From Ruegeria atlantica (lineage in GTDB: Bacteria > Pseudomonadota > Alphaproteobacteria > Rhodobacterales > Rhodobacteraceae), in NCBI RefSeq assembly GCF_001458195.1, contig NZ_CYPU01000013.1, forward strand, positions 1 through 64,000: a DNA stretch of 64,000 bases. The letters are read 5' to 3'. Under the pieces are notes generated by a model. It had not been told where the DNA came from. It did no database searches and saw only the letters and a program-made list of their open reading frames with translations. The position numbers and the translations under genes are program-made. Shown here piece by piece: positions 1 to 64,000 of the stretch; positions within the stretch are counted from its first letter, which is position 1; each line of letters opens with the position of its first letter.

Positions 1-1562
1 CGGTGATTGATCGCCTCGAGAGTTTCCAGCGCTGAGTAGTCCACTTCGTTAACGGCGGAGAACATCAAAACAACATGTTTGACCTTCTTCCGCTCGGCAA
101 GGCGACTGAAGATCAGTTCTTCCAGAAAGCCGGCGTTTACGAAGTAAAGGCTCTCGTCGATGCGCAGCGTCAACACCGTAGGTGCGGTTTCGACATCGTG
201 GCGCAGGACATTTCGAAAGTGCTCTGTCCCGGGCACACGACCCACTTCCGCAACATGCGGTCGAGACGTCTTGTATAGATGCAGAAGTACTGAAATCGCC
301 ACTCCGGACGCGACGCCGACTTCAACACCTAGACCCAGCGTCAGCAAAACCGTTGCAGATACCGCGATGAAATCCGCACGGGAATAGTCCCATGTTCTGC
401 GCAATATCGAAAAATCAACGAGGCTCAGAACCGCCACAATGATTGTGGCGGCCAACGTAGCGTTTGGCAGGAAGTACACCAATGGCGTCAACGCCAAGGC
501 GGCGATCGCGAGGCCAAGCGCAGTATAGGCGCCAGCAGCAGGAGTTTCAGCGCCAGCATCGAAATTGACGACTGATCGCGCAAATCCCCCCGTGACCGGG
601 TAGCCTCCGGTGAACGCTGCGCCTATGTTGGCTGCGCCCAGTCCGATAAGTTCCTGGTCCGGATCAATCCGTTGACGTTTCTTGGCAGCCAAAGTTTGCG
701 CGACTGAGACGGATTCGACAAAGCCAATCACTGAAATCAGAACCGCCGGAACCAACAGCGCTGCAAGCAAGTCGGGCGCAAATACCGGCAATGTAAGCGG
801 CGGCAGGCTTTGCGGGACTTCCCCAACGATTTTCACACCCATTTCGACAAGATCTAGTGCCCAAACCGTGACCGTAGTGGCAACTACGGCGGCAACAGGT
901 CCCGCCTTCGTTAGAATATCAGCAAGCGCCGCCGGAGCACCCAGCCTCAATAATCCGGGTTTTAACCATCGGCGGGCCCAAAAAAGGAAGGCCGTCGCAC
1001 TAAGGCCGATAGCGAGCGTAACCCAATTCACCTCATGCAAGTGCGCAGCAATCGATGCGAGGATCTTGAGCAATGTATGTCCGTGAGCATTCACACCCAA
1101 AATGTGTTTGAGTTGGCTGGCGGCGATCAAGATCCCAGATGCTGTGATAAACCCCGCAATCACCGGGTGGCTCAAAAAATTAGCCAGGAAGCCTAGCCGC
1201 AAGAACCCCAAAAGCAACAGGAAACTGCCAGAAAGAAATGCGAGGGTCAGTGCCGCAACCGCGTAACCTGCCGTGCCTTGTTCAGCAACCTGACCGACCG
1301 CCGACGCTGTTAATAGTGAGACAACGGCAACCGGGCCAACCGCTAACGCGCGACTGGTTCCAAATATTGCGTAAAGAAGAATTGGCGCGATGGATGCATA
1401 CAGCCCCGCTTCTGGAGGCAATCCAGCCAGGAGCGCGTAGGCCAAGGATTGGGGTATCAGCATGATGGTGACGATCACCGCCGCCATCAGATCGTTAGAA
1501 AGCTCTGCCTGTCCATAGCTGCGAGCCCAATTCAGAACCGGTAGATATTGCGCCGCCCGCAT
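1..1562 (-). CDS. SulP family anion transporter (3' end beyond window)
   Basis: Inner-membrane SulP/SLC26-type transporter, a family that moves sulfate, bicarbonate or other anions. The frame opens with ATG at 1562 and stays open to base 1, so the last codons are outside the window. The N-terminal part carries the family hallmark around LIPQSLAYALLAGLPPEAG and the following GTSRALAVGPVAVVSLL helix; many hydrophobic segments follow. Near base 1 the translation (LRIDESLYFVNAGFLEELI, then VDYSALETLE) is a cytoplasmic STAS domain, so only a short tail is missing. It lies 12 bp behind the DUF442 gene and is the last gene seen of the sulfur operon, which suggests it exports or imports sulfite, sulfate or thiosulfate made there. 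The substrate is inferred from context only. Confidence 0.93.
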   Translation of the reverse strand, partial: MRAAQYLPVLNWARSYGQAELSNDLMAAVIVTIMLIPQSLAYALLAGLPPEAGLYASIAPILLYAIFGTSRALAVGPVAVVSLLTASAVGQVAEQGTAGYAVAALTLAFLSGSFLLLLGFLRLGFLANFLSHPVIAGFITASGILIAASQLKHILGVNAHGHTLLKILASIAAHLHEVNWVTLAIGLSATAFLFWARRWLKPGLLRLGAPAALADILTKAGPVAAVVATTVTVWALDLVEMGVKIVGEVPQSLPPLTLPVFAPDLLAALLVPAVLISVIGFVESVSVAQTLAAKKRQRIDPDQELIGLGAANIGAAFTGGYPVTGGFARSVVNFDAGAETPAAGAYTALGLAIAALALTPLVYFLPNATLAATIIVAVLSLVDFSILRRTWDYSRADFIAVSATVLLTLGLGVEVGVASGVAISVLLHLYKTSRPHVAEVGRVPGTEHFRNVLRHDVETAPTVLTLRIDESLYFVNAGFLEELIFSRLAERKKVKHVVLMFSAVNEVDYSALETLEAINH

Positions 1563-1574
1563 CCTTACCTCCCG

Positions 1575-1913
1575 CTACGCCGCAGTGTCTCGTCGTGCGC
1601 GCCACAGCGTTGCAGCGCGCTGACCGCTTCGGCAGTAGCCAAGGACAGGCTCGGACAGCTCTGCCAACGCCTTAGAAAATGCAATGTGGTTCGCTTCTGT
1701 TGCGCCGGAGGGTTTGACCGGCACATAGCGAGCTTGAAGACCTTGCGCCTTGGCGCATTCTTGGATCTTGCCAAAAGTAGGCTGACCCTTTTGTTCGCCG
1801 TCAGGACGCACACAGATTAGCGAGCGAAATCCAAGCGTTTTGGCTTCCGCCAAGTCATCGGTCTCCAATTGACCGCAAGTACTGAAGTCGTCGGAAATTT
1901 GGGTGATTTCCAT
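1575..1913 (-). CDS. DUF442 / TIGR01244-type sulfurtransferase-phosphatase domain protein
   Basis: A 112-residue protein of the DUF442 family, often fused to or encoded beside persulfide dioxygenase (the Blh arrangement). It has the PTP-like loop YCRSGQRAATLW near the C-terminus, with the nucleophilic cysteine followed by RSGQR. The start MEITQ is chosen because GAAAGG lies about 9 bases ahead of it; the nearby upstream ATG (MRA) would have no room for a ribosome site. It sits 19 bp after the MBL hydrolase and 12 bp before the SulP gene. Likely role: handling of sulfane sulfur or thiol persulfides together with the dioxygenase. The biochemical activity of stand-alone DUF442 proteins is inferred from the family. 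Confidence 0.9.
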   Translation of the reverse strand: MEITQISDDFSTCGQLETDDLAEAKTLGFRSLICVRPDGEQKGQPTFGKIQECAKAQGLQARYVPVKPSGATEANHIAFSKALAELSEPVLGYCRSGQRAATLWRARRDTAA

Positions 1914-1932
1914 CGCTCTCATCCTTTCAAAA

Positions 1933-2814
1933 TCAGAGTTTGTTGACCGGAACCTTGAGCATGGGGTTGCCGTCCACGTCAGTTGGCACCTCACCCGCAC
2001 GCATATTTACCTGAAGTGATGGGATGATCAGCTTCGGCATTGCCAGCTGAGCATCTCGTTCCATGCGGAACTCGACGAACTCTTCTTTTGATTTGCCACC
2101 ACCAACGTGGATATTGTGGGCTTTCTCATCGCCGACGGTTGTTTCCCAGGCGATGTCCCGCCCGTTTGGTCCGTAGTCATGACACATGAAAAGTCGTGTT
2201 TCGTCCGGCAAGCTCAGGACTTTTTGAATGCTATCGTAAAGCGTTGCTGCATCGCCGCCGGGAAAATCTGCGCGGGCCGATCCCCCATCCGGCATGAACA
2301 AAGTATCGCCCACAAAAGCCGCATCCCCTGCGACATGTACCATGCAAGCCGGCGTATGGCCGGGGGTGTACATTGTGAACACCTGCATATTGCCAACCAT
2401 GTACGTATCGCCGTCTTCGAAAAGCTGATCGAACTGGCTGCCATCACGCTGGAACTCGGTACCTTCGTTGAAGACCTTTCCAAACGTGTCCTGCACGATC
2501 ATGATTTTTGAACCAATGCCGATTTTTCCCCCAAGCTTTTCTTGGATATACGGCGCTGCACTCAAATGATCGGCGTGAACATGGGTCTCAATAATCCATT
2601 CCAACTTCAGATCTTGGCTTGCGATCTGATGGATGAGGTCGTCTGCGTGATCGTAAGTGATGCGCCCCGCCGCGTAGCCAATGTCCATTACGCTATCGAC
2701 AATGGCACATGAGTTCGAGGTTGGATCTTTCACAATATAGCTGATGGTGTTCGTCGCCTCGTCGAAGAATGCCTGAACGTCCGGCTTGATGTTCATATTC
2801 ACGGGATACGTCAT
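1933..2814 (-). CDS. MBL-fold persulfide dioxygenase-like hydrolase (Blh/ETHE1 type)
   Basis: 293 residues, start MTYPVN with CAGGAG about 7 bases upstream; a longer frame to 3027 overlaps the preceding gene and is rejected. The metal-binding motif THVHADH is at residues 77-83, followed by the downstream GHTPACMVHV histidine, GDTLF aspartate and the MCHDYG histidine, the ligand set of ETHE1-like enzymes that use one iron to oxidise glutathione persulfide to sulfite. Length and the long insertion after residue 100 match the bacterial Blh/PDO group rather than glyoxalase II. In the operon it lies between the YeeE/YedE pair and the DUF442 gene, consistent with oxidative removal of persulfide. 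Known for the family; not shown for this protein. Confidence 0.9.
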   Translation of the reverse strand: MTYPVNMNIKPDVQAFFDEATNTISYIVKDPTSNSCAIVDSVMDIGYAAGRITYDHADDLIHQIASQDLKLEWIIETHVHADHLSAAPYIQEKLGGKIGIGSKIMIVQDTFGKVFNEGTEFQRDGSQFDQLFEDGDTYMVGNMQVFTMYTPGHTPACMVHVAGDAAFVGDTLFMPDGGSARADFPGGDAATLYDSIQKVLSLPDETRLFMCHDYGPNGRDIAWETTVGDEKAHNIHVGGGKSKEEFVEFRMERDAQLAMPKLIIPSLQVNMRAGEVPTDVDGNPMLKVPVNKL

Positions 2815-2851
2815 CTGATTGTACTCCTGGGAGGCTGAGGGAAATCGGTGA

Positions 2852-3280
2852 CTATGCCGCCGACTGAACAGGACGCGCGAAAAGGAGCCTGCGCAGTACA
2901 AACCCGGCAAGAACGGCAACCAGAAAGAGAGCGACTTCCCAACGCCCGGTACCAAGTGCCGGTATTGCTGCGCCGGGGCAGAAGCCTGCAATTCCCCAAC
3001 CGATGCCGAAGAGAGCCGAACCACCAACCAATCGCTTGTCTACGGCCGTCGCGCTTGGGATCTGAAAACGCCCGCCAAAGAGCGCCGTTGTTTGCCGCCA
3101 GGCAAGTCTGTAGCCGAAGAAAGTGACTAGGAGCGCACCACCCATAACAAAGGCGAGGCTGGGATCCCACGTCCCGGCAATATCGAAGAAATTCAGAACT
3201 TTGGCCGGATCCATCATGCCCGACACAGCGATACCAACGCCAAAGATCAGGCCAGTAAACAAAGCAAAAACAAGTTTCAT
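2852..3280 (-). CDS. YeeE/YedE family half-transporter (DUF6691 type)
   Basis: 142-residue membrane protein with about four hydrophobic segments. Start MKLVFAL is preferred over the upstream MSLEYNA because GGAG lies 9 bases ahead of it. It carries GVGIAVSGMMDP early and GIAGFCPGAAIPALG late, the two short glycine/cysteine motifs of the YeeE/YedE (thiosulfate or sulfur-containing ion) transporters. It follows the other YeeE half by 4 bp; the two together make one full-length equivalent of the fused TsuA-like proteins. Such pairs (PmpA/PmpB) recur in BigR-type persulfide operons. Substrate assignment to thiosulfate or another sulfur ion is inference. Confidence 0.9.
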   Translation of the reverse strand: MKLVFALFTGLIFGVGIAVSGMMDPAKVLNFFDIAGTWDPSLAFVMGGALLVTFFGYRLAWRQTTALFGGRFQIPSATAVDKRLVGGSALFGIGWGIAGFCPGAAIPALGTGRWEVALFLVAVLAGFVLRRLLFARPVQSAA

Positions 3281-3284
3281 TGCA

Positions 3285-3716
3285 TTATACTCCAAAGACA
3301 TGACGGATCAGGAAGACTGTGATTGCAGCTGTGACCATGAAGGTCAGCACTGCCACAAAAGAGCGAACAGAAAGCCGAGATAGTCCGCAAACACCATGCC
3401 CTGAAGTGCAGCCAGACCCGAGACTGGCACCCAGGCCGACGATCACACCACCGATAACGATCATAGTCGGGCTGGCAGGTACCGTAAGTTCAGGCATTGC
3501 ACCGGTCGCAGCATAGATCAGGCCTGGTGCGAGCATCATTCCCAAAACCAAGGCTGTTCGCCAGGCGAATTCCTCGCGGTTTTCTGGGAATGCCAAGCCG
3601 GACAATATGCCCGTTGCACCCATGATACGTCCCAGTCCGAGCATCAAAAGCACGGATCCAAGTCCAATTGCGAGCCCACCTCCAAATGAGGCGATCGGCG
3701 TAAACGCGGTTTCCAT
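3285..3716 (-). CDS. YeeE/YedE family half-transporter
   Basis: 143-residue membrane protein, start METAFTP with GGAG 7 bases upstream (the alternative MNNRRR lacks a ribosome site). It contains GGGLAIGLGSVLLMLG near the N-terminus and the conserved GCTSGHGVCGLSRLS loop with two cysteines, typical of the N-terminal half of YeeE/YedE sulfur transporters. First structural gene of the operon, with a perfect palindrome 58 bp ahead of its start. Probably forms a heteromer with the adjacent 142-residue half and brings reduced sulfur across the inner membrane; the direction and ion are not determined by sequence. Confidence 0.9.
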   Translation of the reverse strand: METAFTPIASFGGGLAIGLGSVLLMLGLGRIMGATGILSGLAFPENREEFAWRTALVLGMMLAPGLIYAATGAMPELTVPASPTMIVIGGVIVGLGASLGSGCTSGHGVCGLSRLSVRSFVAVLTFMVTAAITVFLIRHVFGV

Positions 3717-3773
3717 CAGGCGTCTCCGGTTGTTCATGTTGCAACCTGATTACCGGCCGGCACCTTACTCTTC

Positions 3774-3788
3774 AGTGACAATGTCACT
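3774..3788. promoter_or_regulatory. Palindromic operator candidate for the sulfur operon
   Basis: AGTGACAATGTCACT, a perfect 7-bp inverted repeat around one central base, sits between the Crp/Fnr gene and the first YeeE gene. The core GTGA-N5-TCAC resembles CRP-type half-sites. Its place just ahead of the operon fits a binding site for the adjacent Crp/Fnr-family regulator. Binding itself is inferred. Confidence 0.6.
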
Positions 3789-3801
3789 TAACGCAAAGAA
3801 T

Positions 3802-4473
3802 TCATGCGCTGTTCGCCAAACGCTCCAATTGAGGTTTGTTCTGGAGGGTGATCCGCCCTCTCGTCTGAAGGATAAGTCCGCGCTTTTGAAAATCGTTCAG
3901 TATGCGTGAAACGACCTCACGCGCTGTCCCTAACTCGTTTGCCAAAGCCTGATGCGTCGCCTGGATTTCGGAATGGCCTTCTCCTAGCGCCAAAAGGCGC
4001 TCTGCCAGTCGAACGTCCATTCTGCCAAAGGCGACATCGTCGACCACGCGCAGAAGATCAATCAACCGACGAGAATAGGCCGAGAAAACAAAACCGCGAA
4101 AACTGTCTTCTTCAGCAGCCAGCCTATCAAAAGAGGTTCTTGGTAATGTGATGGCCGTAACGTCGGTCTCGGCAATACCCTCAGCATTATAAGCTTCTTC
4201 GGACAGCATGCAGGCAGTGGTCAGCACGCAGCTCTCTCCAGCTTCAACGCGATACAGCACGATTTCTCGCCCGGCATCAGAGCTTTGGGAAACGCGTATG
4301 CGGCCGACATGCAAAAACATCAGACTGTCCGGGATGTTGTCGGGTCCAAAAACTTGCTGGCCCTGCTTGTACGAAACCACGCGTGCTTCATGTAGAAGCT
4401 TATCTCTGACCCGCCGAGGTAGATTTCTCGTGCCAAGAAAGCTTTCGGTCCAATCTCCGACAGTTGTCTTCAA
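3802..4473 (-). CDS. Crp/Fnr family transcriptional regulator of the sulfur operon
   Basis: 223 residues: cyclic-nucleotide-binding-like beta-barrel (about 15-130), dimer helix, and a winged HTH (about 150-210) with the recognition region HQALANELGTAREVVSRIL. The start is TTG, with AGGA 6 bases upstream and no in-frame ATG ahead. There is no N-terminal Cys cluster as in Fe-S FNR; the only cysteines are Cys82 and Cys88 in ESCVLTTACML, six residues apart inside the effector domain. In a persulfide operon, where BigR, SqrR or FisR usually serve, this invites a thiol- or persulfide-sensing role, which is inference. Same strand as the operon it precedes; the gap to yeeE is 85 bp with the palindrome inside it. 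Confidence 0.9.
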   Translation of the reverse strand: MKTTVGDWTESFLGTRNLPRRVRDKLLHEARVVSYKQGQQVFGPDNIPDSLMFLHVGRIRVSQSSDAGREIVLYRVEAGESCVLTTACMLSEEAYNAEGIAETDVTAITLPRTSFDRLAAEEDSFRGFVFSAYSRRLIDLLRVVDDVAFGRMDVRLAERLLALGEGHSEIQATHQALANELGTAREVVSRILNDFQKRGLILQTRGRITLQNKPQLERLANSA

Positions 4474-4887
4474 TTTATGTCCTATGCCCTGTGCGTTCGG
4501 TTCACTGGTTCCTTACAAAGATGCGGTGGCACGCGATCTGGATCAATGGCTCTCTTCGCTTTTCAGACGAGCTAGATCCGAGCATCGCCCAACATTGGAC
4601 AGCCCGACTTGCGATTAACGCACGGCTCAGCTCTTTGGCCGCTTCGGGCTCAAGGAAGTCATCTGAGTCTTTCATTCAGATGCCGGTTTAGGAACGGATA
4701 GCGGTCATTGTTGGTGGTCATTCCGAGGAATTTCGCCTGAAGGTCTGCATTAAACGGCAGCGGACTTTCGCTGAAATCTGCTAAATGGCAGAGTTGCGGA
4801 CAAAACCGACCTTCACTCAAAGCTGATCAACTGATGGTTTCGGCGCTTATCCGTGGTAAGACTGGCTGGATTAAAGGGAGGGCGGTT
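4474..4887. other. Intergenic region, regulator side and ankyrin-gene leader
   Basis: No convincing gene. It holds a weak FNR-like box (4533-4546, next entry), degenerate copy of the window's dispersed repeat (about 4570-4670, with CTTTGGCCGCTTCGGGCTC), and the ribosome site GGGAGG of the ankyrin gene just before 4888. Confidence 0.5.
4533..4546 (-). promoter_or_regulatory. Weak FNR-like box upstream of the Crp/Fnr gene
   Basis: Read on the minus strand it is TTGATCCAGATCGC, matching 8 of 10 fixed positions of TTGAT-N4-ATCAA. It is 60 bp ahead of the TTG start of the Crp/Fnr gene. Only one half-site is perfect, so this is tentative. Confidence 0.3.
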
Positions 4888-5439
4888 ATGAGAAAATGCG
4901 TTCTAGCCGTTGAATTAGCGTTGATGATCGCGGCGGGTCCGGTGTTTGCAGATGGCGATTGCAAGGATCTCTGCAACGCGGAGTTTTATACAACAGCGAC
5001 TGCCGCCGATGTTCAGCATCTGCTCGACCAAGGTGTCGATTTAAACGCACGGGATGATGTCGGGAAATCAGCGCTACACTGGATCGCGACAGCAAAGCCG
5101 GAAGTCATTTCCACGCTTCTGGAGGCGGGGGCGAACGTGAATAGCAAGGACCAATGGGATCGAACGCCATTGCACTTCGTGGCAGCCTCGGGATCAGTGG
5201 AGAATATCCGGTTGCTGTTGGATGCCGGGGCTGAGGTGAACGCGAAGACCAGCAATGATTGGACACCCATCCATGGTGCCGCAAAGTTTGGATCGGAAGA
5301 TCAGATCATGGTCCTGCTTGAAGCAGGAGCGGATGCCGGGGCTAGGACTGAAATGGGCGAGTCTGCCTTCGCCTTCGGGGTTGGTAACGAGAAGATAGCA
5401 GGAACGGACGCACTGAAGATGCTGGAAGACAGCCAATAA
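4888..5439 (+). CDS. Exported ankyrin-repeat protein
   Basis: 183 residues. Start MRKCVLAV is chosen for the GGGAGG site and because it gives a clean signal peptide ending at GPVFA-DGD; an upstream in-frame start would bury it. The mature part has about four ankyrin repeats from residue 35 on, recognisable by GKSALHWIA, RTPLHFVAASG and WTPIHGAAKFG at intervals of about 33 residues, each followed by a LLEAGA-type helix. A Cys pair (CKDLC) follows the signal cleavage point. Such small periplasmic ankyrin proteins usually mediate protein contacts; no partner can be named from the neighbours, which are unrelated and on the other strand. Confidence 0.9.
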   Translation: MRKCVLAVELALMIAAGPVFADGDCKDLCNAEFYTTATAADVQHLLDQGVDLNARDDVGKSALHWIATAKPEVISTLLEAGANVNSKDQWDRTPLHFVAASGSVENIRLLLDAGAEVNAKTSNDWTPIHGAAKFGSEDQIMVLLEAGADAGARTEMGESAFAFGVGNEKIAGTDALKMLEDSQ

Positions 5440-5506
5440 AAGAGATTTGGGAGAAGGTCGGATTCAAACTTACGGTACGCTTCGCTAACCGCCTGATGCT
5501 GATGCA

Positions 5507-5706
5507 GAAAACTTCGCGGCCGCGCGTCCACCAAATCGCGTAGAAAGTTTCGGCAATGCAGTGCGATTTTTGCGAAAGCGGTCAACCGCTTCATCGCCGA
5601 GGACCATGAGGTCGAGGCGAAACCCTTCATCTGGCGTGCCGATCCGGACCTCATCATCGCCAGCCGCAATCGAGGCTTCCAGGCGCCGGAGGTGGCCCGC
5701 CAATAG
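5507..5706 (+). pseudogene. IS630-family transposase C-terminal remnant
   Basis: The plus-strand translation ending at the TAG of 5704-5706 reads NRFIAEDHEVEAKPFIWRAD, then PDLIIASRNRGFQ, which matches the C-terminal tail of IS630/Tc1-type transposases (KPFxWxADPDxII). No N-terminal part or inverted repeats are visible, and the frame is broken upstream near 5560. It is a decayed fragment filling the gap between the ankyrin gene and the cyclase gene. Confidence 0.75.
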
Positions 5707-5755
5707 TTCAGGGGGTACCTTTGGTGCTTCCGGACAGGGCTTGGTTAAAGCCGCG

Positions 5756-8700
5756 TCACCCAGCCAAAGCCGCAAGCAACTCACGCGCCGATGCCCGATC
5801 TTCCGGGCAGTCCCCGTCTGCGATGCTGTCGTGGACGGTCTGGAGGAGAGAGATCGCCTCGGCGTTCCTTCCCTGATCTCGCCAGAGACGGGCAAGGTCT
5901 ATGGCCGCGCGCAGTTCCCATAATTTTCCGCCTTGCCGCTGGGCGACGGCGAGGGCCGTAACGAGGCATTTTTCTGCAGTCTCGGAGTCGTCATCCGCCA
6001 TGGCGATCTCAGCTTGCACCCGGTGGAGGTCGGACAGGGTGTAAGTCTCGCCTGTTTCGTCGATCAACTCTTGCGCTTTCATGGCCAGTTCGGCCGCATC
6101 GCCGTGAAAGCCCATCGCCAGTGCTGATCGGGCAAGGTCAACGTGAAAGCTCACGATAAACAATTTGAACTTTATAGCGTCAATTGCTGCTCCGGCCTTT
6201 TGCCATCTTTCCATACTGGTTTTGTCGCCGTTATATGCCGCCAAATTTTCGATACACATCGGTATCATAGCCGACCAGAGCGCCAGATTATGTTCCTGAG
6301 CAATAGGCGATACTTCGTTAAGACATCGCTCAACGTCATGACGGCCACCGGACGCCAAGCCATATATAAAACGCATATTCAGCAGATAGCAGATTGTCTG
6401 GATATGATCGGTCGACTTGGCAACGCTCTCAGCCTCGTTCAGGTGAGTCGTGGCTCGCTCTGTCTGACCCAGCATCAACGAGTTCATTGCCTGGAAAACG
6501 TGGATTGTGACACCAATATCCTGCCCGAACTGGTTCGCGAGGCCCGCATGTGCGATGGAGTCATAGTTGGCCAGGGCAACACCCAGATACCGTTGCGCTT
6601 CTGCAAAGTTACCCATCAAAAAGTGCGAGGCGCCTGCAACCCTATTGGCGACCACCATTGGGGGGGTGTTCGGCGCATTGGCAGTCTCCTCGACAAGCGC
6701 TTCCGCGCTTCGCAAAGCCTCTCTGTGCTGCCCTCTGGCTCCCTTGCCAATCCACAAACCGTACAGAATTGAATACCGCATCGGGGTCTCACCGACCTTG
6801 TCCGCAAGAACCAAAGCCTTTTCAAACGACTCTAGTGTTTCGTCGGCCGTGAACCCCTTGCGGGCGAGAAGGGTCATGCTGAGAGGCACTTGCAAGCCAA
6901 GCGCGCGTTCAAACGGCGGGACGTCGCTGTTTTCCAGTTGAGGGGTGATCAATTCAATTGCCCGACCAAGATGTGAGATCGCTTCGTCGAAAGCCGGCAG
7001 TGCTATGGCGGCCTTGCCGGCGGCTGCCCACAGATCGATGGCGCGATCGGTTAGGTTTGCGGCCTCCGCGTGGGTGGCAAGGACTTCAGGGGCGATGTCA
7101 GAGTCGGTCTCCAGCGCGCTGAGAATGCGATTATGAACGGCGCGGCGATTTTCCTTTAGCAAGCTTTCATAAGCGGCGTCGCGCACCAGCGCATGCTTGA
7201 ACAGATATGTCGCCTCGGGTGGAAGGCCTCGACGGTAGATCAGCTCAGCTGCGATCAGACCGTCCATGGCCTCGGACAATTCCGCGTCTGGCAGGGGTGA
7301 GATTTGCGACAGCAGTCCGTGGCTGAACTCCCGCCCGATACAGGCGGCGGTCTGCGCGACTTCCTTGATTGGGTTCAACCGGTCCAGCCGGGCCATCAGG
7401 CTGTCATGCAGCGTGGTGGGAATGGCGATAGCGCTGAGCGGGCCGTTCAACACGTATCGCTCGCGGTCCTCTTTCAACGCGCCGGATTCGAGGATTGTCT
7501 TGGTTAGCTCTTCCACAAACAGCGGCACGCCGTCGGTGCGCTGCGCAATGATCGTCATGATCTCATCCGGCAGCGCCTTGCCGTCGGTCAGTTTTGCCAC
7601 GATAGCGCTGATCTGATCCTTACCCAGACGGTTCAGCGCAAACTTCGTAACGATGGGATGCCCACCAAAACCATATTCGTATGTCGGGCGGGCGGTGGCG
7701 AGGATCATGACGGGCTGGTCTGCTATCTGATCCAGCAAGATGTCCAGCAGTTCCTGCGAGGTTGGGTCGACCCAATGCAGGTCTTCGTAGACCAATAGCA
7801 AAGGTTTCTCAGCGGCCTGCTGCACAAGCAGGCTCGCTAGCACCTTCATTGTCTGAGCGCGTTGCTGTGCTGGCGTCAGGTCCAACGCGCCATAGCGGGC
7901 CTCGCCATCCAGCCCCAGCAGAGGCGCGACGAGCCGCAGAGTATCCTGATCATCGCCGAGCAGTGTTTCCAGCTTGTCCAGCCGCGTTTCGGCGTCGTCC
8001 GACGAGGCGAACCCTGCCGCGAAGGACATCTGCTGGATGACGGGATAAAATGCGCTGTCCGCGTGATACGGAGAGCACTGGTAGGTCATCCGAATGTTGT
8101 CTTCTTCTATAGTGATCTGGTCGATGACAGCCCGCGTGATACGGGACTTGCCGATTCCCGCCTCGCCGCTGACGATGACCAACTGACCCTGGCCGGACCG
8201 AGCCAGCGCCCAGCGTTCGGTCATCAACTCGATCTCACGCTCGCGTCCAACGATAGGCGTCATCGCGCCTGACTGGCGGGCGGCGAAGCGGCTCTCGAGA
8301 GCAGTCTCCCCGTCAACGACAAACGCCTCAACTGGTGCGCCTACGCCTTTGAGGTCCTGAGCTCCTATGGACGTCAGTTTGTATGTGTTTCCCAGCAGTC
8401 GTCGCGTTTCCTGCGGCAGCACAAGCTGGTTGGGCTGCGCAACCCCTTGCAGCCGTGCGGCCAGGTTGGGCGTTTCGCCGACCACCGCGGCCTCTTGTGT
8501 CGCCCCACTACCAATCATGTCACCAACGATCACCACGCCAGTGGCAATGCCGATCCGCGTGGCAAAGGGCGCGCCGTTGGGCGCTTTGGTTTTCCTGACG
8601 GCTTCGATGATCGACAAGCCCGCCCGGACTGCGCGCTCGGCGTCATCCTCATTGGCGCGGGGCCAGCCAAAATAGCACAGCACGCCGTCGCCCATGAACT

Positions 8701-9130
8701 TGGCGACGAAGCCTTCGTAGCGGCTGACGACGCCAGCAACCGTGTTCTGATAGGACGTGATGACATCGCGCATGTCTTCGGCGTCCATCCGGGTCGCCAT
8801 TTCGGTCGAGCCGACAAGGTCGACGAACATGACCGTCAGGTGGCGGCGCTCGGCGTCGGTTACTGGAGCAGAGGCAGGGGCACGGTTGGTCGGGACGCCC
8901 GGCGCAGCGGGCGCGGCATCAGGTGCGTCGGTGGGTGTAGAATTTGCATTGCCTTTCATGGCCGTTATCGCGCTGCTCGCTCTGCGCCTCGGACCCACTG
9001 GCAGGCCAATTTCCTTCAGATCGTCATCGGTCAATTCCGAAAGATCTGAGTATTCAATCTCTGCGTCGACAAATGCTTCAGCATATTTTTGCAAACCGAG
9101 TTCAGCGAGCCAGTTTTGAATGTCGGACAA
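5756..9130 (-). CDS. SAM domain-adenylate/guanylate cyclase-AAA ATPase-TPR protein
   Basis: 1124 residues. A SAM domain (about 3-60) is followed by a Pro/Ala-rich linker, a class III nucleotide cyclase domain (about 93-270) with metal-binding Asp104 in FVDLVGST and Asp148 in FMGDGVL, and an AAA/STAND-type ATPase with Walker A GEAGIGKSR (322-330) and Walker B LLLVYED ending at Asp450. The C-terminal half is TPR-like helices. The start is TTG with GAGGTAGG 7-8 bases upstream. This architecture is frequent in alphaproteobacteria as a cytoplasmic signal-sensing cyclase, with the ATPase and TPR part thought to control the cyclase. It stands alone on its strand. The exact product, cAMP or cGMP, is not decided here. 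Confidence 0.93.
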   Translation of the reverse strand: MSDIQNWLAELGLQKYAEAFVDAEIEYSDLSELTDDDLKEIGLPVGPRRRASSAITAMKGNANSTPTDAPDAAPAAPGVPTNRAPASAPVTDAERRHLTVMFVDLVGSTEMATRMDAEDMRDVITSYQNTVAGVVSRYEGFVAKFMGDGVLCYFGWPRANEDDAERAVRAGLSIIEAVRKTKAPNGAPFATRIGIATGVVIVGDMIGSGATQEAAVVGETPNLAARLQGVAQPNQLVLPQETRRLLGNTYKLTSIGAQDLKGVGAPVEAFVVDGETALESRFAARQSGAMTPIVGREREIELMTERWALARSGQGQLVIVSGEAGIGKSRITRAVIDQITIEEDNIRMTYQCSPYHADSAFYPVIQQMSFAAGFASSDDAETRLDKLETLLGDDQDTLRLVAPLLGLDGEARYGALDLTPAQQRAQTMKVLASLLVQQAAEKPLLLVYEDLHWVDPTSQELLDILLDQIADQPVMILATARPTYEYGFGGHPIVTKFALNRLGKDQISAIVAKLTDGKALPDEIMTIIAQRTDGVPLFVEELTKTILESGALKEDRERYVLNGPLSAIAIPTTLHDSLMARLDRLNPIKEVAQTAACIGREFSHGLLSQISPLPDAELSEAMDGLIAAELIYRRGLPPEATYLFKHALVRDAAYESLLKENRRAVHNRILSALETDSDIAPEVLATHAEAANLTDRAIDLWAAAGKAAIALPAFDEAISHLGRAIELITPQLENSDVPPFERALGLQVPLSMTLLARKGFTADETLESFEKALVLADKVGETPMRYSILYGLWIGKGARGQHREALRSAEALVEETANAPNTPPMVVANRVAGASHFLMGNFAEAQRYLGVALANYDSIAHAGLANQFGQDIGVTIHVFQAMNSLMLGQTERATTHLNEAESVAKSTDHIQTICYLLNMRFIYGLASGGRHDVERCLNEVSPIAQEHNLALWSAMIPMCIENLAAYNGDKTSMERWQKAGAAIDAIKFKLFIVSFHVDLARSALAMGFHGDAAELAMKAQELIDETGETYTLSDLHRVQAEIAMADDDSETAEKCLVTALAVAQRQGGKLWELRAAIDLARLWRDQGRNAEAISLLQTVHDSIADGDCPEDRASARELLAALAG

Positions 9131-9284
9131 AGTTCAGCCTACCTCGTTGCCGTCAATTGCCAGTCGCCAGAGAGCAACGGCACACTAGAGCTATCATGAA
9201 CAGCTCGCGTCTGCCATAGACGGTGATCCGGCCGAATGGAGGCGCCATGACCGGTGACAGTCACCCAGACGAGCCCGCCCGCTA

Positions 9285-9362
9285 CGCTGCATTGGTCACT
9301 TTGGGCTCGAAGCAGTCATTCGTTGCGCAGTGCAGCAATGACCGCTCTGCGGACTTAGTTGC
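9285..9362. repeat. Dispersed intergenic repeat, copy near 9.3 kb
   Basis: Lies in the 247-bp gap between the cyclase and MAPEG genes. Core TTTGGGCTCGAAGCAGTCAT followed by a reverse-complementary AATGACCGCT about 25 bases on, so it can fold back. Related cores occur near 50115 and 61217, and weaker ones elsewhere in this window. Confidence 0.6.
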
Positions 9363-9377
9363 CGTTGAAATTTCCCG

Positions 9378-9857
9378 TCAGATTATTGTTACCCAAATCA
9401 TGTGCAACGCCATGTAGATTACAATTAACGAGCCTAGGGTATAAAAGGTCGCTCGAATTTCATGGGATTGCTTGGTCGCATAGGCCAAAAAGTGTGCGAA
9501 ACGCACGGCGACGAACCCGTAGAGTAGCAGCTGTGCCGACAACAGCGCCGGATCAGCCAACACAAAGAGCAATCCAGCGATCCAGAACGCTGGAATGTTC
9601 TCTAGGTCGTTCCGATGAATTCGCCGAGAACGGTCGACGTAGTCGTTAGTATTGAGCTGAGATGGATCAGGGTTTTTGTTTATGAGGCCCGTCCTGAGGT
9701 CTTCAGGACTCGCCCATCCACCACCTACTTTCAGCATGCGGTGTACCGTCATCCAACCCTGCCCCATAACTTTCACTACCATCAGGGAGGCTGCAATTGC
9801 GTACGTTACGAACACTGGGTTCTCTAAGTTCAACAAATCCATATTTCCAAGCCCCAT
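9378..9857 (-). CDS. MAPEG family membrane protein
   Basis: 159 residues with four hydrophobic helices: LENPVFVTYAIAASLMVVKV, the NIPAFWIAGLLFVLA segment, the RFAHFLAYATKQ segment and a C-terminal helix. The pattern NDLENIPAFW and VRFAHFLAY is that of MAPEG proteins (microsomal glutathione S-transferase and relatives), used in glutathione-linked detoxification in the membrane. The start MGLGNM leaves AGG about 8 bases upstream; MDLLN six codons in is the alternative. It is divergent from a TetR regulator, and an elaborate inverted repeat sits between them, so TetR control of this gene is likely. Confidence 0.88.
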   Translation of the reverse strand: MGLGNMDLLNLENPVFVTYAIAASLMVVKVMGQGWMTVHRMLKVGGGWASPEDLRTGLINKNPDPSQLNTNDYVDRSRRIHRNDLENIPAFWIAGLLFVLADPALLSAQLLLYGFVAVRFAHFLAYATKQSHEIRATFYTLGSLIVIYMALHMIWVTII

Positions 9858-9866
9858 TCTGCTTGC

Positions 9867-9902
9867 CTACCGTTGGTAGAATAGATAACCTACCAACGGT
9901 AG
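9867..9902. promoter_or_regulatory. Double palindromic operator between MAPEG and tetR
   Basis: Two 13-bp arms, CTACCGTTGGTAG (9867-9879) and CTACCAACGGTAG (9890-9902), are perfect reverse complements 10 bp apart, and each arm is itself an inverted repeat CTACC-N3-GGTAG. It covers the divergent promoter region, so the TetR product probably binds it as two dimers and controls both genes. Confidence 0.75.
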
Positions 9903-9920
9903 TCAGGCAAGGGGTAACTT

Positions 9921-10502
9921 ATGACCGATCTTAAAACCGACGGGAAAATCATTGATGCGGCGCAAAGACTACTGGCAGACGGTGGTTTTGGCGCAGTCTC
10001 TTTCGACACGATTGCGCGCGCACTTGGCATTACTAAGCAATCGGTACTTTACTGGTTCCCCACAAAAAGCGATTTGCTTGCCGCCATGTTTCTCGATTGG
10101 TTGGGCGAAGAAACCAATGAGGCCGAAACAAGCCTGCTATCTGTAAAAACTTCAAATGAGGCCATTGACGCGTTCGTTCGGTCAATCACGCGGTTCCATA
10201 CATCCAACCTTGACCGCTACAGGATGATGTACCTCGCCCCCCAGACGCTGAAGGCAGGAATGCAAGAGGTACGAAACAGCGATGTTCTCGAGAAAATCCA
10301 CGTTACCACATCGAAATTGTATGACGCCTTAGCTGCAAGACTCGACGGGCCACCCGAAAAAGCTCGCCAGACGGCATTTGCGATTCACTCTGCCACCTTG
10401 GGACTCGTACTGATGCTTGGGCTCGCTGACGGCATCGTCGATCCACTGAAGCACTCGGAGGCCGAGCTCGTTTCTGCATTGATTGCGAAACTGTCCTCAT
10501 AA
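9921..10502 (+). CDS. TetR/AcrR family transcriptional regulator
   Basis: 193 residues. The N-terminal HTH (about 8-55) contains FDTIARALGITKQSVLYWF followed by KSDLLAAMFLDW, the standard TetR DNA-binding fold; the rest is the helical ligand domain. AAGGGG lies 6 bases ahead of the ATG. The gene is divergent from the MAPEG gene with the twin CTACC-N3-GGTAG operator between them, which points to autoregulation and repression of the MAPEG gene in response to an unknown, probably electrophilic or lipophilic, compound. Confidence 0.93.
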   Translation: MTDLKTDGKIIDAAQRLLADGGFGAVSFDTIARALGITKQSVLYWFPTKSDLLAAMFLDWLGEETNEAETSLLSVKTSNEAIDAFVRSITRFHTSNLDRYRMMYLAPQTLKAGMQEVRNSDVLEKIHVTTSKLYDALAARLDGPPEKARQTAFAIHSATLGLVLMLGLADGIVDPLKHSEAELVSALIAKLSS

Positions 10503-11214
10503 CAATCAAGAAACAACGCGACCAGAGGGAGTAGGCAATTTACGAAATCGTCGAACTTAGATGAAGTATTTACCATAGGCCGTTTAACAACCAATTGGCC
10601 TTGGGTTCGTCTACAATGTGCGTTTTTCCGTAGTGACTGTAGACCTATTTTGTCGAATTTGGAGCAAAATCTCTAAAAATTGCGAAAACTTTACGGGTCT
10701 GAGACCATGAATGTTAGTTTTCAACCGTTGTTTTTTAACGAGTTGAATATGTTAAGACTAGGTGAATGGAAGCTATTGCCTGCAAAAAGTAGGCTCTCCC
10801 AGTATTTCTCCCTTGGGAATAGCTCCCAATCATCTTTCAAAGCGTTTTTGGAAATAGCCGGCCCAATATGCGTTCTTGCAGTTTTGCTTGCCTATAGCCT
10901 TCATAAGGCTTCTGCCGCGAGCTACGCATCGATCCTCATGTGAAACAATTTAGCTTCGACCGAGATGCCAGGTTCTTTGCTTAAAGATGTTGCAACAACT
11001 ACTGGTCTTAAAGCGGGCATTCGCTTCAATTGCCACAAAGTCTGACCGCTAAAAACACAATTCATGACCAGACTGCTCCAGAGGCCTTCAAATTCAGACC
11101 GACGTGAACACAGGCTAGGGCATGATTGTTCGTTGGTTCATTAAATGAAGTCTCCAAAGAAAATGTAACAAATGCAACAACAGTATGAGTTCAGTGAAAT
11201 TGAAGGAACACCGC
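10503..11214. other. Intergenic region, no firm gene
   Basis: About 710 bp with lower GC than its neighbours. The only frame of note is 10707-10943 (+), 78 codons, with one hydrophobic segment (EIAGPICVLAVLLAYSLH) but no clear ribosome site and no family I recognise; it may be a small membrane protein or chance. Confidence 0.4.
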
Positions 11215-11574
11215 GTGAAGATCTATTCTGTATTCGTTTGGATGCTGGCCCTGACCTTGATGGTTGGCGTCATCGATGTGGCTTCCGCCAAAGAAAAAGG
11301 CGGGAAGTCAAAAGACAAGAAAGTTCAGTTGGATGGCAAGCCGGATAAGGGTCAGAAAGCTGTGCCGCCAGGGCAAATAAAGCGCTATACAAGAGGAGCC
11401 AAACTTCCCGCCGACTTGGATTACTCGGACATCGGCGACCTTTCCAACTGGAAATTGAAACCTCCAGGAAAAGGAAATCGTTACATACGCGTCAACGATG
11501 AAATTTTGGAAGTTTCTGATGATCTTTCGACTGTCGTCGATGCCGTTGGCATCGTTGGTGACCTTGCTAAGTAA
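11215..11574 (+). CDS. CigR/RcnB-like small exported protein
   Basis: 119 residues if started at GTG 11215, which has AAGGA 7 bases upstream and gives a typical signal peptide ending at VASA-KEKG; an ATG at 11185 would add 10 residues but has no ribosome site. The mature protein begins Lys/Gly-rich (KGGKSKDKK), then PPGQIKRYTRGAKLP and a short C-terminal domain ending in VNDEILEVS and VVDAVGIVGDL. This PPG-KRY-RG-LP layout is that of CigR/RcnB-type periplasmic proteins. Function in this family outside enterobacteria is not established. It stands alone, with repeat debris on the 3' side. Confidence 0.8.
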   Translation: MKIYSVFVWMLALTLMVGVIDVASAKEKGGKSKDKKVQLDGKPDKGQKAVPPGQIKRYTRGAKLPADLDYSDIGDLSNWKLKPPGKGNRYIRVNDEILEVSDDLSTVVDAVGIVGDLAK

Positions 11575-12015
11575 AACGGCTGAATCATAACCCCTGGACT
11601 CAACGCGGTCAGCTGATTGATTTGGTCAGATGTCGGCTTTTGGACGGATAGCAGACCCAACGTTGCAAAGCGCCAACGTCCGCCTTGCGGACTTTGCTGC
11701 CATTGACCCGCTTTCACCGAAGGACCGCAGACAGCCCCAATCGGTCAATCGTTCCAACGTCGGGGATGACGAAAGCAGACGTTTGTTGCGCCTTGGCACA
11801 TTTGTTGGTTTGCGGATAATTTGACCAAGGCGCTTGGCAGCGGAAATCCTGAAAGCGATGTATCGCATATTGGTGCTTTGTGCCAAATGGAGCCGCCGAG
11901 CCGCAATGCGACGCGCATGCCGTCCCATTGCCTTTTCTTCTTTTTGCGGCTGTAGTCTTATTCGCAAGGGTCGTCGGGTGACCTGGTGTGAACGTCCATC
12001 CCGGGTAGGGAGATT
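11575..12015. other. Intergenic region with degenerate dispersed repeat
   Basis: No gene supported. Around 11632-11705 a copy of the dispersed repeat can be read (GGACGGATAGCAGAC ... GTCCGCCTTGCGGACTTTGC). A ribosome site TAGGGAG precedes the cyclase gene at 12016. Confidence 0.45.
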
Positions 12016-13269
12016 ATGAGAAAACCGGAATTGTTCAGAGATATTTCCTGTTGGCTGCTCGAACGCGCTTTAACGGATGCCGATCTTGACGAAACAGTGG
12101 CCGGTCTGGGGCGCAGGCTGGTGCAGGGCGGTGTGCCGGTATTTCGGATCAATTTTGGCTCGATGCTCCTGCACCCTGTCCTAGGCGCGCTGGATCTCAC
12201 CTGGGATGCCCTCAGCGATAATTGCCGAAGCCAAGCCGTGCCCAGGACCGCCGCCAAGACTCCCGAGTTTCAAAACGCGCCGTTCTACCGGATGGTCAAA
12301 AACAAAACGCCGTTTGAACGCTACAGGCTGAATGACCCTGAGGTGCGCGCTAAATATCCGTTATTTGAAACACTGGGCGGTATTGGCATTACCGATTACA
12401 TTGCGCTGTTTGCATCTTATGGGCGCAAAACGCCCATGACGTGGGCTGACCTTCCTGCCGGTGTCGAAGGTGCCATCGCTTCGTTTGCCACCAAACGGAC
12501 TGGCGGGTTTTCTGCAGACGAAGTAGAAGACCTTAAAAGCCTGTCGACGCCGCTTGCTCTCGCCATGAAAGGGGCCAGCGACCGGAGCCTCGCTAAGACA
12601 CTTCTGGAGACCTATCTCGGCAAAGCTTCGGGGGCCCAAGTGCTAGATGGCCTAGTCGATCGGGGCGATGGCAGGGTGATCAATTGTTGCTTGTGGTTCA
12701 GCGACCTGAGACACTCGACGAGGATGGCGGCCGAGCTTGATATCGAAAGCTATTTTGCCACCATCAACGACTATTTTGATTGCACGGCAGACGCCGTGCT
12801 CGATCATGGCGGGGAAGTTCTCAAACTGATCGGCGATGCGGTTATGGCGGTCTTTCCGTTCGAGGACGGAGTCAGACCTGCGGACAACATGTGTCTGACC
12901 GCAGTCATGACAGCTCGCGATGCCCTCGGCCGGCTGGCCGAAAAAAACCGGACCAGGGCTGAAGATGGACTGGTTGAAATCGAATTTGGTATCGGTCTTC
13001 ATGCCGGCAAGGTCATGTATGGAAATGTCGGGACAGTCCGGAGGCTCGATTTAACAGTGACCGGTTCGGCTGCCAACGAAGTTGAGCGATTGGAAGGTCT
13101 GTGCAAGCATCTCGCTGTGCCCGTGATCGCGTCGGAACCGTTCAAGGCGATCTATGGCCAGGAATTGGCGTCACTTGGTCGCCAAGATGTCGCTGGCATC
13201 GACGGTGGGCTGTTGGCTTTCACACTGCCCGAATTTGGCAATACGCCATTAAGAGTGGTCAAAACATAG
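12016..13269 (+). CDS. Class III adenylate/guanylate cyclase with N-terminal sensor region
   Basis: 417 residues. Residues 1-195 form a region rich in alpha/beta pattern with FRINFGSMLLHPVLG and YPLFETLGGIGITDY, seen ahead of cyclase domains in several alphaproteobacterial proteins and probably a sensor. The C-terminal class III cyclase domain (about 220-400) has the two metal-binding aspartates, Asp230 in FSDLRHST and Asp274 in LIGDAVMAVF, plus GIGLHAGKVMYGNVG. No membrane segment, so cytoplasmic. Ribosome site TAGGGAG is close to the ATG. Genes on either side are unrelated, separated by more than 400 bp each, so it is probably monocistronic. Confidence 0.92.
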   Translation: MRKPELFRDISCWLLERALTDADLDETVAGLGRRLVQGGVPVFRINFGSMLLHPVLGALDLTWDALSDNCRSQAVPRTAAKTPEFQNAPFYRMVKNKTPFERYRLNDPEVRAKYPLFETLGGIGITDYIALFASYGRKTPMTWADLPAGVEGAIASFATKRTGGFSADEVEDLKSLSTPLALAMKGASDRSLAKTLLETYLGKASGAQVLDGLVDRGDGRVINCCLWFSDLRHSTRMAAELDIESYFATINDYFDCTADAVLDHGGEVLKLIGDAVMAVFPFEDGVRPADNMCLTAVMTARDALGRLAEKNRTRAEDGLVEIEFGIGLHAGKVMYGNVGTVRRLDLTVTGSAANEVERLEGLCKHLAVPVIASEPFKAIYGQELASLGRQDVAGIDGGLLAFTLPEFGNTPLRVVKT

Positions 13270-13689
13270 ACCAAGCTGCGCATCCGTTATCCTAACACAT
13301 CATCAATCTCGGTTATTTTATTTGTGGGTCAGCTTTTTGGCTTCCGAGGGCCGTTGTCTTTTGTTTGATCCATGTGACCCCTATGGGTCGATGCTTGCGC
13401 ATTTGAGTGAATTCGGATTTTTTTGTCTGCGACGTCGATTGAACGTTTCGAAATGGCTCTGATCAGAAGTTCGAAACCTCAGAACGAATGTCCGCTTTTC
13501 AGAAAACAGATGGAGTTTGCAATGTCAGTTTTCTGCGCATTCCTGTCGTTGGGGCATCGTGCAGCATCGGTCAATTTCGGGCTCAGAGCGGACACTCGAC
13601 AAATTTGACTGATCGTCTGCTCTGAGGACATTGCAGTCATTGACCTAAAGATACATGATCACCACCTGACGGGATTTAGTGGAGACACC
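13270..13689. other. Intergenic region with degenerate dispersed repeat
   Basis: No gene supported. The stretch 13480-13610 holds AACGAATGTCCGCTTTTCAG and TTTCGGGCTCAGAGCGGACA, weak relatives of the dispersed repeat found elsewhere in the window. Confidence 0.4.
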
Positions 13690-14310
13690 ATGGCAGACGA
13701 GAGAGTGAGCCACTGGGAGGAGGCCTACCGCGAGAAAGACGATACCCAGCTGAGTTGGCATCAGGATGATCCCTCGATCTCGTTGGAGCTCTGCGACGTG
13801 GTCGGCGTCGATAATGCCTCCTCTGTGATAGACATAGGCGGAGGCACTTCACGCTTCGCAGAACGCCTGATCGAAAGAGGACTGAGCGACGTTTCTGTGC
13901 TCGATGTATCCAAAGCTGCGCTTGATCGATCTCGTGGACAACTTGGCGCCGTAGGCGAGCAGATTGAATGGATCGCAGCCGATGTCACAACCTGGAGCCC
14001 GGAGAGAAGCTATGATCTATGGCACGATCGCGCCGTATTTCATTTCCTTGTCGATGCGGACGACCGTTCCGCCTACCGGGACCAGTTGTACCGCTGCCTT
14101 CTCCCAGGTAGCCATGCGATTATCGCAACGTTTGCGCTCGACGGTCCGAAGAAGTGCAGCGGTTTGCCAATCGTTCGCTATGATCCAGAGGGGCTATGCG
14201 AGGTATTAGGCGATCGTATTTCCCTGGTCACGCATCGGGAGCACACACACCATACTCCTTGGGGAAGCTCTCAGTCCTTCCAATTCAGCTTGTTACGCGT
14301 GGGCCAGTAG
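13690..14310 (+). CDS. Class I SAM-dependent methyltransferase
   Basis: 206 residues with GGAG 5 bases ahead of the ATG. Motif I SSVIDIGGGTSRFAERL (about 44-61) is the S-adenosylmethionine loop, followed by VSVLDVSKAALD (acidic residue binding the ribose) and IEWIAADVTTW; then the short motif LWHDRAVFHFL, common to small methyltransferases near the thiopurine/tellurite branch. A single compact domain without extra parts. The substrate cannot be read from sequence. No operon partner: the next gene on the strand begins 183 bp later. Confidence 0.9.
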   Translation: MADERVSHWEEAYREKDDTQLSWHQDDPSISLELCDVVGVDNASSVIDIGGGTSRFAERLIERGLSDVSVLDVSKAALDRSRGQLGAVGEQIEWIAADVTTWSPERSYDLWHDRAVFHFLVDADDRSAYRDQLYRCLLPGSHAIIATFALDGPKKCSGLPIVRYDPEGLCEVLGDRISLVTHREHTHHTPWGSSQSFQFSLLRVGQ

Positions 14311-14493
14311 CGCTGCTGTTGCGCTGCTAATGCGCTTCGGCACGACTGTGACATCCAATGGCCTTGCTCATGCCTTCGCTGCAACTTTACTCATCCGGCG
14401 GCCGTCTTGCGGACGAAGTCGCCCTTCGGTTTCTTTCCAAGCCTGCGCATGATAATCTTTGATAATTGCACTTTGCTCGGAGGAGGATGACCT

Positions 14494-16224
14494 CTGAAAC
14501 GCAGGCTGACCGCCATACTTGCAGCCGATCTGGTTGGGTATTCCCGCCTTATGAACTCGGATCAAAGCGGAACGCTCAGCGCGTTGCGAGAGCTTCGATC
14601 TGGGCTTTTTGACCCTTCTGTAGTCGCGCATCGCGGCAATTTAGTGAAATGCATGGGGGATGGTTGGATAGTCGAGTTTCCATCAGTCTCTGACGCTGTG
14701 ACCTGTGCTGTCGCCATTCAGAACTCTTTGGCCAGCGAGAATACACTGAAGTTGAGAATTGGGATACACATAGGTGAAGTCGTTTTCGAGGAGGATGATG
14801 TATTTGGTAATGGCGTTAACGTCGCCGCTCGTTTGGAAGCGCTTGCCGAAGCCGGGCAGGTTCTCATCTCCGGCTCCGCCTATGAATGCCTGGACAGCAA
14901 AACGGCTTGCGCGTTCCAAGGCGGAGAAAACCGTGAGCTTAAGAACATTGATCGACCGGTGCCAGTCTGGTGGTGGGGGGACGCCGAGTCTGTAGATCCG
15001 CTTTATGATTCTGAACCGCCTGGGTCCCCTGACGGAACTGCGATCGCCGTATTACCATTTGACAACATTTCAGGCGACCCTGAACAGGAATATTTTTCGG
15101 ACGGGTTGTCCGAAGACATAATTACGGCTCTGTCGAAACACCACTGGCTCGAGGTCGTCGCGCGCAACACGACCTTTGCCTACAAGGGAAAATCCCCGAA
15201 TGTTCGGCAGCTCGCCGATGACTTGGACGCCGACTACGTTGTCGAAGGCTCGGTCAGGAAAGCGGGTGCGCGCATTCGAGTCACGGTTCAGCTGATTGAC
15301 GCATCGACTGGCAACCACGTGTGGGCGGAAAAATATGACCGTCAGTTGGAAGACATCTTCGATGTTCAGGACGAGATCACGGAAACAATTGTTGGCAGAC
15401 TGGAGCCCGAAGTCGGAAATGCGATCCGGCGCAAGTTAGAAGATACGCCGCGCCGAAACCCCCATGCCTGGGACTGCTATCATCTTGGGCTTGCGCACTT
15501 TTACAAGTTTACTGCCGTAAGCAACCGTGAAGCTCAGAGGTTGTTTCTCCAAAGCCGCGAACTGGACCCCAGTTTTCCCGAGGCACATGCCTGGTGGGCT
15601 TATGCCACGATTCTCGGGATGGTGTATTGGGACACGGAACCGGATTCTGCCCTTATGGACGAAGCGCTGGCTGCCGCACGCACCGCCGTTTCAATGGATA
15701 ACCAGAATGCGCTGCTCTACATGCTGATGGGCAGAGTCCAACTGGCCCGCCGGGAATACCGCAGCGCGCTGGCTGAGAATGAAACTGCAATCAAATTGAA
15801 CCCGACTCTGGCTCCAGCATATTGCGGATTGGGAGACTCACTTTCCTATGAGGGACGATACGAAGAGGCGATTGCCAATTTCGAGAAAGCCGTGGAGATG
15901 AGCCCTAACCATCCGCAGCTTTGGGCCTTTCTGAGCTATGGCGCGCTGACTCTGCTTTTCGATCACCAGTTCGAGAAAGCTCTGGACTGGGCAGAGCGGG
16001 CTCGCGATGTGCCAAATTGCCAATACTGGGCCACCGCGCATGCAGTCGTGGCGCTTGCCAATCTCGGGCGGGACAAAGATCTGGCGAAGATGGTGCATAA
16101 CCTAATGGTGGAAGAGCCGAAATTCTCGCGGTCATTCGCAAAAAAGAAGCTGTTCTATCTGAAGCGGGACGATCAAATGGAACTTTACCTTGCAGGGCTT
16201 GCAAAGGCAGGTATCCCGGCCTGA
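14494..16224 (+). CDS. Adenylate cyclase-TPR protein, probable CTG start
   Basis: 576 residues if begun at CTG 14494. The first ATG in frame (14551) would cut off KRRLTAILAADLVGYSRL, which includes the conserved first metal-binding aspartate (Asp12), and has no ribosome site; CTG has a strong GGAGGAGG about 7 bases upstream and a stop lies two codons ahead. Domains: class III cyclase (1-150, second Asp56 in CMGDGWIVEF), then the IAVLPFDNISGDPEQEYFSD domain that assembles periplasmic/CHAIN-like segments (about 175-300), then TPR repeats (about 310-520) with YEEAIANFEKAVEMSPN. Same architecture as the gene at 48164-49876. An ATG to CTG mutation weakening expression is an alternative reading. 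Confidence 0.88.
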   Translation: MKRRLTAILAADLVGYSRLMNSDQSGTLSALRELRSGLFDPSVVAHRGNLVKCMGDGWIVEFPSVSDAVTCAVAIQNSLASENTLKLRIGIHIGEVVFEEDDVFGNGVNVAARLEALAEAGQVLISGSAYECLDSKTACAFQGGENRELKNIDRPVPVWWWGDAESVDPLYDSEPPGSPDGTAIAVLPFDNISGDPEQEYFSDGLSEDIITALSKHHWLEVVARNTTFAYKGKSPNVRQLADDLDADYVVEGSVRKAGARIRVTVQLIDASTGNHVWAEKYDRQLEDIFDVQDEITETIVGRLEPEVGNAIRRKLEDTPRRNPHAWDCYHLGLAHFYKFTAVSNREAQRLFLQSRELDPSFPEAHAWWAYATILGMVYWDTEPDSALMDEALAAARTAVSMDNQNALLYMLMGRVQLARREYRSALAENETAIKLNPTLAPAYCGLGDSLSYEGRYEEAIANFEKAVEMSPNHPQLWAFLSYGALTLLFDHQFEKALDWAERARDVPNCQYWATAHAVVALANLGRDKDLAKMVHNLMVEEPKFSRSFAKKKLFYLKRDDQMELYLAGLAKAGIPA

Positions 16225-16405
16225 TTTTTCCTGTGATCGGCCCTTGCTTTGCCGCTTGTCTTGAATGCTTGCGTCAGGTCAAGCCGAATGACCGCAAAGG
16301 GTTCGGAGCGGGACTTAATCTCCCGCAGGAATTGCTTGTCCGGTGACGTTTTGAAAATCGCTCTGCGGTGGCATTTATCCAACCTGTGAATGCACCAAAG
16401 TTTCC

Positions 16406-17236
16406 TCAGGCGAGCGTGATCAGCCACCCGCCCCAGACAATCAAAACCACGCCCAATCCTCGACTCAGAATCCGCCCGAATGGCAACGTCTTTTCTGCCA
16501 ACACTACGATTGTAAGAACGGCAACCCACGGCAGGTTCATGACGCCCAATACAAACAACAGCACCATCAGCATCCAGCAGCAACCAAGGCAGTAGGCCCC
16601 GTGGTGAAGCCCCATCTTCGCGGCACCCAGGGTTCCCTCGTGCCAATGAGCCGTCAGAAAACTCATGGGCGAGCGGCAATGCTCCAGGCAAGCGTTCTTG
16701 AGCGGCGTCCACTGAAACAACCCGGCGAGTATCAACATCACGCCGCCCACAGTCGGCGCAACCCTCCCCATCATCGAGGAAAGCGCGCCGCCCGTGTGCA
16801 GCCACCAATTCAATACCGTCGCCGCCAGCGAGAACACCAGCCAAACCAACAGATACCCCACCACGAAGCTACCCGTTGGCACGAAGGGTCGCCCTGCCTC
16901 CTCCCGCTTCGCGCGGACCCGCTCGTAGATCATTACGGCGGGTGTAACCGAAGGCAGCATCATCGCGAACATCATCACCGCCCACATGATAAGCATGAAG
17001 ACAATATCCGCGACGGACCACTGCATCATCATCGGCATGGCCATGTCGCCAACCATCGTCATCGAGGACGAACCTCGCCCGAGGTAAATTGTATAGGCCC
17101 ACGCCAGCGCCGTGAGCGCGACTAGCGCTGCCAGCACCAGCGCCCGATCTCGTCGTGCGACCCCTACAGCATTCATTAGGATGGCCTGAAGATCCGGCCC
17201 GGCCTCAGCCGGCCCAAGCGACTTGTCCGACCACAC
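16406..17236 (-). CDS. DUF2182 polytopic membrane protein
   Basis: 276 residues, GTG start inside the end of the DUF1326 gene (32-bp overlap), a translational coupling layout. About six hydrophobic helices. Met-rich stretch GDMAMPMMMQW, then IMWAVMMFAMMLPSVTPAV, and the cysteine motif NACLEHCRSP plus GAYCLGCCWMLM, characteristic of the DUF2182 family of predicted metal-binding integral membrane proteins. Met- and Cys-rich segments suggest copper or other soft metal handling; this is inferred. An internal ATG (MNAVGVA) at residue 21 is a possible alternative start. Confidence 0.88.
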   Translation of the reverse strand: MWSDKSLGPAEAGPDLQAILMNAVGVARRDRALVLAALVALTALAWAYTIYLGRGSSSMTMVGDMAMPMMMQWSVADIVFMLIMWAVMMFAMMLPSVTPAVMIYERVRAKREEAGRPFVPTGSFVVGYLLVWLVFSLAATVLNWWLHTGGALSSMMGRVAPTVGGVMLILAGLFQWTPLKNACLEHCRSPMSFLTAHWHEGTLGAAKMGLHHGAYCLGCCWMLMVLLFVLGVMNLPWVAVLTIVVLAEKTLPFGRILSRGLGVVLIVWGGWLITLA

Positions 17237-17825
17237 CCGACCGGCCCGCCCAGGTCACGGGCATATCCGCGTCGTTCCAAGTGGTTCCATCACTGGGGGC
17301 CAGATCACCTTCATGCCCCTCATGCCCGAAGGCGAGGCTGAACGCGGCGTTCTGCAGTTTCATCTTGTTGCCGAGGTCATTGACCAGGCGACGGGATTTC
17401 ATCTCGCCTACACCGGCCACGCTTGCAGTTATTTCGCCATCGGCCTCGGTCACGCTGATCCCGGCGCGTTTGGTTGGAAGCCAGGTCGACAACAGGCTTG
17501 CCGGCACCTCCATGCCGCCACCGGACGCACCCTGCAAGATAGTCTCCAATGCCGCCGCCTGCGCATCGCTGGCGTTTTCGTCAATGTACACTCGCCCGGT
17601 GCCGTTGGCGTCAAACAGTGTCGGCCCGGGGAAATGCAATGAGACAATCGCATTTTGGCCAGAAAGGTCCACGCCTTCATGAGAGCCCTCGCTAATGCGT
17701 ATCAACAGGGACGTCGCGCAATACCCTTGGTCCAAGAGCATAAGGTCAGCTTGTCCGAACCAGCATGGGCAAAGCATGTTGCAATTGCAGGTTTCGACGA
17801 GTTCCGCTGAAACATTCCAAGCCAT
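17205..17825 (-). CDS. DUF1326 domain protein
   Basis: 206 residues, start MAWNVSAE with GGGAGGAG ahead. The N-terminal ETCNCNMLCPCWFG holds four cysteines in the CNC...CPC pattern diagnostic of DUF1326; the rest is mostly beta-strand with no signal peptide or membrane segment. It is co-encoded and overlapped with a DUF2182 membrane protein, a pairing common in rhodobacters. A metal-related role for the pair is plausible from the cysteines and methionines but not proven. Confidence 0.9.
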   Translation of the reverse strand: MAWNVSAELVETCNCNMLCPCWFGQADLMLLDQGYCATSLLIRISEGSHEGVDLSGQNAIVSLHFPGPTLFDANGTGRVYIDENASDAQAAALETILQGASGGGMEVPASLLSTWLPTKRAGISVTEADGEITASVAGVGEMKSRRLVNDLGNKMKLQNAAFSLAFGHEGHEGDLAPSDGTTWNDADMPVTWAGRSGVVGQVAWAG

Positions 17826-18057
17826 GATTTCTCCTCCCATCCCATATTTTCCACGGAGGCATTTTAGCAGAAAGGCTGCTTTTCACCAATCAACCAGAAG
17901 GTTAAACATGTCTCCTCAGGGCTCAGAGCTGCCTATCCCTACAGCTTACATGATTAGCTGGTTGGCAGCCCAAGCCGGTCCTTCGCAACAAAGCCGCCAT
18001 TCGTCACCAAGCGATCCAAACCGAAATATCATTGGGTTCGAAGCTTAACTGATTTGA

Positions 18058-18255
18058 TCATGCTGGTTTTATCAATGTTCCCAGATATGCCCGAGTGTCG
18101 GCATCCCACGAGCTGGGGTCCTCTCCATGAGCGACCACCGCGTGCAGTTCCATGAGCTTCCAGACTTCATCTTTGGTCGCTGCGATCACTTTGCCTGGGC
18201 AGGCCTCCATGCCCTCGCAATCCTTGCAGGCATATGAAAATGCGGTGTTCATCAT
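18058..18255 (-). CDS. DUF1059 domain small protein
   Basis: 65 residues, beginning MMNTAFSYACKDCEGMEACP (either of two adjacent ATGs fits the GAGGAG site). The pattern SYACKDC-N4-CPGKVIAATKDEVWKLM is the DUF1059 family, small soluble proteins of about 60 residues with a conserved Cys set and an LMELHAVVAHG helix. Possibly metal- or thiol-binding. It lies 29 bp after the GFA gene on the same strand, so probably co-transcribed. Confidence 0.85.
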   Translation of the reverse strand: MMNTAFSYACKDCEGMEACPGKVIAATKDEVWKLMELHAVVAHGEDPSSWDADTRAYLGTLIKPA

Positions 18256-18284
18256 TTTCTCCTCTTTCTGGACGGGAAAGTTGA

Positions 18285-18695
18285 TCAAAACTCAGGAAAC
18301 GTCGGGAGACCGTCGTCGAGTTTTATCCATGGCTGCTGATGTGACACGAAGACGTGGGCCTTGGGTTTCGCAATCGATGGGTCGTCCAACGTTACAGCAG
18401 AAAACCACGCGTCAGCGCTCCAGTCTTGGCCCTCAACTTCATTTAGTGCGGCATAGGTCAACGTCGTTCCACAGTCCCGACAAAATCCGCGGCGAATACC
18501 CGGAGTTTTCTCAATGTGTTGGATTTCGCCTTTGATAACGGCGAAGTCTTCGGCGGCTACCTTAGCCCAAGTTACAAAGGCACCGCCAAGGGCCATTTGG
18601 CATGAACGACAATGGCAATGTCCCGACCAGACAGGTGGTGTCGCGATCTGGTATCGAACCGCACCACAGTAGCATCCACCTTGAATTTTTTTCAT
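18285..18695 (-). CDS. GFA family (glutathione-dependent formaldehyde-activating-like) protein
   Basis: 136 residues from MKKIQGG. The zinc-binding cysteines are all there: GGCYCGAVRYQ, HCHCRSCQ and GFCRDCGTTLTY, in the spacing of the GFA/CENP-V fold. The original GFA enzyme joins formaldehyde to glutathione, but most short family members have no tested activity. A GGAG lies 11 bases ahead of the chosen ATG; the in-frame ATG seven codons earlier is the alternative. It precedes the DUF1059 gene on the same strand and is divergent from a LysR regulator, which could control both. Confidence 0.88.
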   Translation of the reverse strand: MKKIQGGCYCGAVRYQIATPPVWSGHCHCRSCQMALGGAFVTWAKVAAEDFAVIKGEIQHIEKTPGIRRGFCRDCGTTLTYAALNEVEGQDWSADAWFSAVTLDDPSIAKPKAHVFVSHQQPWIKLDDGLPTFPEF

Positions 18696-18826
18696 CGTAT
18701 CAAGATCTCCTGGCATGCGGCTAGGCTGACATCCGTGATGATGCCTATACCTATTTTTCTTTGAGCTTATAAACAGATTTCGATATGAATATTGTCAAGA
18801 AAACCGATATCATGCGACTCAAATAG

Positions 18827-18843
18827 TCTAACAAAACATTAGA
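18827..18843. promoter_or_regulatory. Candidate LysR binding site
   Basis: TCTAACAAAACATTAGA: 5-bp perfect arms TCTAA and TTAGA around 7 bases, containing T-N11-A. It ends 11 bp before the LysR start in the gap shared with the GFA gene. Fits autoregulation; short arms make it tentative. Confidence 0.4.
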
Positions 18844-18854
18844 AAATCTACAGT

Positions 18855-19751
18855 ATGGATTGGTTGCACCTTCCCCCGATGAACGCTTTGCGCGCCTTCT
18901 CAGCAGTTGCGGAAGCAGGGAGTTACACCGTGGCGGCTGAACGCTTGAACGTGACCCAAGCGGCCGTCAGCCAGCAGGTAAAATCGTTGGAAAGGCATTT
19001 GGGTGTAGCTCTCGTTGCCAGACGTGGGCGCAGCATTGAATTGACAGAGCCAGGCATCATTCTGGCACGTGAACTGGGTATCGGTTTTGAAATTATCGGA
19101 AGGGGTGTCGAACGACTGGCGGAACATGCAGGGCACCGCCCCGTTCAAGTGACCATGTCACCCGCATTCGCGGTAGAGTGGCTATTGCCGAGAATGGCAG
19201 AGTTTCAACGTCAACATCCAGAGATCAATTTGATGCTGAACCCAACCTCGGAGCTGGTTCAGATAAAGCCAGGTGGTATCGATGTCGCCATTCGGTATCA
19301 CGATAGACGCATGTCAAGAAAAGAAGAGGATACTGTCCTTGTTTCCGACATGGTCGTGATCGGAGCACCTTCACTGGTGGAAGGCCAAGATCTGCGTGAC
19401 CCGGCCTCTTTAACGAAGCTGCCCTGGTTGCAGGAACTGGGCACAAACGAGGCGGCCGACTGGTTCACCTATCATGGGGTCGTACCTCCCGAGCCATTGA
19501 CCATAAATCACATGCCAGGGAACCTGATCATGACTGCGGTTCGTCGGGGTGACGGTATCACGTATTCTGCCAGAGCTTTTTTTGAGGACGATCTGTCATC
19601 TGGTCGGATGATTGAGTTGTTCTCTGAGCCACTCTTCGGCGTCTATTACATCCAGACGCAAGCAGAATATCAGCGTCCCGAGGCTAAGATGTTCGTCAAG
19701 TGGCTTAAAGCGCAATCACAAGCCGTATCGGCACACACGTCCGAAAACTGA
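18855..19751 (+). CDS. LysR family transcriptional regulator (GcvA-like)
   Basis: 298 residues. The N-terminal HTH opens LPPMNALRAFSAVAEAGSY and continues TVAAERLNVTQAAVSQQVKSL, the form usual in the GcvA/AmpR branch; residues 95-290 are the periplasmic-binding-like effector domain (VTMSPAFAVEWLLPRM, INLMLNPTSELV, GIDVAIRYHD). It is divergent from the GFA-DUF1059 pair with 160 bp between and a small palindrome just ahead of its own start. Its effector is unknown. Confidence 0.92.
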   Translation: MDWLHLPPMNALRAFSAVAEAGSYTVAAERLNVTQAAVSQQVKSLERHLGVALVARRGRSIELTEPGIILARELGIGFEIIGRGVERLAEHAGHRPVQVTMSPAFAVEWLLPRMAEFQRQHPEINLMLNPTSELVQIKPGGIDVAIRYHDRRMSRKEEDTVLVSDMVVIGAPSLVEGQDLRDPASLTKLPWLQELGTNEAADWFTYHGVVPPEPLTINHMPGNLIMTAVRRGDGITYSARAFFEDDLSSGRMIELFSEPLFGVYYIQTQAEYQRPEAKMFVKWLKAQSQAVSAHTSEN

Positions 19752-19806
19752 TCTAGTTACAGTTGGAAACCTTGGATCCAAGCTAGGCTCGAGGCTGTCG
19801 CGTAGC

Positions 19807-19956
19807 TTATTTGTTCGAAGTAGAAATCAAGTGATCAACTACGTACTCCGCGTCCTCGCCCACGCCATAAAACAGGCCTGACCCTTGTGAATGCATCCAG
19901 TGCAGTCCGCAGAAGTACAGGCCATCTACATCTGTAATACCTCGCTCATATTGCGG
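19807..19956 (-). pseudogene. C-terminal fragment of a CzcO-like flavin-dependent oxidoreductase
   Basis: The last 49 codons of a chimeric frame read YERGITDVDGLYFCGLHWMH, then SQGSGLFYGVGEDAEYVVDH, which is the conserved C-terminus of NAD(P)/FAD-dependent monooxygenases related to CzcO (GLYFxGLxWxHxxGSGLLYGVGEDAE). The rest of the gene is gone; an IS6 fragment is fused in frame at the upstream side. Clear remnant of a gene destroyed by insertion and deletion. Confidence 0.75.
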
Positions 19957-20169
19957 ATATCGGACGAATTCATGGCTGACATCGATGCCTCGCTCGCGCA
20001 GCAGGTCTTCGACATTCCGCAAGGAAAGCGGAAACCGGATGTACAGCATCACCGCCAGGCGGATGATCTCGGGACTGGTTTTGAAGTACTTGAATGGCGA
20101 TTGTTTAATCATGCGTGAAGGCTACGAGAGCACCCTACCCGCCTCAACCCAAGTTCTTCTGACAAGACC
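19957..20169 (-). mobile_element. IS6-family fragment, right end plus transposase N-terminus
   Basis: Encodes the first 52 residues of a type-A IS6 transposase (start 20112, SPFKYFKTSPEIIRLAVMLY) and the outer inverted repeat AAGTTCTTCTGACAAGACC at 20151-20169. The catalytic region is absent. The frame runs on into the flavoprotein remnant, giving a 101-codon chimera. Confidence 0.85.
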
Positions 20170-20171
20170 TG

Positions 20172-20503
20172 GCATCGTATGGCGCGGCCTTGAAGGAGAT
20201 TGGCGCTGCAGGCAGACAGGAAACCGGTCGCTGGTTGAACAACAGGGCCGAGAACTCGCATCTGCCGTTCCGACGACGAGAGCGGGCGATGCTGCGTTTC
20301 AGGCGGATGCGAAGTTTGAAGAAATTCGCATCCGTCCACGCTTCAGTCTACAATCACTTTAATCAGGAACGTAGCCTTTCAACGAGACCAAATTTCAAGC
20401 TCAACCGCGCTGCCGCTCTTGATGAGTGGCGTGGTCTTGGCGCGAGTTAATGGACAGTGTCACTGGCCTTGTAGAGACTGGTTCGAATTAGTCTGCCAGC
20501 ACC
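20172..20503 (+). mobile_element. IS6-family fragment, transposase C-terminus plus left end
   Basis: In the opposite orientation to the previous fragment and directly abutting it. The plus-strand frame ending at TAA 20450 carries RQETGRWLNNRAENSHLPF, RRRERAMLRFRRMRSL and NHFNQERSLSTR, the last third of the IS6 transposase including the catalytic Glu of NRAENSHLPF. It ends with the left terminal repeat, here mutated (GTCTGCCAGCACC at 20491-20503). The two fragments together are what an inversion and deletion between two copies would leave. Confidence 0.85.
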
Positions 20504-20552
20504 TTTGTGATCACCAAGGCTTCTCGAACGGAGCAATTTTCTACGCGACGCC

Positions 20553-20921
20553 TCAGTTAAGTGCGTCCTTTGTCGCTATGTCGACGGCCCCAGCCAGCAG
20601 CGTGTCCGGATCGGCCTCACACACCTGTTCCAATCGGTCGATGAACTCAACTCTGAGAGTTGCACGCTGCTCCTCGTCCGGTATCTCGGCCTCAACGTCG
20701 AACTCGCGATTGAAGAGGGAAACCGCCACCATCAATCCGACAATTTCAGCGACTTTTTCCTCATCGTCGGGATAGTTGGCCAGAATGCTCTCACAGCTGT
20801 GGTGCATGTGCGGCATGGCCGCGTTGAGAATGCGGTCCATTTCTTCGTCAGCAAATGCACTGCCTACGCACCCGATGACAAATGCAACTGTAGTTGCGGA
20901 GCATTTCGAAAAAAGAGACAT
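20553..20921 (-). CDS. Exported small protein, no recognised family
   Basis: 122 residues from MSLFSKCS, which has GGAG 7 bases upstream. A signal peptide (TTVAFVIGCVGSAFA) is followed by an acidic helical protein with two cysteines (HHSCESIL and EQVCEADPD) that could form a disulfide. The charged stretch FDVEAEIPDEEQRATLRVEF has no domain I can name. Last of four same-strand genes for exported proteins (from 23367 down) that share one likely promoter with an FNR box, though gaps of 54 and 93 bp leave room for internal promoters. Confidence 0.75.
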   Translation of the reverse strand: MSLFSKCSATTVAFVIGCVGSAFADEEMDRILNAAMPHMHHSCESILANYPDDEEKVAEIVGLMVAVSLFNREFDVEAEIPDEEQRATLRVEFIDRLEQVCEADPDTLLAGAVDIATKDALN

Positions 20922-20975
20922 TATCTTTCTCCATTTTAATTTCATTTGACGAGCTTGATGACTACTTTTCGCGAT

Positions 20976-21194
20976 CTAACGTTTCTTGTTGTAACCAGCG
21001 ATCGCGCCCACGACAGCACCGCCGGTCGCTCCATTGCCGCCGCCTACAATGTAACCGACCCCAGCCCCTATGGCTGCGCCACCCATCGTATTCTTCGTAC
21101 GCTTGCTCAATGCGTCTGCTGGCGTCGGTAAAACAGTTCCGATGCCCAGTGCTGTAATGAGTAGCACAGCCAGATGGTTGCGTGTTTTTAGCAT
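20976..21194 (-). CDS. Glycine-zipper (YMGG-like) exported protein
   Basis: 72 residues from MLKTRNHL, with GGAGGAAAAG ahead. Signal-like segment HLAVLLITALGIGTVLPTPADA, then KNTMGGAAIGAGVGYIVGGG and TGGAVVGAIAGYNKKR: a run of GxxxG repeats forming a glycine-zipper hairpin that inserts in or associates with the outer membrane. Common small alphaproteobacterial protein; precise role unknown. Confidence 0.82.
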   Translation of the reverse strand: MLKTRNHLAVLLITALGIGTVLPTPADALSKRTKNTMGGAAIGAGVGYIVGGGNGATGGAVVGAIAGYNKKR

Positions 21195-21287
21195 GGTCTT
21201 TTCCTCCATGGTCCGATTGCAAATTGTGAATTTTCAACGCTTTCTGCGAGATGCATTTCTTCCGTCTCTGGGTTGGCAACTGTGGAT

Positions 21288-22289
21288 TCAGTCCGCCACT
21301 TCCATTTCGGGGAAGGTCCAGCTTCCATCAAGGATTTCAGCACGGGGCTCGTACATCCGAATTGAATAGTTCCAGCCGGGCGTGATCGGAATGCAATTGA
21401 TCTGACCAACCTCGCAACCGCCCATATGTATGGTCGTCGAGCCGTCATCATTCTGTTCGGCGGTCACGCTATTGTAATTGTTCACGCCCAGATCATTCGC
21501 TTCGAGATATCCTTCCGCGTTGTAGATCGTCACGGACCAGAAGCCGTCAACTGGCACGTCACCCACCGTGACCCTATAAGGCGTGTTACCGTCATTTTCC
21601 GAGACGCTATCCATGGTATACATCGCTGCGCTTGCCGGCAGTCCGCCCCAACCGGCGGCCGCGCCGATGATGTAGGAGGTCGGATCGACTTCATCTTCAC
21701 GACCGAAGGCCCTCGACGCCTCAAACCCAAGCCCAGCTGCAAAGTCACTCAACGCTCGTCTGCCGACCGCGAGGGCTTCCTGGTCCCAAACCGGGGCCTC
21801 GAAGGGGCCTGCACCACCGCCCTCAACGACGATGGCATCCTGCGCTGCGTGCGCTTGGCTCACATCATTCGGGTCGGTTGGATTGGCGAAAGTCCGGATC
21901 GAGACCTGCGCAAACTGCGAACCGACGTTCTCCTCGGTCAGATCGTATGTGCCGGGCGTGGCCTCGACAAACATGTAGTGGTCCTGGTTGATCACCTGCA
22001 TGGACTGATACCGCCCCTCAATCTCGGGCAGTGTGATCCGCACAGGTTCCGACAGATCCAGAACCATGGCGGTGTAGAGTGTATCCTGATTCATACGGAT
22101 AACCGGCTGGTTATCCGGCGTCGTTGGCTCCCGAAGGTGGAACACTTCTCCAACATCGCCGCCCTGTGTCGCCAAAGTGGCGCGAAACATCGTATCGGTC
22201 TCAGCCCGCACGAAATTCTCGACATTGACCTCTTCGGCGTACGCGGCGGTCGAGATGCATAGCGCTATTGTTCCTACAAGATACTTCAT
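21288..22289 (-). CDS. Exported DUF1254/DUF1214 protein (paralogue 2)
   Basis: 333 residues with signal peptide MKYLVGTIALCISTAAYA. DUF1254 covers the first half (NVENFVRAETDTMF, QPVIRMNQDTLYTAMVLDLS) and DUF1214 the C-terminal half (PVDGFWSVTIYNAEGYL, GSTTIHMGGCEVGQINCIPI, WNYSIRMYEPRAEILDGSW). These secreted beta-rich proteins are widespread but have no defined activity. It follows its paralogue (22306-23367) by 16 bp, with about the same domain order and the same C-terminal GGC...NC(I/L)PI cysteine pair, so the two arose by tandem duplication and likely share the FNR-controlled promoter. Confidence 0.9.
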   Translation of the reverse strand: MKYLVGTIALCISTAAYAEEVNVENFVRAETDTMFRATLATQGGDVGEVFHLREPTTPDNQPVIRMNQDTLYTAMVLDLSEPVRITLPEIEGRYQSMQVINQDHYMFVEATPGTYDLTEENVGSQFAQVSIRTFANPTDPNDVSQAHAAQDAIVVEGGGAGPFEAPVWDQEALAVGRRALSDFAAGLGFEASRAFGREDEVDPTSYIIGAAAGWGGLPASAAMYTMDSVSENDGNTPYRVTVGDVPVDGFWSVTIYNAEGYLEANDLGVNNYNSVTAEQNDDGSTTIHMGGCEVGQINCIPITPGWNYSIRMYEPRAEILDGSWTFPEMEVAD

Positions 22290-22305
22290 TGTTTACTCAC
22301 TATAT

Positions 22306-23367
22306 TCAGCTTGCGGGTTCGGCGGACGGGAATTCCCAACTGCCGTCGAGGACTTCTGGCTGGGCACGATAGAGCCTGACGGTGTAGTTCCAGCCCTCCA
22401 TGATTGGCAGGCAGTTCACCCGTCCGTCGTCGCAACCGCCGAGATGGACCGTCGTAGAGCCGTCTTGGTTACGTTCGCCCGTCACGGAGTTGATGTTGTA
22501 GGCTCCAAGGGCGTTCGGCTCGAAGAAGCCGTCAGCGTTGTAGAGGCTGACAGACCAGAATGCATCCACCGGCACATCCGACGGAACTTCAATCTTGTAT
22601 TCTCCCACTGGAAGGCCAGGCTCAACATTGAGGTAGAAAGCCTGCGCCTCCGGCAGCCCCCCCCAACCGCCAGCTGTACCTAATAGTTGACGAACCGGGT
22701 CGACCTCGCCCTTCCGCCCATGCATCCGGGTACTGTCCGTAACATGCCTGCCGAGTTCAATGGCCGCCTTGAGAACGGCATCGAAGCTTTCCTGGTCGTA
22801 GTTCGGAAGCACGAAGGGTTTCGAGGACCCGGCATCGAGCACTATCGAATCCTGGAGTGCATGTACCTCAGCCACGTCTTCAGGGTCGGCGGAATCGACC
22901 AGTGTTCGGACAATCGCCAGAACATACGGTGTATCGAACTTTTCTATGTCGAGCGTGTACCTGCCGCCGCCAACAAAGACGTCATTCATGAAATGGTCCT
23001 GGTTGACGATCTGCGCCGAGATGTAGCGGTCACCCGTTTCGGGCAAAATCAGCGTCACGCCCTCGCTGATGTCGATAACCGCAATGCTGTAAAGCGTGTC
23101 GCGGTTCATCCGGATCGTGGGTTGCCGTTCCACAGGCGTCGGCTCTCGGACATGCACCCAGGTGTTCACATCACCGCTGATCGCGAGGTACTTGCTGAAC
23201 TCGATATCTGAAGCTGCGCGCATAAAGTTGTCGATGGTGACTGGGATCTCTTTCGCATCCAAAAGCGCGCGCAAATTGTTTGAAGCATCTTGGGCAAATG
23301 CGATCCCTGTACAGATTGATGACGCAACGACCAATACGCTTACGCCCGTTAAACCAAAAATTCGCAT
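22306..23367 (-). CDS. Exported DUF1254/DUF1214 protein (paralogue 1)
   Basis: 353 residues with signal peptide ending SICTGIAFA-QDAS. Domain layout matches the neighbour: VTIDNFMRAASDIEFSKYLA, QPTIRMNRDTLYSIAVIDIS, then PVDAFWSVSLYNADGFFEPN, GSTTVHLGGCDDGRVNCLPI and WNYTVRLYRAQPEVLDGSW. First gene of the exported set, with a perfect FNR box (23420-23433) 53 bp ahead of the start, the distance expected for activation. This suggests expression under low oxygen. The biochemical role of DUF1254/DUF1214 is unknown. Confidence 0.9.
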   Translation of the reverse strand: MRIFGLTGVSVLVVASSICTGIAFAQDASNNLRALLDAKEIPVTIDNFMRAASDIEFSKYLAISGDVNTWVHVREPTPVERQPTIRMNRDTLYSIAVIDISEGVTLILPETGDRYISAQIVNQDHFMNDVFVGGGRYTLDIEKFDTPYVLAIVRTLVDSADPEDVAEVHALQDSIVLDAGSSKPFVLPNYDQESFDAVLKAAIELGRHVTDSTRMHGRKGEVDPVRQLLGTAGGWGGLPEAQAFYLNVEPGLPVGEYKIEVPSDVPVDAFWSVSLYNADGFFEPNALGAYNINSVTGERNQDGSTTVHLGGCDDGRVNCLPIMEGWNYTVRLYRAQPEVLDGSWEFPSAEPAS

Positions 23368-23419
23368 AATCCCCCCACAACTTCCGGTGGACTATTATCG
23401 AAGGGCCACTGCAGCTGCT

Positions 23420-23433
23420 TTGATTCATATCAA
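23420..23433. promoter_or_regulatory. Perfect FNR/FnrL box
   Basis: TTGATTCATATCAA matches TTGAT-N4-ATCAA at all ten fixed positions and is symmetric. It lies 53 bp ahead of the first DUF1254 gene in an otherwise non-coding 158-bp gap. Members of the FNR/FnrL/DNR group bind this sequence; which one acts here cannot be told. Confidence 0.7.
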
Positions 23434-23525
23434 TCGCACGGATTTTCTTTGGGTCCCGGCTCCGTACGACTGCTCAACTGCTCGCTTTTGAACGACTGTT
23501 CGAGACCCAAGGCGGCCGTTCGCGA

Positions 23526-24346
23526 GGGTGCTGTCAGACGAATTCGAACCAGTCTCAGCTAGGCCAGCATAGCTGCCCTTTATGCCGCACCAAGTTCGCG
23601 CCACTCGGCAAGAGCAGCGGTGCGCGTCAGCTTGAAGGTGCCTCGGCTGGCTAGCGATCTTTCCTGATTGAAGTGGTTGTAGACGGAAGAATGGACGGAG
23701 GCGAATTTCTGCAAACTTCGCATACGCCGGAAACGCTGCATTGCGCGTTCTCTTCGTCGGAACGGCAGGTGCGAATTCTCAACGTGGTTGTTGAGCCACC
23801 TGCCCGTCCTTTGTTTTTCGAGAGCACCCAATTCTCTTAGAGCAGCCTTGTAGGAAGCGAAGCGGTCGGTGAAGATCTTTTCGGCATTGCCGTGCCGCTT
23901 CATCAATTTCCTGAGGAATTTCAGTGCTGCAGCTTTGTTTCAGCGTTTTGTGACGACCGCTTCCAGCACCTCGCCTTCGTGATCCACAGCCCGCCACAGA
24001 TATTGACGCTTGCCATTCACCTTCACGAAAACCTCGTACACGTGCCACTTCCATTTGGAGAACGCGCGCAGCTGCTGAACACGCTTCCGCCGTATCTCAG
24101 CAGCGAACATTGGACCAAACCTGTTCCACCAATATCGGACAGTTTCATGGCTGACATCGATCCCGCGTTCATGCAGCAGATCCTCGACACTCCGAAGCGA
24201 GAGCGGAAATCTGATGTACAGCATCACCGCAAGGCGGATGATCTCAGGGCTGGTTTTAAAGTATTTGAAAGAGGCAGGTCTGGTCATGGGCAAAAGCTAC
24301 GCAACCACCCTGCCCCCCCTCAAGCAAAGTTCTTCTGACAAGACCC
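23526..24346 (-). mobile_element. IS6-family element, type A, inactive copy
   Basis: 821 bp bounded by GGGTGCTGTCAGACGAATTC on the left and AAGTTCTTCTGACAAGACCC on the right (imperfect inverted repeats). The transposase inside is broken, see next entry. No 8-bp target duplication is visible in the flanks. Confidence 0.9.
23580..24287 (-). pseudogene. IS6-family transposase, nonsense mutation and lost catalytic Asp
   Basis: Same length and sequence type as the intact copies at 55257 and 62680. Two lesions: after EGEVLEAVVTKR the next codon is TGA where the intact copies have CGA, and the first catalytic aspartate is replaced by tyrosine (KWHVYEVFVK instead of KWHVDEVFVK). Downstream, the remainder (MKRHGNAEKIFTDRFASYKA, NNHVENSHLPFRRRERAM) is still in frame. 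The enzyme is therefore dead on two counts. Confidence 0.9.
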
Positions 24347-24388
24347 TCAGCACGACTCAAACCAATTTCTAAAGGCAGGACCAGCGTA

Positions 24389-24637
24389 TTAGTCGATCTC
24401 CCTCAATAGCCACTCCGCCCGTTTGACGCTCTCGTGTGCTGTTCCGAGTTTTCGAACCAGCCTGGCTTTCCTATCAGAATTCTTCTCCATATGAATTTCG
24501 GCCTCAAGACCTGCTGCCTTCTTACGCAGCTTCTTGAGTACCTTTTGAACATGGCTGGATTTAATTTTCTCCGCTTTGCCTGCCTCAAGACGCAAGTTGT
24601 ACTCGACCATTTTTTCGGCAAGTTTTTTCAATCCCAT
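24389..24637 (-). CDS. Small coiled-coil protein downstream of the Na/Pi cotransporter
   Basis: 82 residues from MGLKKLAEKM, chosen because GGGAGGG lies 7 bases upstream; an ATG 13 codons earlier (24676) overlaps nothing but lacks a ribosome site. It is a strongly charged helix-rich protein (KIKSSHVQKVLKKLRKKAAG, LEAEIHMEKNSDRKARLVRK) with no domain I recognise. The 40-bp gap to the transporter gene and same strand suggest co-transcription. It resembles the helical PhoU-like regulators only in general character. Confidence 0.65.
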   Translation of the reverse strand: MGLKKLAEKMVEYNLRLEAGKAEKIKSSHVQKVLKKLRKKAAGLEAEIHMEKNSDRKARLVRKLGTAHESVKRAEWLLREID

Positions 24638-24677
24638 CTTAATACCCTCCCGCAGATCGTCGCAAAATTTCAGCATG

Positions 24678-26537
24678 CTATTTGCTTTCTACGACTTTAC
24701 TGTGACGTTTTTCGGATTCGTCTTCCTTAGAGAGCGCATCGGTTTCAATCTTATACTCACCCAGTTCTTCTTCTTCCAAAGCCAACAAACGTTCGACTTC
24801 GGCCATAGCGCTGTCTCGTTCGATGTAAAAGGTTCTCGCTGCTTCGATCAGCTTACGCATCGCGCTATAGGCATAGTCCGAGTCGTTGAGAAATGATGTT
24901 GCGGCATCGGGAGTGAGTTGGTTTTTTCGAATGAGCTGTTCTACACGGCGCGCAGCGGTCCGGGCATCTTCTTCTACTTGTGCACGTTCCTGATCAAGCC
25001 AGAGCGCACTACGCTCATCCGGTTCTGCGTCTTCAAGTTTTTGAATTTCGACGAGTATTCTGGCAATTTCAGTACGGAGGTCATCATACAGTTCGGTTGC
25101 ACTCCCGGAAAACCGTACAGTGTGACGCAAGATATTCTTTCGCAGGTGTTTGACCGACTTAACCGCTTGAACGATGTCACCGGCGATATCCCTCAGTGCA
25201 TAAACACGTTCCGCAACGTCTGGTTCGACACGTTTTTCCCCGACGCGCGTCGAGAATTCGACAATGGCAGAATAGAGCGACTTGATCTTGCGCCGGTAGC
25301 TTTCCTCGATATCCATGTCGGTAGGTGTTCGACTGCTGCGAACCACCTCTGCAACGCTGTTCGCGCCAAGTACATCCTTCTTATGCAAATTCAGGCCATG
25401 CAAGATCAACGTCATCGCGTTTTCGTAGAGATGCATGACTTCCTTTCGAAGTGCTATCTCAAGAGTTTGTGGGAAATCATCGGCCGCATCGTTCAGGTAC
25501 CGCGGTTGACTGACATCGGGGGTTGGTTCGACGATACTGCGTTCAAGAAAGGAGATCAGCCAACGCATCAATGGTAACATGAGCAAGACGCCGAGCACGT
25601 TAAAGATGGTATGGAACACCGCCAACTTCAGAGCATAATCCTCCGCACCGATGCCCACGGTACCACTGATCAGGTCAACCGTCTCACTCAGCGGGACTAT
25701 GAAAACCAAAGCTACCGCCGCAGTCGTTGTATTGAAGATCAGGTGCGCCAATGCGAGTCGCTTCCCCTGAAAATTGGCGCTGATCGAGCCAATAATCGCC
25801 GTGATCGTGGTTCCAATATTAGCCCCGATCGCCAGAGCCAGCGCGTTTTCATAGCTTATTTGAGAAGCGGCAAGCGCGGTGAGAGTAAGCACCATCGTCG
25901 CGTGGCTCGACTGCATAATCACGGTTGCGGCAGTCCCCAACAAACAATAGACCACCAGCCCCCAAAATCCCGACAAAGCAAATCGCATTAGGTCGACCTG
26001 GTCCTTGAATGCGTCGAAACCCTCTTTCATGTAATGAATGCCTAAAAACAGAAAACCCAGTCCTCCAAGGGCGTAACCAATCCCACGGAGCACCTTCGGC
26101 TTCTGAAACACAAGAATTATGCTAAGGCCGATAATTGGCATGGCATAGGTTGCGATATTCACCTTTAATCCTAGCCCGGCGACCAACCACGCACCCGTCG
26201 TCGTTCCGATATTGGCCCCAAAGATTACCCCCACCCCACCGACCAGAGAAATAAGGTCCGCACTTAAAAACGAAATCGTCATGACCGAAACCAGTGAGCT
26301 GGACTGCAACAACGCAGTAGAGACGAAACCGAATAATAGAGATCGCGAAACGGATTTTGTCGCCCGCTGAAGCATTCGTTCTAGTGTTCCGCCTCCAAGT
26401 AGCTTGAAGCCGTCTTCAAGCATAAGCATGCCAAACAAAAAGATAGCGATCCCAGCTGCAACCACCTGCGCGTCAGGACTTACCCAAAAGGCAATTAGTA
26501 GCGCGCCAATTGCGACCGGTAGGTAGTACTTGATCAT
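24678..26537 (-). CDS. Na/Pi cotransporter family protein with PhoU-like tail
   Basis: 619 residues. The N-terminal 330 residues form the NptA/SLC34-type transporter with two inverted repeats, each with the QSS signature: TALLQSSSLVSVMTISF and VIMQSSHATMVLTLTA, and twin GANIGTT loops. From about residue 350 the protein is cytoplasmic and helical (PhoU-like; LRKEVMHLYENAMTLILHGL and later long charged helices). Sodium-driven phosphate transfer across the inner membrane is the family role. On the other strand to the left-broken PiT gene it faces away from, sharing a 261-bp gap with an FNR-like box nearer that gene. Confidence 0.92.
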   Translation of the reverse strand: MIKYYLPVAIGALLIAFWVSPDAQVVAAGIAIFLFGMLMLEDGFKLLGGGTLERMLQRATKSVSRSLLFGFVSTALLQSSSLVSVMTISFLSADLISLVGGVGVIFGANIGTTTGAWLVAGLGLKVNIATYAMPIIGLSIILVFQKPKVLRGIGYALGGLGFLFLGIHYMKEGFDAFKDQVDLMRFALSGFWGLVVYCLLGTAATVIMQSSHATMVLTLTALAASQISYENALALAIGANIGTTITAIIGSISANFQGKRLALAHLIFNTTTAAVALVFIVPLSETVDLISGTVGIGAEDYALKLAVFHTIFNVLGVLLMLPLMRWLISFLERSIVEPTPDVSQPRYLNDAADDFPQTLEIALRKEVMHLYENAMTLILHGLNLHKKDVLGANSVAEVVRSSRTPTDMDIEESYRRKIKSLYSAIVEFSTRVGEKRVEPDVAERVYALRDIAGDIVQAVKSVKHLRKNILRHTVRFSGSATELYDDLRTEIARILVEIQKLEDAEPDERSALWLDQERAQVEEDARTAARRVEQLIRKNQLTPDAATSFLNDSDYAYSAMRKLIEAARTFYIERDSAMAEVERLLALEEEELGEYKIETDALSKEDESEKRHSKVVESK

Positions 26538-26719
26538 TCAATCAGTCCGAATTTTTGGATCGCAAAAACACCGCATGGCGCGAATTTCGACCTACAGGAA
26601 GACCGCACACTAACCTCAACCAACGTTCGTGCAGCGCCACGAGTCTCAGGAGATACCACATCCCAAACCCGGGCGCTTTCTGACCTCGATGTTTCTACTA
26701 CCGCAACGTACATGTCTCA

Positions 26720-26733
26720 TTGATTCAAATCAT
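26720..26733. promoter_or_regulatory. FNR-like box upstream of the broken PiT gene
   Basis: TTGATTCAAATCAT, 9 of 10 fixed positions of TTGAT-N4-ATCAA, 65 bp ahead of the PiT start at 26799 and about 183 bp from the divergent Na/Pi start. Good match in a non-coding gap. Confidence 0.5.
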
Positions 26734-26798
26734 GGCGTAGGAACTCTACTTACCCAAATGTTTGGACTGACTTGCTACATGACACCGATGGACCAAAC

Positions 26799-27548
26799 AT
26801 GTTGAGAACTAAAAGAGTAGAAAAAGCAGTTCGCCTAAACCGCGAAGAACTGTTCCGGTTTGGTACGGCTCTGCTCTTCATCGTCGGCATAATGCTGGTA
26901 GCAATGGCCAGATCAGACGGCGGAACAGACGGAGTGCTCTTGATCGTCGCCGCAATGATCGGTGGATACATGGCTATGAACATTGGCGCGAACGACGTGG
27001 CGAACAATGTTGGCCCCGCCGTCGGATCCCAAGCAATTACTTTGACCGGCGCTATCCTGATTGCGGCTTTCTTTGAAGCAGGCGGCACCATGATTGCGGG
27101 GGGCGATGTTGTCGGCACAATAAAAAAAGGCATTATCGACCCAGACTTGGTGGCGGACTGAGACACATTCATGTGGCTGATGACGGCGGCTCTACTCGCG
27201 GCAGCGGTGTGGCTGAATTTCGCCACAGCTGTCGGTGCCCCGGTTTCCACAACGCATTCAATCGTCGGTGGCGTACTTGGGGCTGGGATAGCCGCGGCCG
27301 GCTGGAGCATAGCGGACTGGTATCAGGTTGGGATGATCGCGGCGAGCTGGATTATTTCTCCCGTCCTTGGAGGAGTCATTGCGGCAACTTTCCTTTACGT
27401 CATCAAGCGCACAATAACCTATAAATCGGATGTATTGACTGCAGCCAACCGAATGGTGCCATTCCTTGTTGCCGTTATGGCGTGGGCCTTCGGCACGTAT
27501 CTTATGCTCTAAGGTGTGAAGAAGTTGGTGAAGGTCGACTTCCCTAAA
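26799..27548 (+). pseudogene. Inorganic phosphate transporter (PiT family), broken
   Basis: Start MLRTKRVEK; the frame reads MNIGANDVANNVGPAVGS, the PiT signature, and GDVVGTIKKGIIDPDLVAD, then hits TGA (27159-27161). The same frame continues DTFMWLMTAALLAAAVWLN and AVGAPVSTTHSIVGGVLGAG, the second PiT signature, down to AFGTYLML, where TAA (27510-27512) replaces the lysine codon expected before GVKKLVKVDF. At 27549 an IS6 element begins and the C-terminal half of the gene is missing. Two in-frame stops plus truncation make this a decayed gene rather than two small proteins. Confidence 0.88.
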
Positions 27549-28367
27549 GGGTGCTGTCAGACCAATTCGAACCAGTCTCTGTTTACCCCTAAATGCCGGA
27601 ACTTATGCTGAACAAAGTTGGCGCCACTCGGAGAGAGCAGCGGCGCGGTTGAGCTTGAAATTGTCTCTGCTGTAGAGGGCGCGTTCCTGATTGAAATGGT
27701 TGTAGACGGAAGAATGAACTGCGGCGAACTTCTGCAAACATCGCATTTGCCTGAAGCGGAGCATCGCACGTTCTCGTCGTCGAAATGGCAGATGGGAATT
27801 CTCGGCCCGATTGTTCAGCCAGCGGCCGGTCTTTTGCCGACTACCGTTCCCGACAACTCTCATCGCCGCGCCATAAGACCGCAGTTTGTCCGTCACGATG
27901 GCTTCAGGTTGACCGTAGCGTTTCATTGATTTTCTGAGGAATTTCAACGCAGCTTTGCGGTCACGGCGCTTGGTCACATAACTTTCCAGCACCTCGCCTT
28001 CGTCATCCACAGCCCGCCATAGGTAGTGCGTCTCGCCATTGATCTTCACGAAGACCTCGTCCAGATGCCACTGCCAGTTCGAATAAGACCGCATCCGATT
28101 GACCCTGTTTCTGCGGATCTCTGCCGCGAATATCGGGCCAAATCTGTTCCACCAATAACGCACAGTTTCGTGGCTGATCTCGATGCCGCGCTCGTGCAAA
28201 AGATCTTCAACATTGCGAAGCGAAAGCGGAAACCGAACATACATCATGACGGCCAGACGGATGATCTCGGGGCTCGTCTTGAAGTAGCGAAAAGGGCTGC
28301 GTCTTGTCATCCTGCGACGCTAAGTGCTCGCCCTGCCCGCCTCAAGACAAGTTCTTCTGACAGTGCC
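27549..28367 (-). mobile_element. IS6-family element, type B, apparently intact
   Basis: 819 bp from GGGTGCTGTCAGACCAATTC to AAGTTCTTCTGACAGTGCC. It truncates the PiT gene on its left. No matching 8-bp flanks, so a deletion or recombination probably followed insertion. Confidence 0.9.
27603..28310 (-). CDS. IS6-family transposase, type B
   Basis: 235 residues, full length for the family. HTH region SLRNVEDLLHERGIEISHET, then the DDE catalytic domain: first Asp in QWHLDEVFVKINGE, second Asp in IVTDKLRSYG, Glu in NNRAENSHLPFRRRER. The C-terminus ends FKLNRAAALSEWRQLCSA. Type B differs from type A copies in the NRVNRMRSYSNWQW segment. Carries out replicative transposition and cointegrate formation in this family. 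Confidence 0.95.
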   Translation of the reverse strand: MTRRSPFRYFKTSPEIIRLAVMMYVRFPLSLRNVEDLLHERGIEISHETVRYWWNRFGPIFAAEIRRNRVNRMRSYSNWQWHLDEVFVKINGETHYLWRAVDDEGEVLESYVTKRRDRKAALKFLRKSMKRYGQPEAIVTDKLRSYGAAMRVVGNGSRQKTGRWLNNRAENSHLPFRRRERAMLRFRQMRCLQKFAAVHSSVYNHFNQERALYSRDNFKLNRAAALSEWRQLCSA

Positions 28368-28560
28368 AAATCGCGGCTCGTTTTGAAATAGCGAAATGGG
28401 TCAGGTTTGGTCATCCTGTGAGGCTATGAAACCGCCCTGCCCGGCTCAAGCAGGTTTAGTTTGACAATGCCATCTTTTCCCTGAACTCAGCTATGGCGAG
28501 ACGCTAGCCAAGCCCTCTACCCGGCTCGAGAAAAGTTCCTCTAACAAGATCCGTCTGAGT
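28368..28560 (-). mobile_element. Two stacked IS6 right-end remnants
   Basis: Immediately beyond the intact copy the sequence reads back as the transposase N-terminus MTKPDPFRYFKTS (28371-28414) and an end like CAGGTTTAGTTTGACAATGCC (about 28450-28471); a third decayed end, AAAAGTTCCTCTAACAAGATCC, lies at 28533-28554. All are in the same orientation. They look like older insertions at the same place worn down to their right ends. Confidence 0.7.
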
Positions 28561-28571
28561 GCGGAAGCGCT

Positions 28572-29579
28572 CTAACCCTGCCGGATGATGCGTTCATAGA
28601 TCCCCGTCACGGTAAGAATAATCAGGCCAAAAATGAGAATGCGTGCGCCTTGCGGCATCTGCAGAAGCGTCAGCATCGTGTCGATCACCCGCAAAATCAG
28701 CGCACCGACAATCGCCCCGGCAAAGCTCCCTCTGCCGCCAAAAATCGACGTTCCTCCGATCACTGCAGCCGCGACCGACGGCAGCAACAGTGGGTTCGCC
28801 AGGCTGAGCGATGGCGCCCTGATCATGCCGAGGTAAAGCAATCCAGCCAACGCCGCGATCAGGCCCGACAAGGTGTAAAGTGCGACAAGAACTTGCCACG
28901 AGCGCACCCCCGACAGACTGGCCGCGTTTTCATTTGATCCCAGCGCGAACAGCAACCTGCCGAACCCGGAAAACCGCATGATCCAGAGGATGACCAGGGC
29001 GAAGGGTACAAACAAAAACAGCCCATTGGGTAGGCCAAGTGTACGCCCAGTGCCCAACCAGACCAGCATCTGGGGAATTTCGGTGCCAGTTGAAATGACG
29101 AACCGCTGGTAGACTTGCAGACACCCGGTCGCAATCAGGCCGGTTCCAAGGGTCATGATTAACGGATGCACCCGCACGACGCCGGACCCGACACCATTGA
29201 CTAGCCCGACCATCCCCCCTGCGCCCAGCGCAATCAGCATGGCCAGCTGAATCCCTATCAGCGGGGACAACGTCGCACAGACAAAGGCCGATACTGTGGC
29301 CACCACACCGGCTGACAGGTCAATTCCCGCGGTCAGCATTGTCAGCACCTGGCACGCGGCAAGCATGGCAAGCGGGATGGCGAATTTTATTAGGTTGCCA
29401 ACCCAGAAAATCGAGACCAAGCCATCGCGCCCTCCGCGCAACGGTATAATCATGCCCGGCTTCATGAATTCCAACACCGCAATCAGGAAAAAGAGCAGCG
29501 CAATCAGCGGTACCACCGGATTGTCTCTTAGATACCGTCCCAACTGAACCGGGTTTCTTTCTTCCGACACCATGCTCAT
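28572..29579 (-). CDS. ABC sugar transporter permease (RbsC-like)
   Basis: 335 residues, about nine hydrophobic helices, with the ribose-type permease motifs AGIDLSAGVVATVSAFV and GSNENAASLSGVRSWQV (cytoplasmic EAA-like loop) and GGTSIFGGRGSFAGAIVGAL. Start MSMVSEE has GGAGGG 7 bases upstream and overlaps the stop of the preceding permease by 4 bp. Forms a heterodimeric channel with the neighbouring permease, powered by the ATPase encoded at 30514-32010. The sugar is not determined; see the dehydrogenase and isomerase in the same operon. Confidence 0.93.
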   Translation of the reverse strand: MSMVSEERNPVQLGRYLRDNPVVPLIALLFFLIAVLEFMKPGMIIPLRGGRDGLVSIFWVGNLIKFAIPLAMLAACQVLTMLTAGIDLSAGVVATVSAFVCATLSPLIGIQLAMLIALGAGGMVGLVNGVGSGVVRVHPLIMTLGTGLIATGCLQVYQRFVISTGTEIPQMLVWLGTGRTLGLPNGLFLFVPFALVILWIMRFSGFGRLLFALGSNENAASLSGVRSWQVLVALYTLSGLIAALAGLLYLGMIRAPSLSLANPLLLPSVAAAVIGGTSIFGGRGSFAGAIVGALILRVIDTMLTLLQMPQGARILIFGLIILTVTGIYERIIRQG

Positions 29580-30517
29580 ACTCGGACCCTCCGATATGTG
29601 ACGACTGTGGCAAGCATGACCACAGCCACCATGACTGTTCCTTCGACGATTGTTGTGACGTTTGGATCAACGCCGGCCAGCGTAAGGATCGTTCGGATTA
29701 TTCTGAGTACGAACACCGCGATGATCGGCCCCAAAAGGCCACCACGCCCACCGCCCAGCACAACACCGCCCAGCACGACCGCAGCCACGGACGCCAAGAG
29801 ATAGGGCCCCGGCACCGGCTCACCGATCCCGGTCAGCGAGACTAAGCTCAGCCCTCCAAAGGCACAGAAGAGCCCGCAGATTCCGTAGGCCAGAACTCGA
29901 GTTCGACCGACAACCACGCCGGACCGGAAGGCCGCGTTTTCGTGGCTGCCTGTGGCGTAAATCGCCAAACCGGACTTGGAGCGACGCAAAGGTATCCAAA
30001 TTACGGCGACAATGACCGCTATCAGAAGAAGCGCTTTGGGGAGTCCAGGGATCACAAAATAACCGCCAATGCCCTGCCTCAGCCAGCCCGGCACGCCGCC
30101 GCCCGGTGTTTCAAGGATCAGCAGGGCCGTTCCTTCCCAAACGAACAGCATTGCCAGCGTGACCACGATATCGGGAACGCGAGTCAGGACGATAAGCGCA
30201 CCGTTGATCGCTCCCATCGCCGCGCCAATCGCCAGCACCAATAGAACACCAGCCACCCCGCCAAGGCTCGGCATCAATACAGCGGCAGTCACCGAACACA
30301 CCGCCATCATCGAGGCAACTGACAAATCAATGCCACCGACGATGACAACAACAGCCATCCCGGCCGTTGCAAAGGCAAATGGCAAGGCAGCGCGCGACAA
30401 GCTTTCGAGGCCCGACAGGCCGAAATCCGGCTGAATGATTTTCGTCATTGCGACCAGAACAAGCAAAAGCCCGATCAGGCCCAAACTCCATGCGTTTCGT
30501 GAAACCAGTGCAGTCAT
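29576..30517 (-). CDS. ABC sugar transporter permease (RbsC-like)
   Basis: 313 residues with the same family motifs: VVIVGGIDLSVASMMAVCSV, ATGSHENAAFRSGVVVGRTR and VLGGVVLGGGRGGLLGPI. Stop overlaps the next permease start (ATGA type) and its start overlaps the ATPase stop by 4 bp, so the three are translationally coupled. Two different permeases next to each other is the usual layout for the heterodimeric members of the CUT2 sugar importers. Confidence 0.93.
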   Translation of the reverse strand: MTALVSRNAWSLGLIGLLLVLVAMTKIIQPDFGLSGLESLSRAALPFAFATAGMAVVVIVGGIDLSVASMMAVCSVTAAVLMPSLGGVAGVLLVLAIGAAMGAINGALIVLTRVPDIVVTLAMLFVWEGTALLILETPGGGVPGWLRQGIGGYFVIPGLPKALLLIAVIVAVIWIPLRRSKSGLAIYATGSHENAAFRSGVVVGRTRVLAYGICGLFCAFGGLSLVSLTGIGEPVPGPYLLASVAAVVLGGVVLGGGRGGLLGPIIAVFVLRIIRTILTLAGVDPNVTTIVEGTVMVAVVMLATVVTYRRVRV

Positions 30518-32010
30518 GCCGCGCTCTCCGTTTTCGAAAGTCCATAGGCGGCCCGCATCAAGGTTTGCTCGTCGGCTTTACTGGCATCGATCACGTCGAC
30601 AACGTGGCCATTAAAGATCACGACGGCGCGGTCACAGGCCAGTGGAACCTCTTCCAGTTCCGAAGTGTAGAACAGGACGGCCGCACCCTGTTCTGCCAGC
30701 TCACGAACAAGAGGATAAATCTGTCGCTTGGTACGCACGTCAATTCCGCGCGTCGGGTCGAACAGCAAAAGCGTTTCGACACCCTTGGCCAGCCATCGCC
30801 CAATGGTCACCTTCTGCTGGTTGCCACCCGACAACCGTTGCACTTCGCCCTGCGCGCGCGTGTCGATCTGCAATCGCTCGATCGCGTGTGCCACACGGGA
30901 TTTTTCGTGCCGCTGCCTCAACGGCCCCCAGTTCCGAATACTCGCCGAGAAAGGCAAGGCGATATTCTCGCGTACCGAACGTTCGGCCATAAGGGCATCG
31001 GCACGGTCACCCGGAACCAGGGTCAGCCCCTTGGCGATAGCGTCGGCGGGATGAGAAAAGGTCACGGGTTCGCCATCGACCTCGATGGACCCATCGGACG
31101 GCTTTTCAAAGCCCGCTAAAACTTCAAACAGTTCGTCCTGGCCCTGCCCCTCAAGGGCCACGACGCCAAGGACTTCTCCGGGATAGAGATCAAAAGACAC
31201 ATCCTTAAGCTTTGGCGCTGCGGTGATCCCATTAACGCTAAGACGCGGTGTCACCGTGCGAATGCGGCTTTCCTTGCCAACTTCGCGCTGACCCAGATCG
31301 ATCTTGGCGCCCAACATGAGTTCGACCACGCGGTCTTCTACTCCGGGCTCGATTTTCAGTTCGCCAACAGTTTTTCCGTCCCGCAATACGGTGGCCGTGT
31401 CGCAAATCGCAGAAATTTCTGCGAACCTGTGGGAAATGTAAACAACACCGCAACCCGCGTCGGCCGCTTCGCGCACCACTGAGAGCACACGCTCGACTAG
31501 GTCTGTCGGAAGGGCCGCTGTCATCTCATCCAAAAGCAACACATCTGGCTTCGATGCCAAGGCTCTCGCAAGGTCGAGAATTCGGAGCGTAGCCAATGGC
31601 AGCGCGGAAATCATCGCATTAAGCGAAAGATTTTCTATTCCCAATTTTTCGACGAAATCTATGAAGGCTTCCACTGGCGTATCAGTAAGCCGTAGATTGT
31701 CGAAAACGCTCAGATCCGGCACGAGAGATGGCTCCTGATACACCGGAACAAGTCCAGAAGCCCGGGCCTCCGCCGGTGACCCGACATGCGCAGCCTTTCC
31801 TTTGATAATGACTTCACCGCCATCGGGGTGGAGCGCACCTGTCAGAATTTTTACGAAAGTCGATTTGCCCGCACCATTGGCGCCCATCAAGGCGACGATT
31901 TCGCCGACGCCCACGCGTAGGCTCGCATTTGTCAATGCATGCACGGCACCGAAACTCTTAGTGACATTCGCCGCGTCAAGCAGAGGTTGGGAGGTATTGT
32001 CTGTCAGCAT
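30514..32010 (-). CDS. ABC sugar transporter ATP-binding protein (CUT2, two NBDs)
   Basis: 498 residues with two nucleotide-binding domains. The first has Walker A GANGAGKSTFVKIL and Walker B VLLLDEMTAAL but a worn signature (LPLATLRILDLARALA instead of LSGGQ). The second has a degenerate Walker A (ALEGQGQDELFEVLAG) and a good signature LSGGNQQKVTIGRWLA with LLFDPTRGIDV. Asymmetric sites of this kind are typical of RbsA/MglA proteins. Couples ATP hydrolysis to sugar import with the two permeases. Confidence 0.94.
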   Translation of the reverse strand: MLTDNTSQPLLDAANVTKSFGAVHALTNASLRVGVGEIVALMGANGAGKSTFVKILTGALHPDGGEVIIKGKAAHVGSPAEARASGLVPVYQEPSLVPDLSVFDNLRLTDTPVEAFIDFVEKLGIENLSLNAMISALPLATLRILDLARALASKPDVLLLDEMTAALPTDLVERVLSVVREAADAGCGVVYISHRFAEISAICDTATVLRDGKTVGELKIEPGVEDRVVELMLGAKIDLGQREVGKESRIRTVTPRLSVNGITAAPKLKDVSFDLYPGEVLGVVALEGQGQDELFEVLAGFEKPSDGSIEVDGEPVTFSHPADAIAKGLTLVPGDRADALMAERSVRENIALPFSASIRNWGPLRQRHEKSRVAHAIERLQIDTRAQGEVQRLSGGNQQKVTIGRWLAKGVETLLLFDPTRGIDVRTKRQIYPLVRELAEQGAAVLFYTSELEEVPLACDRAVVIFNGHVVDVIDASKADEQTLMRAAYGLSKTESAA

Positions 32011-32073
32011 CGGTGTTCTCTTTGCAAATGTGGCGACCCCCGGAGGAAGGGCCCGGGGGTCTGTTGGCGTCCG

Positions 32074-33099
32074 TTAGGCGCCGGGACCTTCACAGGCGAT
32101 GATCTGTTCCATCGTGTAATCGGTCCAGCCCGGCACTGTGACGGATACCGGCCATTCGGGGTCGAGGTTGGGGTTTTGAGCCGCCTCGATTGTGGCACGG
32201 CCTTGATCTGTGGCGTTTTCCCAAAGAACCGGGTCCACTAGGACCAGCTTATCTGCAGGAGCATTGCCGTTCAGAACATCGACGGCTAGCGCAACACCTG
32301 CGCCACCAACCGAACCGGGGTTAGTGACCGCCGCGCCGTTCAGCCCATCGACCTCGGTCAGATACTGGACAAAGCCGGCATTGTCGGCACCGACGATTGG
32401 CACCAGCGGCGCACCGGATTCAACAAATGCATCGACGATGACGTTGTCGATGCCACTGGTCCAGACGCCGTCAAACGGGATTCCCGTCGCCAGGAAATCG
32501 AACATCTGTTGCTTACCCTGGTCCTGCTGCCAACCGGTAAAGACTTCGTGCACAACGTTGATACCTGGATTCTCGGCAAGAGCGCGTTTGAAGCCATTGT
32601 CGCGATCCGTGTCGGCCGAAACCCCGGCAATGCCACGCATGTAGACAATATCGCCCGAACCTCCCAGCTGCTCAAACAGCCACTTGGCTCCGAGATAGGC
32701 GTATTCTTCCTGATTGTTGGACAAGATATAGGCGCCTTCTGCCGACACGCCGGCATCGACGGCGACGACAACGATACCCTGGCTGATCGCCTTGTCGATA
32801 GCGGAGTTCAGTGCGTCCGGGTTAGAGGGATTCAGAACAATTGCATCAACGCCTGCGGCGATCAGGTTGTTCAAATCTTCCAACTGCCCAGCACTGTCGG
32901 TATTGCGGTGCGATACGATCAGGTTCGACACGTCGCCCTCGGCCAGTGCTTGCGCGCGCATGGCGCAAATCATCTGCTCGCGCCAGCCATTGCCCTGTAC
33001 GGTGTTGGAAACACCAATCGTGTAGTTTTCAGCGACAGCAGAGGAAGCCATTGCTCCACCCATTGCCAAAGCTGTCAAAGTCATCTTAAGATTTCGCAT
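32074..33099 (-). CDS. Periplasmic sugar-binding protein of the ABC importer
   Basis: 341 residues from MRNLKMTLTALAMGG (AAGGGA ahead); an upstream frame to 33174 is not needed. Signal peptide ends ASSAVA-ENYTIG. The rest follows the type I periplasmic-binding (RbsB) fold: NTVQGNGWREQMICAMRAQA, GVDAIVLNPSNPDALN, VVAVDAGVSAEGAYILSNNQ, and GVWTSGIDNVIVDAFVESG. It feeds the ABC transporter whose other genes follow 63 bp downstream. Ligand unknown, but the operon context of dehydrogenase and isomerase points to a cyclic polyol or sugar. Confidence 0.94.
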   Translation of the reverse strand: MRNLKMTLTALAMGGAMASSAVAENYTIGVSNTVQGNGWREQMICAMRAQALAEGDVSNLIVSHRNTDSAGQLEDLNNLIAAGVDAIVLNPSNPDALNSAIDKAISQGIVVVAVDAGVSAEGAYILSNNQEEYAYLGAKWLFEQLGGSGDIVYMRGIAGVSADTDRDNGFKRALAENPGINVVHEVFTGWQQDQGKQQMFDFLATGIPFDGVWTSGIDNVIVDAFVESGAPLVPIVGADNAGFVQYLTEVDGLNGAAVTNPGSVGGAGVALAVDVLNGNAPADKLVLVDPVLWENATDQGRATIEAAQNPNLDPEWPVSVTVPGWTDYTMEQIIACEGPGA

Positions 33100-33148
33100 T
33101 TTATTTCCCTTTCTGTTGATGTTTAATTTCAGGAGCTTGTCACCCTCA

Positions 33149-34063
33149 TCATTTGATGTACGGCTGCAGAACATCTCGAGCGAGGGCGAAGCCGCGCTTC
33201 ACCTTCTCGTCCGAACCTTCGAACAACCGATCCTCATGTTCGATTATGATCGGGCCGTCATATCCGGCCATGTAGAGTTCAGAGAAGAACTCCGACCAGT
33301 TGACGTCTCCCAATCCGCACAGGCGCGGCACTTGCCAACCCATGCCCGCACTCATTACGCCACGCTCGTAAAGACCTTCACGGTCAATCATCACGTCCTT
33401 GGCGTGGACATGTGCCATCTTCGACCCGAATTCCCGGATGAACCTACCCTGGTCAATCATTTGCCAGACCAGATGACTTGGGTCGAAATTCATCCCAACG
33501 GCGTCACCCCATTCTTCGAAAATGCGTCGCCAGACCATGGGCGAGTAGGCAATATTGTGACCGCCGGGCCATTCGTCGTAGCTGAAGATCATCGGGCAGT
33601 TTTCAAAGCACAGTTTCACCCCGGCTTCCTGCGCGTGCGCTACAATCGGAGCGAAAATCTCCCGCGCCCGATCCCAGTTGTCATCCAAGTTCAACCTTCG
33701 GTCGCCGCCAACAAACGTGTTGACGACCGGAACATTCATAAGCTGCGCAGCCGAGATCACCTTATTAAGATGCGCGATGACCTCTTCGCGGTGACTGGCG
33801 TCCTGGTGCAGTGGGTTGGGATAGTACCCAAGACCCGATACCTCGATGCCAACGTCTGCCATCATCCCGGCGATCTCGGTGGCCTGCATCCTTGTGAGGT
33901 CATTAACGTCAGTGTGGCAAGTACCGGCATAGCGACGCTTTTCCCCGCCAAGCGACGGCCAGCAGGCGATTTCCAAAGCCGAAAACCCGTTTTCAGCAGC
34001 CCAGGAAGCGACCGCTTCGAGCGGTAGATCTTCAAATGGTGCAGTCAAAATGCCAAGTTTCAT
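33149..34063 (-). CDS. Sugar phosphate isomerase/epimerase (xylose isomerase-like TIM barrel)
   Basis: 304 residues with GGAG ahead of MKLGILTAP. Pattern of the AP endonuclease 2/xylose isomerase-like barrel: LEIACWPSLGGEKR, VVNTFVGGDRRLNLDDNW, KLCFENCPMIFSYDEWPGG, GMNFDPSHLVWQMIDQG, IIIEHEDRLF, holding the Glu, Asp and His metal ligands. Enzymes of this group (IolE, IolI, 3-dehydro sugar isomerases) work on keto sugars made by Gfo/Idh/MocA dehydrogenases, and here it overlaps such a gene by 4 bp. The likely pair of reactions is oxidation then isomerisation of the imported sugar. Confidence 0.9.
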   Translation of the reverse strand: MKLGILTAPFEDLPLEAVASWAAENGFSALEIACWPSLGGEKRRYAGTCHTDVNDLTRMQATEIAGMMADVGIEVSGLGYYPNPLHQDASHREEVIAHLNKVISAAQLMNVPVVNTFVGGDRRLNLDDNWDRAREIFAPIVAHAQEAGVKLCFENCPMIFSYDEWPGGHNIAYSPMVWRRIFEEWGDAVGMNFDPSHLVWQMIDQGRFIREFGSKMAHVHAKDVMIDREGLYERGVMSAGMGWQVPRLCGLGDVNWSEFFSELYMAGYDGPIIIEHEDRLFEGSDEKVKRGFALARDVLQPYIK

Positions 34064-35226
34064 TGTTCGCTCCGAATTTCCTTAATTTGAACCCAACGCC
34101 CCTCTCGGGAGGAGCGAAGCACCGCATCACAAAAGAGCATTTCTTCATGCCCATCTTCGAAGGTCGCCCAAGTTGATCCCGCCCGCCGCTCTCCGGCCAA
34201 AACATCTGAATAAACTGCGCGAAAAAATGCCTGAAAGCTGTCGGCAAACCCTTCGACGTGCCCGGAAGGCAAGGTCGTTGAAGCCTTGCCGGCGAAATTC
34301 ATAAGCGAAAGATCCCGCTGCAGAGTTTGATTTGGTTGACCGCGGTGCCCAATAAACAATTGATCCGGCGCTTCACTGTCCCAGGCCGCGCTAGACTTTG
34401 ATCCGGCAATGTCCCACCGAAGGGCGTTCTTCCTTCCAAAATTCACTTGGCTCGTCGACATCGCCCCTCTTGCGCCACCCACGTAGCGAATGAGGATCAT
34501 TGCCGCGTCGTCAGTTTCCACGGCTACCATTTCGGTCTCTCCGCTTGCGGAGGAAAAGGTTTCGGTCGGTCCTGAAGGGCGCTCGCGTTGCGGAATAAAA
34601 TTAGCAAGTTCGGCAAATACTTCGTCGACTTTTAGGCCGGATACAAAACAGGTGAGATCCGCCCAGTGAGTTCCAATATCCCCGACGGAGCGCAGTGCCC
34701 CACCAATTTCGGATTGCAGACGCCAGTTCCAATCTGTGGGCATCGCCAGCCAGTCCTGATGGTAATGACCACTGATAAATCGAATATCCCCAAGTTCGTT
34801 GTCGCGGACCATCGCATGTGCGTGCTGGTTCAGCGCGTAAAACCGAATGCAGTAGCAAATAGCAGCGATTTTGCCGGACGCTTCGGCGACTTTCACCATT
34901 TCCGCTGATTGCTTCGACGTCATCGCTAACGGTTTTTCGCAAACGACGTGCTTTCCCGCCTTCAGTATCGCCAACACCTGATCGAAATGTGCGTGGTTGG
35001 GTGATGTTACATGCACTACGTCGATAGCTTCATCTGAAACCAGGTCGTCCAGTGAACGATAAGCTACAGGGACGCCCAGCTCCCGAGCCCGCAAAGCACC
35101 GCGTTCTTCGTCCGAACCCAAAACACCAGCCACCTGCACTCCTAGGCGTCGCAGCATCTCGATATGCAACGAACCAATGAAGCCGGTCCCGATGACCGCG
35201 GCACGAACTGTTCCGAAATCACCCAT
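34060..35226 (-). CDS. Gfo/Idh/MocA family NAD(P)-dependent dehydrogenase
   Basis: 388 residues from MGDFGTVRAAVIG. Rossmann motif RAAVIGTGFIGSLHIEML, the VVHVTSPNHAHFDQV strand, the EKPLAMTSKQSAEMV motif with the conserved lysine, and the C-terminal substrate domain with GTHWADLTCFVSGLKV. The family oxidises or reduces hydroxyl groups of sugars and inositols. First gene of the ABC importer operon and preceded by a LacI-type operator (35282-35299); the divergent lacI gene has a matching site. The substrate is unassigned. Confidence 0.92.
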   Translation of the reverse strand: MGDFGTVRAAVIGTGFIGSLHIEMLRRLGVQVAGVLGSDEERGALRARELGVPVAYRSLDDLVSDEAIDVVHVTSPNHAHFDQVLAILKAGKHVVCEKPLAMTSKQSAEMVKVAEASGKIAAICYCIRFYALNQHAHAMVRDNELGDIRFISGHYHQDWLAMPTDWNWRLQSEIGGALRSVGDIGTHWADLTCFVSGLKVDEVFAELANFIPQRERPSGPTETFSSASGETEMVAVETDDAAMILIRYVGGARGAMSTSQVNFGRKNALRWDIAGSKSSAAWDSEAPDQLFIGHRGQPNQTLQRDLSLMNFAGKASTTLPSGHVEGFADSFQAFFRAVYSDVLAGERRAGSTWATFEDGHEEMLFCDAVLRSSREGRWVQIKEIRSEQ

Positions 35227-35281
35227 TCTGCCGCCCCCCTTCAAAGCGTCTCCACCGATTAGAATGGTGAGAAATTTCGTC

Positions 35282-35299
35282 AATGTTATCGATTACATT
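35282..35299. promoter_or_regulatory. LacI-type operator ahead of the ABC/dehydrogenase operon
   Basis: AATGTTATCGATTACATT is self-complementary at 16 of 18 positions around ATCGAT. It lies 56 bp ahead of the dehydrogenase start. The core ATCGATTACAT is shared exactly with the site ahead of the lacI gene. Confidence 0.7.
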
Positions 35300-35544
35300 T
35301 CGCTGTAAAAAAGGGGAAGCCACTTTCATCGAGAACATGGATCTGCCGCGAACGATCAGGCGCGAGACAAGATTCACCTTAGCGGTCCAACACTGAGGGA
35401 TGGATGCCAAATCCAACTTCGGCCGCCTCAGGTCATCCCATGCCCAAGTGCTTTTGATCCCAACGGATTGCAGTTTCTTATCTCCCCGGTTTTCCGCTCC
35501 TCAACCAAAGTCGCAGAGCCACTCAATTTCGTTTGATCTCAGAC

Positions 35545-35562
35545 TATGAAATCGATTACATA
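35545..35562. promoter_or_regulatory. LacI-type operator ahead of the lacI gene
   Basis: TATGAAATCGATTACATA, self-complementary at 16 of 18 positions, 47 bp ahead of the LacI start. Together with 35282-35299 it suggests autoregulation and repression of both divergent units by the same protein. Confidence 0.7.
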
Positions 35563-35608
35563 ACTGGAGCAGTCAATAACTGCTGTCAAGAAAATATGTC
35601 AGGAGCTA

Positions 35609-36646
35609 ATGGATCACATGGCCAAAAAACCCGCTACAGTTCAGGATGTCGCGAAAGCCGCGCAAGTTTCGACCGCTACCGTCAGCCGTGCTCTCCGCAA
35701 GCCAGAACTGTTAACAGAAAACACCAAAAAAGCAGTTTTTGAGGCCATAAAATCAACAGGTTACAGAGTAAATCGCGCAGCGCGAAACCTTCGCACGAGA
35801 CGCGCAGGAGCAATTCTTGTTCTGGTGCCAAACCTGGCAAAGCCATTTTTTTCTGCGGTTCTTTCCGGCATCAATGATGGCTTCGCAGAAAGTGGCCTAG
35901 AAGTCCTGATTACCGACTCAGAAGGCAAACCAATCCTCGAAGGCGACCTGGCTGGCCGATTCCTTGACGGCAGCATCGATGGCGTAATTTCGCTCGATGG
36001 GTCCCTATCCAAATCTGTCTTGGATCACTGTCGGGCCGCCAACGTCGCGGAAAAGATCGTTTTCGCCTGTGAGTGGACTTCGGACCCCTTTTTCCCCTCG
36101 ATTCGGAGTGACAATGTCAAAGGCGCACGATTGGCCATTCGCCATCTTCATCAAATGGGTCACCGCAACATTGCGCACGTCACTGGCCCCGAAGGCAATG
36201 TCCTGACCGGCGCGCGTAGATCCGGCATGCACGAAGAGCGCGAAAGGCTCAATTTGCCCTCCCGACCTGAGTGGATCATCCGGGGCGATTTCTCTCTTGA
36301 ATCGGGGCATGCCGCAGCCTCTCAAATACTGGCAATGCAGGAACGCCCCAGCGCCGTTTTTTGTGCTGCCGATATGGTTGCATTCGGATTGATCTCAGGC
36401 CTGCGGCAAGGTGGTGTGTCTGTACCACAAGACATTTCCGTAGTTGGTTTTGACGACATTGAAATGTCAGAATTCTATGTCCCGGCGCTGACAACAATCC
36501 GACAGGACCGTCACGAGATCGGCATGCAGGCAGCCGAACGGCTCCTGCGGCGGCTGTCTGGGCATTCCGATGACAATGACTTTGTTGCTGTCGATGTCGA
36601 ATTGATCGTGCGCGACAGTGTTTTGCCCCTGAGTTCGGCACACTGA
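35609..36646 (+). CDS. LacI family transcriptional regulator
   Basis: 345 residues; GGAG lies right ahead of the ATG. HTH TVQDVAKAAQVSTATVSRAL and the hinge VNRAARNLRTRR, then a periplasmic-binding-like effector domain (NLAKPFFSAVLSGIND, GVISLDGSLSK, NIAHVTGPEGNVLTGARRSG, DISVVGFDDIEMSEFYVP). It is divergent from the ABC/dehydrogenase operon, and the shared operator in both promoters makes this the likely repressor released by the imported sugar or its oxidised product. Confidence 0.94.
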   Translation: MDHMAKKPATVQDVAKAAQVSTATVSRALRKPELLTENTKKAVFEAIKSTGYRVNRAARNLRTRRAGAILVLVPNLAKPFFSAVLSGINDGFAESGLEVLITDSEGKPILEGDLAGRFLDGSIDGVISLDGSLSKSVLDHCRAANVAEKIVFACEWTSDPFFPSIRSDNVKGARLAIRHLHQMGHRNIAHVTGPEGNVLTGARRSGMHEERERLNLPSRPEWIIRGDFSLESGHAAASQILAMQERPSAVFCAADMVAFGLISGLRQGGVSVPQDISVVGFDDIEMSEFYVPALTTIRQDRHEIGMQAAERLLRRLSGHSDDNDFVAVDVELIVRDSVLPLSSAH

Positions 36647-36699
36647 AGGGAACGGTGTTACCTGAAACAAGCCCTCTCCAAGACGGAAACAAGCGCTAC

Positions 36700-37517
36700 G
36701 GTGCTGTCAGACTAATTCGCACCAGTCTCAGTTTACCGCCAAAACCGTGAATCTATCCGGAACAAAGTTGACGCCACTCAGCGAGAGCGGCGGTTTGGTT
36801 GAGCTTGAAATTATCCCTGTTGTAGAGATGGCGCTCCTGGTTGAAATGGTTGTGAACTGAATAGTGGACTGCGGCGAATTTCTGCAAACATCGCATTTGT
36901 CTGAAGCGAAGCATTGCGCGTTCTCGTCGTCGAAACGGCAGGTGAGAATTCTCCGCTCTATTGTTGAGCCAGCGACCGGTTTCCTGCTTTGGCGCGTTGC
37001 CGATGACCGTCATCGCAGCGCCGTAGGATCGGAGTTTGTCCGTAACGATCACTTCTGGATTGCCGTATCGCTTCATTGATTTTTTGAGGAATTTCAATGC
37101 CGCTTTGCGGTCACGGCGCTTGGTCACGTAGCTTTCCAGCACCTCGCCCTCATGATCGACAGCCCGCCACAGGTAATGTGTTTCGCCATTGATCTTCACG
37201 AAGACCTCGTCCAGATGCCACTGCCAATTCGAATAAGATCGCATCCGGCTGACCCTGTTTCTGCGGATCTCAGCCGCGAACATTGGACCAAATCTATTCC
37301 ACCAGAACCGAACAGTTTCGTGGCTGATTTCGATCCCACGCTCGTGCAGAAGGTCCTCGACGTTTCGGAGCGAAAGCAGAAAGCGAACGTACATCATAAC
37401 CGCCAAGCGAATAATTTCTGGACTGGTTTTGAAATAGCGAAAAGGGGAGCGTTTTCTCATCACAGCAGGCTACGAAACGGACCTACCCGCCTCAAGCTGG
37501 TTTCTTTTGACAGTGCC
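36700..37517 (-). mobile_element. IS6-family element, type B
   Basis: 818 bp from GGTGCTGTCAGACTAATTCG to TTTCTTTTGACAGTGCC. It lies between the lacI gene and the semialdehyde dehydrogenase gene and stops 11 bp short of the latter's stop codon, so no gene is visibly cut. No 8-bp duplication seen. Confidence 0.9.
36753..37460 (-). CDS. IS6-family transposase, type B
   Basis: 235 residues from MRKRSPFRYFK (a GTG one codon earlier is not needed). Catalytic residues intact: Asp in QWHLDEVFVKINGE, Asp in VIVTDKLRSYG, Glu in NNRAENSHLPFRRRER. Closest in type to the copy at 27603 but with clear divergence (FLLSLRNVEDLL, RFWWNRFG, NHFNQERHLYNRDNFKLNQ), so it is not a recent duplicate of it. Confidence 0.94.
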   Translation of the reverse strand: MRKRSPFRYFKTSPEIIRLAVMMYVRFLLSLRNVEDLLHERGIEISHETVRFWWNRFGPMFAAEIRRNRVSRMRSYSNWQWHLDEVFVKINGETHYLWRAVDHEGEVLESYVTKRRDRKAALKFLKKSMKRYGNPEVIVTDKLRSYGAAMTVIGNAPKQETGRWLNNRAENSHLPFRRRERAMLRFRQMRCLQKFAAVHYSVHNHFNQERHLYNRDNFKLNQTAALAEWRQLCSG

Positions 37518-37527
37518 TGCTTCGTCG

Positions 37528-39036
37528 CTAAAATTGTTCCTGCAACAGATCAGACGGCATGTTCTGAAAGCACACGGGCCGCAGGAACCGCCTGATCGAC
37601 AGGGTTCCGACGGAGGTTGCCCCGAAATTGGTCGAAGCGGGATAGGGGCCTCCGTGCACCATGGTACCGCTGACTTCAACGCCTGTTGGGAAGCCATTTA
37701 TCAGGATGCGCCCAGCCTTGCGCTCAAGGATTGGCACTAGCGACTTCGCGGTCTCCATATCACTCTCATCAATGTGCAACGTACAGGTCAGTTGCCCTTG
37801 CAGTGCCAGAGCAACAGCGCGCATTTGATCCAAATCATCAGCAACAACAATCAGACCAAGCGGGCCGAAAACCTCTTCTCCCAGTTCTGCGTTAGCCAGC
37901 CAATGTGCAGCCGTTGTCTGATACAGATACGGCGTCGCGGTTCGCTGATCACACATGGTGGTCAACATACCTTGGACACCCTCGCTGGCAGCGATACGTG
38001 ATTGTCCATTACGATATGCAGCGGCGATCCCATCGGTAAGCATGGTTTGTTCACCAACCTGTTCCAATCCCTCGATCGCAGCCTCAGTCAGGGCCTTGGC
38101 GTGATCTTTAAGGATCACGACAATTCCCGGATTCGTACAGAATTGCCCTGCCCCCATTGTCAGCGATCCGGCCCAACCTGCGCCGATCTCCGCCCCACGC
38201 GACGACGCGGCCTCGGGCAGAATGAACATCGGATTCACGGAACCCAATTCACCGAAGAACGGGATCGGCTCGGGGCGGGCAGCGCAAAGGTCAAAAAGTG
38301 CGCGACCACCAGGCAGCGACCCAGTGAACCCAACGGCTTTGATCAGCGGGTGTTGCACAAGCGCCTGCCCCACATCGCGTGTTCCACCCTGAACCAGCGA
38401 AAACACACCCGGGTGAATGCCGCATTTTACTATTGCTGCGTGAATGGCTTCGGCTACGATTTCGCCTGTACCTGGATGAGCAGAATGGCCTTTTACGACA
38501 ACCGGGCAGCCCACAGCCAGCGCCGCGGCGGTGTCGCCCCCAGCGGTAGAAAAAGCCAAAGGAAAATTCGACGCTCCAAAAACGGCCACAGGGCCAATCG
38601 GTCGCTGGATCATCTTGAGGTCTGGGCGCGGTAAAGGCGCGCGATCGGGGAGGGCTTCGTCATGTCGGAGATCTAGATAATCGCCTTGCAGGATGTGCGC
38701 TGCGAACAGGCGCAGTTGGCCCGTGGTACGACCACGCTCGCCTTGCAGACGTGCTTCGGGCAACCCAGTTTCCTGCGTTCCGATTTCTGTGATGGCCTCA
38801 GCGCGAGCTTCAATCTCATCAGCGATCGCGTTCAAAAACGCAGCGCGGTCCTCGCGGCTGGAATAGCCATATGACCAGAACGCTTGCTCAGCAGAGTTAA
38901 CAGCATTGTCGACATGCTCCGCTGTCCCGACCGAGAAGTGATGTGAAGGTCCATGTGCAGGTTCGGAAGTAAAGTGACTTTCTCCGTCAACCCATTGGCC
39001 AGCGATGAGGTGTTTTCCGTGCGGTTCGAATGTCAT
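37528..39036 (-). CDS. 2-oxoglutaric semialdehyde (2,5-dioxovalerate) dehydrogenase
   Basis: 502 residues of the aldehyde dehydrogenase superfamily. KMIQRPIGPVAVFGASNFP (cofactor-binding N-terminal motif), GFTGSLPGGRALFDL, catalytic Glu in PFFGELGSVNPMFILPE and nucleophile Cys in GAGQFCTNPGIVV; ELGEEVFGPLGLI follows. The -SVNP-and-AGQFCTNPG form is that of the ketoglutaric semialdehyde dehydrogenases at the end of pentonate, glucarate and hydroxyproline pathways, giving 2-oxoglutarate with NAD(P)+. Last gene of the sugar-acid operon; its start follows the PdxA-like stop by 2 bp. Confidence 0.93.
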   Translation of the reverse strand: MTFEPHGKHLIAGQWVDGESHFTSEPAHGPSHHFSVGTAEHVDNAVNSAEQAFWSYGYSSREDRAAFLNAIADEIEARAEAITEIGTQETGLPEARLQGERGRTTGQLRLFAAHILQGDYLDLRHDEALPDRAPLPRPDLKMIQRPIGPVAVFGASNFPLAFSTAGGDTAAALAVGCPVVVKGHSAHPGTGEIVAEAIHAAIVKCGIHPGVFSLVQGGTRDVGQALVQHPLIKAVGFTGSLPGGRALFDLCAARPEPIPFFGELGSVNPMFILPEAASSRGAEIGAGWAGSLTMGAGQFCTNPGIVVILKDHAKALTEAAIEGLEQVGEQTMLTDGIAAAYRNGQSRIAASEGVQGMLTTMCDQRTATPYLYQTTAAHWLANAELGEEVFGPLGLIVVADDLDQMRAVALALQGQLTCTLHIDESDMETAKSLVPILERKAGRILINGFPTGVEVSGTMVHGGPYPASTNFGATSVGTLSIRRFLRPVCFQNMPSDLLQEQF

Positions 39037-39038
39037 GT

Positions 39039-40034
39039 TCAGTTATCCCAATGTGTGACCATGTCACAGGCAATATCAAAGGCGGCGCGGGTGGCACCGA
39101 CGTCTGCTCGGCCCTGTCCGGCAATGTCGAAGGCTGTCCCATGTGCGGGTGTAGAAACCGGGAAAGGCAGCCCGCCCTGGACGGTTACACCACGATCAAA
39201 TCCCAAGAGCTTCAAAGCGATCTGCCCCTGATCGTGATACATCGTCACAACGGCGTCGATATCCTTGGCCACAGCCTTGAGAAACACCGTGTCAGAGGGC
39301 CATGGGCCGTCGATTGACATCTGTCCGCCAGCGAGCTTTTTCACGGTCGGTTCCAGAATGTCGATTTCTTCTGTTCCAAAGTTCCCGCCATCGCCGGCAT
39401 GCGGGTTGATCGCGGCCACGGAAATTCGCGGGCGCTCCATACCTGATCGGCGCAACACGTTGTGGATCAAATGCACGGCTTCTGTGACACGCTCTTCGCT
39501 GATCGTGTCAGCGACATCTCGCAATGGAATATGGCTTGTGACACGGCTCGTCCAAATGCCGTCCAACGTGTTTAATTCCGAAATGTAGCTGGTTACGCCC
39601 AGCTTCTCGGCCATGTAGTGCAACTCATCATCATGTCCCAAACCTGCGAGATGCATGGAGGCCTTGTTAAATGGACCAAAGACAATGGCATCGATAACAC
39701 CGGTCTGAACGAACTCCAGAGCTTGATCCAGCGTTTGCAATACCGAAGCACCGCCCTCCTGAGAAACTTCTGCTACCCTGATCTCATCCGGGGCGATGGT
39801 ATCCATTGCGTGGTGAGCGAAGCCCTGCTCGACAGTCCAGTTTGTTGTGACGTCGGCAGGGATCAGATCATATTGGCATTGGGCCACGTTCTGGCCGGCC
39901 TCAAATACGTGCGCATCGCCGATCAACAGGATATCAGCGGCATCTGCTACGCCCTCAGAACTCAGCAAGCGCGCGATCAACTCAGGCCCGATGCCGCTGG
40001 GGTCACCGGGGATAATGCCAATTTTGGGTTTCAT
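39039..40034 (-). CDS. PdxA-family dehydrogenase (4-hydroxythreonine-4-phosphate dehydrogenase-like)
   Basis: 331 residues; ATG 40034 has GAGGAG 5-6 bases upstream. PdxA motifs: GIIPGDPSGIGPELIA, FGPFNKASMHLAGLGHDDEL (metal/substrate His), SVAAINPHAGDGGNFGTEE and MYHDQGQIALKLLGFDRGV with the His of YHDQG, then GTAFDIAGQGRAD. In sugar-acid operons this PdxA2 type oxidises D-threonate- or erythronate-4-phosphate after a DUF1537 kinase, but no kinase is present here, so its role in this operon is open. It is flanked by 2-bp gaps, so co-transcription is firm. Vitamin B6 synthesis is unlikely from context. Confidence 0.9.
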   Translation of the reverse strand: MKPKIGIIPGDPSGIGPELIARLLSSEGVADAADILLIGDAHVFEAGQNVAQCQYDLIPADVTTNWTVEQGFAHHAMDTIAPDEIRVAEVSQEGGASVLQTLDQALEFVQTGVIDAIVFGPFNKASMHLAGLGHDDELHYMAEKLGVTSYISELNTLDGIWTSRVTSHIPLRDVADTISEERVTEAVHLIHNVLRRSGMERPRISVAAINPHAGDGGNFGTEEIDILEPTVKKLAGGQMSIDGPWPSDTVFLKAVAKDIDAVVTMYHDQGQIALKLLGFDRGVTVQGGLPFPVSTPAHGTAFDIAGQGRADVGATRAAFDIACDMVTHWDN

Positions 40035-40036
40035 GC

Positions 40037-40747
40037 TCACTCCTCGGGGGCTCTGTCCGCGTCATCTGAATGAATGCGGGCGATGTTCTCGATTGTACTT
40101 TTCAGATGGTCTCTGAGTGCGCGGCGCGTTGCCTTGGCATCGCGTCTTTGCAGGGCGTCTGTGATGTCGGCATGTTGCGCCAGTGTGTTATCCCGGCGAT
40201 CGACTTGCTGTGAAGAAAGAAAGCGCGCGCGCCAAAGTCGTGCGTTATACTGTCTGTGCGTTTCGATCAGGGGCTCATTCCGGCTGGCTTCAACGATGGC
40301 GGCGTGGAATTGCATGTCCAGTTGGAAGAACTCAAGCGGCTCCAATCGCGACGAATTTTTGAACATCCGGGCACCCAACCGCACGATCTCGGCGATCTCG
40401 GCCATTGTAGCCTCGATACAGGCCATTTCACCGGCCAGCGCTTCGAGAGCGCCAAGTACGGAAATGTACTGCGTCAACTCATGCAGAGACGGGTCAGCTA
40501 CACGCGGGCGACGGGTGGCAGAATATTCAACAAGCCCTTCAATTTCCAACAACCGCAACGCTTCGCGCAACGGTGTGCGGGACACGCCCAGAGCATCGGC
40601 AAGATCGCGTTCTGGAATAGCAGTTCCGGGGGCAAGTTTACCCAGAAGAATAAACTCCCGGAGGTTATCCGCCGCTTCTTCGGCCAGTGTGCGACGGGGT
40701 CGCACGCCACCTTCTTCTTTCAGGTTATCAATCCAGCTTTCACTCAA
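40037..40747 (-). CDS. GntR family regulator, FCD (FadR-like) type
   Basis: 236 residues; TTG start with GGGGGA about 7 bases upstream. N-terminal winged HTH (GTAIPERDLADALGVSRTPL, REALRLLEIEGLVEY) followed by a helical FCD domain with the metal-binding set (FFQLDMQFHAAIVEASRNEP, QHADITDAL, LRDHLKSTIENI). It lies inside the sugar-acid operon, with gaps of 1-2 bp on both sides. The perfect TTTGGTATACCAAA palindrome ahead of tctC (45929-45942) is the type of site these proteins bind, so feedback control of the whole operon by a sugar acid or a keto-acid intermediate is likely. Confidence 0.93.
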   Translation of the reverse strand: MSESWIDNLKEEGGVRPRRTLAEEAADNLREFILLGKLAPGTAIPERDLADALGVSRTPLREALRLLEIEGLVEYSATRRPRVADPSLHELTQYISVLGALEALAGEMACIEATMAEIAEIVRLGARMFKNSSRLEPLEFFQLDMQFHAAIVEASRNEPLIETHRQYNARLWRARFLSSQQVDRRDNTLAQHADITDALQRRDAKATRRALRDHLKSTIENIARIHSDDADRAPEE

Positions 40748-40748
40748 T

Positions 40749-41663
40749 TCATTTCCCCCACTTCAGGACCATTGGATCCAGAGGTTTTAACAGGTCTATC
40801 AACCGGCTGCGGATGGCGGGATGCAAAGGAGGGATCGGATGCCGGCAGAATTCCGACTTGATTACGCCGCCTTCGACCATGGCAGCCTTACACGATTGCC
40901 AGCCACATTGCCGGTTTTCATGATTGATTGCCATAGCCACACGGCCATAGGCTGATGTCGCTTCGTCGATACGCCCGGCGTAGTGATGGGTCAGCACCGG
41001 CTTGATCTGGTCGACAATCATCCCGGAGGTCATGGAACCTGTCGCCCCGGCGTCCAGATCCGCCAAAAGCGTAATCGCCTCTTCGCCGTCGAAAGGCGCT
41101 TCAATGGCCTCGCTACCCTGTTCGATCAATGCACGGATCTTGCTAGCCGCACGCGGGCACTCGATCTTGAACAGCTTGACCGCTTCGATCTCTTTGGCCA
41201 TGCGCACAAGAAGAGGCACGGGCAAATCTACACCTGACAGCGGCGCGTCTTGCACCATGATCGGGATACCTACTTTGCCCACGGCTTCGAATTGCTCAAA
41301 GCTCTGTTCAGGCGTGCCTTTCAGCAAAGCACCATGATAAGGGGGCATCATCATGACAATGTCGGCGCCAAGATCCTTGGCAAATTGCGCGCGTTCCATG
41401 GCGATCTGCGTCGCATAATGGCTGATCGTGACGATCACCGGCACGCGACCCGCAATATGTTCAACGGAAAGCCGGGCAAGAACCTCTCGTTCTGCATCGG
41501 AAATCAGAAACTGCTCAGAGAAGTTGGCCAGAATGCAGATCCCGTCTGCGCCCTGATCAATCAAACAATCCAGAACCCGCTTCATCCCTTCAAGATCAAG
41601 CGAACCATCGGGGTTAAAAGGAGTGGGAACAACCGGCCAGATACCAGTGTAAATGCGGCTCAT
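40749..41663 (-). CDS. Dihydrodipicolinate synthase-family 2-keto-3-deoxy sugar acid dehydratase
   Basis: 304 residues, a TIM barrel of the DHDPS/NAL family. Start of the barrel [20 protein letters not shown]; the Schiff-base lysine is probably in VKLFKIECP; the usual YNVP tyrosine loop reads [10 protein letters not shown], as in the pentonate/aldarate dehydratases of the family rather than true DapA. Expected reaction: 2-keto-3-deoxy-pentonate or 5-keto-4-deoxyglucarate to 2-oxoglutaric semialdehyde, which fits the dehydrogenase at the end of the operon. Overlaps the enolase-superfamily gene by 4 bp. Confidence 0.9.
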
Positions 41664-42835
41664 TCTTCCACCTCAAAGTCATGCAGGTGTTTGTCCGAGA
41701 TCTCGATACCAAGACCGGGTTTGTTGTCATCCAGATCAAGGTATCCGTCGACGGCATCCGGGTCACCTTCGAAGATGTAGTAGAACAGCTCATTACCGAC
41801 TTCGACATCGAAGACGGGGAAATATTCACTGATCATGCAGTTCGTATTGGCCATGGTCAGGTGGTAGTTGTGCATCTGCCCGGCGTGCGGGATCACAGGC
41901 ACTTGGAAGGCTTCGGCGATGGCGTTGATCTTTTGCGCCGCCGTAATACCACCCACCCTGTTGGTGTCATATTGGAGAACGCTAACGGCCTTTTTCTCGA
42001 TCAGATCTTTGCAACCAATAACCGAGAACTCATGCTCACCACCGGAAATTGGCACGATGTTCATGGCGTTCAGTTCCCGGTAGCCTTCGACATCATCCGC
42101 AATCACCGGCTCTTCCAGCCAGCGTGGTTCGTATTTGACCAACTTGGGCAACATCCGCTTGGTGTAATCAAGGTTCCAACCCTGATAACATTCCAACATC
42201 AGGTCCACATCGTAACCGACAACTTCGCGGACCGCTTCCACCCGCTTGAGGTTTTCGCGCATGCCCGCCATACCGTCTTTGGGACCCCAGCCAAAGCGCA
42301 TCTTGTAGCCTTGGTAATTGTTCTTCTTCGCTTCCTCGGCTTCGGCCTGCATCATTTCGATCGGGCCAGAATAAAGCTTGGAATAATATACCGGGATTTT
42401 CTCTTTGGTGCGCCCGCCCAACAGTTTGAACACCGGCTTTCCAGTCAGCTTGCCCATCAGATCCCAAATCGCCACATCAATCGCGGAAATCGCGGTCATG
42501 CCAACACCTTTGCGGCCCCATGCATGCGAGCGGCGATACATCTTTTCCCAAAGATAGGCATAATCAAATGGATCTTCGCCAATCACCATCGGCGCGAACC
42601 ACTCGTCTATGGCTTTCTTCACGACATTCGGTGCAAGAGCTGCGTTACCAATCCCGACCGTACCGTCTTCGGTTTCAATCTCGCAGGTCAGCCACTGATG
42701 AAAGCGGAAGGACGACATAGCATCCCCTTTTTCCCACAAAACGTCACTCGCGTTGGTGCAGAAGTTGCCAGTTGGCGGAACGGTTTTGCCTTTCCAGTTC
42801 CAGACACGTGTGCGGACTGATCTAATTTTTGTCAT
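41660..42835 (-). CDS. Enolase-superfamily sugar acid dehydratase (rhamnonate/lyxonate dehydratase-like)
   Basis: 391 residues of the mandelate racemase group. [17 protein letters not shown], then [51 protein letters not shown] with the metal-ligand Glu, and [17 protein letters not shown] with the catalytic His. This pattern is closest to L-rhamnonate dehydratase (RhmD) and the related L-lyxonate dehydratases. Together with the DHDPS-type dehydratase and semialdehyde dehydrogenase it fits a route such as L-lyxonate to 2-keto-3-deoxy acid to 2-oxoglutarate. GGAG is 7 bases ahead of the ATG. Exact sugar acid not proven. Confidence 0.9.
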
Positions 42836-42837
42836 TG

Positions 42838-44340
42838 TTATTCTCCAGTCGACTTAAGCGGCGAGCGTTGTTTGAAAAAGCGTCCCCAGATCGTCGGCCC
42901 AAACAGGGCCAAAACTGTGAGAACAAAGAAGAAGAGCGACAACGGGCGGGTTAGCATCAGCCACCATTTTTCGTCGAGCATGACCATGGATTGACCAAGA
43001 CGGGTTTCAAGCATCCCACCAAGGATCAGGCCAATCGCCATAGGCACAACCGAGAAACCATGTCGGCGCATGAAGAAGCCCAAGATACCCGAACCGATGG
43101 CGATCCAGACGTCCATCATCGATTGCTCCAGCGCATATGCCCCAACAATCGAGAAGATAAAGACGATGGGCCACAGGACCTGGATCGGGATCAACGTGAC
43201 GCGAGCAAATATCTTGGCGCCCCAGAGCCCGATGAAGAAGAAGATTATGTTGACCAGCATCATCGACCAGAAGATGGCGAATGCGAAATCGGCCTGTTCC
43301 GTGAACATGGTCGGGCCCGGACGCAATCCATGCACCATCAGACCGGCAAGGATCACAGCGGCGGTGGGGCTACCTGGAATGCCCAGCGCAAGCGTTGGCA
43401 CCATGGCACCACCGGTTGCTGAATTATTTGCCGCTTCAGAACCAGCAATTCCCTCGAGCGAGCCTTTGCCGAACTCTTCGGGTTTCTTGGACCACCGCTT
43501 GGCCTCATTGTAACCGATCATCGAGGCAACAGTTGCGCCTTCGGCAGGTAGAATGCCAATGAATGTGCCGATACCTGATGATCGAAGAATGGTCTTCCAA
43601 ACGCGCGAGTAATCCTCTCGGCTGGGTAATTTTATCGCTTTCATGATGACCTGTTTGCGTTCCACATGCAGGTTGTCGGCCTGCACCAGAAGCTCCGATA
43701 TTCCGAAAACGCCGATCATGACAGGTACGAAGGGAATGCCTTCGCTCAGCTCGTTCATACCAAAGGTGAAGCGTTCGATCGAGGTCAGCAGGTCAATACC
43801 CACTGTGGCTACCAGCACGCCGAATGCGCCAGACAGGATGTTCTTGACTGGAGAACCGTCGCCTATAGTGGCGAGCATCGAAAGACCAAAAACGGTCAGG
43901 GCGAAGTATTCAGGAGGCGCAAAGTTGTAGGCCGCACGGGCCATTAGCGGGGCAGCGGCCATCAGGCACACAACCGAGATTATGCCACCGATGGTCGAGG
44001 AGACCGCCGCCATCCCCAGCGCACGGCCTGCCTCGCCACGTTGCGCCAGTGGATAGCCGTCAAGGCAAGTGGTGGCACTGGCCGAAGTCCCTGGCGTGTT
44101 GATGAGAATAGCGGTGATTGCGCCTGCAAAAGTGGCAGCGCAATAGATTGTCGTCAGGATGGCGATTGCCGGGATCGGTTCCATCGTGATGGTAAATGGC
44201 AACAGTAGCGCGACGCCTGTAGTGGCGTTAAGTCCGGGGAGCGCACCCACGAGGACTCCACCAAGGGTGGCTACAAAGATCAACATCAACAGATGTGGAT
44301 CAGCTAACGCCAACAGTCCGTTCAGGATAGCTGCATCCAT
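42838..44340 (-). CDS. tctA: TctA, large membrane subunit of a tripartite tricarboxylate transporter
   Basis: 500 residues, about 11-12 helices. Family blocks: [79 protein letters not shown] and the mirrored [40 protein letters not shown]. Secondary, ion-driven uptake of organic acids; here the substrate is presumably the sugar acid handled by the operon. Order tctC-tctB-tctA is on the minus strand, read right to left. Confidence 0.95.
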
Positions 44341-44345
44341 GGTCT

Positions 44346-44828
44346 TTATCCGTACCAGAGGTTAGTGAACAGCCCGCGCGGGAAGCGGACCTCGAAAACG
44401 CCGTCAAACAGAAAAAAGACGGCAATTGGGGTGATCAGTCCAACGAGGAAAACGGCCCAGAAGCGGCGTTCACCCCAAAGGGCTGACAGCGATCCGGCGA
44501 ATAGGCCAAGTCCAAGAAACAAATCGATTTCAGCGACAAGCAAGAACCCGATCAATAGCCCCATGGTCATTTGCACCATTTTTGTCAGTCGTTCAGGCGC
44601 GGCGCTGGTGTCGCGAAACAAGAGCCAGACTGACAGCATGATGATCAAACCGATCACAAGCTGGGGAAAGTCTTCGGGTTGCATTCCGCGTTTCAGAATT
44701 GGCGGCACCCGGTCAAACTGGGTCGACAACCAATAGGCCCAAGCACAAAATGCAATAATCCCCAATGGGACAGCATAACGGGAAATGTCTCGGCGGGGTT
44801 GATCGGTGGTGTCAGCAGCGTCTTGCAT
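44346..44828 (-). CDS. tctB: TctB, small membrane subunit of a tripartite tricarboxylate transporter
   Basis: 160 residues with four hydrophobic segments (IIAFCAWAYWLS, LVIGLIIMLSVWLLF, MTMGLLIGFLLVAEIDLFLG, FWAVFLVGLITPIAVFFLFD). The PPILKRGMQPEDFPQLV loop is typical of TctB. The ATG has CAGGAA 10-11 bases upstream. It lies 5 bp before tctA and 67 bp after tctC. Confidence 0.92.
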   Translation of the reverse strand: MQDAADTTDQPRRDISRYAVPLGIIAFCAWAYWLSTQFDRVPPILKRGMQPEDFPQLVIGLIIMLSVWLLFRDTSAAPERLTKMVQMTMGLLIGFLLVAEIDLFLGLGLFAGSLSALWGERRFWAVFLVGLITPIAVFFLFDGVFEVRFPRGLFTNLWYG

Positions 44829-44895
44829 CTCATGTCATTCCTGAAGAAGGAAGTGCGGTACGGCGACAGGGAAGTCGCCGTGCCAACTGGTCAAA

Positions 44896-45846
44896 TTATT
44901 CGATGAACCCCAGCTCTTTCAGAGCCGCTTCCATATCGGTGACCATAGTGGTGATTTGGTTGCCCCACTCTTCTGAACCAACAACCGAAGTGCTGTCGAG
45001 ACCGACCGATTCCAGGAAGCCCTGATAAACCCCGTGGTTCATCGAGTTCATCAAAGCAGCTTCGATCTGTTCAGCCACTTCGTCAGGCGTGTCCTTGTGA
45101 ACAACGAACCCACGTACCGTTGAGAAGCTGACATCAATGCCCATTTCCTTAGCGGTTTTTACGTCAGGCAAGCCTGCCATACGCTCATTCGCCAGAACAA
45201 CAATCGGGCAAACGTCGCCAGCATCGATTTGCGAACCAGCTTCGGCAAGGTTCAGAACAGCTGCGTCAACCGCACCGGCAACCAGTTGGGTCGCCAATTC
45301 GCCACCACCATCAAACGGGACGATTTTTGGGGTCTGCATGCCGCCTTTCTTGGTGAACATGAATGCCGATACGTCATCGATGTTGCCAAGATGGGTGGTG
45401 CCATAGCTGATAGGCGCTTCTTTTTGCGCCGCAACGAATGCGTCCGCGTCAGCATAGGCGCCACAGCGTACCATCAGGATTTGTGGATCATCCGTACCGC
45501 GTGCAATTGGACGGATATCATCCAGCGTCATTTCGGTTTTGCCCTTTGCGACAGTCGCCGCGTGACCAATGGTGAAGGTCAGGATCGAATAACCATCCGC
45601 GGGAACGGTCAGATAGTGATCCATGGCAACTGCACCGCCGCCACCCTTTTTGTTCACGACAACCATATCCGTTTTCAGCTCACGACGGGCGCGCAGCATC
45701 ATCATGCGGGTAGTGACATCCGTGCCGCCGCCGTTACCGGCATGAGTGATGACTTCGATAGTCTTGGATGGGTACTCATCGGCACCTGCAATAGAGCCCG
45801 TTAGGGCCATTGCAGCGACCGATACGGTGGCAAGAAAGTTTTTCAT
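44896..45846 (-). CDS. tctC: TctC-type periplasmic solute-binding protein
   Basis: 316 residues. TAGGAGG sits 5 bases ahead of the ATG; signal peptide MKNFLATVSVAAMALTGSIA. Bug/TctC pattern: EYPSKTIEVITHAGNGGGTD, VVVNKKGGGGAVAMDHYL, ARGTDDPQILMV and ISYGTTHLGNIDDVSAFMF. Unusual for the family, it has a Cys pair (VRCGAYAD and GDVCPIVVLAN). First gene of the transporter and catabolic operon; preceded by a perfect GntR-type palindrome 83 bp upstream. Confidence 0.93.
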   Translation of the reverse strand: MKNFLATVSVAAMALTGSIAGADEYPSKTIEVITHAGNGGGTDVTTRMMMLRARRELKTDMVVVNKKGGGGAVAMDHYLTVPADGYSILTFTIGHAATVAKGKTEMTLDDIRPIARGTDDPQILMVRCGAYADADAFVAAQKEAPISYGTTHLGNIDDVSAFMFTKKGGMQTPKIVPFDGGGELATQLVAGAVDAAVLNLAEAGSQIDAGDVCPIVVLANERMAGLPDVKTAKEMGIDVSFSTVRGFVVHKDTPDEVAEQIEAALMNSMNHGVYQGFLESVGLDSTSVVGSEEWGNQITTMVTDMEAALKELGFIE

Positions 45847-45928
45847 TAGTTCCTCCTAGGTGTTTCAAACCGGCACTCCCTAGGGCCGATTCGTAATCTC
45901 GTGAGCATGGTGTATCAGGTATTTGGAA

Positions 45929-45942
45929 TTTGGTATACCAAA
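45929..45942. promoter_or_regulatory. GntR/FCD-type operator ahead of tctC
   Basis: TTTGGTATACCAAA is a perfect 14-bp palindrome, of the TGGT-N2-ACCA kind bound by FCD-type GntR regulators. It lies 83 bp ahead of tctC, and a GntR-FCD gene is in the operon. Confidence 0.75.
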
Positions 45943-45968
45943 AATTGGCAACATTGGAATATGGGTGT

Positions 45969-45981
45969 GGTGCTGTCAGAC
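45969..45981 (-). mobile_element. 13-bp IS6 left-end stub
   Basis: GGTGCTGTCAGAC directly precedes the complete left end GGGTGCTGTC of the next IS6 copy. It is the tip of another copy, left by insertion next to, or recombination with, an older element. Confidence 0.7.
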
Positions 45982-46801
45982 GGGTGCTGTCAAACGAATT
46001 CGAACCAGTCTCAGCTAGGCCAGCATAGCTGCCCTTTATGCCGCACCAAGTTCGCGCTACTCGGAGAGAGCGGCGGTGCGCGTCAGCTTGAAAGTGTCTC
46101 AGCTGGCTAGCGATCTTTCCTGATTGAAGTGGTTGTAGACGGAAGAATGAACTGCGGCGAACTTCTGCAAACATCGCATTTGCCTGAAGCGGAGCATCGC
46201 ACGTTCTCGTCGTCGAAATGGCAGATGGGAATTCTCGGCCCGATTGTTCAGCCAGCGGCCGGTCTCTTGCCGACTACCGTTCCCGACAACTCTCATCGCC
46301 GCGCCATAAGACCGCAGTTTGTCTGTCACGATGGATTCAGGTTGACCGCAGCGTTTCATTGATTTTCTGAGGAATTTCAACGCAGCTTTGCGGTCACGGC
46401 GCTTGGTCACATAACTTTCCAGCACCTCGCCTTCGTCATCCACAGCCCGCCATAGGTAGTGCGTCTCGCCATTGATCTTCACGAAGACCTCGTCCAGATG
46501 CCACTGCCAGTTCGAATAAGACCGCATCCGATTGACCCTGTTTCTGCGGATCTCTGCCGCGAATATCGGGCCAAGTCTGTTCCACCAATAACGCACAGTT
46601 TCGTGGCTGATCTCGATGCCGCGCTCGTGCAAAAGATCTTCAACATTGCGAAGCGAAAGCGGAAACCGAACATACATCATGACGGCCAGACGGATGATCT
46701 CGGGGCTCGTCTTGAAGTAGCGAAAAGGGCTGCGTCTTGTCATCCTGCGACGCTAAGTGCTCGCCCTGCCCGCCTCAAGACAAGTTCTTCTGACAAGACC
46801 C
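45982..46801 (-). mobile_element. IS6-family element, mosaic of types A and B
   Basis: 820 bp from GGGTGCTGTCAAACGAATTC to AAGTTCTTCTGACAAGACC. Bases 45982 to about 46107 match type A copies (23526, 55204); from about 46148 on the sequence is nearly identical to the type B copy at 27549. The right side cuts an M24 peptidase gene. Confidence 0.9.
46036..46743 (-). pseudogene. IS6-family transposase, truncated by two stops near the C-terminus
   Basis: Begins MTRRSPFRYFK and keeps the DDE residues (QWHLDEVFVKINGE, SIVTDKLRSYG, NRAENSHLPFRRRER). After NHFNQERSLAS the next codon is TGA where type A copies have CGA (Arg), and a TAG replaces a Trp codon further on; the full reading frame would end at 46036. 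The protein made is 214 residues instead of 235. Loss of the last 21 residues may or may not abolish activity. Confidence 0.85.
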
Positions 46802-47269
46802 TGCTTCCTTCATCCCCGTGATTTCAAACGGCGACTTGACTATCCGCATTGCGCCCAGAATTACCGAGATATCTTTGATCGGGACATCAGTGAAGTTTTC
46901 ATCCAAATGGTTGCGCACGATGGCCGGTATGGTATTGCGTTCAACCCAAATTTCAGACGGTCTAGCACCGAGAGCGCCAGCAAGTGCCGCACCCCAGGTA
47001 CGGTTTCCAAAGTTCTCCCAAACACGCACGTCTTCGACCCATGTCATTTCTGCAACCATTTCGGATTCCATCAACGGTGTGATGACGATCGGCTCATCCT
47101 GAGCTTTAATCACCAACATGGTTGGTCTGCCAAATTCAATGCCGAGGTATCCCCAAAAACCTGCAAGATAGGCAATCGAACTTTCGTCAGTGATGACGGC
47201 ACATTCGACACCGTTTTCTTTCATGCGGGACTGTAATGCGCTGGTGCGCTTTTGAGCCTCTTCAAGCAT
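46802..47269 (-). pseudogene. M24-family peptidase/creatinase-like, N-terminal part only
   Basis: The frame gives MLEEAQKRTSALQSRMKENG, AVITDESSIAYLAGFWGYLG and PIVITPLMESEMVAEMTWVE, the creatinase/prolidase N-terminal domain, and then FEITGMKEAG, the usual RxxKSxxEI-type entry to the catalytic domain, where the IS6 copy begins. The metal-binding C-terminal half is missing and not seen on the other side of the IS. Dead gene. Its relation to the sugar-acid operon upstream is only positional. Confidence 0.88.
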
Positions 47270-47678
47270 TGCAAATTCCTGGAAAATAATGACTTCGGAA
47301 CGCTAGGCTGTGTGCTGCGAACGTGTCAAATCATATCACAAACCGAAATTCCAAAATTGGATGCGACAAACGAGAAAACTATTTCTGCGAGACAATTCAG
47401 CTGTATTCAAACGCCTATAATGCGGCATTCGCGGTATTTCCGAAGTCTTGCAATATGCGCTCACAGCAGTCATTCGCAGCACCTTGCACGACTGTCCGAG
47501 TTGCGGACTAAGCCGCCACTCGCCGCACCGTCCACTAAGAAGCGCTCCGCGAACTTTGCGGACCCTGGAACAGCCTTTGACACAACAATTTGGAACGCCG
47601 CAGTTAACAGCGTGCACACCAGCATTGATTTCGAAAAGGTCCCAATGCCATCATCTTCTAAAAGTAGGAGGGGATTAG
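47270..47678. other. Intergenic region with dispersed repeat copy
   Basis: No gene supported. Around 47457-47520 the repeat reads CTCACAGCAGTCATTCGCAG ... GTCCGAGTTGCGGACTAAG, a relative of the copies at 9285 and 50110. GGAGGGG of the cupin gene lies at the right end. Confidence 0.5.
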
Positions 47679-48092
47679 ATGTGGAAACCAATTATATTTG
47701 CTTTTTTGATTGTCGTGATTGGTGCCGCAGCGGCTATGTCGCACGATGTGCGGGATCCAGCGACTTTGCAAAAACCGCTTATTCAGGACTTGCTAACCGA
47801 GTCGCTCAAAAGCACTGAGGGCTTGGAGGTTGTCGTGAGCCATGTTGCCCTACCACCAAACCTCACTTTACCAATGCATTGGCATCCCGGTGAAGAATTT
47901 GCCTACATTCTGCAGGGCAGCGTCACCCTCATCCTAGACGGCGAAGGCGAACAAGAAGCTTTTTCAGGTGACGTAGGCGTCGTTCCGTTGAAAAAAGTGC
48001 ACACCGCTCGCTCAGGGGACGAAGGGGCAACCATTTTGGTGTTCCGTGTCCATGAGGAGGGCCAGCCAGGCAGAGTTTTGGTCAGCGACTGA
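47679..48092 (+). CDS. Exported or membrane-anchored cupin domain protein
   Basis: 137 residues with AGGAGG 7 bases ahead of the ATG. An N-terminal hydrophobic stretch (IIFAFLIVVIGAAAAMS) acts as signal or anchor. The cupin domain holds LPMHWHPGEEFAYILQGSVT with two His and a Glu of the first metal motif and the second motif in VVPLKKVHTARSGD. Single-domain cupins of this type are often of unknown function; a small-molecule or metal-binding role is likely. It stands alone between repeat debris and the convergent cyclase gene. Confidence 0.88.
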   Translation: MWKPIIFAFLIVVIGAAAAMSHDVRDPATLQKPLIQDLLTESLKSTEGLEVVVSHVALPPNLTLPMHWHPGEEFAYILQGSVTLILDGEGEQEAFSGDVGVVPLKKVHTARSGDEGATILVFRVHEEGQPGRVLVSD

Positions 48093-48163
48093 TTTTCAAG
48101 ACAAAGGCGAAATATCCTTTACCGAATGCATGGTTGTCGGAACCGGGGGGGTGCCGTTTGCCT

Positions 48164-49876
48164 TCACACTTGCAACCCTGCTTTTTTCCACCCGCTGCGC
48201 CAGCGATCAGCGCAGGTTGGAATAGAGAATAATGGTAAACGTGTTGTCTCGGTTATCGAAGCCGCATTCGGAGCGATTTCGTTCAATTTGACAGCTGCTG
48301 TTTTTGCCGCATCTATGTCATCGAGCTCAGCGAGCGAGGCAATCAGCATCAGGTGGCTCATCAGGAAGGTTGTACGCACAGACAAGGCTTCGCGACAGGC
48401 CTGCGCGGCTTCCTCATAACGTCCCAAGTGAAACAAGGCGGCACCCTGTCCCATGAAAGCGGCGTGCCGCAATGGATCACCCGGGCTGAGTTCGACAGAC
48501 CGGACTGCATGTTCCAGCGCCTTGTCAGGGCGATTCAGCAAATAAAGATTTGCAGCGGCGAGCATGTGGACCGTCGCCGCGTTGGGATTTTCCGACAATG
48601 CTTCCTTAAAGGCTGTCCGCGCGCGGGACAGGTCTTGTGCCAGCATTGAGATCGAATGTGCGGCATAAGCCTTTGCAATGCCGTCCGCGCGATCGCTCCG
48701 CAGCACCTGCTCTGCGGCCGCGACAGCTGACTTGGGTCCCTGATCTACAGGTTCCAAACCTTGCACAAGACGTTGGATATGAAGCCATGCCAGCAAGCCC
48801 GCTGCGGAGGCGTATTCCGGATCTCGATCCAAAGCCAGTTTTGTCAGTCGTATTGCCTCTATGTTGTCTTGGTCAGTCAGCAAGTGGAAATGTGATAAAG
48901 CTCGGAGGTAGAGCTCGTATGCCTGTAAGTCCTTGGTGGGTTTTGCACGCGCACGATTTGTTTCAGCGTGCCGCACCGATGGTTCAATAGCTGTAACTAC
49001 GTCTTCGGTGACTTGATCTTGAAGATCAAAGATGTCGTCGAGCACACCGTCAAAGCGGTCCGCCCACAAATGGCTCCCATTTTCGGTATCTATGAGCTGT
49101 CCCGTGATGCGGACGCGCTGCCCGGAACGCCGAACGGAGCCTTCCAGTACATACCGAACCCCTAAGTCGCGGCCCACGTCGCGGATGTCCGTGCTTTTCC
49201 CCTTATAAGCAAAAGAAGAGTTTCGTGCGACGACCATCAACCAACGAAACCGAGATAGCTCAGTTATGATGTCTTCCGTTATGCCATCGGCAAAGAACTC
49301 CTGCTCCGGATCACCCGACATATTGTCGAATGAGAGCACTGCGATTCCCGGCCTCACATCCGCTTTGATCGCGAGATTGGCTTTCGTACCCTTTGGCCAA
49401 CACCAGATTCCAACATGCCGCTTGATGTTTTTCAGTTCGGTTTGCTCTCCGCCGTCGAATAATCCCGCATCGTTACGGTCAAGGCTGTTATGTGACGTAT
49501 CTGAAAAGAGCACTTGTCCCGGCTTCGCGAGAGCCTCCAGACGCGCCGCAACATTGATGCCGTCGCCGAAAATGTCATCGCCATCGGTTACCACTTCCCC
49601 TGTGTGAACCCCGATGCGCAGTTTGATGTGGTCAGGTTTGTGGGCGGACTGAACTGCAATCGCGCAAGCTGCTGCTTCAGATGGTGATTGAAACTCGACG
49701 ATCCAGCCGTCGCCCATGCTTTTGATCAGTGAACCATTGGTATCTTCCACGATCGGGAGAAACGTGTCCTCGCGGAAGGTCTTTAATGCAGCGACTGTGC
49801 CAGTACGGTCCTGATCCATCAGCGCGGAATAGCCCACAATGTCGGCGGCCAATACCGTCGTGAGACGTCTTCCCAT
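48164..49876 (-). CDS. Adenylate cyclase-TPR protein
   Basis: 570 residues with AGAGGAGG ahead of the ATG. Class III cyclase domain (1-150) with Asp12 in LAADIVGYSALM and the second metal Asp in SMGDGWIVEF; then PGIAVLSFDNMSGDPEQEFF and LEGSVRRSGQRVRITGQLID of the middle domain; TPR helices from about 300 (EHAVRSVELSPGDPLRHAAF, LGRYEEAAQACREALSV). Its C-terminal 20 residues (RLPLFSIPTCADRWRSGWKK) are typical of the family. Same architecture as 14494-16224 but clearly divergent, so not a recent duplicate. Cytoplasmic signalling enzyme. Confidence 0.93.
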   Translation of the reverse strand: MGRRLTTVLAADIVGYSALMDQDRTGTVAALKTFREDTFLPIVEDTNGSLIKSMGDGWIVEFQSPSEAAACAIAVQSAHKPDHIKLRIGVHTGEVVTDGDDIFGDGINVAARLEALAKPGQVLFSDTSHNSLDRNDAGLFDGGEQTELKNIKRHVGIWCWPKGTKANLAIKADVRPGIAVLSFDNMSGDPEQEFFADGITEDIITELSRFRWLMVVARNSSFAYKGKSTDIRDVGRDLGVRYVLEGSVRRSGQRVRITGQLIDTENGSHLWADRFDGVLDDIFDLQDQVTEDVVTAIEPSVRHAETNRARAKPTKDLQAYELYLRALSHFHLLTDQDNIEAIRLTKLALDRDPEYASAAGLLAWLHIQRLVQGLEPVDQGPKSAVAAAEQVLRSDRADGIAKAYAAHSISMLAQDLSRARTAFKEALSENPNAATVHMLAAANLYLLNRPDKALEHAVRSVELSPGDPLRHAAFMGQGAALFHLGRYEEAAQACREALSVRTTFLMSHLMLIASLAELDDIDAAKTAAVKLNEIAPNAASITETTRLPLFSIPTCADRWRSGWKKAGLQV

Positions 49877-50379
49877 TCACCCCTCCTCTTTGCAATGAAG
49901 TTAGCTCGGTGGGTTGCTTCTGTCAGCCCATTCGTCAGATTTTGAAAAGCCTTAATGAATAGAAAGCACAGGTACAGGCATACACGCACAACTAAAAAGG
50001 TAATGCTCAAATACCTGTCGCGCATTCAGCAAACGGTCACCTTCATATCCGCGGAGTTAGTCACTTGCGTTTCTTTAGCTACCAATGTTCGTGGCAAAGC
50101 AATTCCGCTTTGGGCTCGAAGCGGTCATTCAGTGAAATTCGCTCTACGTCTGCCTTGCGGACAGTTCTGCCGTTCAACCTGATCGCGTCAGCGACCGCTT
50201 TGGCTGACGTTGGCGGTTAAAAAGCTCGCTTATTCCGAAGCAAATATTCGAAAATTATGACAGCAACTCGTTCCTGATCGCTGGGCGGCTGACCAACCCT
50301 GAGCGAGGGATTTTCACAGCGACCGACTGTTTCGCGGTGGCGGTTCCGATTAATAGTCGCCCAAGCAGCATTCTCATTA
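49877..50379. other. Intergenic region with dispersed repeat copy
   Basis: No gene seen. A good copy of the dispersed repeat lies at about 50085-50170 (CCGCTTTGGGCTCGAAGCGG, then GTCTGCCTTGCGGACAG). Confidence 0.5.
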
Positions 50380-51462
50380 CTATTTTTTCTCTTGTTGGAG
50401 CTCCAACGCCATTTCGTCCAGAATACCGAAAGCCACCGGATAAAAATTCTCGAACAGATCGATTACTGCAGATTCCTCTGCGGGATGATGTTTGCCTTCG
50501 GCGTCAGTCAGCTGCCCCATCCGAAATACGATCTCGGTTCCTTCTTGTACCGGGACCAACTCATAGGTCTCCAGGTTTGTAAGGCCCTCAATGGAAGAAT
50601 TGTGCAGGATATCGGTCACGTATTCGAATGGATGCCAGTCGACGATCAGCATCTGAAAGTGAGCTGCTTCATGAATGCAGTGCAGGCGCACGCCTGCAGA
50701 CGTTCGCGACACATCCCCTTCCCGATAAGCGTCCTTCAACATCATCCAGCGCATCTTGAGCCGGGGATCCGTAAGCATTTCCCAGGCTATGACCGGCGGG
50801 GCCTTCAGTATGTGCCGGGTTGTGAACACAGCATCTTCATCGGCAACGCGAACGGGTCCGGCGATCTCCCGGTATCTTTGCCAGGCGGCTGCAAGATCGT
50901 AGACCCGCATGGGCACGTCACCAAAGTGCTCGAACTGAGCGCTGTATTGCATGAGATCAGACTCGATGCTCATTGCCTGGAACGCGTCTTCCGAGAAAAG
51001 GGCGTAGCTGCGGATACCAGTATCTTCTTTCACATCGGTCTTCGCCATGCGATGCACCAATATGACGTCAGCACCAGAAATATCTTTCATCGGGCCAATC
51101 GAAAGCTCTTCGAATTTCCCGTGATGTGCAAGGATCTTCAGATCGAGATCGGCAACGTTGCGACATGCATTGCAGGGGCAAGTCGTATTCTGCACAATGT
51201 TACGACGGCGTTCGGCAAACCCCCGATAAAGGCTTTCGCATATGTTGAGGAAAGTTTCACCTGAAGGGAACGGTCCACTCGAATAAGCGAGAACGGCGTC
51301 ACCTTCGAGACCCCGCAACTTCATTGGGTCCTTCAGCTCTATTACAATTGCTTCAAGCAAAGACCGGATGATTGGGTTGGCGTGTTCCAACTCTGACCGG
51401 GTCAGGTATCCCGTATAACCCGTAATATCCGCGATTAGCAGGTAACCTGTCTGAACAGACAT
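50380..51462 (-). CDS. DUF2652 (cyclase-like) plus SRPBCC domain protein
   Basis: 360 residues from MSVQTGYLL, which has GGGGA 7 bases upstream; a longer frame to 51522 is not needed. The N-terminal domain (1-185) is DUF2652, a degenerate relative of class III cyclases: LLIADITGYTGYLTRSEL (the Asp of the first metal site) and LRGLEGDAVLAYSSG (the second). A CPCNACRN cysteine motif lies in between. The second half (about 215-350) is an SRPBCC/START-like pocket (HILKAPPVIAWEMLTDPRLK). Fusions of this kind are known by architecture only; it may sense a lipophilic ligand and need not make a cyclic nucleotide. Confidence 0.9.
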   Translation of the reverse strand: MSVQTGYLLIADITGYTGYLTRSELEHANPIIRSLLEAIVIELKDPMKLRGLEGDAVLAYSSGPFPSGETFLNICESLYRGFAERRRNIVQNTTCPCNACRNVADLDLKILAHHGKFEELSIGPMKDISGADVILVHRMAKTDVKEDTGIRSYALFSEDAFQAMSIESDLMQYSAQFEHFGDVPMRVYDLAAAWQRYREIAGPVRVADEDAVFTTRHILKAPPVIAWEMLTDPRLKMRWMMLKDAYREGDVSRTSAGVRLHCIHEAAHFQMLIVDWHPFEYVTDILHNSSIEGLTNLETYELVPVQEGTEIVFRMGQLTDAEGKHHPAEESAVIDLFENFYPVAFGILDEMALELQQEKK

Positions 51463-51953
51463 CCGAGCATCCCCATTTGCATTGCGTATCTTCACTGTAG
51501 CTGCCGCCAAAATAGCGGGCAAGCGGGTCTGCCCTCGTCCAACATATCAGATAGACGCTGCTGAGATCGCAACGCCTGCTGTTTGGTATCGGACGCAGCC
51601 CAGAGAGCACCACCGGCGCATTTCTATCGCGTAACTGCGCAGGCAACAGCATGCGTTTGACGGCGTTGACCTAGTCACCGAAAATCAATTCGAACTGGAC
51701 CCGGCGAAGGTTTCGGAGGCCTACGAAGGGCGAGACGCGAAGTGTTGTGAGAAGTGGTAAAACTGATTCAGCTGAAGCCACCGAAATTGGTGGTATAGCC
51801 GACATTCGTCGCGCCGCAGCAAATTGGTAGTTTGGGCTCTGAGCTGTCTTTCGCCGCGTTCAGCCTGAAAGACCGCTGTGCGGGACGAAGCAGACTTAAG
51901 CCTTCGATTTAGGAACGGCAGCTTTGTCGTCATTGGAGCATAAAGATTGTCGC
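51463..51953. other. Intergenic region, possible gene remnant
   Basis: No clear gene. A weak dispersed-repeat copy lies near 51818-51895. A plus-strand frame 51635-51760 reads FELDPAKVSEAYEGRDAKCC EKW at its end, which looks gene-like but has no start codon or known family. Confidence 0.4.
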
Positions 51954-52850
51954 TCACTCCGATTGAATTGGCCAGTGTGACAGAGCATGTAAAACGCAAA
52001 CAATGGTTGGGTTGAAGCGCAGCCGCTTGGGATATGCAATACGGTAGCTTCGGGGTAGTTCCTTTGCCTCGGTATCCATCTGCAGGATTCGCTGCAAAGA
52101 AAGATCATCCGCCGCCATCTCTGCTGGTATCAAGGCTGCGCCAAAACCACTGCGCGCAAAGTTCAAGGCGGTGCTGCTGGAATTGACCGACATGCCCAGA
52201 CTGCGATTGACGGTTTTGCCGACCGGCAGCACGGTTTCCCAGTTTGGCGATGATGCAAAGCCGCTGCCCCAGTGTGTGTGGATCAAGTAGCGATCCGGCA
52301 GATCCTGCACCCGGGAGCCGAAACGGCGAATGAAATCCGGGCTGGCGACAGCGATCAGGCTGTCGGCAATCAGGTTTTCGGTTTGGAAATCGCCATACAG
52401 ATCATGGCCAAAGAAAATCCGCATGTCGATCTTGTCGCGCACAAAATCGATGGGGTCGTCGTCAATGCGCACGTCAATCGGAGAATAGTCATCGGTATGC
52501 ATCAGTGGTGCAAGTTTCCTTGGCAACCAGGTTTCCACAACTGAGTGCGGCGCGCTAAGCACCAGCTGGGTTTTCCTGATCTCGTCGCTTTGCATTCTGG
52601 CCGATAGTTCCGTAAGGCTTCCCATGGCCTGGGCCAACTGCGGGTAGGCAGTCTGCCCGGCATCAGTCAAAGACAGCCGATTGCCTTGGCGGATAAACAG
52701 AGCCTGCTGCCAAAACGCCTCCAACAGCTTCACCTGCTGGCTGACTGCAGGGGAGCTGACGCCCAATTCGGCCGCGGCGGCCGTGAACGACCCGGTTCTG
52801 GCAGCCGCTTCAAAGGCTTTGAGAGCGTTTAGGGGTGCGTTGTAAGTCAC
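51954..52850 (-). CDS. LysR family transcriptional regulator
   Basis: 298 residues; the start is GTG with GGAG 5 bases upstream. HTH PLNALKAFEAAARTGSFTAA then AELGVSSPAVSQQVKLLEAF; effector domain with VVETWLPRKLAPLMHTDDYS. It is divergent from the 2OG oxygenase/DddP-like pair. A perfect TTATG-N3-CATAA dyad of the T-N11-A type sits in the gap, so it probably controls that pair and itself in response to a substrate of it. Confidence 0.93.
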   Translation of the reverse strand: MTYNAPLNALKAFEAAARTGSFTAAAAELGVSSPAVSQQVKLLEAFWQQALFIRQGNRLSLTDAGQTAYPQLAQAMGSLTELSARMQSDEIRKTQLVLSAPHSVVETWLPRKLAPLMHTDDYSPIDVRIDDDPIDFVRDKIDMRIFFGHDLYGDFQTENLIADSLIAVASPDFIRRFGSRVQDLPDRYLIHTHWGSGFASSPNWETVLPVGKTVNRSLGMSVNSSSTALNFARSGFGAALIPAEMAADDLSLQRILQMDTEAKELPRSYRIAYPKRLRFNPTIVCVLHALSHWPIQSE

Positions 52851-52870
52851 AGGTTCTCCAAAAGTTTTCC

Positions 52871-52883
52871 TTATGCATCATAA
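52871..52883. promoter_or_regulatory. LysR-type operator (T-N11-A)
   Basis: TTATGCATCATAA: perfect 5-bp arms TTATG and CATAA around 3 bases, with T-N11-A spacing. It lies 20 bp ahead of the LysR start and 66 bp ahead of the oxygenase start, the usual place for a LysR site. Confidence 0.65.
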
Positions 52884-52949
52884 ATAGAAATACTGTTTGT
52901 TGAAAAGGGGTACGGACGTAACTTGCTCACGAGCAAGAGGAGCACTGCC

Positions 52950-53735
52950 ATGCGCGAGCTAATCAATCTGCAGGATTATCCTTTGGACCGGCCCGGCAGC
53001 CCGGACTGGGTGACCCTAGTCGATAACTGCAAGGCGAAGCTTGCAGAGGACGGCCTGTTCAACTTGGCAGGGTTCATAAACGCAGATGCGCTACCCGAGG
53101 CTGTGGCAGAGCTGAAACCCGTTCTGGAGACGCAGTCTTTCACTCACTCGCGCAAGCACAACATTTACTTCCAGAAAGAGATCGAAGGGCTGCCCGCCGA
53201 CCATCCGGCGTTGACCGAATACGAAACCTCGAACCGCACGATCTGCGCGGATCAGATGGGCCAGGCGGCGGTGATCCGGCTATATGAGTGGCCGCCCTTT
53301 GCAAAATTCCTAGCGTCGGTGATGGACAAGTCGGTGCTATTCACCATGCAGGACCCTTTGGCGCGCGTGAATGTGATGGGGTATCACGAAGGACAGGCGC
53401 TGAACTGGCACTTTGACCGCTCCGAGTTCACCACCACCCTGCTGTTGCAAGCGCCTGAAGTCGGCGGTGAGTTTGAATATGATCAGGATCTGCGTAGTGC
53501 GGATGATCCGAACTATGCCGGTGTGGCCGACTTACTGGAAGGACACCGCAGCCCCAAGCGCATCGTTTTGGAGCCGGGAACGCTCAACATCTTCAAGGGT
53601 AAGAACACGGCCCATCGCGTGACGCCCGTGAAAGGCGATCAGGACAGGATCATTGCCGTCTTTTCCTTTTACGAACGCCCGGGCGTGGAGTTCTCCGAAC
53701 AGGAACGCATCGGCTTTTACGGTCGCGCCGCATGA
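52950..53735 (+). CDS. 2-oxoglutarate-Fe(II) dioxygenase family protein
   Basis: 261 residues from MRELINLQDY, with AGAGGAG ahead; the upstream ATG adds a non-conserved stretch. The iron triad is His154 and Asp156 in LNWHFDRSEF and His222 in KNTAHRVTPV, with Arg233 likely binding 2-oxoglutarate (DQDRIIAVFSFYE). The N-terminal part (GLFNLAGFINADALPEAV) is typical of the prolyl-hydroxylase-like/HalD group that act on free amino acids or small compounds. It overlaps the DddP-like gene by 4 bp, so the two are coupled. Substrate not known. Confidence 0.9.
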   Translation: MRELINLQDYPLDRPGSPDWVTLVDNCKAKLAEDGLFNLAGFINADALPEAVAELKPVLETQSFTHSRKHNIYFQKEIEGLPADHPALTEYETSNRTICADQMGQAAVIRLYEWPPFAKFLASVMDKSVLFTMQDPLARVNVMGYHEGQALNWHFDRSEFTTTLLLQAPEVGGEFEYDQDLRSADDPNYAGVADLLEGHRSPKRIVLEPGTLNIFKGKNTAHRVTPVKGDQDRIIAVFSFYERPGVEFSEQERIGFYGRAA

Positions 53736-54982
53736 GCCCGAACACTGCCTTTAAGGACGATCGCAAGCTCACCTATCTAAACGCCGAGGGCGCAAGCAAA
53801 CCACTGAAAAGCCCGGTCAACGATGATGTATTTACCCGCGCGCGCGCCTATCGATTTGGCCGTTTACGCGCGGCACTGGACCGCTCGGACTGTGCGGCGC
53901 TTTTGCTCTATGACCCCTGCAACATCCGCTATGCATTTGACTGTTCGAACATGCAGGTCTGGACGCTGCATAACCCGATGCGCTACGCGCTTATCTTGGC
54001 AGATGGTCCGGCTATCATGTTCGAATTCAAGGGCTGTCTGCACCAATGCGAGGGCCTGCTTGGCATTGATGAAGTTCGGGTTGCCAGGACCTGGATGTTC
54101 ATGGCTTCGGGCGACAAAGTTGGTGCCGCTACAGACGCTTGGGCCGATGAGATTGCCGGTCTTGTCCGGGAATTTGGCAGCGGCAACACGCGTATTGCCT
54201 GTGACCGTCTGGATGGCAGCGGGGTCTACGCGCTTGAGGCACGCGGGCTGAGCTATGTCGAGGGCACGCAAATGACCGAAATTGCGCGGTCTATCAAATC
54301 TGCAGACGAGATTGAGCTGATGCGCTGGACCGTCCGCGTTTGCGAGGCCGGGATGGCCCGGATCTTCGACCATTCCCATCCCGGTGTTACCGAGCGCGAG
54401 CTGTGGGCGCATCTCCACTTTGAAAACGCCCGCTCCGGTGGTGACTGGTTGGAGACCAAGTTGCTGACATGCGGCCCACGGACCAACCCGTGGTATCAGG
54501 AATGTTCAGACCGAGTGTGCCAGGAAGGTGAGATGATCTCGTTCGATACCGACATGATCGGGCCCTATGGCTATTGTGCCGATCTGTCACGCTCCTGGAC
54601 CTGCGGGTACACCCAGATGAATGACAGGCAACGGCGGCTCTATGACACAGCGTTGGAGCAGATTCATCACAATCTGGACCTTGTGCGCCCAGGCGTGAGC
54701 TTTGATGAATTCAACGACAAAAGCTGGCGCATCCCGGAGGCCCATGTGCCGTACCGCTATTCACTGGCGATCCATGGCGTTGGCATGGCCGATGAATGGC
54801 CGGTGGTGCCGCTGCATGTGGACTGGGGCGCAGGTGCGATGTCAGGGCGTTTTGAGCCTGGTCAAGTTGTCTGCGTGGAGAGTCTGATTGCTGAGGAGGG
54901 CTCGGAAAGCATCAAATTGGAAACCCAGGTCCTCGTGACCGAAACAGGGGCTGAACGGCTGGACAGCTTCCCGTTTGAGTAG
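53732..54982 (+). CDS. DddP-like M24 family protein (possible DMSP lyase)
   Basis: 416 residues. Creatinase-like N-terminal domain, then the metal-binding M24 domain. The sequence follows DddP closely: LLYDPCNIRYAFDCSNMQVW, CGPRTNPWYQECSDRVCQEG and AIHGVGMADEWPVVP. The metal ligands Asp272, Asp274, Asp284, His348, Glu383 and Glu397 line up with those I recall for Ruegeria DddP with an almost constant 23-residue offset, and Asp354 in GMADEWP matches its proposed catalytic Asp377. DMSP cleavage to DMS and acrylate is the family activity; but DddP paralogues with other substrates exist, so the reaction is not certain. Coupled to a 2OG dioxygenase. Confidence 0.88.
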   Translation: MSPNTAFKDDRKLTYLNAEGASKPLKSPVNDDVFTRARAYRFGRLRAALDRSDCAALLLYDPCNIRYAFDCSNMQVWTLHNPMRYALILADGPAIMFEFKGCLHQCEGLLGIDEVRVARTWMFMASGDKVGAATDAWADEIAGLVREFGSGNTRIACDRLDGSGVYALEARGLSYVEGTQMTEIARSIKSADEIELMRWTVRVCEAGMARIFDHSHPGVTERELWAHLHFENARSGGDWLETKLLTCGPRTNPWYQECSDRVCQEGEMISFDTDMIGPYGYCADLSRSWTCGYTQMNDRQRRLYDTALEQIHHNLDLVRPGVSFDEFNDKSWRIPEAHVPYRYSLAIHGVGMADEWPVVPLHVDWGAGAMSGRFEPGQVVCVESLIAEEGSESIKLETQVLVTETGAERLDSFPFE

Positions 54983-54994
54983 CGCTGCTTCAAA

Positions 54995-55203
54995 GGGTGC
55001 TGTCAGACTAATTCGAACCAGTCTCAGTTTACCGCGGAAACCGCGAACCTATCCGGAACAGAGTTGACGCCACTCGCTAAGAGCGGCGGCGCGGGTCAGC
55101 TTGAAGGTGTCTCGACTGGCTAGCGATCTTTCCTGGTTGAAGTGGTTGTAGACAGAGGAATGGACGGAGGCGAATTTCTGCAAACTTCGCATGCGCCTGA
55201 AAC
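54995..55203 (-). mobile_element. IS6 left-end fragment, 209 bp, next to an intact copy
   Basis: Begins with GGGTGCTGTCAGACTAATTC and encodes the last 50 or so codons of a transposase (NHFNQERSLASRDTFKL, ending TRAAALSEWRQL) almost identical to the copy at 62680. It is cut exactly at the left end of the next IS6 copy at 55204, so one copy inserted in, or recombined with, another. Confidence 0.85.
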
Positions 55204-56022
55204 GGTGCTGTCAGACGAATTCGAACCAGTCTCAGCTAGGCCAGCATAGCTGCCCTTTATGCCGCACCAAGTTCGCGCCACTCGGCAAGAGCGGCGGTGC
55301 GCGTCAGCTTGAAGGTGTCTCGGCTGGCTAGCGATCTTTCCTGATTGAAGTGGTTGTAGACGGAAGAATGGACGGAGGCGAATTTCTGCAAACTTCGCAT
55401 ACGCCTGAAACGCTGCATTGCGCGTTCTCTTCGTCGGAACGGCAGGTGCGAATTCTCAATGCGGTTGTTGAGCCACCTGCCCGTCCTTTGTTTTTCGAGA
55501 GCACCCAATTCTCTTAGAGCAGCCTTGTAGGAAGCGAAGCGGTCGGTGACGATCTTTTCGGCATTGCCGTGCCGCCTCATCAATTTCCTGAGGAATTTCA
55601 GTACCGCAGCTTTGTTTCGGCGTTTGGTGACAACGGCCTCAAGGACTTCACCTTCGTGATCAACTGCACGCCAGAGATAGTGGCGTTTGCCATTCACCTT
55701 CACAAAGACTTCGTCCACGTGCCACTTCCATTTCGAGAACGCGCGCAGCTGCTGCACCCGCTTCCGCCTGATCTCAGCAGCAAACATCGGGCCGAACCTA
55801 TTCCACCAGTATCGGACAGTTTCGTGGCTCACGTCGATGCCTCGCTCGTGCAGTAAATCTTCGACATTCCGAAGCGAGAGTGGAAACCGAATATACAGCA
55901 TCACCGCAAGGCGGATAATCTCAGGGCTGGTTTTGGAGTATTTGAATGAGGCAGGTCTGGTCATGAACAAAAGCTACGCAACCGCCCTACCCCTCTCAAG
56001 CAAAGTTCTTCTGACAAGACCC
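55204..56022 (-). mobile_element. IS6-family element, type A, apparently intact
   Basis: 819 bp from GGTGCTGTCAGACGAATTCG to AAGTTCTTCTGACAAGACC. Both terminal repeats and the transposase frame are complete. No 8-bp duplication is seen. Confidence 0.92.
55257..55964 (-). CDS. IS6-family transposase, type A
   Basis: 235 residues from MTRPASFKYSK. HTH SLRNVEDLLHERGIDVSHET, then DDE residues: Asp in KWHVDEVFVKVNGK, Asp in IVTDRFASYKAA, Glu in NNRIENSHLPFRRRER. Type A segment RVQQLRAFSKWKW. One substitution in the N-terminal region (YSKTSPE where other copies have YFKTSPE). Appears functional and is a potential source of the dead copy at 23580. Confidence 0.95.
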   Translation of the reverse strand: MTRPASFKYSKTSPEIIRLAVMLYIRFPLSLRNVEDLLHERGIDVSHETVRYWWNRFGPMFAAEIRRKRVQQLRAFSKWKWHVDEVFVKVNGKRHYLWRAVDHEGEVLEAVVTKRRNKAAVLKFLRKLMRRHGNAEKIVTDRFASYKAALRELGALEKQRTGRWLNNRIENSHLPFRRRERAMQRFRRMRSLQKFASVHSSVYNHFNQERSLASRDTFKLTRTAALAEWRELGAA

Positions 56023-56493
56023 TCGTTGAACGCCTGCTGAGCGGACGGAGCAGCCATTCGCAATTTTACAACGAAAGACCGGTTTGCGCGCATCGCTTCC
56101 GAGACAAAAAGCGGAAGGGCGAAAAGTGTGAATTCGCTGCTTTGCGGCAAAAAACTCGGGCATTCCTCAAAGCGTACATTGGAAAATTTGAACAAGGAAC
56201 GTGCTTGTTGAAGAAGAACAGAATTGGCGGGAAGTGCGCGTCGCCGTGAAAGGGACGAACGACATGAATCGTGATTGACAGTCGTCTGGCTTGCTGATTG
56301 CAATATTACTGCACGGCCCCCTGAAATAGGTTCAGAGGCCGAAACAACTGGTGCCGCACGACAATGAACAGGCCCAAAGCGCGCATTGGTTGCGCGGGCT
56401 ACGAAAGTGTCACCCGTGGTCGGGTTTACCTAAGCGACGACGCGCCCCACCGACAAGCCTGTCGAAGGTCTGGCCGCATCAGGGGATAAGCGA
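56023..56493. other. Intergenic region with degenerate dispersed repeat
   Basis: No gene supported. Around 56050-56130 weak traces of the dispersed repeat (CGGAGCAGCCATTCGC, AACGAAAGACCGG). Nothing else recognised. Confidence 0.4.
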
Positions 56494-56868
56494 TCAACTT
56501 GTCCGTTGCTTGTAATAGGTGTCCTTGTGGACTATCAGCCCATCACGGTAGGTCAGGATGTCGACGCTCAGAAACTCTTCTTTAGAACCATCCTTATGCG
56601 TCGCGGTGCGGCGGTATTCGCAGTAGGCTTTGTTGCCCGAGATCGCGCAGTCCATGGTTTCCCAATGCACGTTTTCGACTTTTTCGAACAGCGCAGAAAA
56701 TGCACCGCGGATCTTTTCGGCGCCTTCCAGCCGCATGCCATGTTCGTCCGGGCCGACGGCGTGGTCAAATGTGGCGTCGTCTGCGAAATGCTTCATCACT
56801 GCATCGATGTCGTTAGCGTTAAACGCGTCGCCGACAGCGTCGACGAGGGCTCGGGTCAAAGCGGTCAT
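56494..56868 (-). CDS. NTF2-like (SnoaL/nuclear transport factor 2 superfamily) protein
   Basis: 124 residues from MTALTRAL, with AAGGA 9 bases ahead. A small cone-shaped alpha+beta fold: VDAVGDAFNANDIDAVMKHF, DDATFDHAVGPDE, RGAFSALFEKVENVHWETM and EFLSVDILTYRDGLIVHKDT. NTF2-like proteins are ligand-binding or enzymes of many kinds (isomerases, dehydratases, hydrolases). Last gene of the monooxygenase operon; its start overlaps the hydrolase stop by 4 bp, so it is translated together with it. The substrate is unknown. Confidence 0.9.
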   Translation of the reverse strand: MTALTRALVDAVGDAFNANDIDAVMKHFADDATFDHAVGPDEHGMRLEGAEKIRGAFSALFEKVENVHWETMDCAISGNKAYCEYRRTATHKDGSKEEFLSVDILTYRDGLIVHKDTYYKQRTS

Positions 56869-57761
56869 GATTGCGGTCCTTTTCCATGAAGCATATCGCA
56901 AGTGTGTTTGAAGAACGGGCTTGCCTGGTCGACAAGCACATTCAATTCGTCAAAGTGATCGGCGTCCGGGACGATGTACAGGCCGACCTCGCGGTCTGCC
57001 GTCCCAAATTTTTCGACATACATCCGTGCCTGCCGGTGGAATTCATCCGTTTCCGCGCCACCAACAACGACCAGCTGCGGTGCATTTGTAACCGGAGGAT
57101 GGTTGGTCATCGGGCTTTCGGCCTCGGCCTCTTCCGGAGTCAAGCGGATGCCGGAATTGAGCGCCTCAGTCAGACGCACCGGTTCGAGGTAGCTGAGCGG
57201 TGAAACCGGGATGCCGGATTTGATCAGGTCTGTTGGAAGATCCGCTCTGAAAGCAGGCCAATTGGTCGCCATCATCATCTGGGTGATATGGCCGCCAGCC
57301 GAGTGGCCCATCACGGTGATACGGTCTGGATTGATGCCAAAATCGCGCGCGTTGCGCCAGATAAAGGCAATCGCTTCGCGGATTTCTTCGGAAATTCGCG
57401 TGATGGTTACCGATGGGCACAGGTCATAGCCAATGACAACAGTATTGATACCCGACGCGACAAAGGGCGGTGCAATGAAGCTGTAAACCGATTTGTCGCC
57501 GCGCTGCCAGTAGCCGCCATGCACATAAACCAGCGTCGGCGCATCCGCATCCTGACAACGGAAGACATCCAGCTTTTGTTTTTCGCCTTCTCCATAACGG
57601 ATATCGAGACTGCAATCGGTAGAGGCGCGCGCCGACTCGCTGTTGCTGCTCCAACTCGGAATGACAGTGACTTCATAGTCCGGTCGTCCGGCCCGCAGGT
57701 TGTATTGTGCGTCGAATTCATCAGCGCTGAAGCGGGTGTGATAGGTCAGGTGATCGCTCAT
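56865..57761 (-). CDS. Alpha/beta hydrolase (kynurenine-formamidase-like)
   Basis: 298 residues from MSDHLTYHTR. The oxyanion motif HGGYW is at 81-85 and the nucleophile Ser154 in MGHSAGGHITQMM; the C-terminal His lies in PDADHFDEL. This layout (HGGYW, GHSAGG, no lid insertion) is that of arylformamidase/carboxylesterase-like alpha/beta hydrolases. It is coupled to the NTF2-like gene (4-bp overlap) and to the flavin reductase gene (4-bp overlap). Likely hydrolyses an ester, amide or lactone produced by the operon's monooxygenase. Confidence 0.92.
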   Translation of the reverse strand: MSDHLTYHTRFSADEFDAQYNLRAGRPDYEVTVIPSWSSNSESARASTDCSLDIRYGEGEKQKLDVFRCQDADAPTLVYVHGGYWQRGDKSVYSFIAPPFVASGINTVVIGYDLCPSVTITRISEEIREAIAFIWRNARDFGINPDRITVMGHSAGGHITQMMMATNWPAFRADLPTDLIKSGIPVSPLSYLEPVRLTEALNSGIRLTPEEAEAESPMTNHPPVTNAPQLVVVGGAETDEFHRQARMYVEKFGTADREVGLYIVPDADHFDELNVLVDQASPFFKHTCDMLHGKGPQS

Positions 57762-58243
57762 GACGAAGCCTCGGGTTGGGGCGCGGAGAAGAACGTGCCG
57801 CGGCAAAAGACAAGTGGCGGAACGGGCACGTGGGCGTAGTTGATGACGCGGCCCAAGAGAATCTCATGATCGTCTGCGTCGACCTTGCTATGAACCGTGC
57901 ACTCTAATTGCGCTGTGGCGCCGGGGATCAAGGGGGTCGCGGTTCCCGGGGTCCATTCAGTATCGGTAAAGCGGTTTTCGACGTCGCTGGCGAAATGCAT
58001 CGCAAGGTCCTTCTGTTCGGCCGATAGGATATTGACCGCGAAGTGATCCGATTGCGACAGCGTTGGGAAGACCCGGCCTGACTTTGCAACACAAACCGAA
58101 ATCACAGGCGGCTCTAACGAGACCGAGGTGAACGAATTGGCGGTCAGGCCCCACGGTTCACCGTCCGCGTCATAGGTGGCTACGATGGTAACACCCGTCG
58201 GAAAGGCGCCAAGGGCACGGCGATAGTCCCGGACGTCCATCAT
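57758..58243 (-). CDS. Flavin reductase domain protein
   Basis: 161 residues. Start MMDVRDYR is right at the GST stop (TATGATG, overlapping). Flavin reductase fold: ALGAFPTGVTIVATYDADGE, PWGLTANSFTSVSLEPPVIS, VNILSAEQKDLAMHFA, LECTVHSKVDADDHEILLGR. In two-component monooxygenases the reductase supplies reduced FMN or FAD to the oxygenase; here the neighbouring LLM-family gene is the evident partner. No other flavin-reductase gene is in the window. Confidence 0.93.
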   Translation of the reverse strand: MMDVRDYRRALGAFPTGVTIVATYDADGEPWGLTANSFTSVSLEPPVISVCVAKSGRVFPTLSQSDHFAVNILSAEQKDLAMHFASDVENRFTDTEWTPGTATPLIPGATAQLECTVHSKVDADDHEILLGRVINYAHVPVPPLVFCRGTFFSAPQPEASS

Positions 58244-58917
58244 AGAGCCCCTTCGCTGGAGCAGGCTTTTTCCAGCGCAGCCCATTCATCGGGGTTGGTC
58301 CCGAAATGACGCATGACGTGATCTTGATAGGCGGGACGTTCCGCCAGCCGCTGATACCAGGCCTCGACGTTCGGCAAGGGCGGGCGGGCGACCTCGACGT
58401 TGAAATAACGATAGGCCACGCACCCCAGGGGAATATCCGCCATGGTAAAGCTGTCGCCGCAGACATAGGCCTTATCCGCGAGGTGCTGATTCAGAATGGT
58501 CAGGGCTTCATGCGCTTCATCGCGCAGCTTGGCGATCTTTTCCGGGTCACGCTGATCAGGTTGAGTGCGCACGGTTGCAAAGAACAGGTAGATGACAGGC
58601 CCAAAGGCGTGGCTGGCCGACCACTCCATCCATTGATCCGCTATCGCTCGGGTCTGAATGTCGGACGGGCTGAGCGTTCCTGCGCCGTACCGGTCACAGA
58701 GATAGCGAACGATGGCAAGGCTTTCCCACAACGCAAAATCCCCGTCGCGGATCGCTGGGATCATTCTGTTGGGATTGATCTGCGAATACATCTCGGTGTC
58801 GAGCTTGCCAAAGCTGCCCCCGGCCAGTTGCAGCGTGTAGTCCAGCCCCAGCTCATTCGCCGTCCAAATCACGGGAATGACGTTCGATGAATAGGGGCGC
58901 CCCCAAATCTCAAGCAT
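58240..58917 (-). CDS. Glutathione S-transferase family protein
   Basis: 225 residues from MLEIWGRPYSS. Thioredoxin-like N-terminal domain with Ser at the usual catalytic position (GRPYSSNVIP), the glutathione-binding cis-Pro region NPNRMIPAI and the ESLAIVRYLCDRYG motif; helical C-terminal domain with FTMADIPLGCVAYR. Starts inside the last codons of the LLM gene and ends on the flavin reductase start. In a catabolic operon it may open a ring epoxide, remove a halogen or isomerise a maleyl-type intermediate. The reaction cannot be read from sequence. Confidence 0.93.
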   Translation of the reverse strand: MLEIWGRPYSSNVIPVIWTANELGLDYTLQLAGGSFGKLDTEMYSQINPNRMIPAIRDGDFALWESLAIVRYLCDRYGAGTLSPSDIQTRAIADQWMEWSASHAFGPVIYLFFATVRTQPDQRDPEKIAKLRDEAHEALTILNQHLADKAYVCGDSFTMADIPLGCVAYRYFNVEVARPPLPNVEAWYQRLAERPAYQDHVMRHFGTNPDEWAALEKACSSEGAL

Positions 58918-60100
58918 GCTCCAGCATCCTTTTCTGGGCGATGGACTGCGTGCCGAACCGGGGCACAACATGCTCGAACAGACGATGCCAACTGGCCAGG
59001 ATTTTCTCATAGGGTACGCCGGTATATTGCTGCATCAGCATAAGGTGATCTAGGCCGATGGTTTCCTGCCGCTCTGCAAACCGATCCGCGACATATTCGG
59101 CGTCGCCCACCACGATGATCCCGCGTTTGTTGAGGAAATCGAACCAATCCATGTCCTCATCTTCGGAAGACATTTCTTCGCCGACATCCAGATAGCCGTG
59201 CTTGGTCCATTCCCCCTTGGGACGCGACCCGCCGAGGAATTCGTAATAGGCATTGATCGGGCCACGGATCGTGTTCACCGCTTCTTCCATGCTTTCACCA
59301 ACATAAAAAGCCGTGCAGACACCAACACCTTCGCCAAGCTTCACCTCACGCCCTTCGCGTTGCGACAGGGCTTGGCGATAGGGTTCCCAACAGGCCAGCG
59401 TCGCCTTGGGGCCAGCTGCCATCGAGATCACACCCCAACCGCGCTCCCCCGCCAATTTGAACGTGGGCGGTGCGTTCGACATCAGCCAGACCGGCGGATG
59501 AGGATTGGAATAGGGGCGCGGATGCACATACATCGCTTTGTATTCGCCATCTTCATCGTGATAACGCGGGTCCAGAGGGTCAAAGAACCGGTTGGTCTCT
59601 TTCCAGCCGGGCACAGGGAACTGATAGAATTCGCCGTGATGGGTGAAGGCCTCATTGGTCCAGGCTTTCAGGATGATCTCAAGACTCTCCTGATACAGCC
59701 GCATCACCTTGGCATTGTCGCGCCGATCCGCATCTGCGTTGAACTGGATGGTTGAGCGTTCATTGATGCCCTTGGCCACGCCGAAATCAAACCGGCCTTG
59801 GGTCATGTTATCAAGCATCGCGGCATCTTCAGCCACGCGCAGGGGGTGCCAATCGGACAGGATGATGGGGGCTGTTCCGACCCGGAGTTTTTTGCAATGC
59901 GCAGCTATGTGAGTCCCCATCTGGATCGGGTTGGGCGGCGCATTCATGTAACCGTTATGGGCAAAATGATGCTCGGTGAACCAAGCAGTTGTGAAACCTG
60001 CCTGCTCGGTCAGCGAACACTGTTCGAGGATCATTTCCAGCGTGCGCGCCCAGGGAATCGTCTCACCAGGGCTAAAATTGGCAATCAAATCAAAGCGCAT
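58910..60100 (-). CDS. LLM class flavin-dependent oxygenase (luciferase-like monooxygenase)
   Basis: 396 residues. Family blocks: MRFDLIANFSPGE, FTTAWFTEHHFAHNGYMNAP, LRVGTAPIILSDWHPLRVAE, GRFDFGVAKGINERSTIQF, PPVWLMSNAPPTFKLAGERG, GVGVCTAFYVGESMEEAVNT, IGLDHLMLMQQYTGVPYEKI. A TIM-barrel FMN-dependent monooxygenase, the oxygenase component of a two-component system with the flavin reductase encoded two genes downstream. First gene of the operon, divergent from the XRE-cupin regulator with AGTTGA repeats between. The substrate is unassigned. Confidence 0.93.
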   Translation of the reverse strand: MRFDLIANFSPGETIPWARTLEMILEQCSLTEQAGFTTAWFTEHHFAHNGYMNAPPNPIQMGTHIAAHCKKLRVGTAPIILSDWHPLRVAEDAAMLDNMTQGRFDFGVAKGINERSTIQFNADADRRDNAKVMRLYQESLEIILKAWTNEAFTHHGEFYQFPVPGWKETNRFFDPLDPRYHDEDGEYKAMYVHPRPYSNPHPPVWLMSNAPPTFKLAGERGWGVISMAAGPKATLACWEPYRQALSQREGREVKLGEGVGVCTAFYVGESMEEAVNTIRGPINAYYEFLGGSRPKGEWTKHGYLDVGEEMSSEDEDMDWFDFLNKRGIIVVGDAEYVADRFAERQETIGLDHLMLMQQYTGVPYEKILASWHRLFEHVVPRFGTQSIAQKRMLEHA

Positions 60101-60125
60101 AACGTTCTCCCGGCCGGTAGAAGAA

Positions 60126-60185
60126 TAGTTGATTTTTCATCTCATTTTCAACTAAGTTGATTTGCGCTCGAAAAGTCAACTGAAA
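60126..60185. promoter_or_regulatory. Operator region with AGTTGA/TCAACT repeats
   Basis: TCAACTAAGTTGA (60147-60159) is a perfect dyad with one central base. A further AGTTGATTT lies at 60126-60134 and AGTCAACTGAAAT at about 60174-60186. All sit in the 102-bp gap shared by the LLM operon and the XRE-cupin gene, so the regulator probably binds here and controls both directions. Confidence 0.7.
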
Positions 60186-60202
60186 TCATTTATTCTGAAG
60201 TC

Positions 60203-60820
60203 ATGAAAAATGACGTGTCTCAGACCGACGCCCAAAGGCTCGGAAGTGAAATTCGCGAAGTGCGCAAAGCACGTGGGCTGACCCTACAGCACTTGTCCGA
60301 AGTGGTGTTGTGTTCCAAAGCCTATCTCAGCCGGATTGAGCTTGGGACAGCTAAGGTGTCGGACGACCTACTTGGCGAAATCAGCGATGCGCTTGCGGTT
60401 GACCCGGGCTGGTTCTTTCCCAAACAGGAGGGCGACGGACCGCTGGAGCGAAAGCACGTCGTGCGCCGCGAGAACCGTAGGGCGCTGTCCGCGATGTATA
60501 CGCGCTCAACTGATGAATTAGGCTTTGAGGACGAATTGCTTTCAAGCTCCTTGTCCGGCCATTGTTACTTGATCCTATCACGGTTCCGCCCCGGCGCAGG
60601 AGAACCGCCCGAGCCACTGGAAGGGTATTCATTTGAAGGTGAACAACACGCCATCGTCCTTAGCGGCGAAGTTGAGCTACGTCTCGGGAGCGAAGTCATT
60701 TCATTGCGTGAAGGAGACAGCTTTTCCTATCCATCCATGATCGCCCACCGCTTTCGCAACAAGACTGAGAAAGAAGCCACAATGGTCTGGGCGATGTCGC
60801 CGATCCGTATCACGTGGTGA
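60203..60820 (+). CDS. XRE-cupin transcriptional regulator
   Basis: 205 residues. HTH_3 domain (about 12-68): LGSEIREVRKARGLTLQHLS, KAYLSRIELGTAKVSDDLL. C-terminal cupin_2 (about 130-195): FEGEQHAIVLSGEVELRLG and GDSFSYPSMIAHRFRNKTEK. Regulators of this build commonly respond to small organic metabolites. It is divergent from the LLM operon and the shared gap has a clear palindrome, so it is the operon's regulator by context. No ribosome site is obvious, the gene may be weakly translated. Confidence 0.93.
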   Translation: MKNDVSQTDAQRLGSEIREVRKARGLTLQHLSEVVLCSKAYLSRIELGTAKVSDDLLGEISDALAVDPGWFFPKQEGDGPLERKHVVRRENRRALSAMYTRSTDELGFEDELLSSSLSGHCYLILSRFRPGAGEPPEPLEGYSFEGEQHAIVLSGEVELRLGSEVISLREGDSFSYPSMIAHRFRNKTEKEATMVWAMSPIRITW

Positions 60821-61639
60821 CTGTTGGTCTGCTACTGCAAATGCATGAAGTGCTTTTGTGTGTGGCAGATTGAAAACGACCCCGTTATTTCCTTTTCCGT
60901 TTTGACAGTGTTGCTTGTAATACAATGCTACAAATAACTGCGGCACTGTCTAACATCCTAATCTGGCAGGACAGATTCACGACGAGACAGTTGTTTGGTT
61001 GGTAGAAAAGGATAACCCATTTTTTGCACAACCTCTGCCTCTCTAAAAAACTCGGACTACGCGCGCGCAACGAAAGTCTGGTTTGGCGGGCCGCAATACA
61101 GCGTTCGAGTGTCCCAATGAACGGTAGGAGCGGGCCAGAATTGACATTTTGGCAGACTTTTCAAAGTCCTCTTCCTGCGAGGAGCTGACCTTAAGGACAC
61201 ATGCAGCATTGGTAAGTTTGGGCTCGAAGCAGACATTCGCTGCAATTAAGTCGAACGACTGCTATGCGAAGATACTGTTGAAAAACTCCGAATTTGCGCA
61301 AATCAGACTCAAAAACTGTTCGTGCAGACCTGGTAGGAATTCTCGGGTGAGGGGTCGGCCAAAATCCGACGCTGGCTGCCAGAGCGCGCCTCAACGACTG
61401 TCATCAATGCCGGAGTTGGACTTTTAGATTGATCGCCCGTTCGCGGAAAATCCGAGCTTCTCAGATTTCCGAGTTTTTCAACAGAATCCGAACCAAGCAG
61501 CCGTTCAAAAAGGAAACCAGCGGACTTCGACGTGGCGGTAAGTTGCTTGCATAAAGACTTCGGTGGGAATTGGCTTTACTGGATTTCGATAGCGTTCAGA
61601 ATAACTCTCACTGTTCAATCTATTTTGTAGGAGTTACAA
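60821..61639. other. Intergenic region with dispersed repeat and small inverted-repeat element
   Basis: 819 bp without a supported gene. Holds a good dispersed-repeat copy (about 61205-61265, GTTTGGGCTCGAAGCAGACA) and an inverted-repeat element (61275-61484). A ribosome site AGGAG precedes the exported-protein gene at 61640. Confidence 0.5.
61275..61484. mobile_element. MITE-like element with CTGTTGAAAAACTC inverted ends
   Basis: Left end CTGTTGAAAAACTCCGAATT and right end, read backwards, CTGTTGAAAAACTCGGAAAT: 17 of 20 positions match, 210 bp apart. The interior has no gene. Ends of this type occur on several IS families, so this looks like a small non-autonomous derivative. A target duplication is not evident. 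Confidence 0.6.
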
Positions 61640-62173
61640 ATGAAATTAGTCAAATTCACAGCCGTTTCATGTATGGCAGCGGCTGCCTTCGCAGTACCGG
61701 CTTTTGCGGAAGACCCCATTCCTGGTGCTGAGGACGGCTTTGCACCGTACGGTGATCCAGTCGAAGGTTGGAATGTCTTCATCGATGCTGAGCGTCAGGC
61801 TTGTTTGATAGAGCGAACAGATGACTTTGGGCACGCGGTCCAGATCGGTCTTACCAATAACAAAAAGCATGCGTACATTGGAGTATTCACTTTGGCGGAT
61901 GTGGACATCAAAAACAAACAGAAGGTCGAAATTGACATCAACGGTTTCGTATTCGACGGCAAAGCCCGTGGGATGAAAAGCAAAGACCTGCGCGGTGAAT
62001 ACAAGGGCGCCTATTTCGTTATCAAAGACGACAACATGGTGAATGCCATAATGCAGGAAGGGACACTGACAGCCTTCCCAAAGAAAACCAAGCAACCGAT
62101 CAAAGTAAACCTGACTGGCGTCAGCGCGGCAGTCGAAGCAGCGCGCACGTGTACTGACGGTATTTCCGGTTAA
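61640..62173 (+). CDS. Exported protein of unknown function
   Basis: 177 residues, AGGAG 6 bases ahead of the ATG. Signal peptide SCMAAAAFAVPAFA-EDPI. The mature protein is beta-rich (NVFIDAERQACLIERTDD, HAYIGVFTLADVDIKNKQKV, GFVFDGKARGMKSKDLR) and has two cysteines (RQACLIE and ARTCTDG) that could pair. It resembles small exported proteins of rhodobacters without an assigned role. Monocistronic: repeats on the left and a hairpin right after the stop. Confidence 0.85.
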   Translation: MKLVKFTAVSCMAAAAFAVPAFAEDPIPGAEDGFAPYGDPVEGWNVFIDAERQACLIERTDDFGHAVQIGLTNNKKHAYIGVFTLADVDIKNKQKVEIDINGFVFDGKARGMKSKDLRGEYKGAYFVIKDDNMVNAIMQEGTLTAFPKKTKQPIKVNLTGVSAAVEAARTCTDGISG

Positions 62174-62189
62174 AACTGCGCACTAAAAA

Positions 62190-62217
62190 TTGCTCTAGCA
62201 CCCCCGTGCTAGTGCAA
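62190..62217 (+). terminator. Hairpin after the exported-protein gene
   Basis: TTGCTCTAGCAC, CCCC loop, GTGCTAGTGCAA: a 12-bp stem with one mismatch, 17 bp after the stop at 62173. The following tract (ATATTT) is only weakly T-rich, so termination is probable, not certain. Confidence 0.5.
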
Positions 62218-62348
62218 ATATTTCGCGTGAGCCGGACATCGATACCGTTTGAACGCCTTCATGCTCCATTGGCTGAAAGATTAACGATCACTCACCTGAC
62301 GCAGTTACTCTGCAAAAAACATTCTCAAAGTCAGTTGTTGATGAAATG

Positions 62349-62406
62349 CCCGCGTCGTCTGTATCTGGGATGATCGACAACGCGGGCCAAAGTCTGGTTA
62401 TGGGAC
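62349..62406. repeat. 58-bp element, copy 1
   Basis: Begins CCCGCGT, later CTGGGATGATCGACAACGCG and GTCTGGTTATGGGAC. Pairs with copy 2 at 63794-63850. Each copy can form a CCCGCGT/ACGCGGG stem. The two copies flank the IS6 element at 62627-63445. Confidence 0.6.
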
Positions 62407-62626
62407 TATCCAGACTATCTGCAATTGGCTTTTCAGCACACGTAGGTGGCCGGTATGGCTTGAACTTTTTACCGCGACACCAGGGACACATCTCTACAAC
62501 CATTTATCGAAACGACACTGCCACAACTGTCTGCACGAGCTGGATATTTGAATTCGCAGGAAAAGCTCAAGCGCGCGAGCGCAAACTTCTTATCGCGCGT
62601 AAGAAAACTTGAAACGTTATATTTTA

Positions 62627-63445
62627 GGTGCTGTCAGACGAATTCGAACCAGTCTCAGTTTGCCGCAGAAACCGTGAACCTATCCGGAACAAAGTTGACG
62701 CCACTCGCTAAGTGCGGCGGCGCGGGTCAGCTTGAAGGTGTCTCGGCTGGCTAGCGATCTTTCCTGGTTGAAGTGGTTGAATACGGAGGAATGGACGGAA
62801 GCGAATTTCTGTAAACTTCGCATGCGCCTGAAACGTTGCATAGCGCGTTCTCGTCGTCGAAACGGCAGGTGCGAATTCTCAACCCGGTTGTTAAGCCACC
62901 TGCCCGTCTGCTGTTTTTCCAGAGCGCCCAAATCTCTGAGCGCAGCCTTGTAGGATGCGAAGCGATCTGTGACTACTTCTTCAGCTTTGCCGTGGCGTTT
63001 CACTAATTTCTTAAGAAATTTCAACGCTGCAGCTTTGTTTCGGCGTTTGGTGACAACCGCTTCCAACACTTCACCTTCGTGATCGACCGCACGCCAGAGA
63101 TAGTGGCGTTTGCCATTCACCTTCACAAAGACCTCGTCCACGTGCCACTTCCATTTTGAAAAGGCTCGGAGTTGCTGAACACGCTTTCGTCTGATCTCGG
63201 CAGCAAACATTGGGCCAAACCTGTTCCACCAATATCGGACAGTTTCGTGGCTCACGTCGATGCCTCGCTCATGCAGCAGATCTTCGACATTCCGAAGCGA
63301 GAGTGGAAACCGAATATACAGCATCACCGCCAGGCGGATGATCTCAGGACTGGTTTTGAAGTACTTGAAGGTGGCAGGTTTGGTCATTCCTAAATGCTAT
63401 GCACCCGCCCTGCCCCGCTCAAGCAAAGTTCTTCTGACAAGACCT
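62627..63445 (-). mobile_element. IS6-family element, type A, apparently intact
   Basis: 819 bp from GGTGCTGTCAGACGAATTCG to AAGTTCTTCTGACAAGACC. Both ends and the transposase are complete. No 8-bp duplication seen. Confidence 0.92.
62680..63387 (-). CDS. IS6-family transposase, type A
   Basis: 235 residues from MTKPATFKYFK. HTH SLRNVEDLLHERGIDVSHET; DDE residues: Asp in KWHVDEVFVKVNGK, Asp in VVTDRFASYKAA, Glu in NNRVENSHLPFRRRER. Type A segment RVQQLRAFSKWKW. C-terminus SEWRQLCSG as in the fragment at 54995. Looks functional. Confidence 0.95.
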   Translation of the reverse strand: MTKPATFKYFKTSPEIIRLAVMLYIRFPLSLRNVEDLLHERGIDVSHETVRYWWNRFGPMFAAEIRRKRVQQLRAFSKWKWHVDEVFVKVNGKRHYLWRAVDHEGEVLEAVVTKRRNKAAALKFLKKLVKRHGKAEEVVTDRFASYKAALRDLGALEKQQTGRWLNNRVENSHLPFRRRERAMQRFRRMRSLQKFASVHSSVFNHFNQERSLASRDTFKLTRAAALSEWRQLCSG

Positions 63446-63582
63446 TCGAAGCTGGTACCGCGGATTAAGCTCGGTCGAGTGTAACTATACTTTCGGATAC
63501 CTAACCTATTCCGATGAACGCCTAGCGCACCCTGTCATTCTGTAGTTATTTCACCCTGCTCAGTCCCATAATTGAGCTGCCA

Positions 63583-63618
63583 CCTCCGACTACCCATCCC
63601 CCTGTCGGAGGGTTTTTT
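63583..63618 (+). terminator. Rho-independent terminator 1
   Basis: Stem CCTCCGAC/GTCGGAGG with a 13-base loop, followed by GTTTTTT. A textbook plus-strand terminator; no plus-strand gene ends just ahead, so it may serve an older gene lost to the IS6 insertion or act as a boundary. Confidence 0.8.
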
Positions 63619-63674
63619 GCCAGCTTCGCAATGCAAGTGTGTGAGTGAGTCCGCATTGCGAAGCTGGCCTTTTT
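63619..63674 (+). terminator. Rho-independent terminator 2 (16-bp stem)
   Basis: GCCAGCTTCGCAATGC pairs perfectly with GCATTGCGAAGCTGGC across an 18-base loop, followed by CTTTTT. Directly abuts terminator 1. Confidence 0.8.
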
Positions 63675-63684
63675 AGCCTCAACG

Positions 63685-63711
63685 AAAAAGGCCCCGCTCA
63701 ATGGCGGGGCC
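63685..63711 (-). terminator. Rho-independent terminator 3 (minus strand)
   Basis: Stem GGCCCCGC/GCGGGGCC with a short loop; on the minus strand it is followed by TTTTT. It lies 27 bp after the stop of the small minus-strand frame at 63738-63878. Confidence 0.8.
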
Positions 63712-63737
63712 GTAACTCGTTACCCCCTCACAAATCA

Positions 63738-63878
63738 CTATTGGATTGGGTTAAGCTCAATACGGCAAGGACCGCCGCTTGGATTAAAAGTTCCCCGCGT
63801 CACCCTAACCTGGGATGATTGGCAACGCGGGGGTAGTCTGGTCATGGGACAGCCCTGGCTATTTGTCCGTTCGGGCAT
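63738..63878 (-). CDS. Possible small protein, unknown
   Basis: 46 codons from ATG 63878 (stop immediately upstream in frame), ending GGPCRIELNPIQ. No ribosome site is visible; the ATG sits in the palindrome CGGGCATAAATGCCCG. In favour: the frame stays open through the repeat and is followed by a strong minus-strand terminator. Against: short, no family, and it covers the 58-bp element. Could equally be the tail of a lost gene. Confidence 0.3.
   Translation of the reverse strand: MPERTNSQGCPMTRLPPRCQSSQVRVTRGTFNPSGGPCRIELNPIQ
63794..63850. repeat. 58-bp element, copy 2
   Basis: CCCGCGT ... CTGGGATGATTGGCAACGCG ... GTCTGGTCATGGGAC. Aligns with 62349-62406 over its whole length, with changes mostly in the loop after CCCGCGT. 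Confidence 0.6.
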
Positions 63879-64000
63879 TTATGCCCGCGCAGGAACACAG
63901 GTGATGTAAAACTATTCCGCAAAACGGCTTGTGATTTTACGCCAAAATTAACCACACCGTACAGAAAGTTGGTAAAAGCAAATAGCTCTGATTATGAGAC

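Follow-up and report, generated by a model that had tools for sequence, protein, structure and literature searches.

A recurrent luciferase-like monooxygenase operon with a divergent XRE-cupin regulator in Ruegeria atlantica: a possible catabolic cassette for a marine metabolite

Related systems and gene layout

Several described systems resemble parts of the locus analysed here. The Rut pyrimidine operon has in common with it a member of the luciferase-like monooxygenase (LLM) family, a RutF-type flavin reductase and an alpha/beta hydrolase. The indole operons ind and iif bring together a flavin oxygenase, a flavin reductase and a glutathione S-transferase (GST), as this operon does, with an oxygenase from a family other than LLM. 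The 3,6-diketocamphane monooxygenase and bacterial luciferase belong to the same fold branch as the LLM, but the structure alignments listed put identity at 14-20%, and we know of no operon context of this composition for either. Ferrer-Gonzalez et al. are said to have reported in 2026 a homarine operon, homABCDER, linked to N-methylglutamate metabolism, with carriers that reportedly include Rhodobacterales, SAR116 and SAR11. In trigonelline degradation (Tgn), the ring is opened and an N-formyl group is then hydrolysed off. The pathway uses dehydrogenases, among them an aldehyde dehydrogenase, which has no counterpart by family profiles among the six genes of this locus. To our knowledge, Tgn includes no GST or NTF2-like protein. 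The available text of PMC8269262 assigns the ring opening to TgnA/TgnB. The route proposed below shares with Tgn a flavin-fed oxygenase that would open an N-methylpyridinium ring.

Gene neighbourhoods show a further likeness, to an operon that we call SAR11-type, in which an LLM of about 33-34% identity likewise comes first in a short operon for catabolism that includes a hydrolase. Its order is LLM, AA_synth (PF06684), hydrolase and aldehyde dehydrogenase, the AA_synth protein and the dehydrogenase standing in place of the GST and NTF2-like genes. The hydrolase differs as well (nearest model 3-oxoadipate enol-lactonase, under the cut-off), and the XRE-cupin regulator profile has no match at these operons. 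An LLM relative is present in 49 of the 147 genomes of an order inferred to be SAR11 (that of G188); the 11 neighbourhoods from this order lack the present GST, hydrolase and regulator, with one weak NTF2-profile match 6 kb away (L148). A second candidate SAR11 order (that of G095, 17 genomes) gave no match. In 148 relatives, the SAR11-type LLM was met solely as this operon's own LLM (E<=1e-60).

The window (the whole 64 000-nucleotide stretch of DNA analysed) carries five consecutive genes on the minus strand. The operon's first gene (58910-60100) encodes an LLM flavin-dependent monooxygenase of 396 aa (PF00296, 158 bits, cut-off 27.9). It is followed by a GST of 225 aa (58240-58917; GST_N/GST_C profiles), a flavin reductase of 161 aa (57758-58243; PF01613, Flavin_Reduct, 142 bits), an alpha/beta hydrolase of 298 aa (56865-57761; Abhydrolase_3/BD-FAE, with HGGYW and GHSAGG) and an NTF2/SnoaL-like protein of 124 aa (56494-56868; PF12680, SnoaL_2, 65 bits). 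The overlaps are 8 bp for LLM/GST and 4 bp for each of GST/flavin reductase, flavin reductase/hydrolase and hydrolase/NTF2-like. An XRE-cupin regulator of 205 aa (HTH_3 and Cupin_2) is encoded divergently on the plus strand at 60203-60820, across a gap of 102 bp (60101-60202). A first-pass annotation had proposed these five families within 56494-60820, their joining by 4-8 bp overlaps and the divergent regulator across a 102-bp gap; the open reading frames, family profiles and measured distances agree with it in every coordinate.

That annotation had also set the locus apart from the Rut and alkanesulfonate (Ssu) systems, and the profiles rule out membership of both. The 25 NCBIfam matches of the LLM include neither RutA nor an SsuD model, RutF scores 74.2 bits, far below its cut-off of 254.75, no RutD is found among the profile matches of the hydrolase, and the unit contains no transporter. 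A literature search for this gene combination met no published description, as judged by titles and the beginnings of abstracts.

Conservation, operator and mobility

Gene neighbourhoods were compared for 41 tight LLM relatives in Alpha- and Gammaproteobacteria, 40 of them at 76-97% identity and one a fragment. The LLM and hydrolase genes are present in all 41, the GST gene in 40 and the NTF2-like gene in 39; an XRE-cupin gene lies beside the LLM gene in 33. The flavin reductase is found in 22 relatives and absent from 19, and a remnant of it persists at locus L046. The first-pass annotation held that finding the five families rarely together elsewhere would speak against it; the unit recurs in these relatives with strong co-occurrence, and a chance gathering of genes is ruled out by the same order in the 41 relatives. 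The idea of a 'complete route' made up by the five genes is not supported: the flavin reductase is missing from 19 relatives and the GST from one, and the open reading frames and family profiles reveal neither a transporter nor a dehydrogenase among the genes of the unit. The sequence of steps proposed in that annotation (oxygenation, a glutathione-dependent step, hydrolysis, rearrangement) is hypothetical.

The carriers include Ruegeria, Marivita, Planktomarina, HTCC2255, HTCC2083 and SAR116, which we take to be abundant or well-studied marine lineages. In one relative (L034), genes for a BCCT-like transporter and SSADH (705 bits, cut-off 646) lie directly 3' of the NTF2-like gene, and in another (L047) this gene is followed by one for a DadA-like oxidase. 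In the stretches searched around distant LLM relatives (35 loci and a further set), no partner gene was found except a flavin reductase adjoining the LLM at L106 and L154; these relatives therefore give no clue to function.

The 102-bp gap contains a perfect dyad, TCAACTAAGTTGA, at 60148-60160, with outer half-sites at 60128-60132 and 60176-60180, each exactly 15 nt from it, as the first-pass annotation had noted in outline. The dyad occurs only once in the whole 4.8 Mb genome. Among 34 intergenic regions, the full array GTTGA-N15-TCAACTNAGTTGA-N15-TCAAC is complete in 22, against none of 6800 single-letter shuffles, although the zero is not a probability because the controls shuffle single letters and the 34 regions are mutually related. 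The dyad is kept within two mismatches in 27 of the 34, and the half-sites at 60176-60180 and 60128-60132 recur at the same spacing in 29 and 28, respectively. Uniqueness in the genome and conservation in relatives rule out a chance operator. Together with the conserved composition, the array bears out the proposal of one operon with a local XRE-cupin regulator. The outer half-sites might alternatively be -35 boxes belonging to divergent promoters; a simple promoter scan gave one promoter-like site, compared with a mean of 0.3 in shuffles.

The genes flanking the unit are hardly common to the relatives, and such unshared flanks around a shared unit indicate that the unit moves as a cassette. 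The LLM tree joins one SAR116 copy to four copies from Rhodobacterales (100/98) and places Hoeflea together with Kiloniellaceae (97/89). In the window, two transposase genes of the same kind and orientation, at 55257-55964 and 62680-63387, both on the minus strand and 89% identical over 326 bases, bracket the unit in the manner of a composite transposon, as judged from sequence. We take them to be IS6/IS26-like. DNA related to the left transposase, queried with its part from 55700 on, is found elsewhere in the genome at 44 sites.

Enzyme features and methylamine genes

Among the 50 folds listed for the LLM, the nearest are Atu2307, RslO1 and LuxA, and 3,6-diketocamphane monooxygenase is seventh; LuxA ranked first in the sequence profile search. 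The LLM is luciferase/type II BVMO-like by its predicted fold. Confidence in the model is middling (pLDDT 72.7) and identity to the listed folds is at most 21%, so the substrate class cannot be read from the fold. The LLM and GST alignments comprise 23 rows each; S10, S11, P54, E65 and S66 of the GST are invariant, and these presumably correspond to the usual GSH-site positions.

The nearest solved structures of the hydrolase are Lipase 1 (the closest), TM1040_2492 (uncharacterised) and kynurenine formamidase (4e11, E=1.9e-28). HGGYW at 81-85, S154 and H269 are invariant in 24 aligned rows, and the hydrolase has the HGGxW motif, GxSxG serine and catalytic histidine of kynurenine formamidase-like enzymes. 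Because its closest match is Lipase 1, a putative esterase function is as open as a formamidase one.

Two markers were used for methylamine metabolism: type III glutamine synthetase/GMAS, scoring above the TIGR03105 cut-off, and a protein resembling MgsC (E<1e-220). Both are present in 11 of 13 carriers of the same genus versus 7 of 20 non-carriers (Fisher p=0.011, phylogeny ignored). Of the carriers from other genera, 9 of 11 have them. In genome G016, the operon adjoins an XRE-cupin gene, dmmDABC-like genes, an ammonium transporter gene and gmaS-mgsABC-like genes. This adjacency to an amine island is seen in one of the 41 loci; at L035, the XRE-cupin gene of the island occurs alone. The co-occurrence and the single adjacency point to an N-methylated substrate. 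Neither marker was found in the window's own genome, and both are lacking in G027 (89% complete) and in the L034 and L049 genomes; L049 has no more than a 54% relative of the MgsC-like protein.

Proposed route and alternatives

The best reading of the operon is a new catabolic variant assembled from known enzyme families and acting on a putative substrate. We tentatively regard the unit as a catabolic cassette that moves horizontally and serves a single small metabolite of the sea, for which a betaine-like, N-methylated heterocycle is the most likely identity; as a whole, this reading is quite possible rather than probable. In its favour are the conserved unit, the unshared flanks, the groupings in the LLM tree, the operator, the kynurenine-formamidase-like hydrolase, the methylamine markers, the G016 adjacency and the downstream genes at L034 and L047. 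Pyridinium carboxylates, e.g. homarine and trigonelline, are the best candidate substrates. The XRE-cupin protein would occupy the array and keep the two divergent promoters shut; binding of the substrate, or of a product, to its cupin domain would end the block. Reduced FMN would reach the LLM from the operon reductase or any host reductase, and the oxygenase would open the ring to give an aldehyde and an N-formyl (or ester) group. The hydrolase would then strip the formyl (or acyl) group, and the GST with glutathione, together with the NTF2-like isomerase, would rearrange the reactive aldehyde or enamine without an external dehydrogenase. The product would be an amino acid or methylamine, which in hosts with an N-methylglutamate route might feed into it. 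The fuller proposal, an undescribed and horizontally spread marine pathway in which this redox-neutral aldehyde-to-acid rearrangement replaces the aldehyde dehydrogenase of the SAR11-type operon and feeds the N-methylglutamate route, is in our estimate unlikely to hold in all its parts.

The genomes lacking both markers (the window's own, G027, L034 and L049) and an adjacency in only one locus count against an N-methylated substrate. So do the neighbours of the LLM in fold and sequence, luciferase and diketocamphane monooxygenase, whose targets are aldehydes and ketones, and a lipase as the nearest solved hydrolase structure. The same fold ranking and Lipase 1 match favour a type II Baeyer-Villiger reaction, in which the LLM would oxygenate a terpenoid or algal cyclic ketone or aldehyde, the hydrolase open the lactone or ester, and the GST and NTF2-like protein process the product. 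The weak fold resemblance does not define the substrate class, however, and the methylamine co-occurrence would be left unexplained; we consider this reaction somewhat doubtful. A detoxification or redox-stress operon, with GST and LLM neutralizing a reactive electrophile, hydrolase and NTF2-like protein helping and no growth pathway, would suit families that often act on xenobiotics, a unit without a transporter and a cassette isolated between insertion sequences. It is nevertheless improbable: a dedicated ligand-type regulator, a gene order preserved across two classes and, in some loci, genes for a transporter or an oxidase directly after the NTF2-like gene all look catabolic.

The operon might also be the homarine operon itself, and hence already known. 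The name homABCDER would suit a set of five enzyme genes and a regulator gene, both operons are marine with an N-methylglutamate link (reportedly so for hom), and Rhodobacterales and SAR116 are among the carriers here and, reportedly, of hom. A formula check by hand balances homarine + O2 + 2 H2O + 2[H] with N-methylglutamate + formate, so no dehydrogenase would be needed beyond the flavin step. Also in favour, the accessible part of PMC13390433 describes Mgd as taking part in homarine catabolism. Against it, SAR11 is reportedly among the hom carriers, a distribution unlike that of this operon. According to the available text of PMC12817926, homarine is drawn down by R. pomeroyi, but the LLM relatives include no locus from that species; a 4-kb piece of its megaplasmid matched none of 293 relatives, and its genome perhaps lies outside the searched set. 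The methylamine link makes this identity slightly more favoured; it is less favoured because LLM neighbourhoods of the putative SAR11 order have other partners and the SAR11-type LLM was not found in the relatives, and on balance we think it unlikely.

For the cassette reading, the substrate is likely to be either homarine or a common seawater metabolite to which no degrader has been assigned. The operator, which is conserved, and the dedicated regulator offer a handle on it, since whatever compound frees the regulator should be the substrate itself or a product close to it. Setting this operon against the SAR11-type one would show if glutathione chemistry can replace an aldehyde dehydrogenase.

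Composition and distribution of the operon

The gene overlaps (8, 4, 4 and 4 bp) and the divergent intergenic spacing of 102 bp described in the first-pass annotation agree with the coordinates of the six-gene operon (56494–60820), and Pfam profiles bear out the assigned families: a luciferase-like flavin-dependent monooxygenase (LLM; 58910–60100, minus strand), GST, flavin reductase, alpha/beta hydrolase, NTF2-like protein and divergent XRE-cupin regulator. No NCBIfam model is matched above its curated cut-off by any of the six proteins, which therefore lack curated functions.

When 84,980 species genomes were scanned with the LLM, 76 loci were recovered, 41 tight (L022–L062) and 35 distant (22–35% identity). 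The tight relatives comprise 40 proteins with 76–97% identity across 384 or more of the 396 residues and one contig-edge fragment (L062, 90%). The LLM and hydrolase are present in all 41 loci, GST in 40, the NTF2-like gene in 39, the divergent XRE-cupin gene in 33 and the flavin reductase in 22; contig edges may explain some absences (upstream in L052, L053 and L062; downstream in L052). The flavin reductase is a dispensable component of the operon. In the locus of a SAR116 genome record, a shortened remnant of it lies between GST and hydrolase (L046:4817–5086). In L050, the LLM and hydrolase stand about 80 bp apart with no GST between them.

Among 148 relatives, the LLM was found in 13 genomes, the window's own included, all of the same genus as the window (1 of 95 genera). 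In a class-wide sample of 385 genomes, the tight type occurs in this genome and one other only. All 904 matches in plasmid records fall below 60% identity, the best of those listed reaching 27.5%. The named carrier genera are marine; the record titles of most metagenome-bin carriers give no habitat.

Operator and regulator

The intergenic dyad (60148–60160) is the centre of the array GTTGA-N15-TCAACTNAGTTGA-N15-TCAAC, which is complete (centre with at most two mismatches) in 22 of 34 regulator–LLM intergenic regions, those of the window and 33 relatives. The centre is found in 27 of these regions, the left half-site in 29 and the right in 28; the whole array appeared in none of 6800 single-letter shuffles. 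Three loci (L039, L050, L058) have the regulator, yet neither outer half-site at the array spacing. The array is missing from five of the seven examined loci that lack an adjacent XRE-cupin gene (L052–L055, L059); the other two (L043, L046) retain part of it.

The perfect dyad is single in this genome, and 10 of the 13 same-genus carriers have exactly one, at the operon. Two genomes, G039 and G013, have three each, of which one lies at the operon in G039 and none does in G013; G016 has no dyad. The control, the dyad pattern read backwards, is present in 1 of the 13. Because the dyad is mostly single per carrier genome and located at the operon, the regulator looks local; we infer its direction of action and what it binds. 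Away from the operon, dyads with a G/C centre are paired 2.7 kb apart in G039 (L171, L173) and 4.0 kb apart in G013 (L172, L174, L176), and are perhaps targets of another regulator.

Apparent mobility and genomic surroundings

The surroundings of the operon are rich in insertion sequences. Similar transposase genes in the same orientation lie to its left (55257–55964) and right (62680–63387), and the DNA of the left one has matches at 44 further places in the genome. Within 23892–63387, similar genes are also found at 27603–28310, 36753–37463 and 46099–46743. Genes for sugar transport, TctABC-type transporters and M24 peptidases were recognized by eye among them; the contig resembles a patchwork of mobile cassettes. 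Next to the left insertion sequence, on its outer side (52950–54982), a 261-residue protein is followed by a protein taken for an M24 peptidase.

Beyond the six operon genes, one family of ABC-type ATPases occurs in 9 of the 41 loci, and every other clustered family in at most four. In the LLM tree (window, 40 relatives and two outgroups), in which 24 of 40 inner branches lack strong support, the SAR116 copy clusters with four Rhodobacterales copies (100/98), Hoeflea pairs with Kiloniellaceae (97/89), and seven of eight gammaproteobacterial rows cluster together (99/97), the remaining one (L042) being separate. On the basis of these groupings and the scarce common flanking content, the operon seems to move as a single piece.

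We examined by eye the regions flanking 26 of the 41 loci and ran profiles on a few of their proteins. After the NTF2-like gene, L034 encodes a BCCT-like protein (TIGR00842, 383 bits, slightly below the cut-off of 408) and SSADH (TIGR01780, 705 bits; cut-off 646). In L044, L047 and L062 this position holds a DadA-like oxidase (211 bits in L047, against a cut-off of 383) and TRAP transporter genes recognized by eye; in L056 it holds an M24 peptidase and a protein resembling arylmalonate decarboxylase/EutA. Genes resembling betaine demethylation enzymes were likewise recognized by eye in L048 and L059, and unrelated neighbours at many other loci. In HTCC2083, a 320-residue SnoaL-domain protein directly follows the NTF2-like gene (L041:13126–14085).

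Possible role in N-methylated amine metabolism

In G016 (contig C7, L178:2991–14436, the same place as L036), a methylated-amine island directly adjoins the operon. It carries an XRE-cupin gene, a dmmDABC-like set (HODM/DmmC-like, ferredoxin reductase, DmmA-like with 111 bits against a cut-off of 60, and GcvT-like), an ammonium-transporter-like gene, genes called mgsABC-like for their resemblance, and a type III glutamine synthetase/GMAS-like gene scoring 655 bits against a cut-off of 470. When the fetched sequence around each of the 41 loci was searched, the island turned up at this one only; the second XRE-cupin gene of such an island is present alone in L035.

Co-occurrence was examined in 44 genomes: 13 same-genus carriers, 20 same-genus non-carriers (those listed from a larger searched set) and 11 carriers outside the genus. 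The markers were TIGR03105 above its cut-off, a family named for type III glutamine synthetase and into which we take GMAS to fall, and an MgsC-like protein (E<1e-220). Both agree in 11 of 13 same-genus carriers, 7 of 20 listed non-carriers and 9 of 11 outside carriers; the association between carriers and listed non-carriers within the genus gives a Fisher p of 0.011, with kinship ignored. The genome studied here is a carrier without either marker. According to PMC13390433, the methylamine route of R. pomeroyi comprises dmmDABC, gmaS-mgsABC and mgdABCD with an AraC-type regulator, and homarine catabolism, as cited there, involves Mgd.

The closest folds to the LLM model (pLDDT 72.7, pTM 0.77) are Atu2307, RslO1 and LuxA, with 3,6-diketocamphane monooxygenase somewhat lower and RcaE and SsuD at ranks 47 and 49. 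The hydrolase model (pLDDT 86) is closest to Pseudomonas chlororaphis Lipase 1, TM1040_2492 and Drosophila kynurenine formamidase, which are also the only solved sequences matching at E<=1e-15; its HGGYW and GHSAGG motifs and H269 are invariant in 24 aligned rows. The N-terminal serines and a Glu-Ser pair of the GST are invariant in 23 rows, and for the NTF2-like profile the one match to a solved structure, a putative polyketide cyclase, is weak (E=5e-4). We favour a route in which the LLM would open the ring of an N-methylated heterocycle, the hydrolase would deformylate the product and a glutathione-assisted rearrangement may follow. A Baeyer–Villiger route, with the LLM oxygenating a ketone or aldehyde, is a less probable alternative.

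A sister operon combines the LLM with an aldehyde dehydrogenase, an AA_synth (PF06684) protein and a different hydrolase from that of the window operon. An LLM relative is present in 49 of 147 genomes of the order of G188, which is probably SAR11, judging from small genomes, 29–35% GC in the fetched stretches and a rhodopsin gene in G188. These genes lie together within about 6 kb in 11 of 11 neighbourhoods (L138–L148), and likewise stand together in L153 and L154. In the 11 neighbourhoods, the GST, hydrolase and regulator profiles of the window operon have no match, and the NTF2 profile has one weak match 6 kb away (L148, E=7e-4). A thiamine-diphosphate enzyme is also encoded in L144 and L146, and L140 has both an M24 peptidase and a divergently oriented Asp/Glu-racemase-like gene.

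R. pomeroyi used homarine rapidly in one study (PMC12817926) and grew more poorly on it than on trigonelline in another (PMC8269262); the published description of the homarine operon homABCDER could make the present operon an already known one. The operon is conserved and apparently mobile, with a conserved local operator, and the G016 island and the marker co-occurrence hint at a link to N-methylated amine metabolism.
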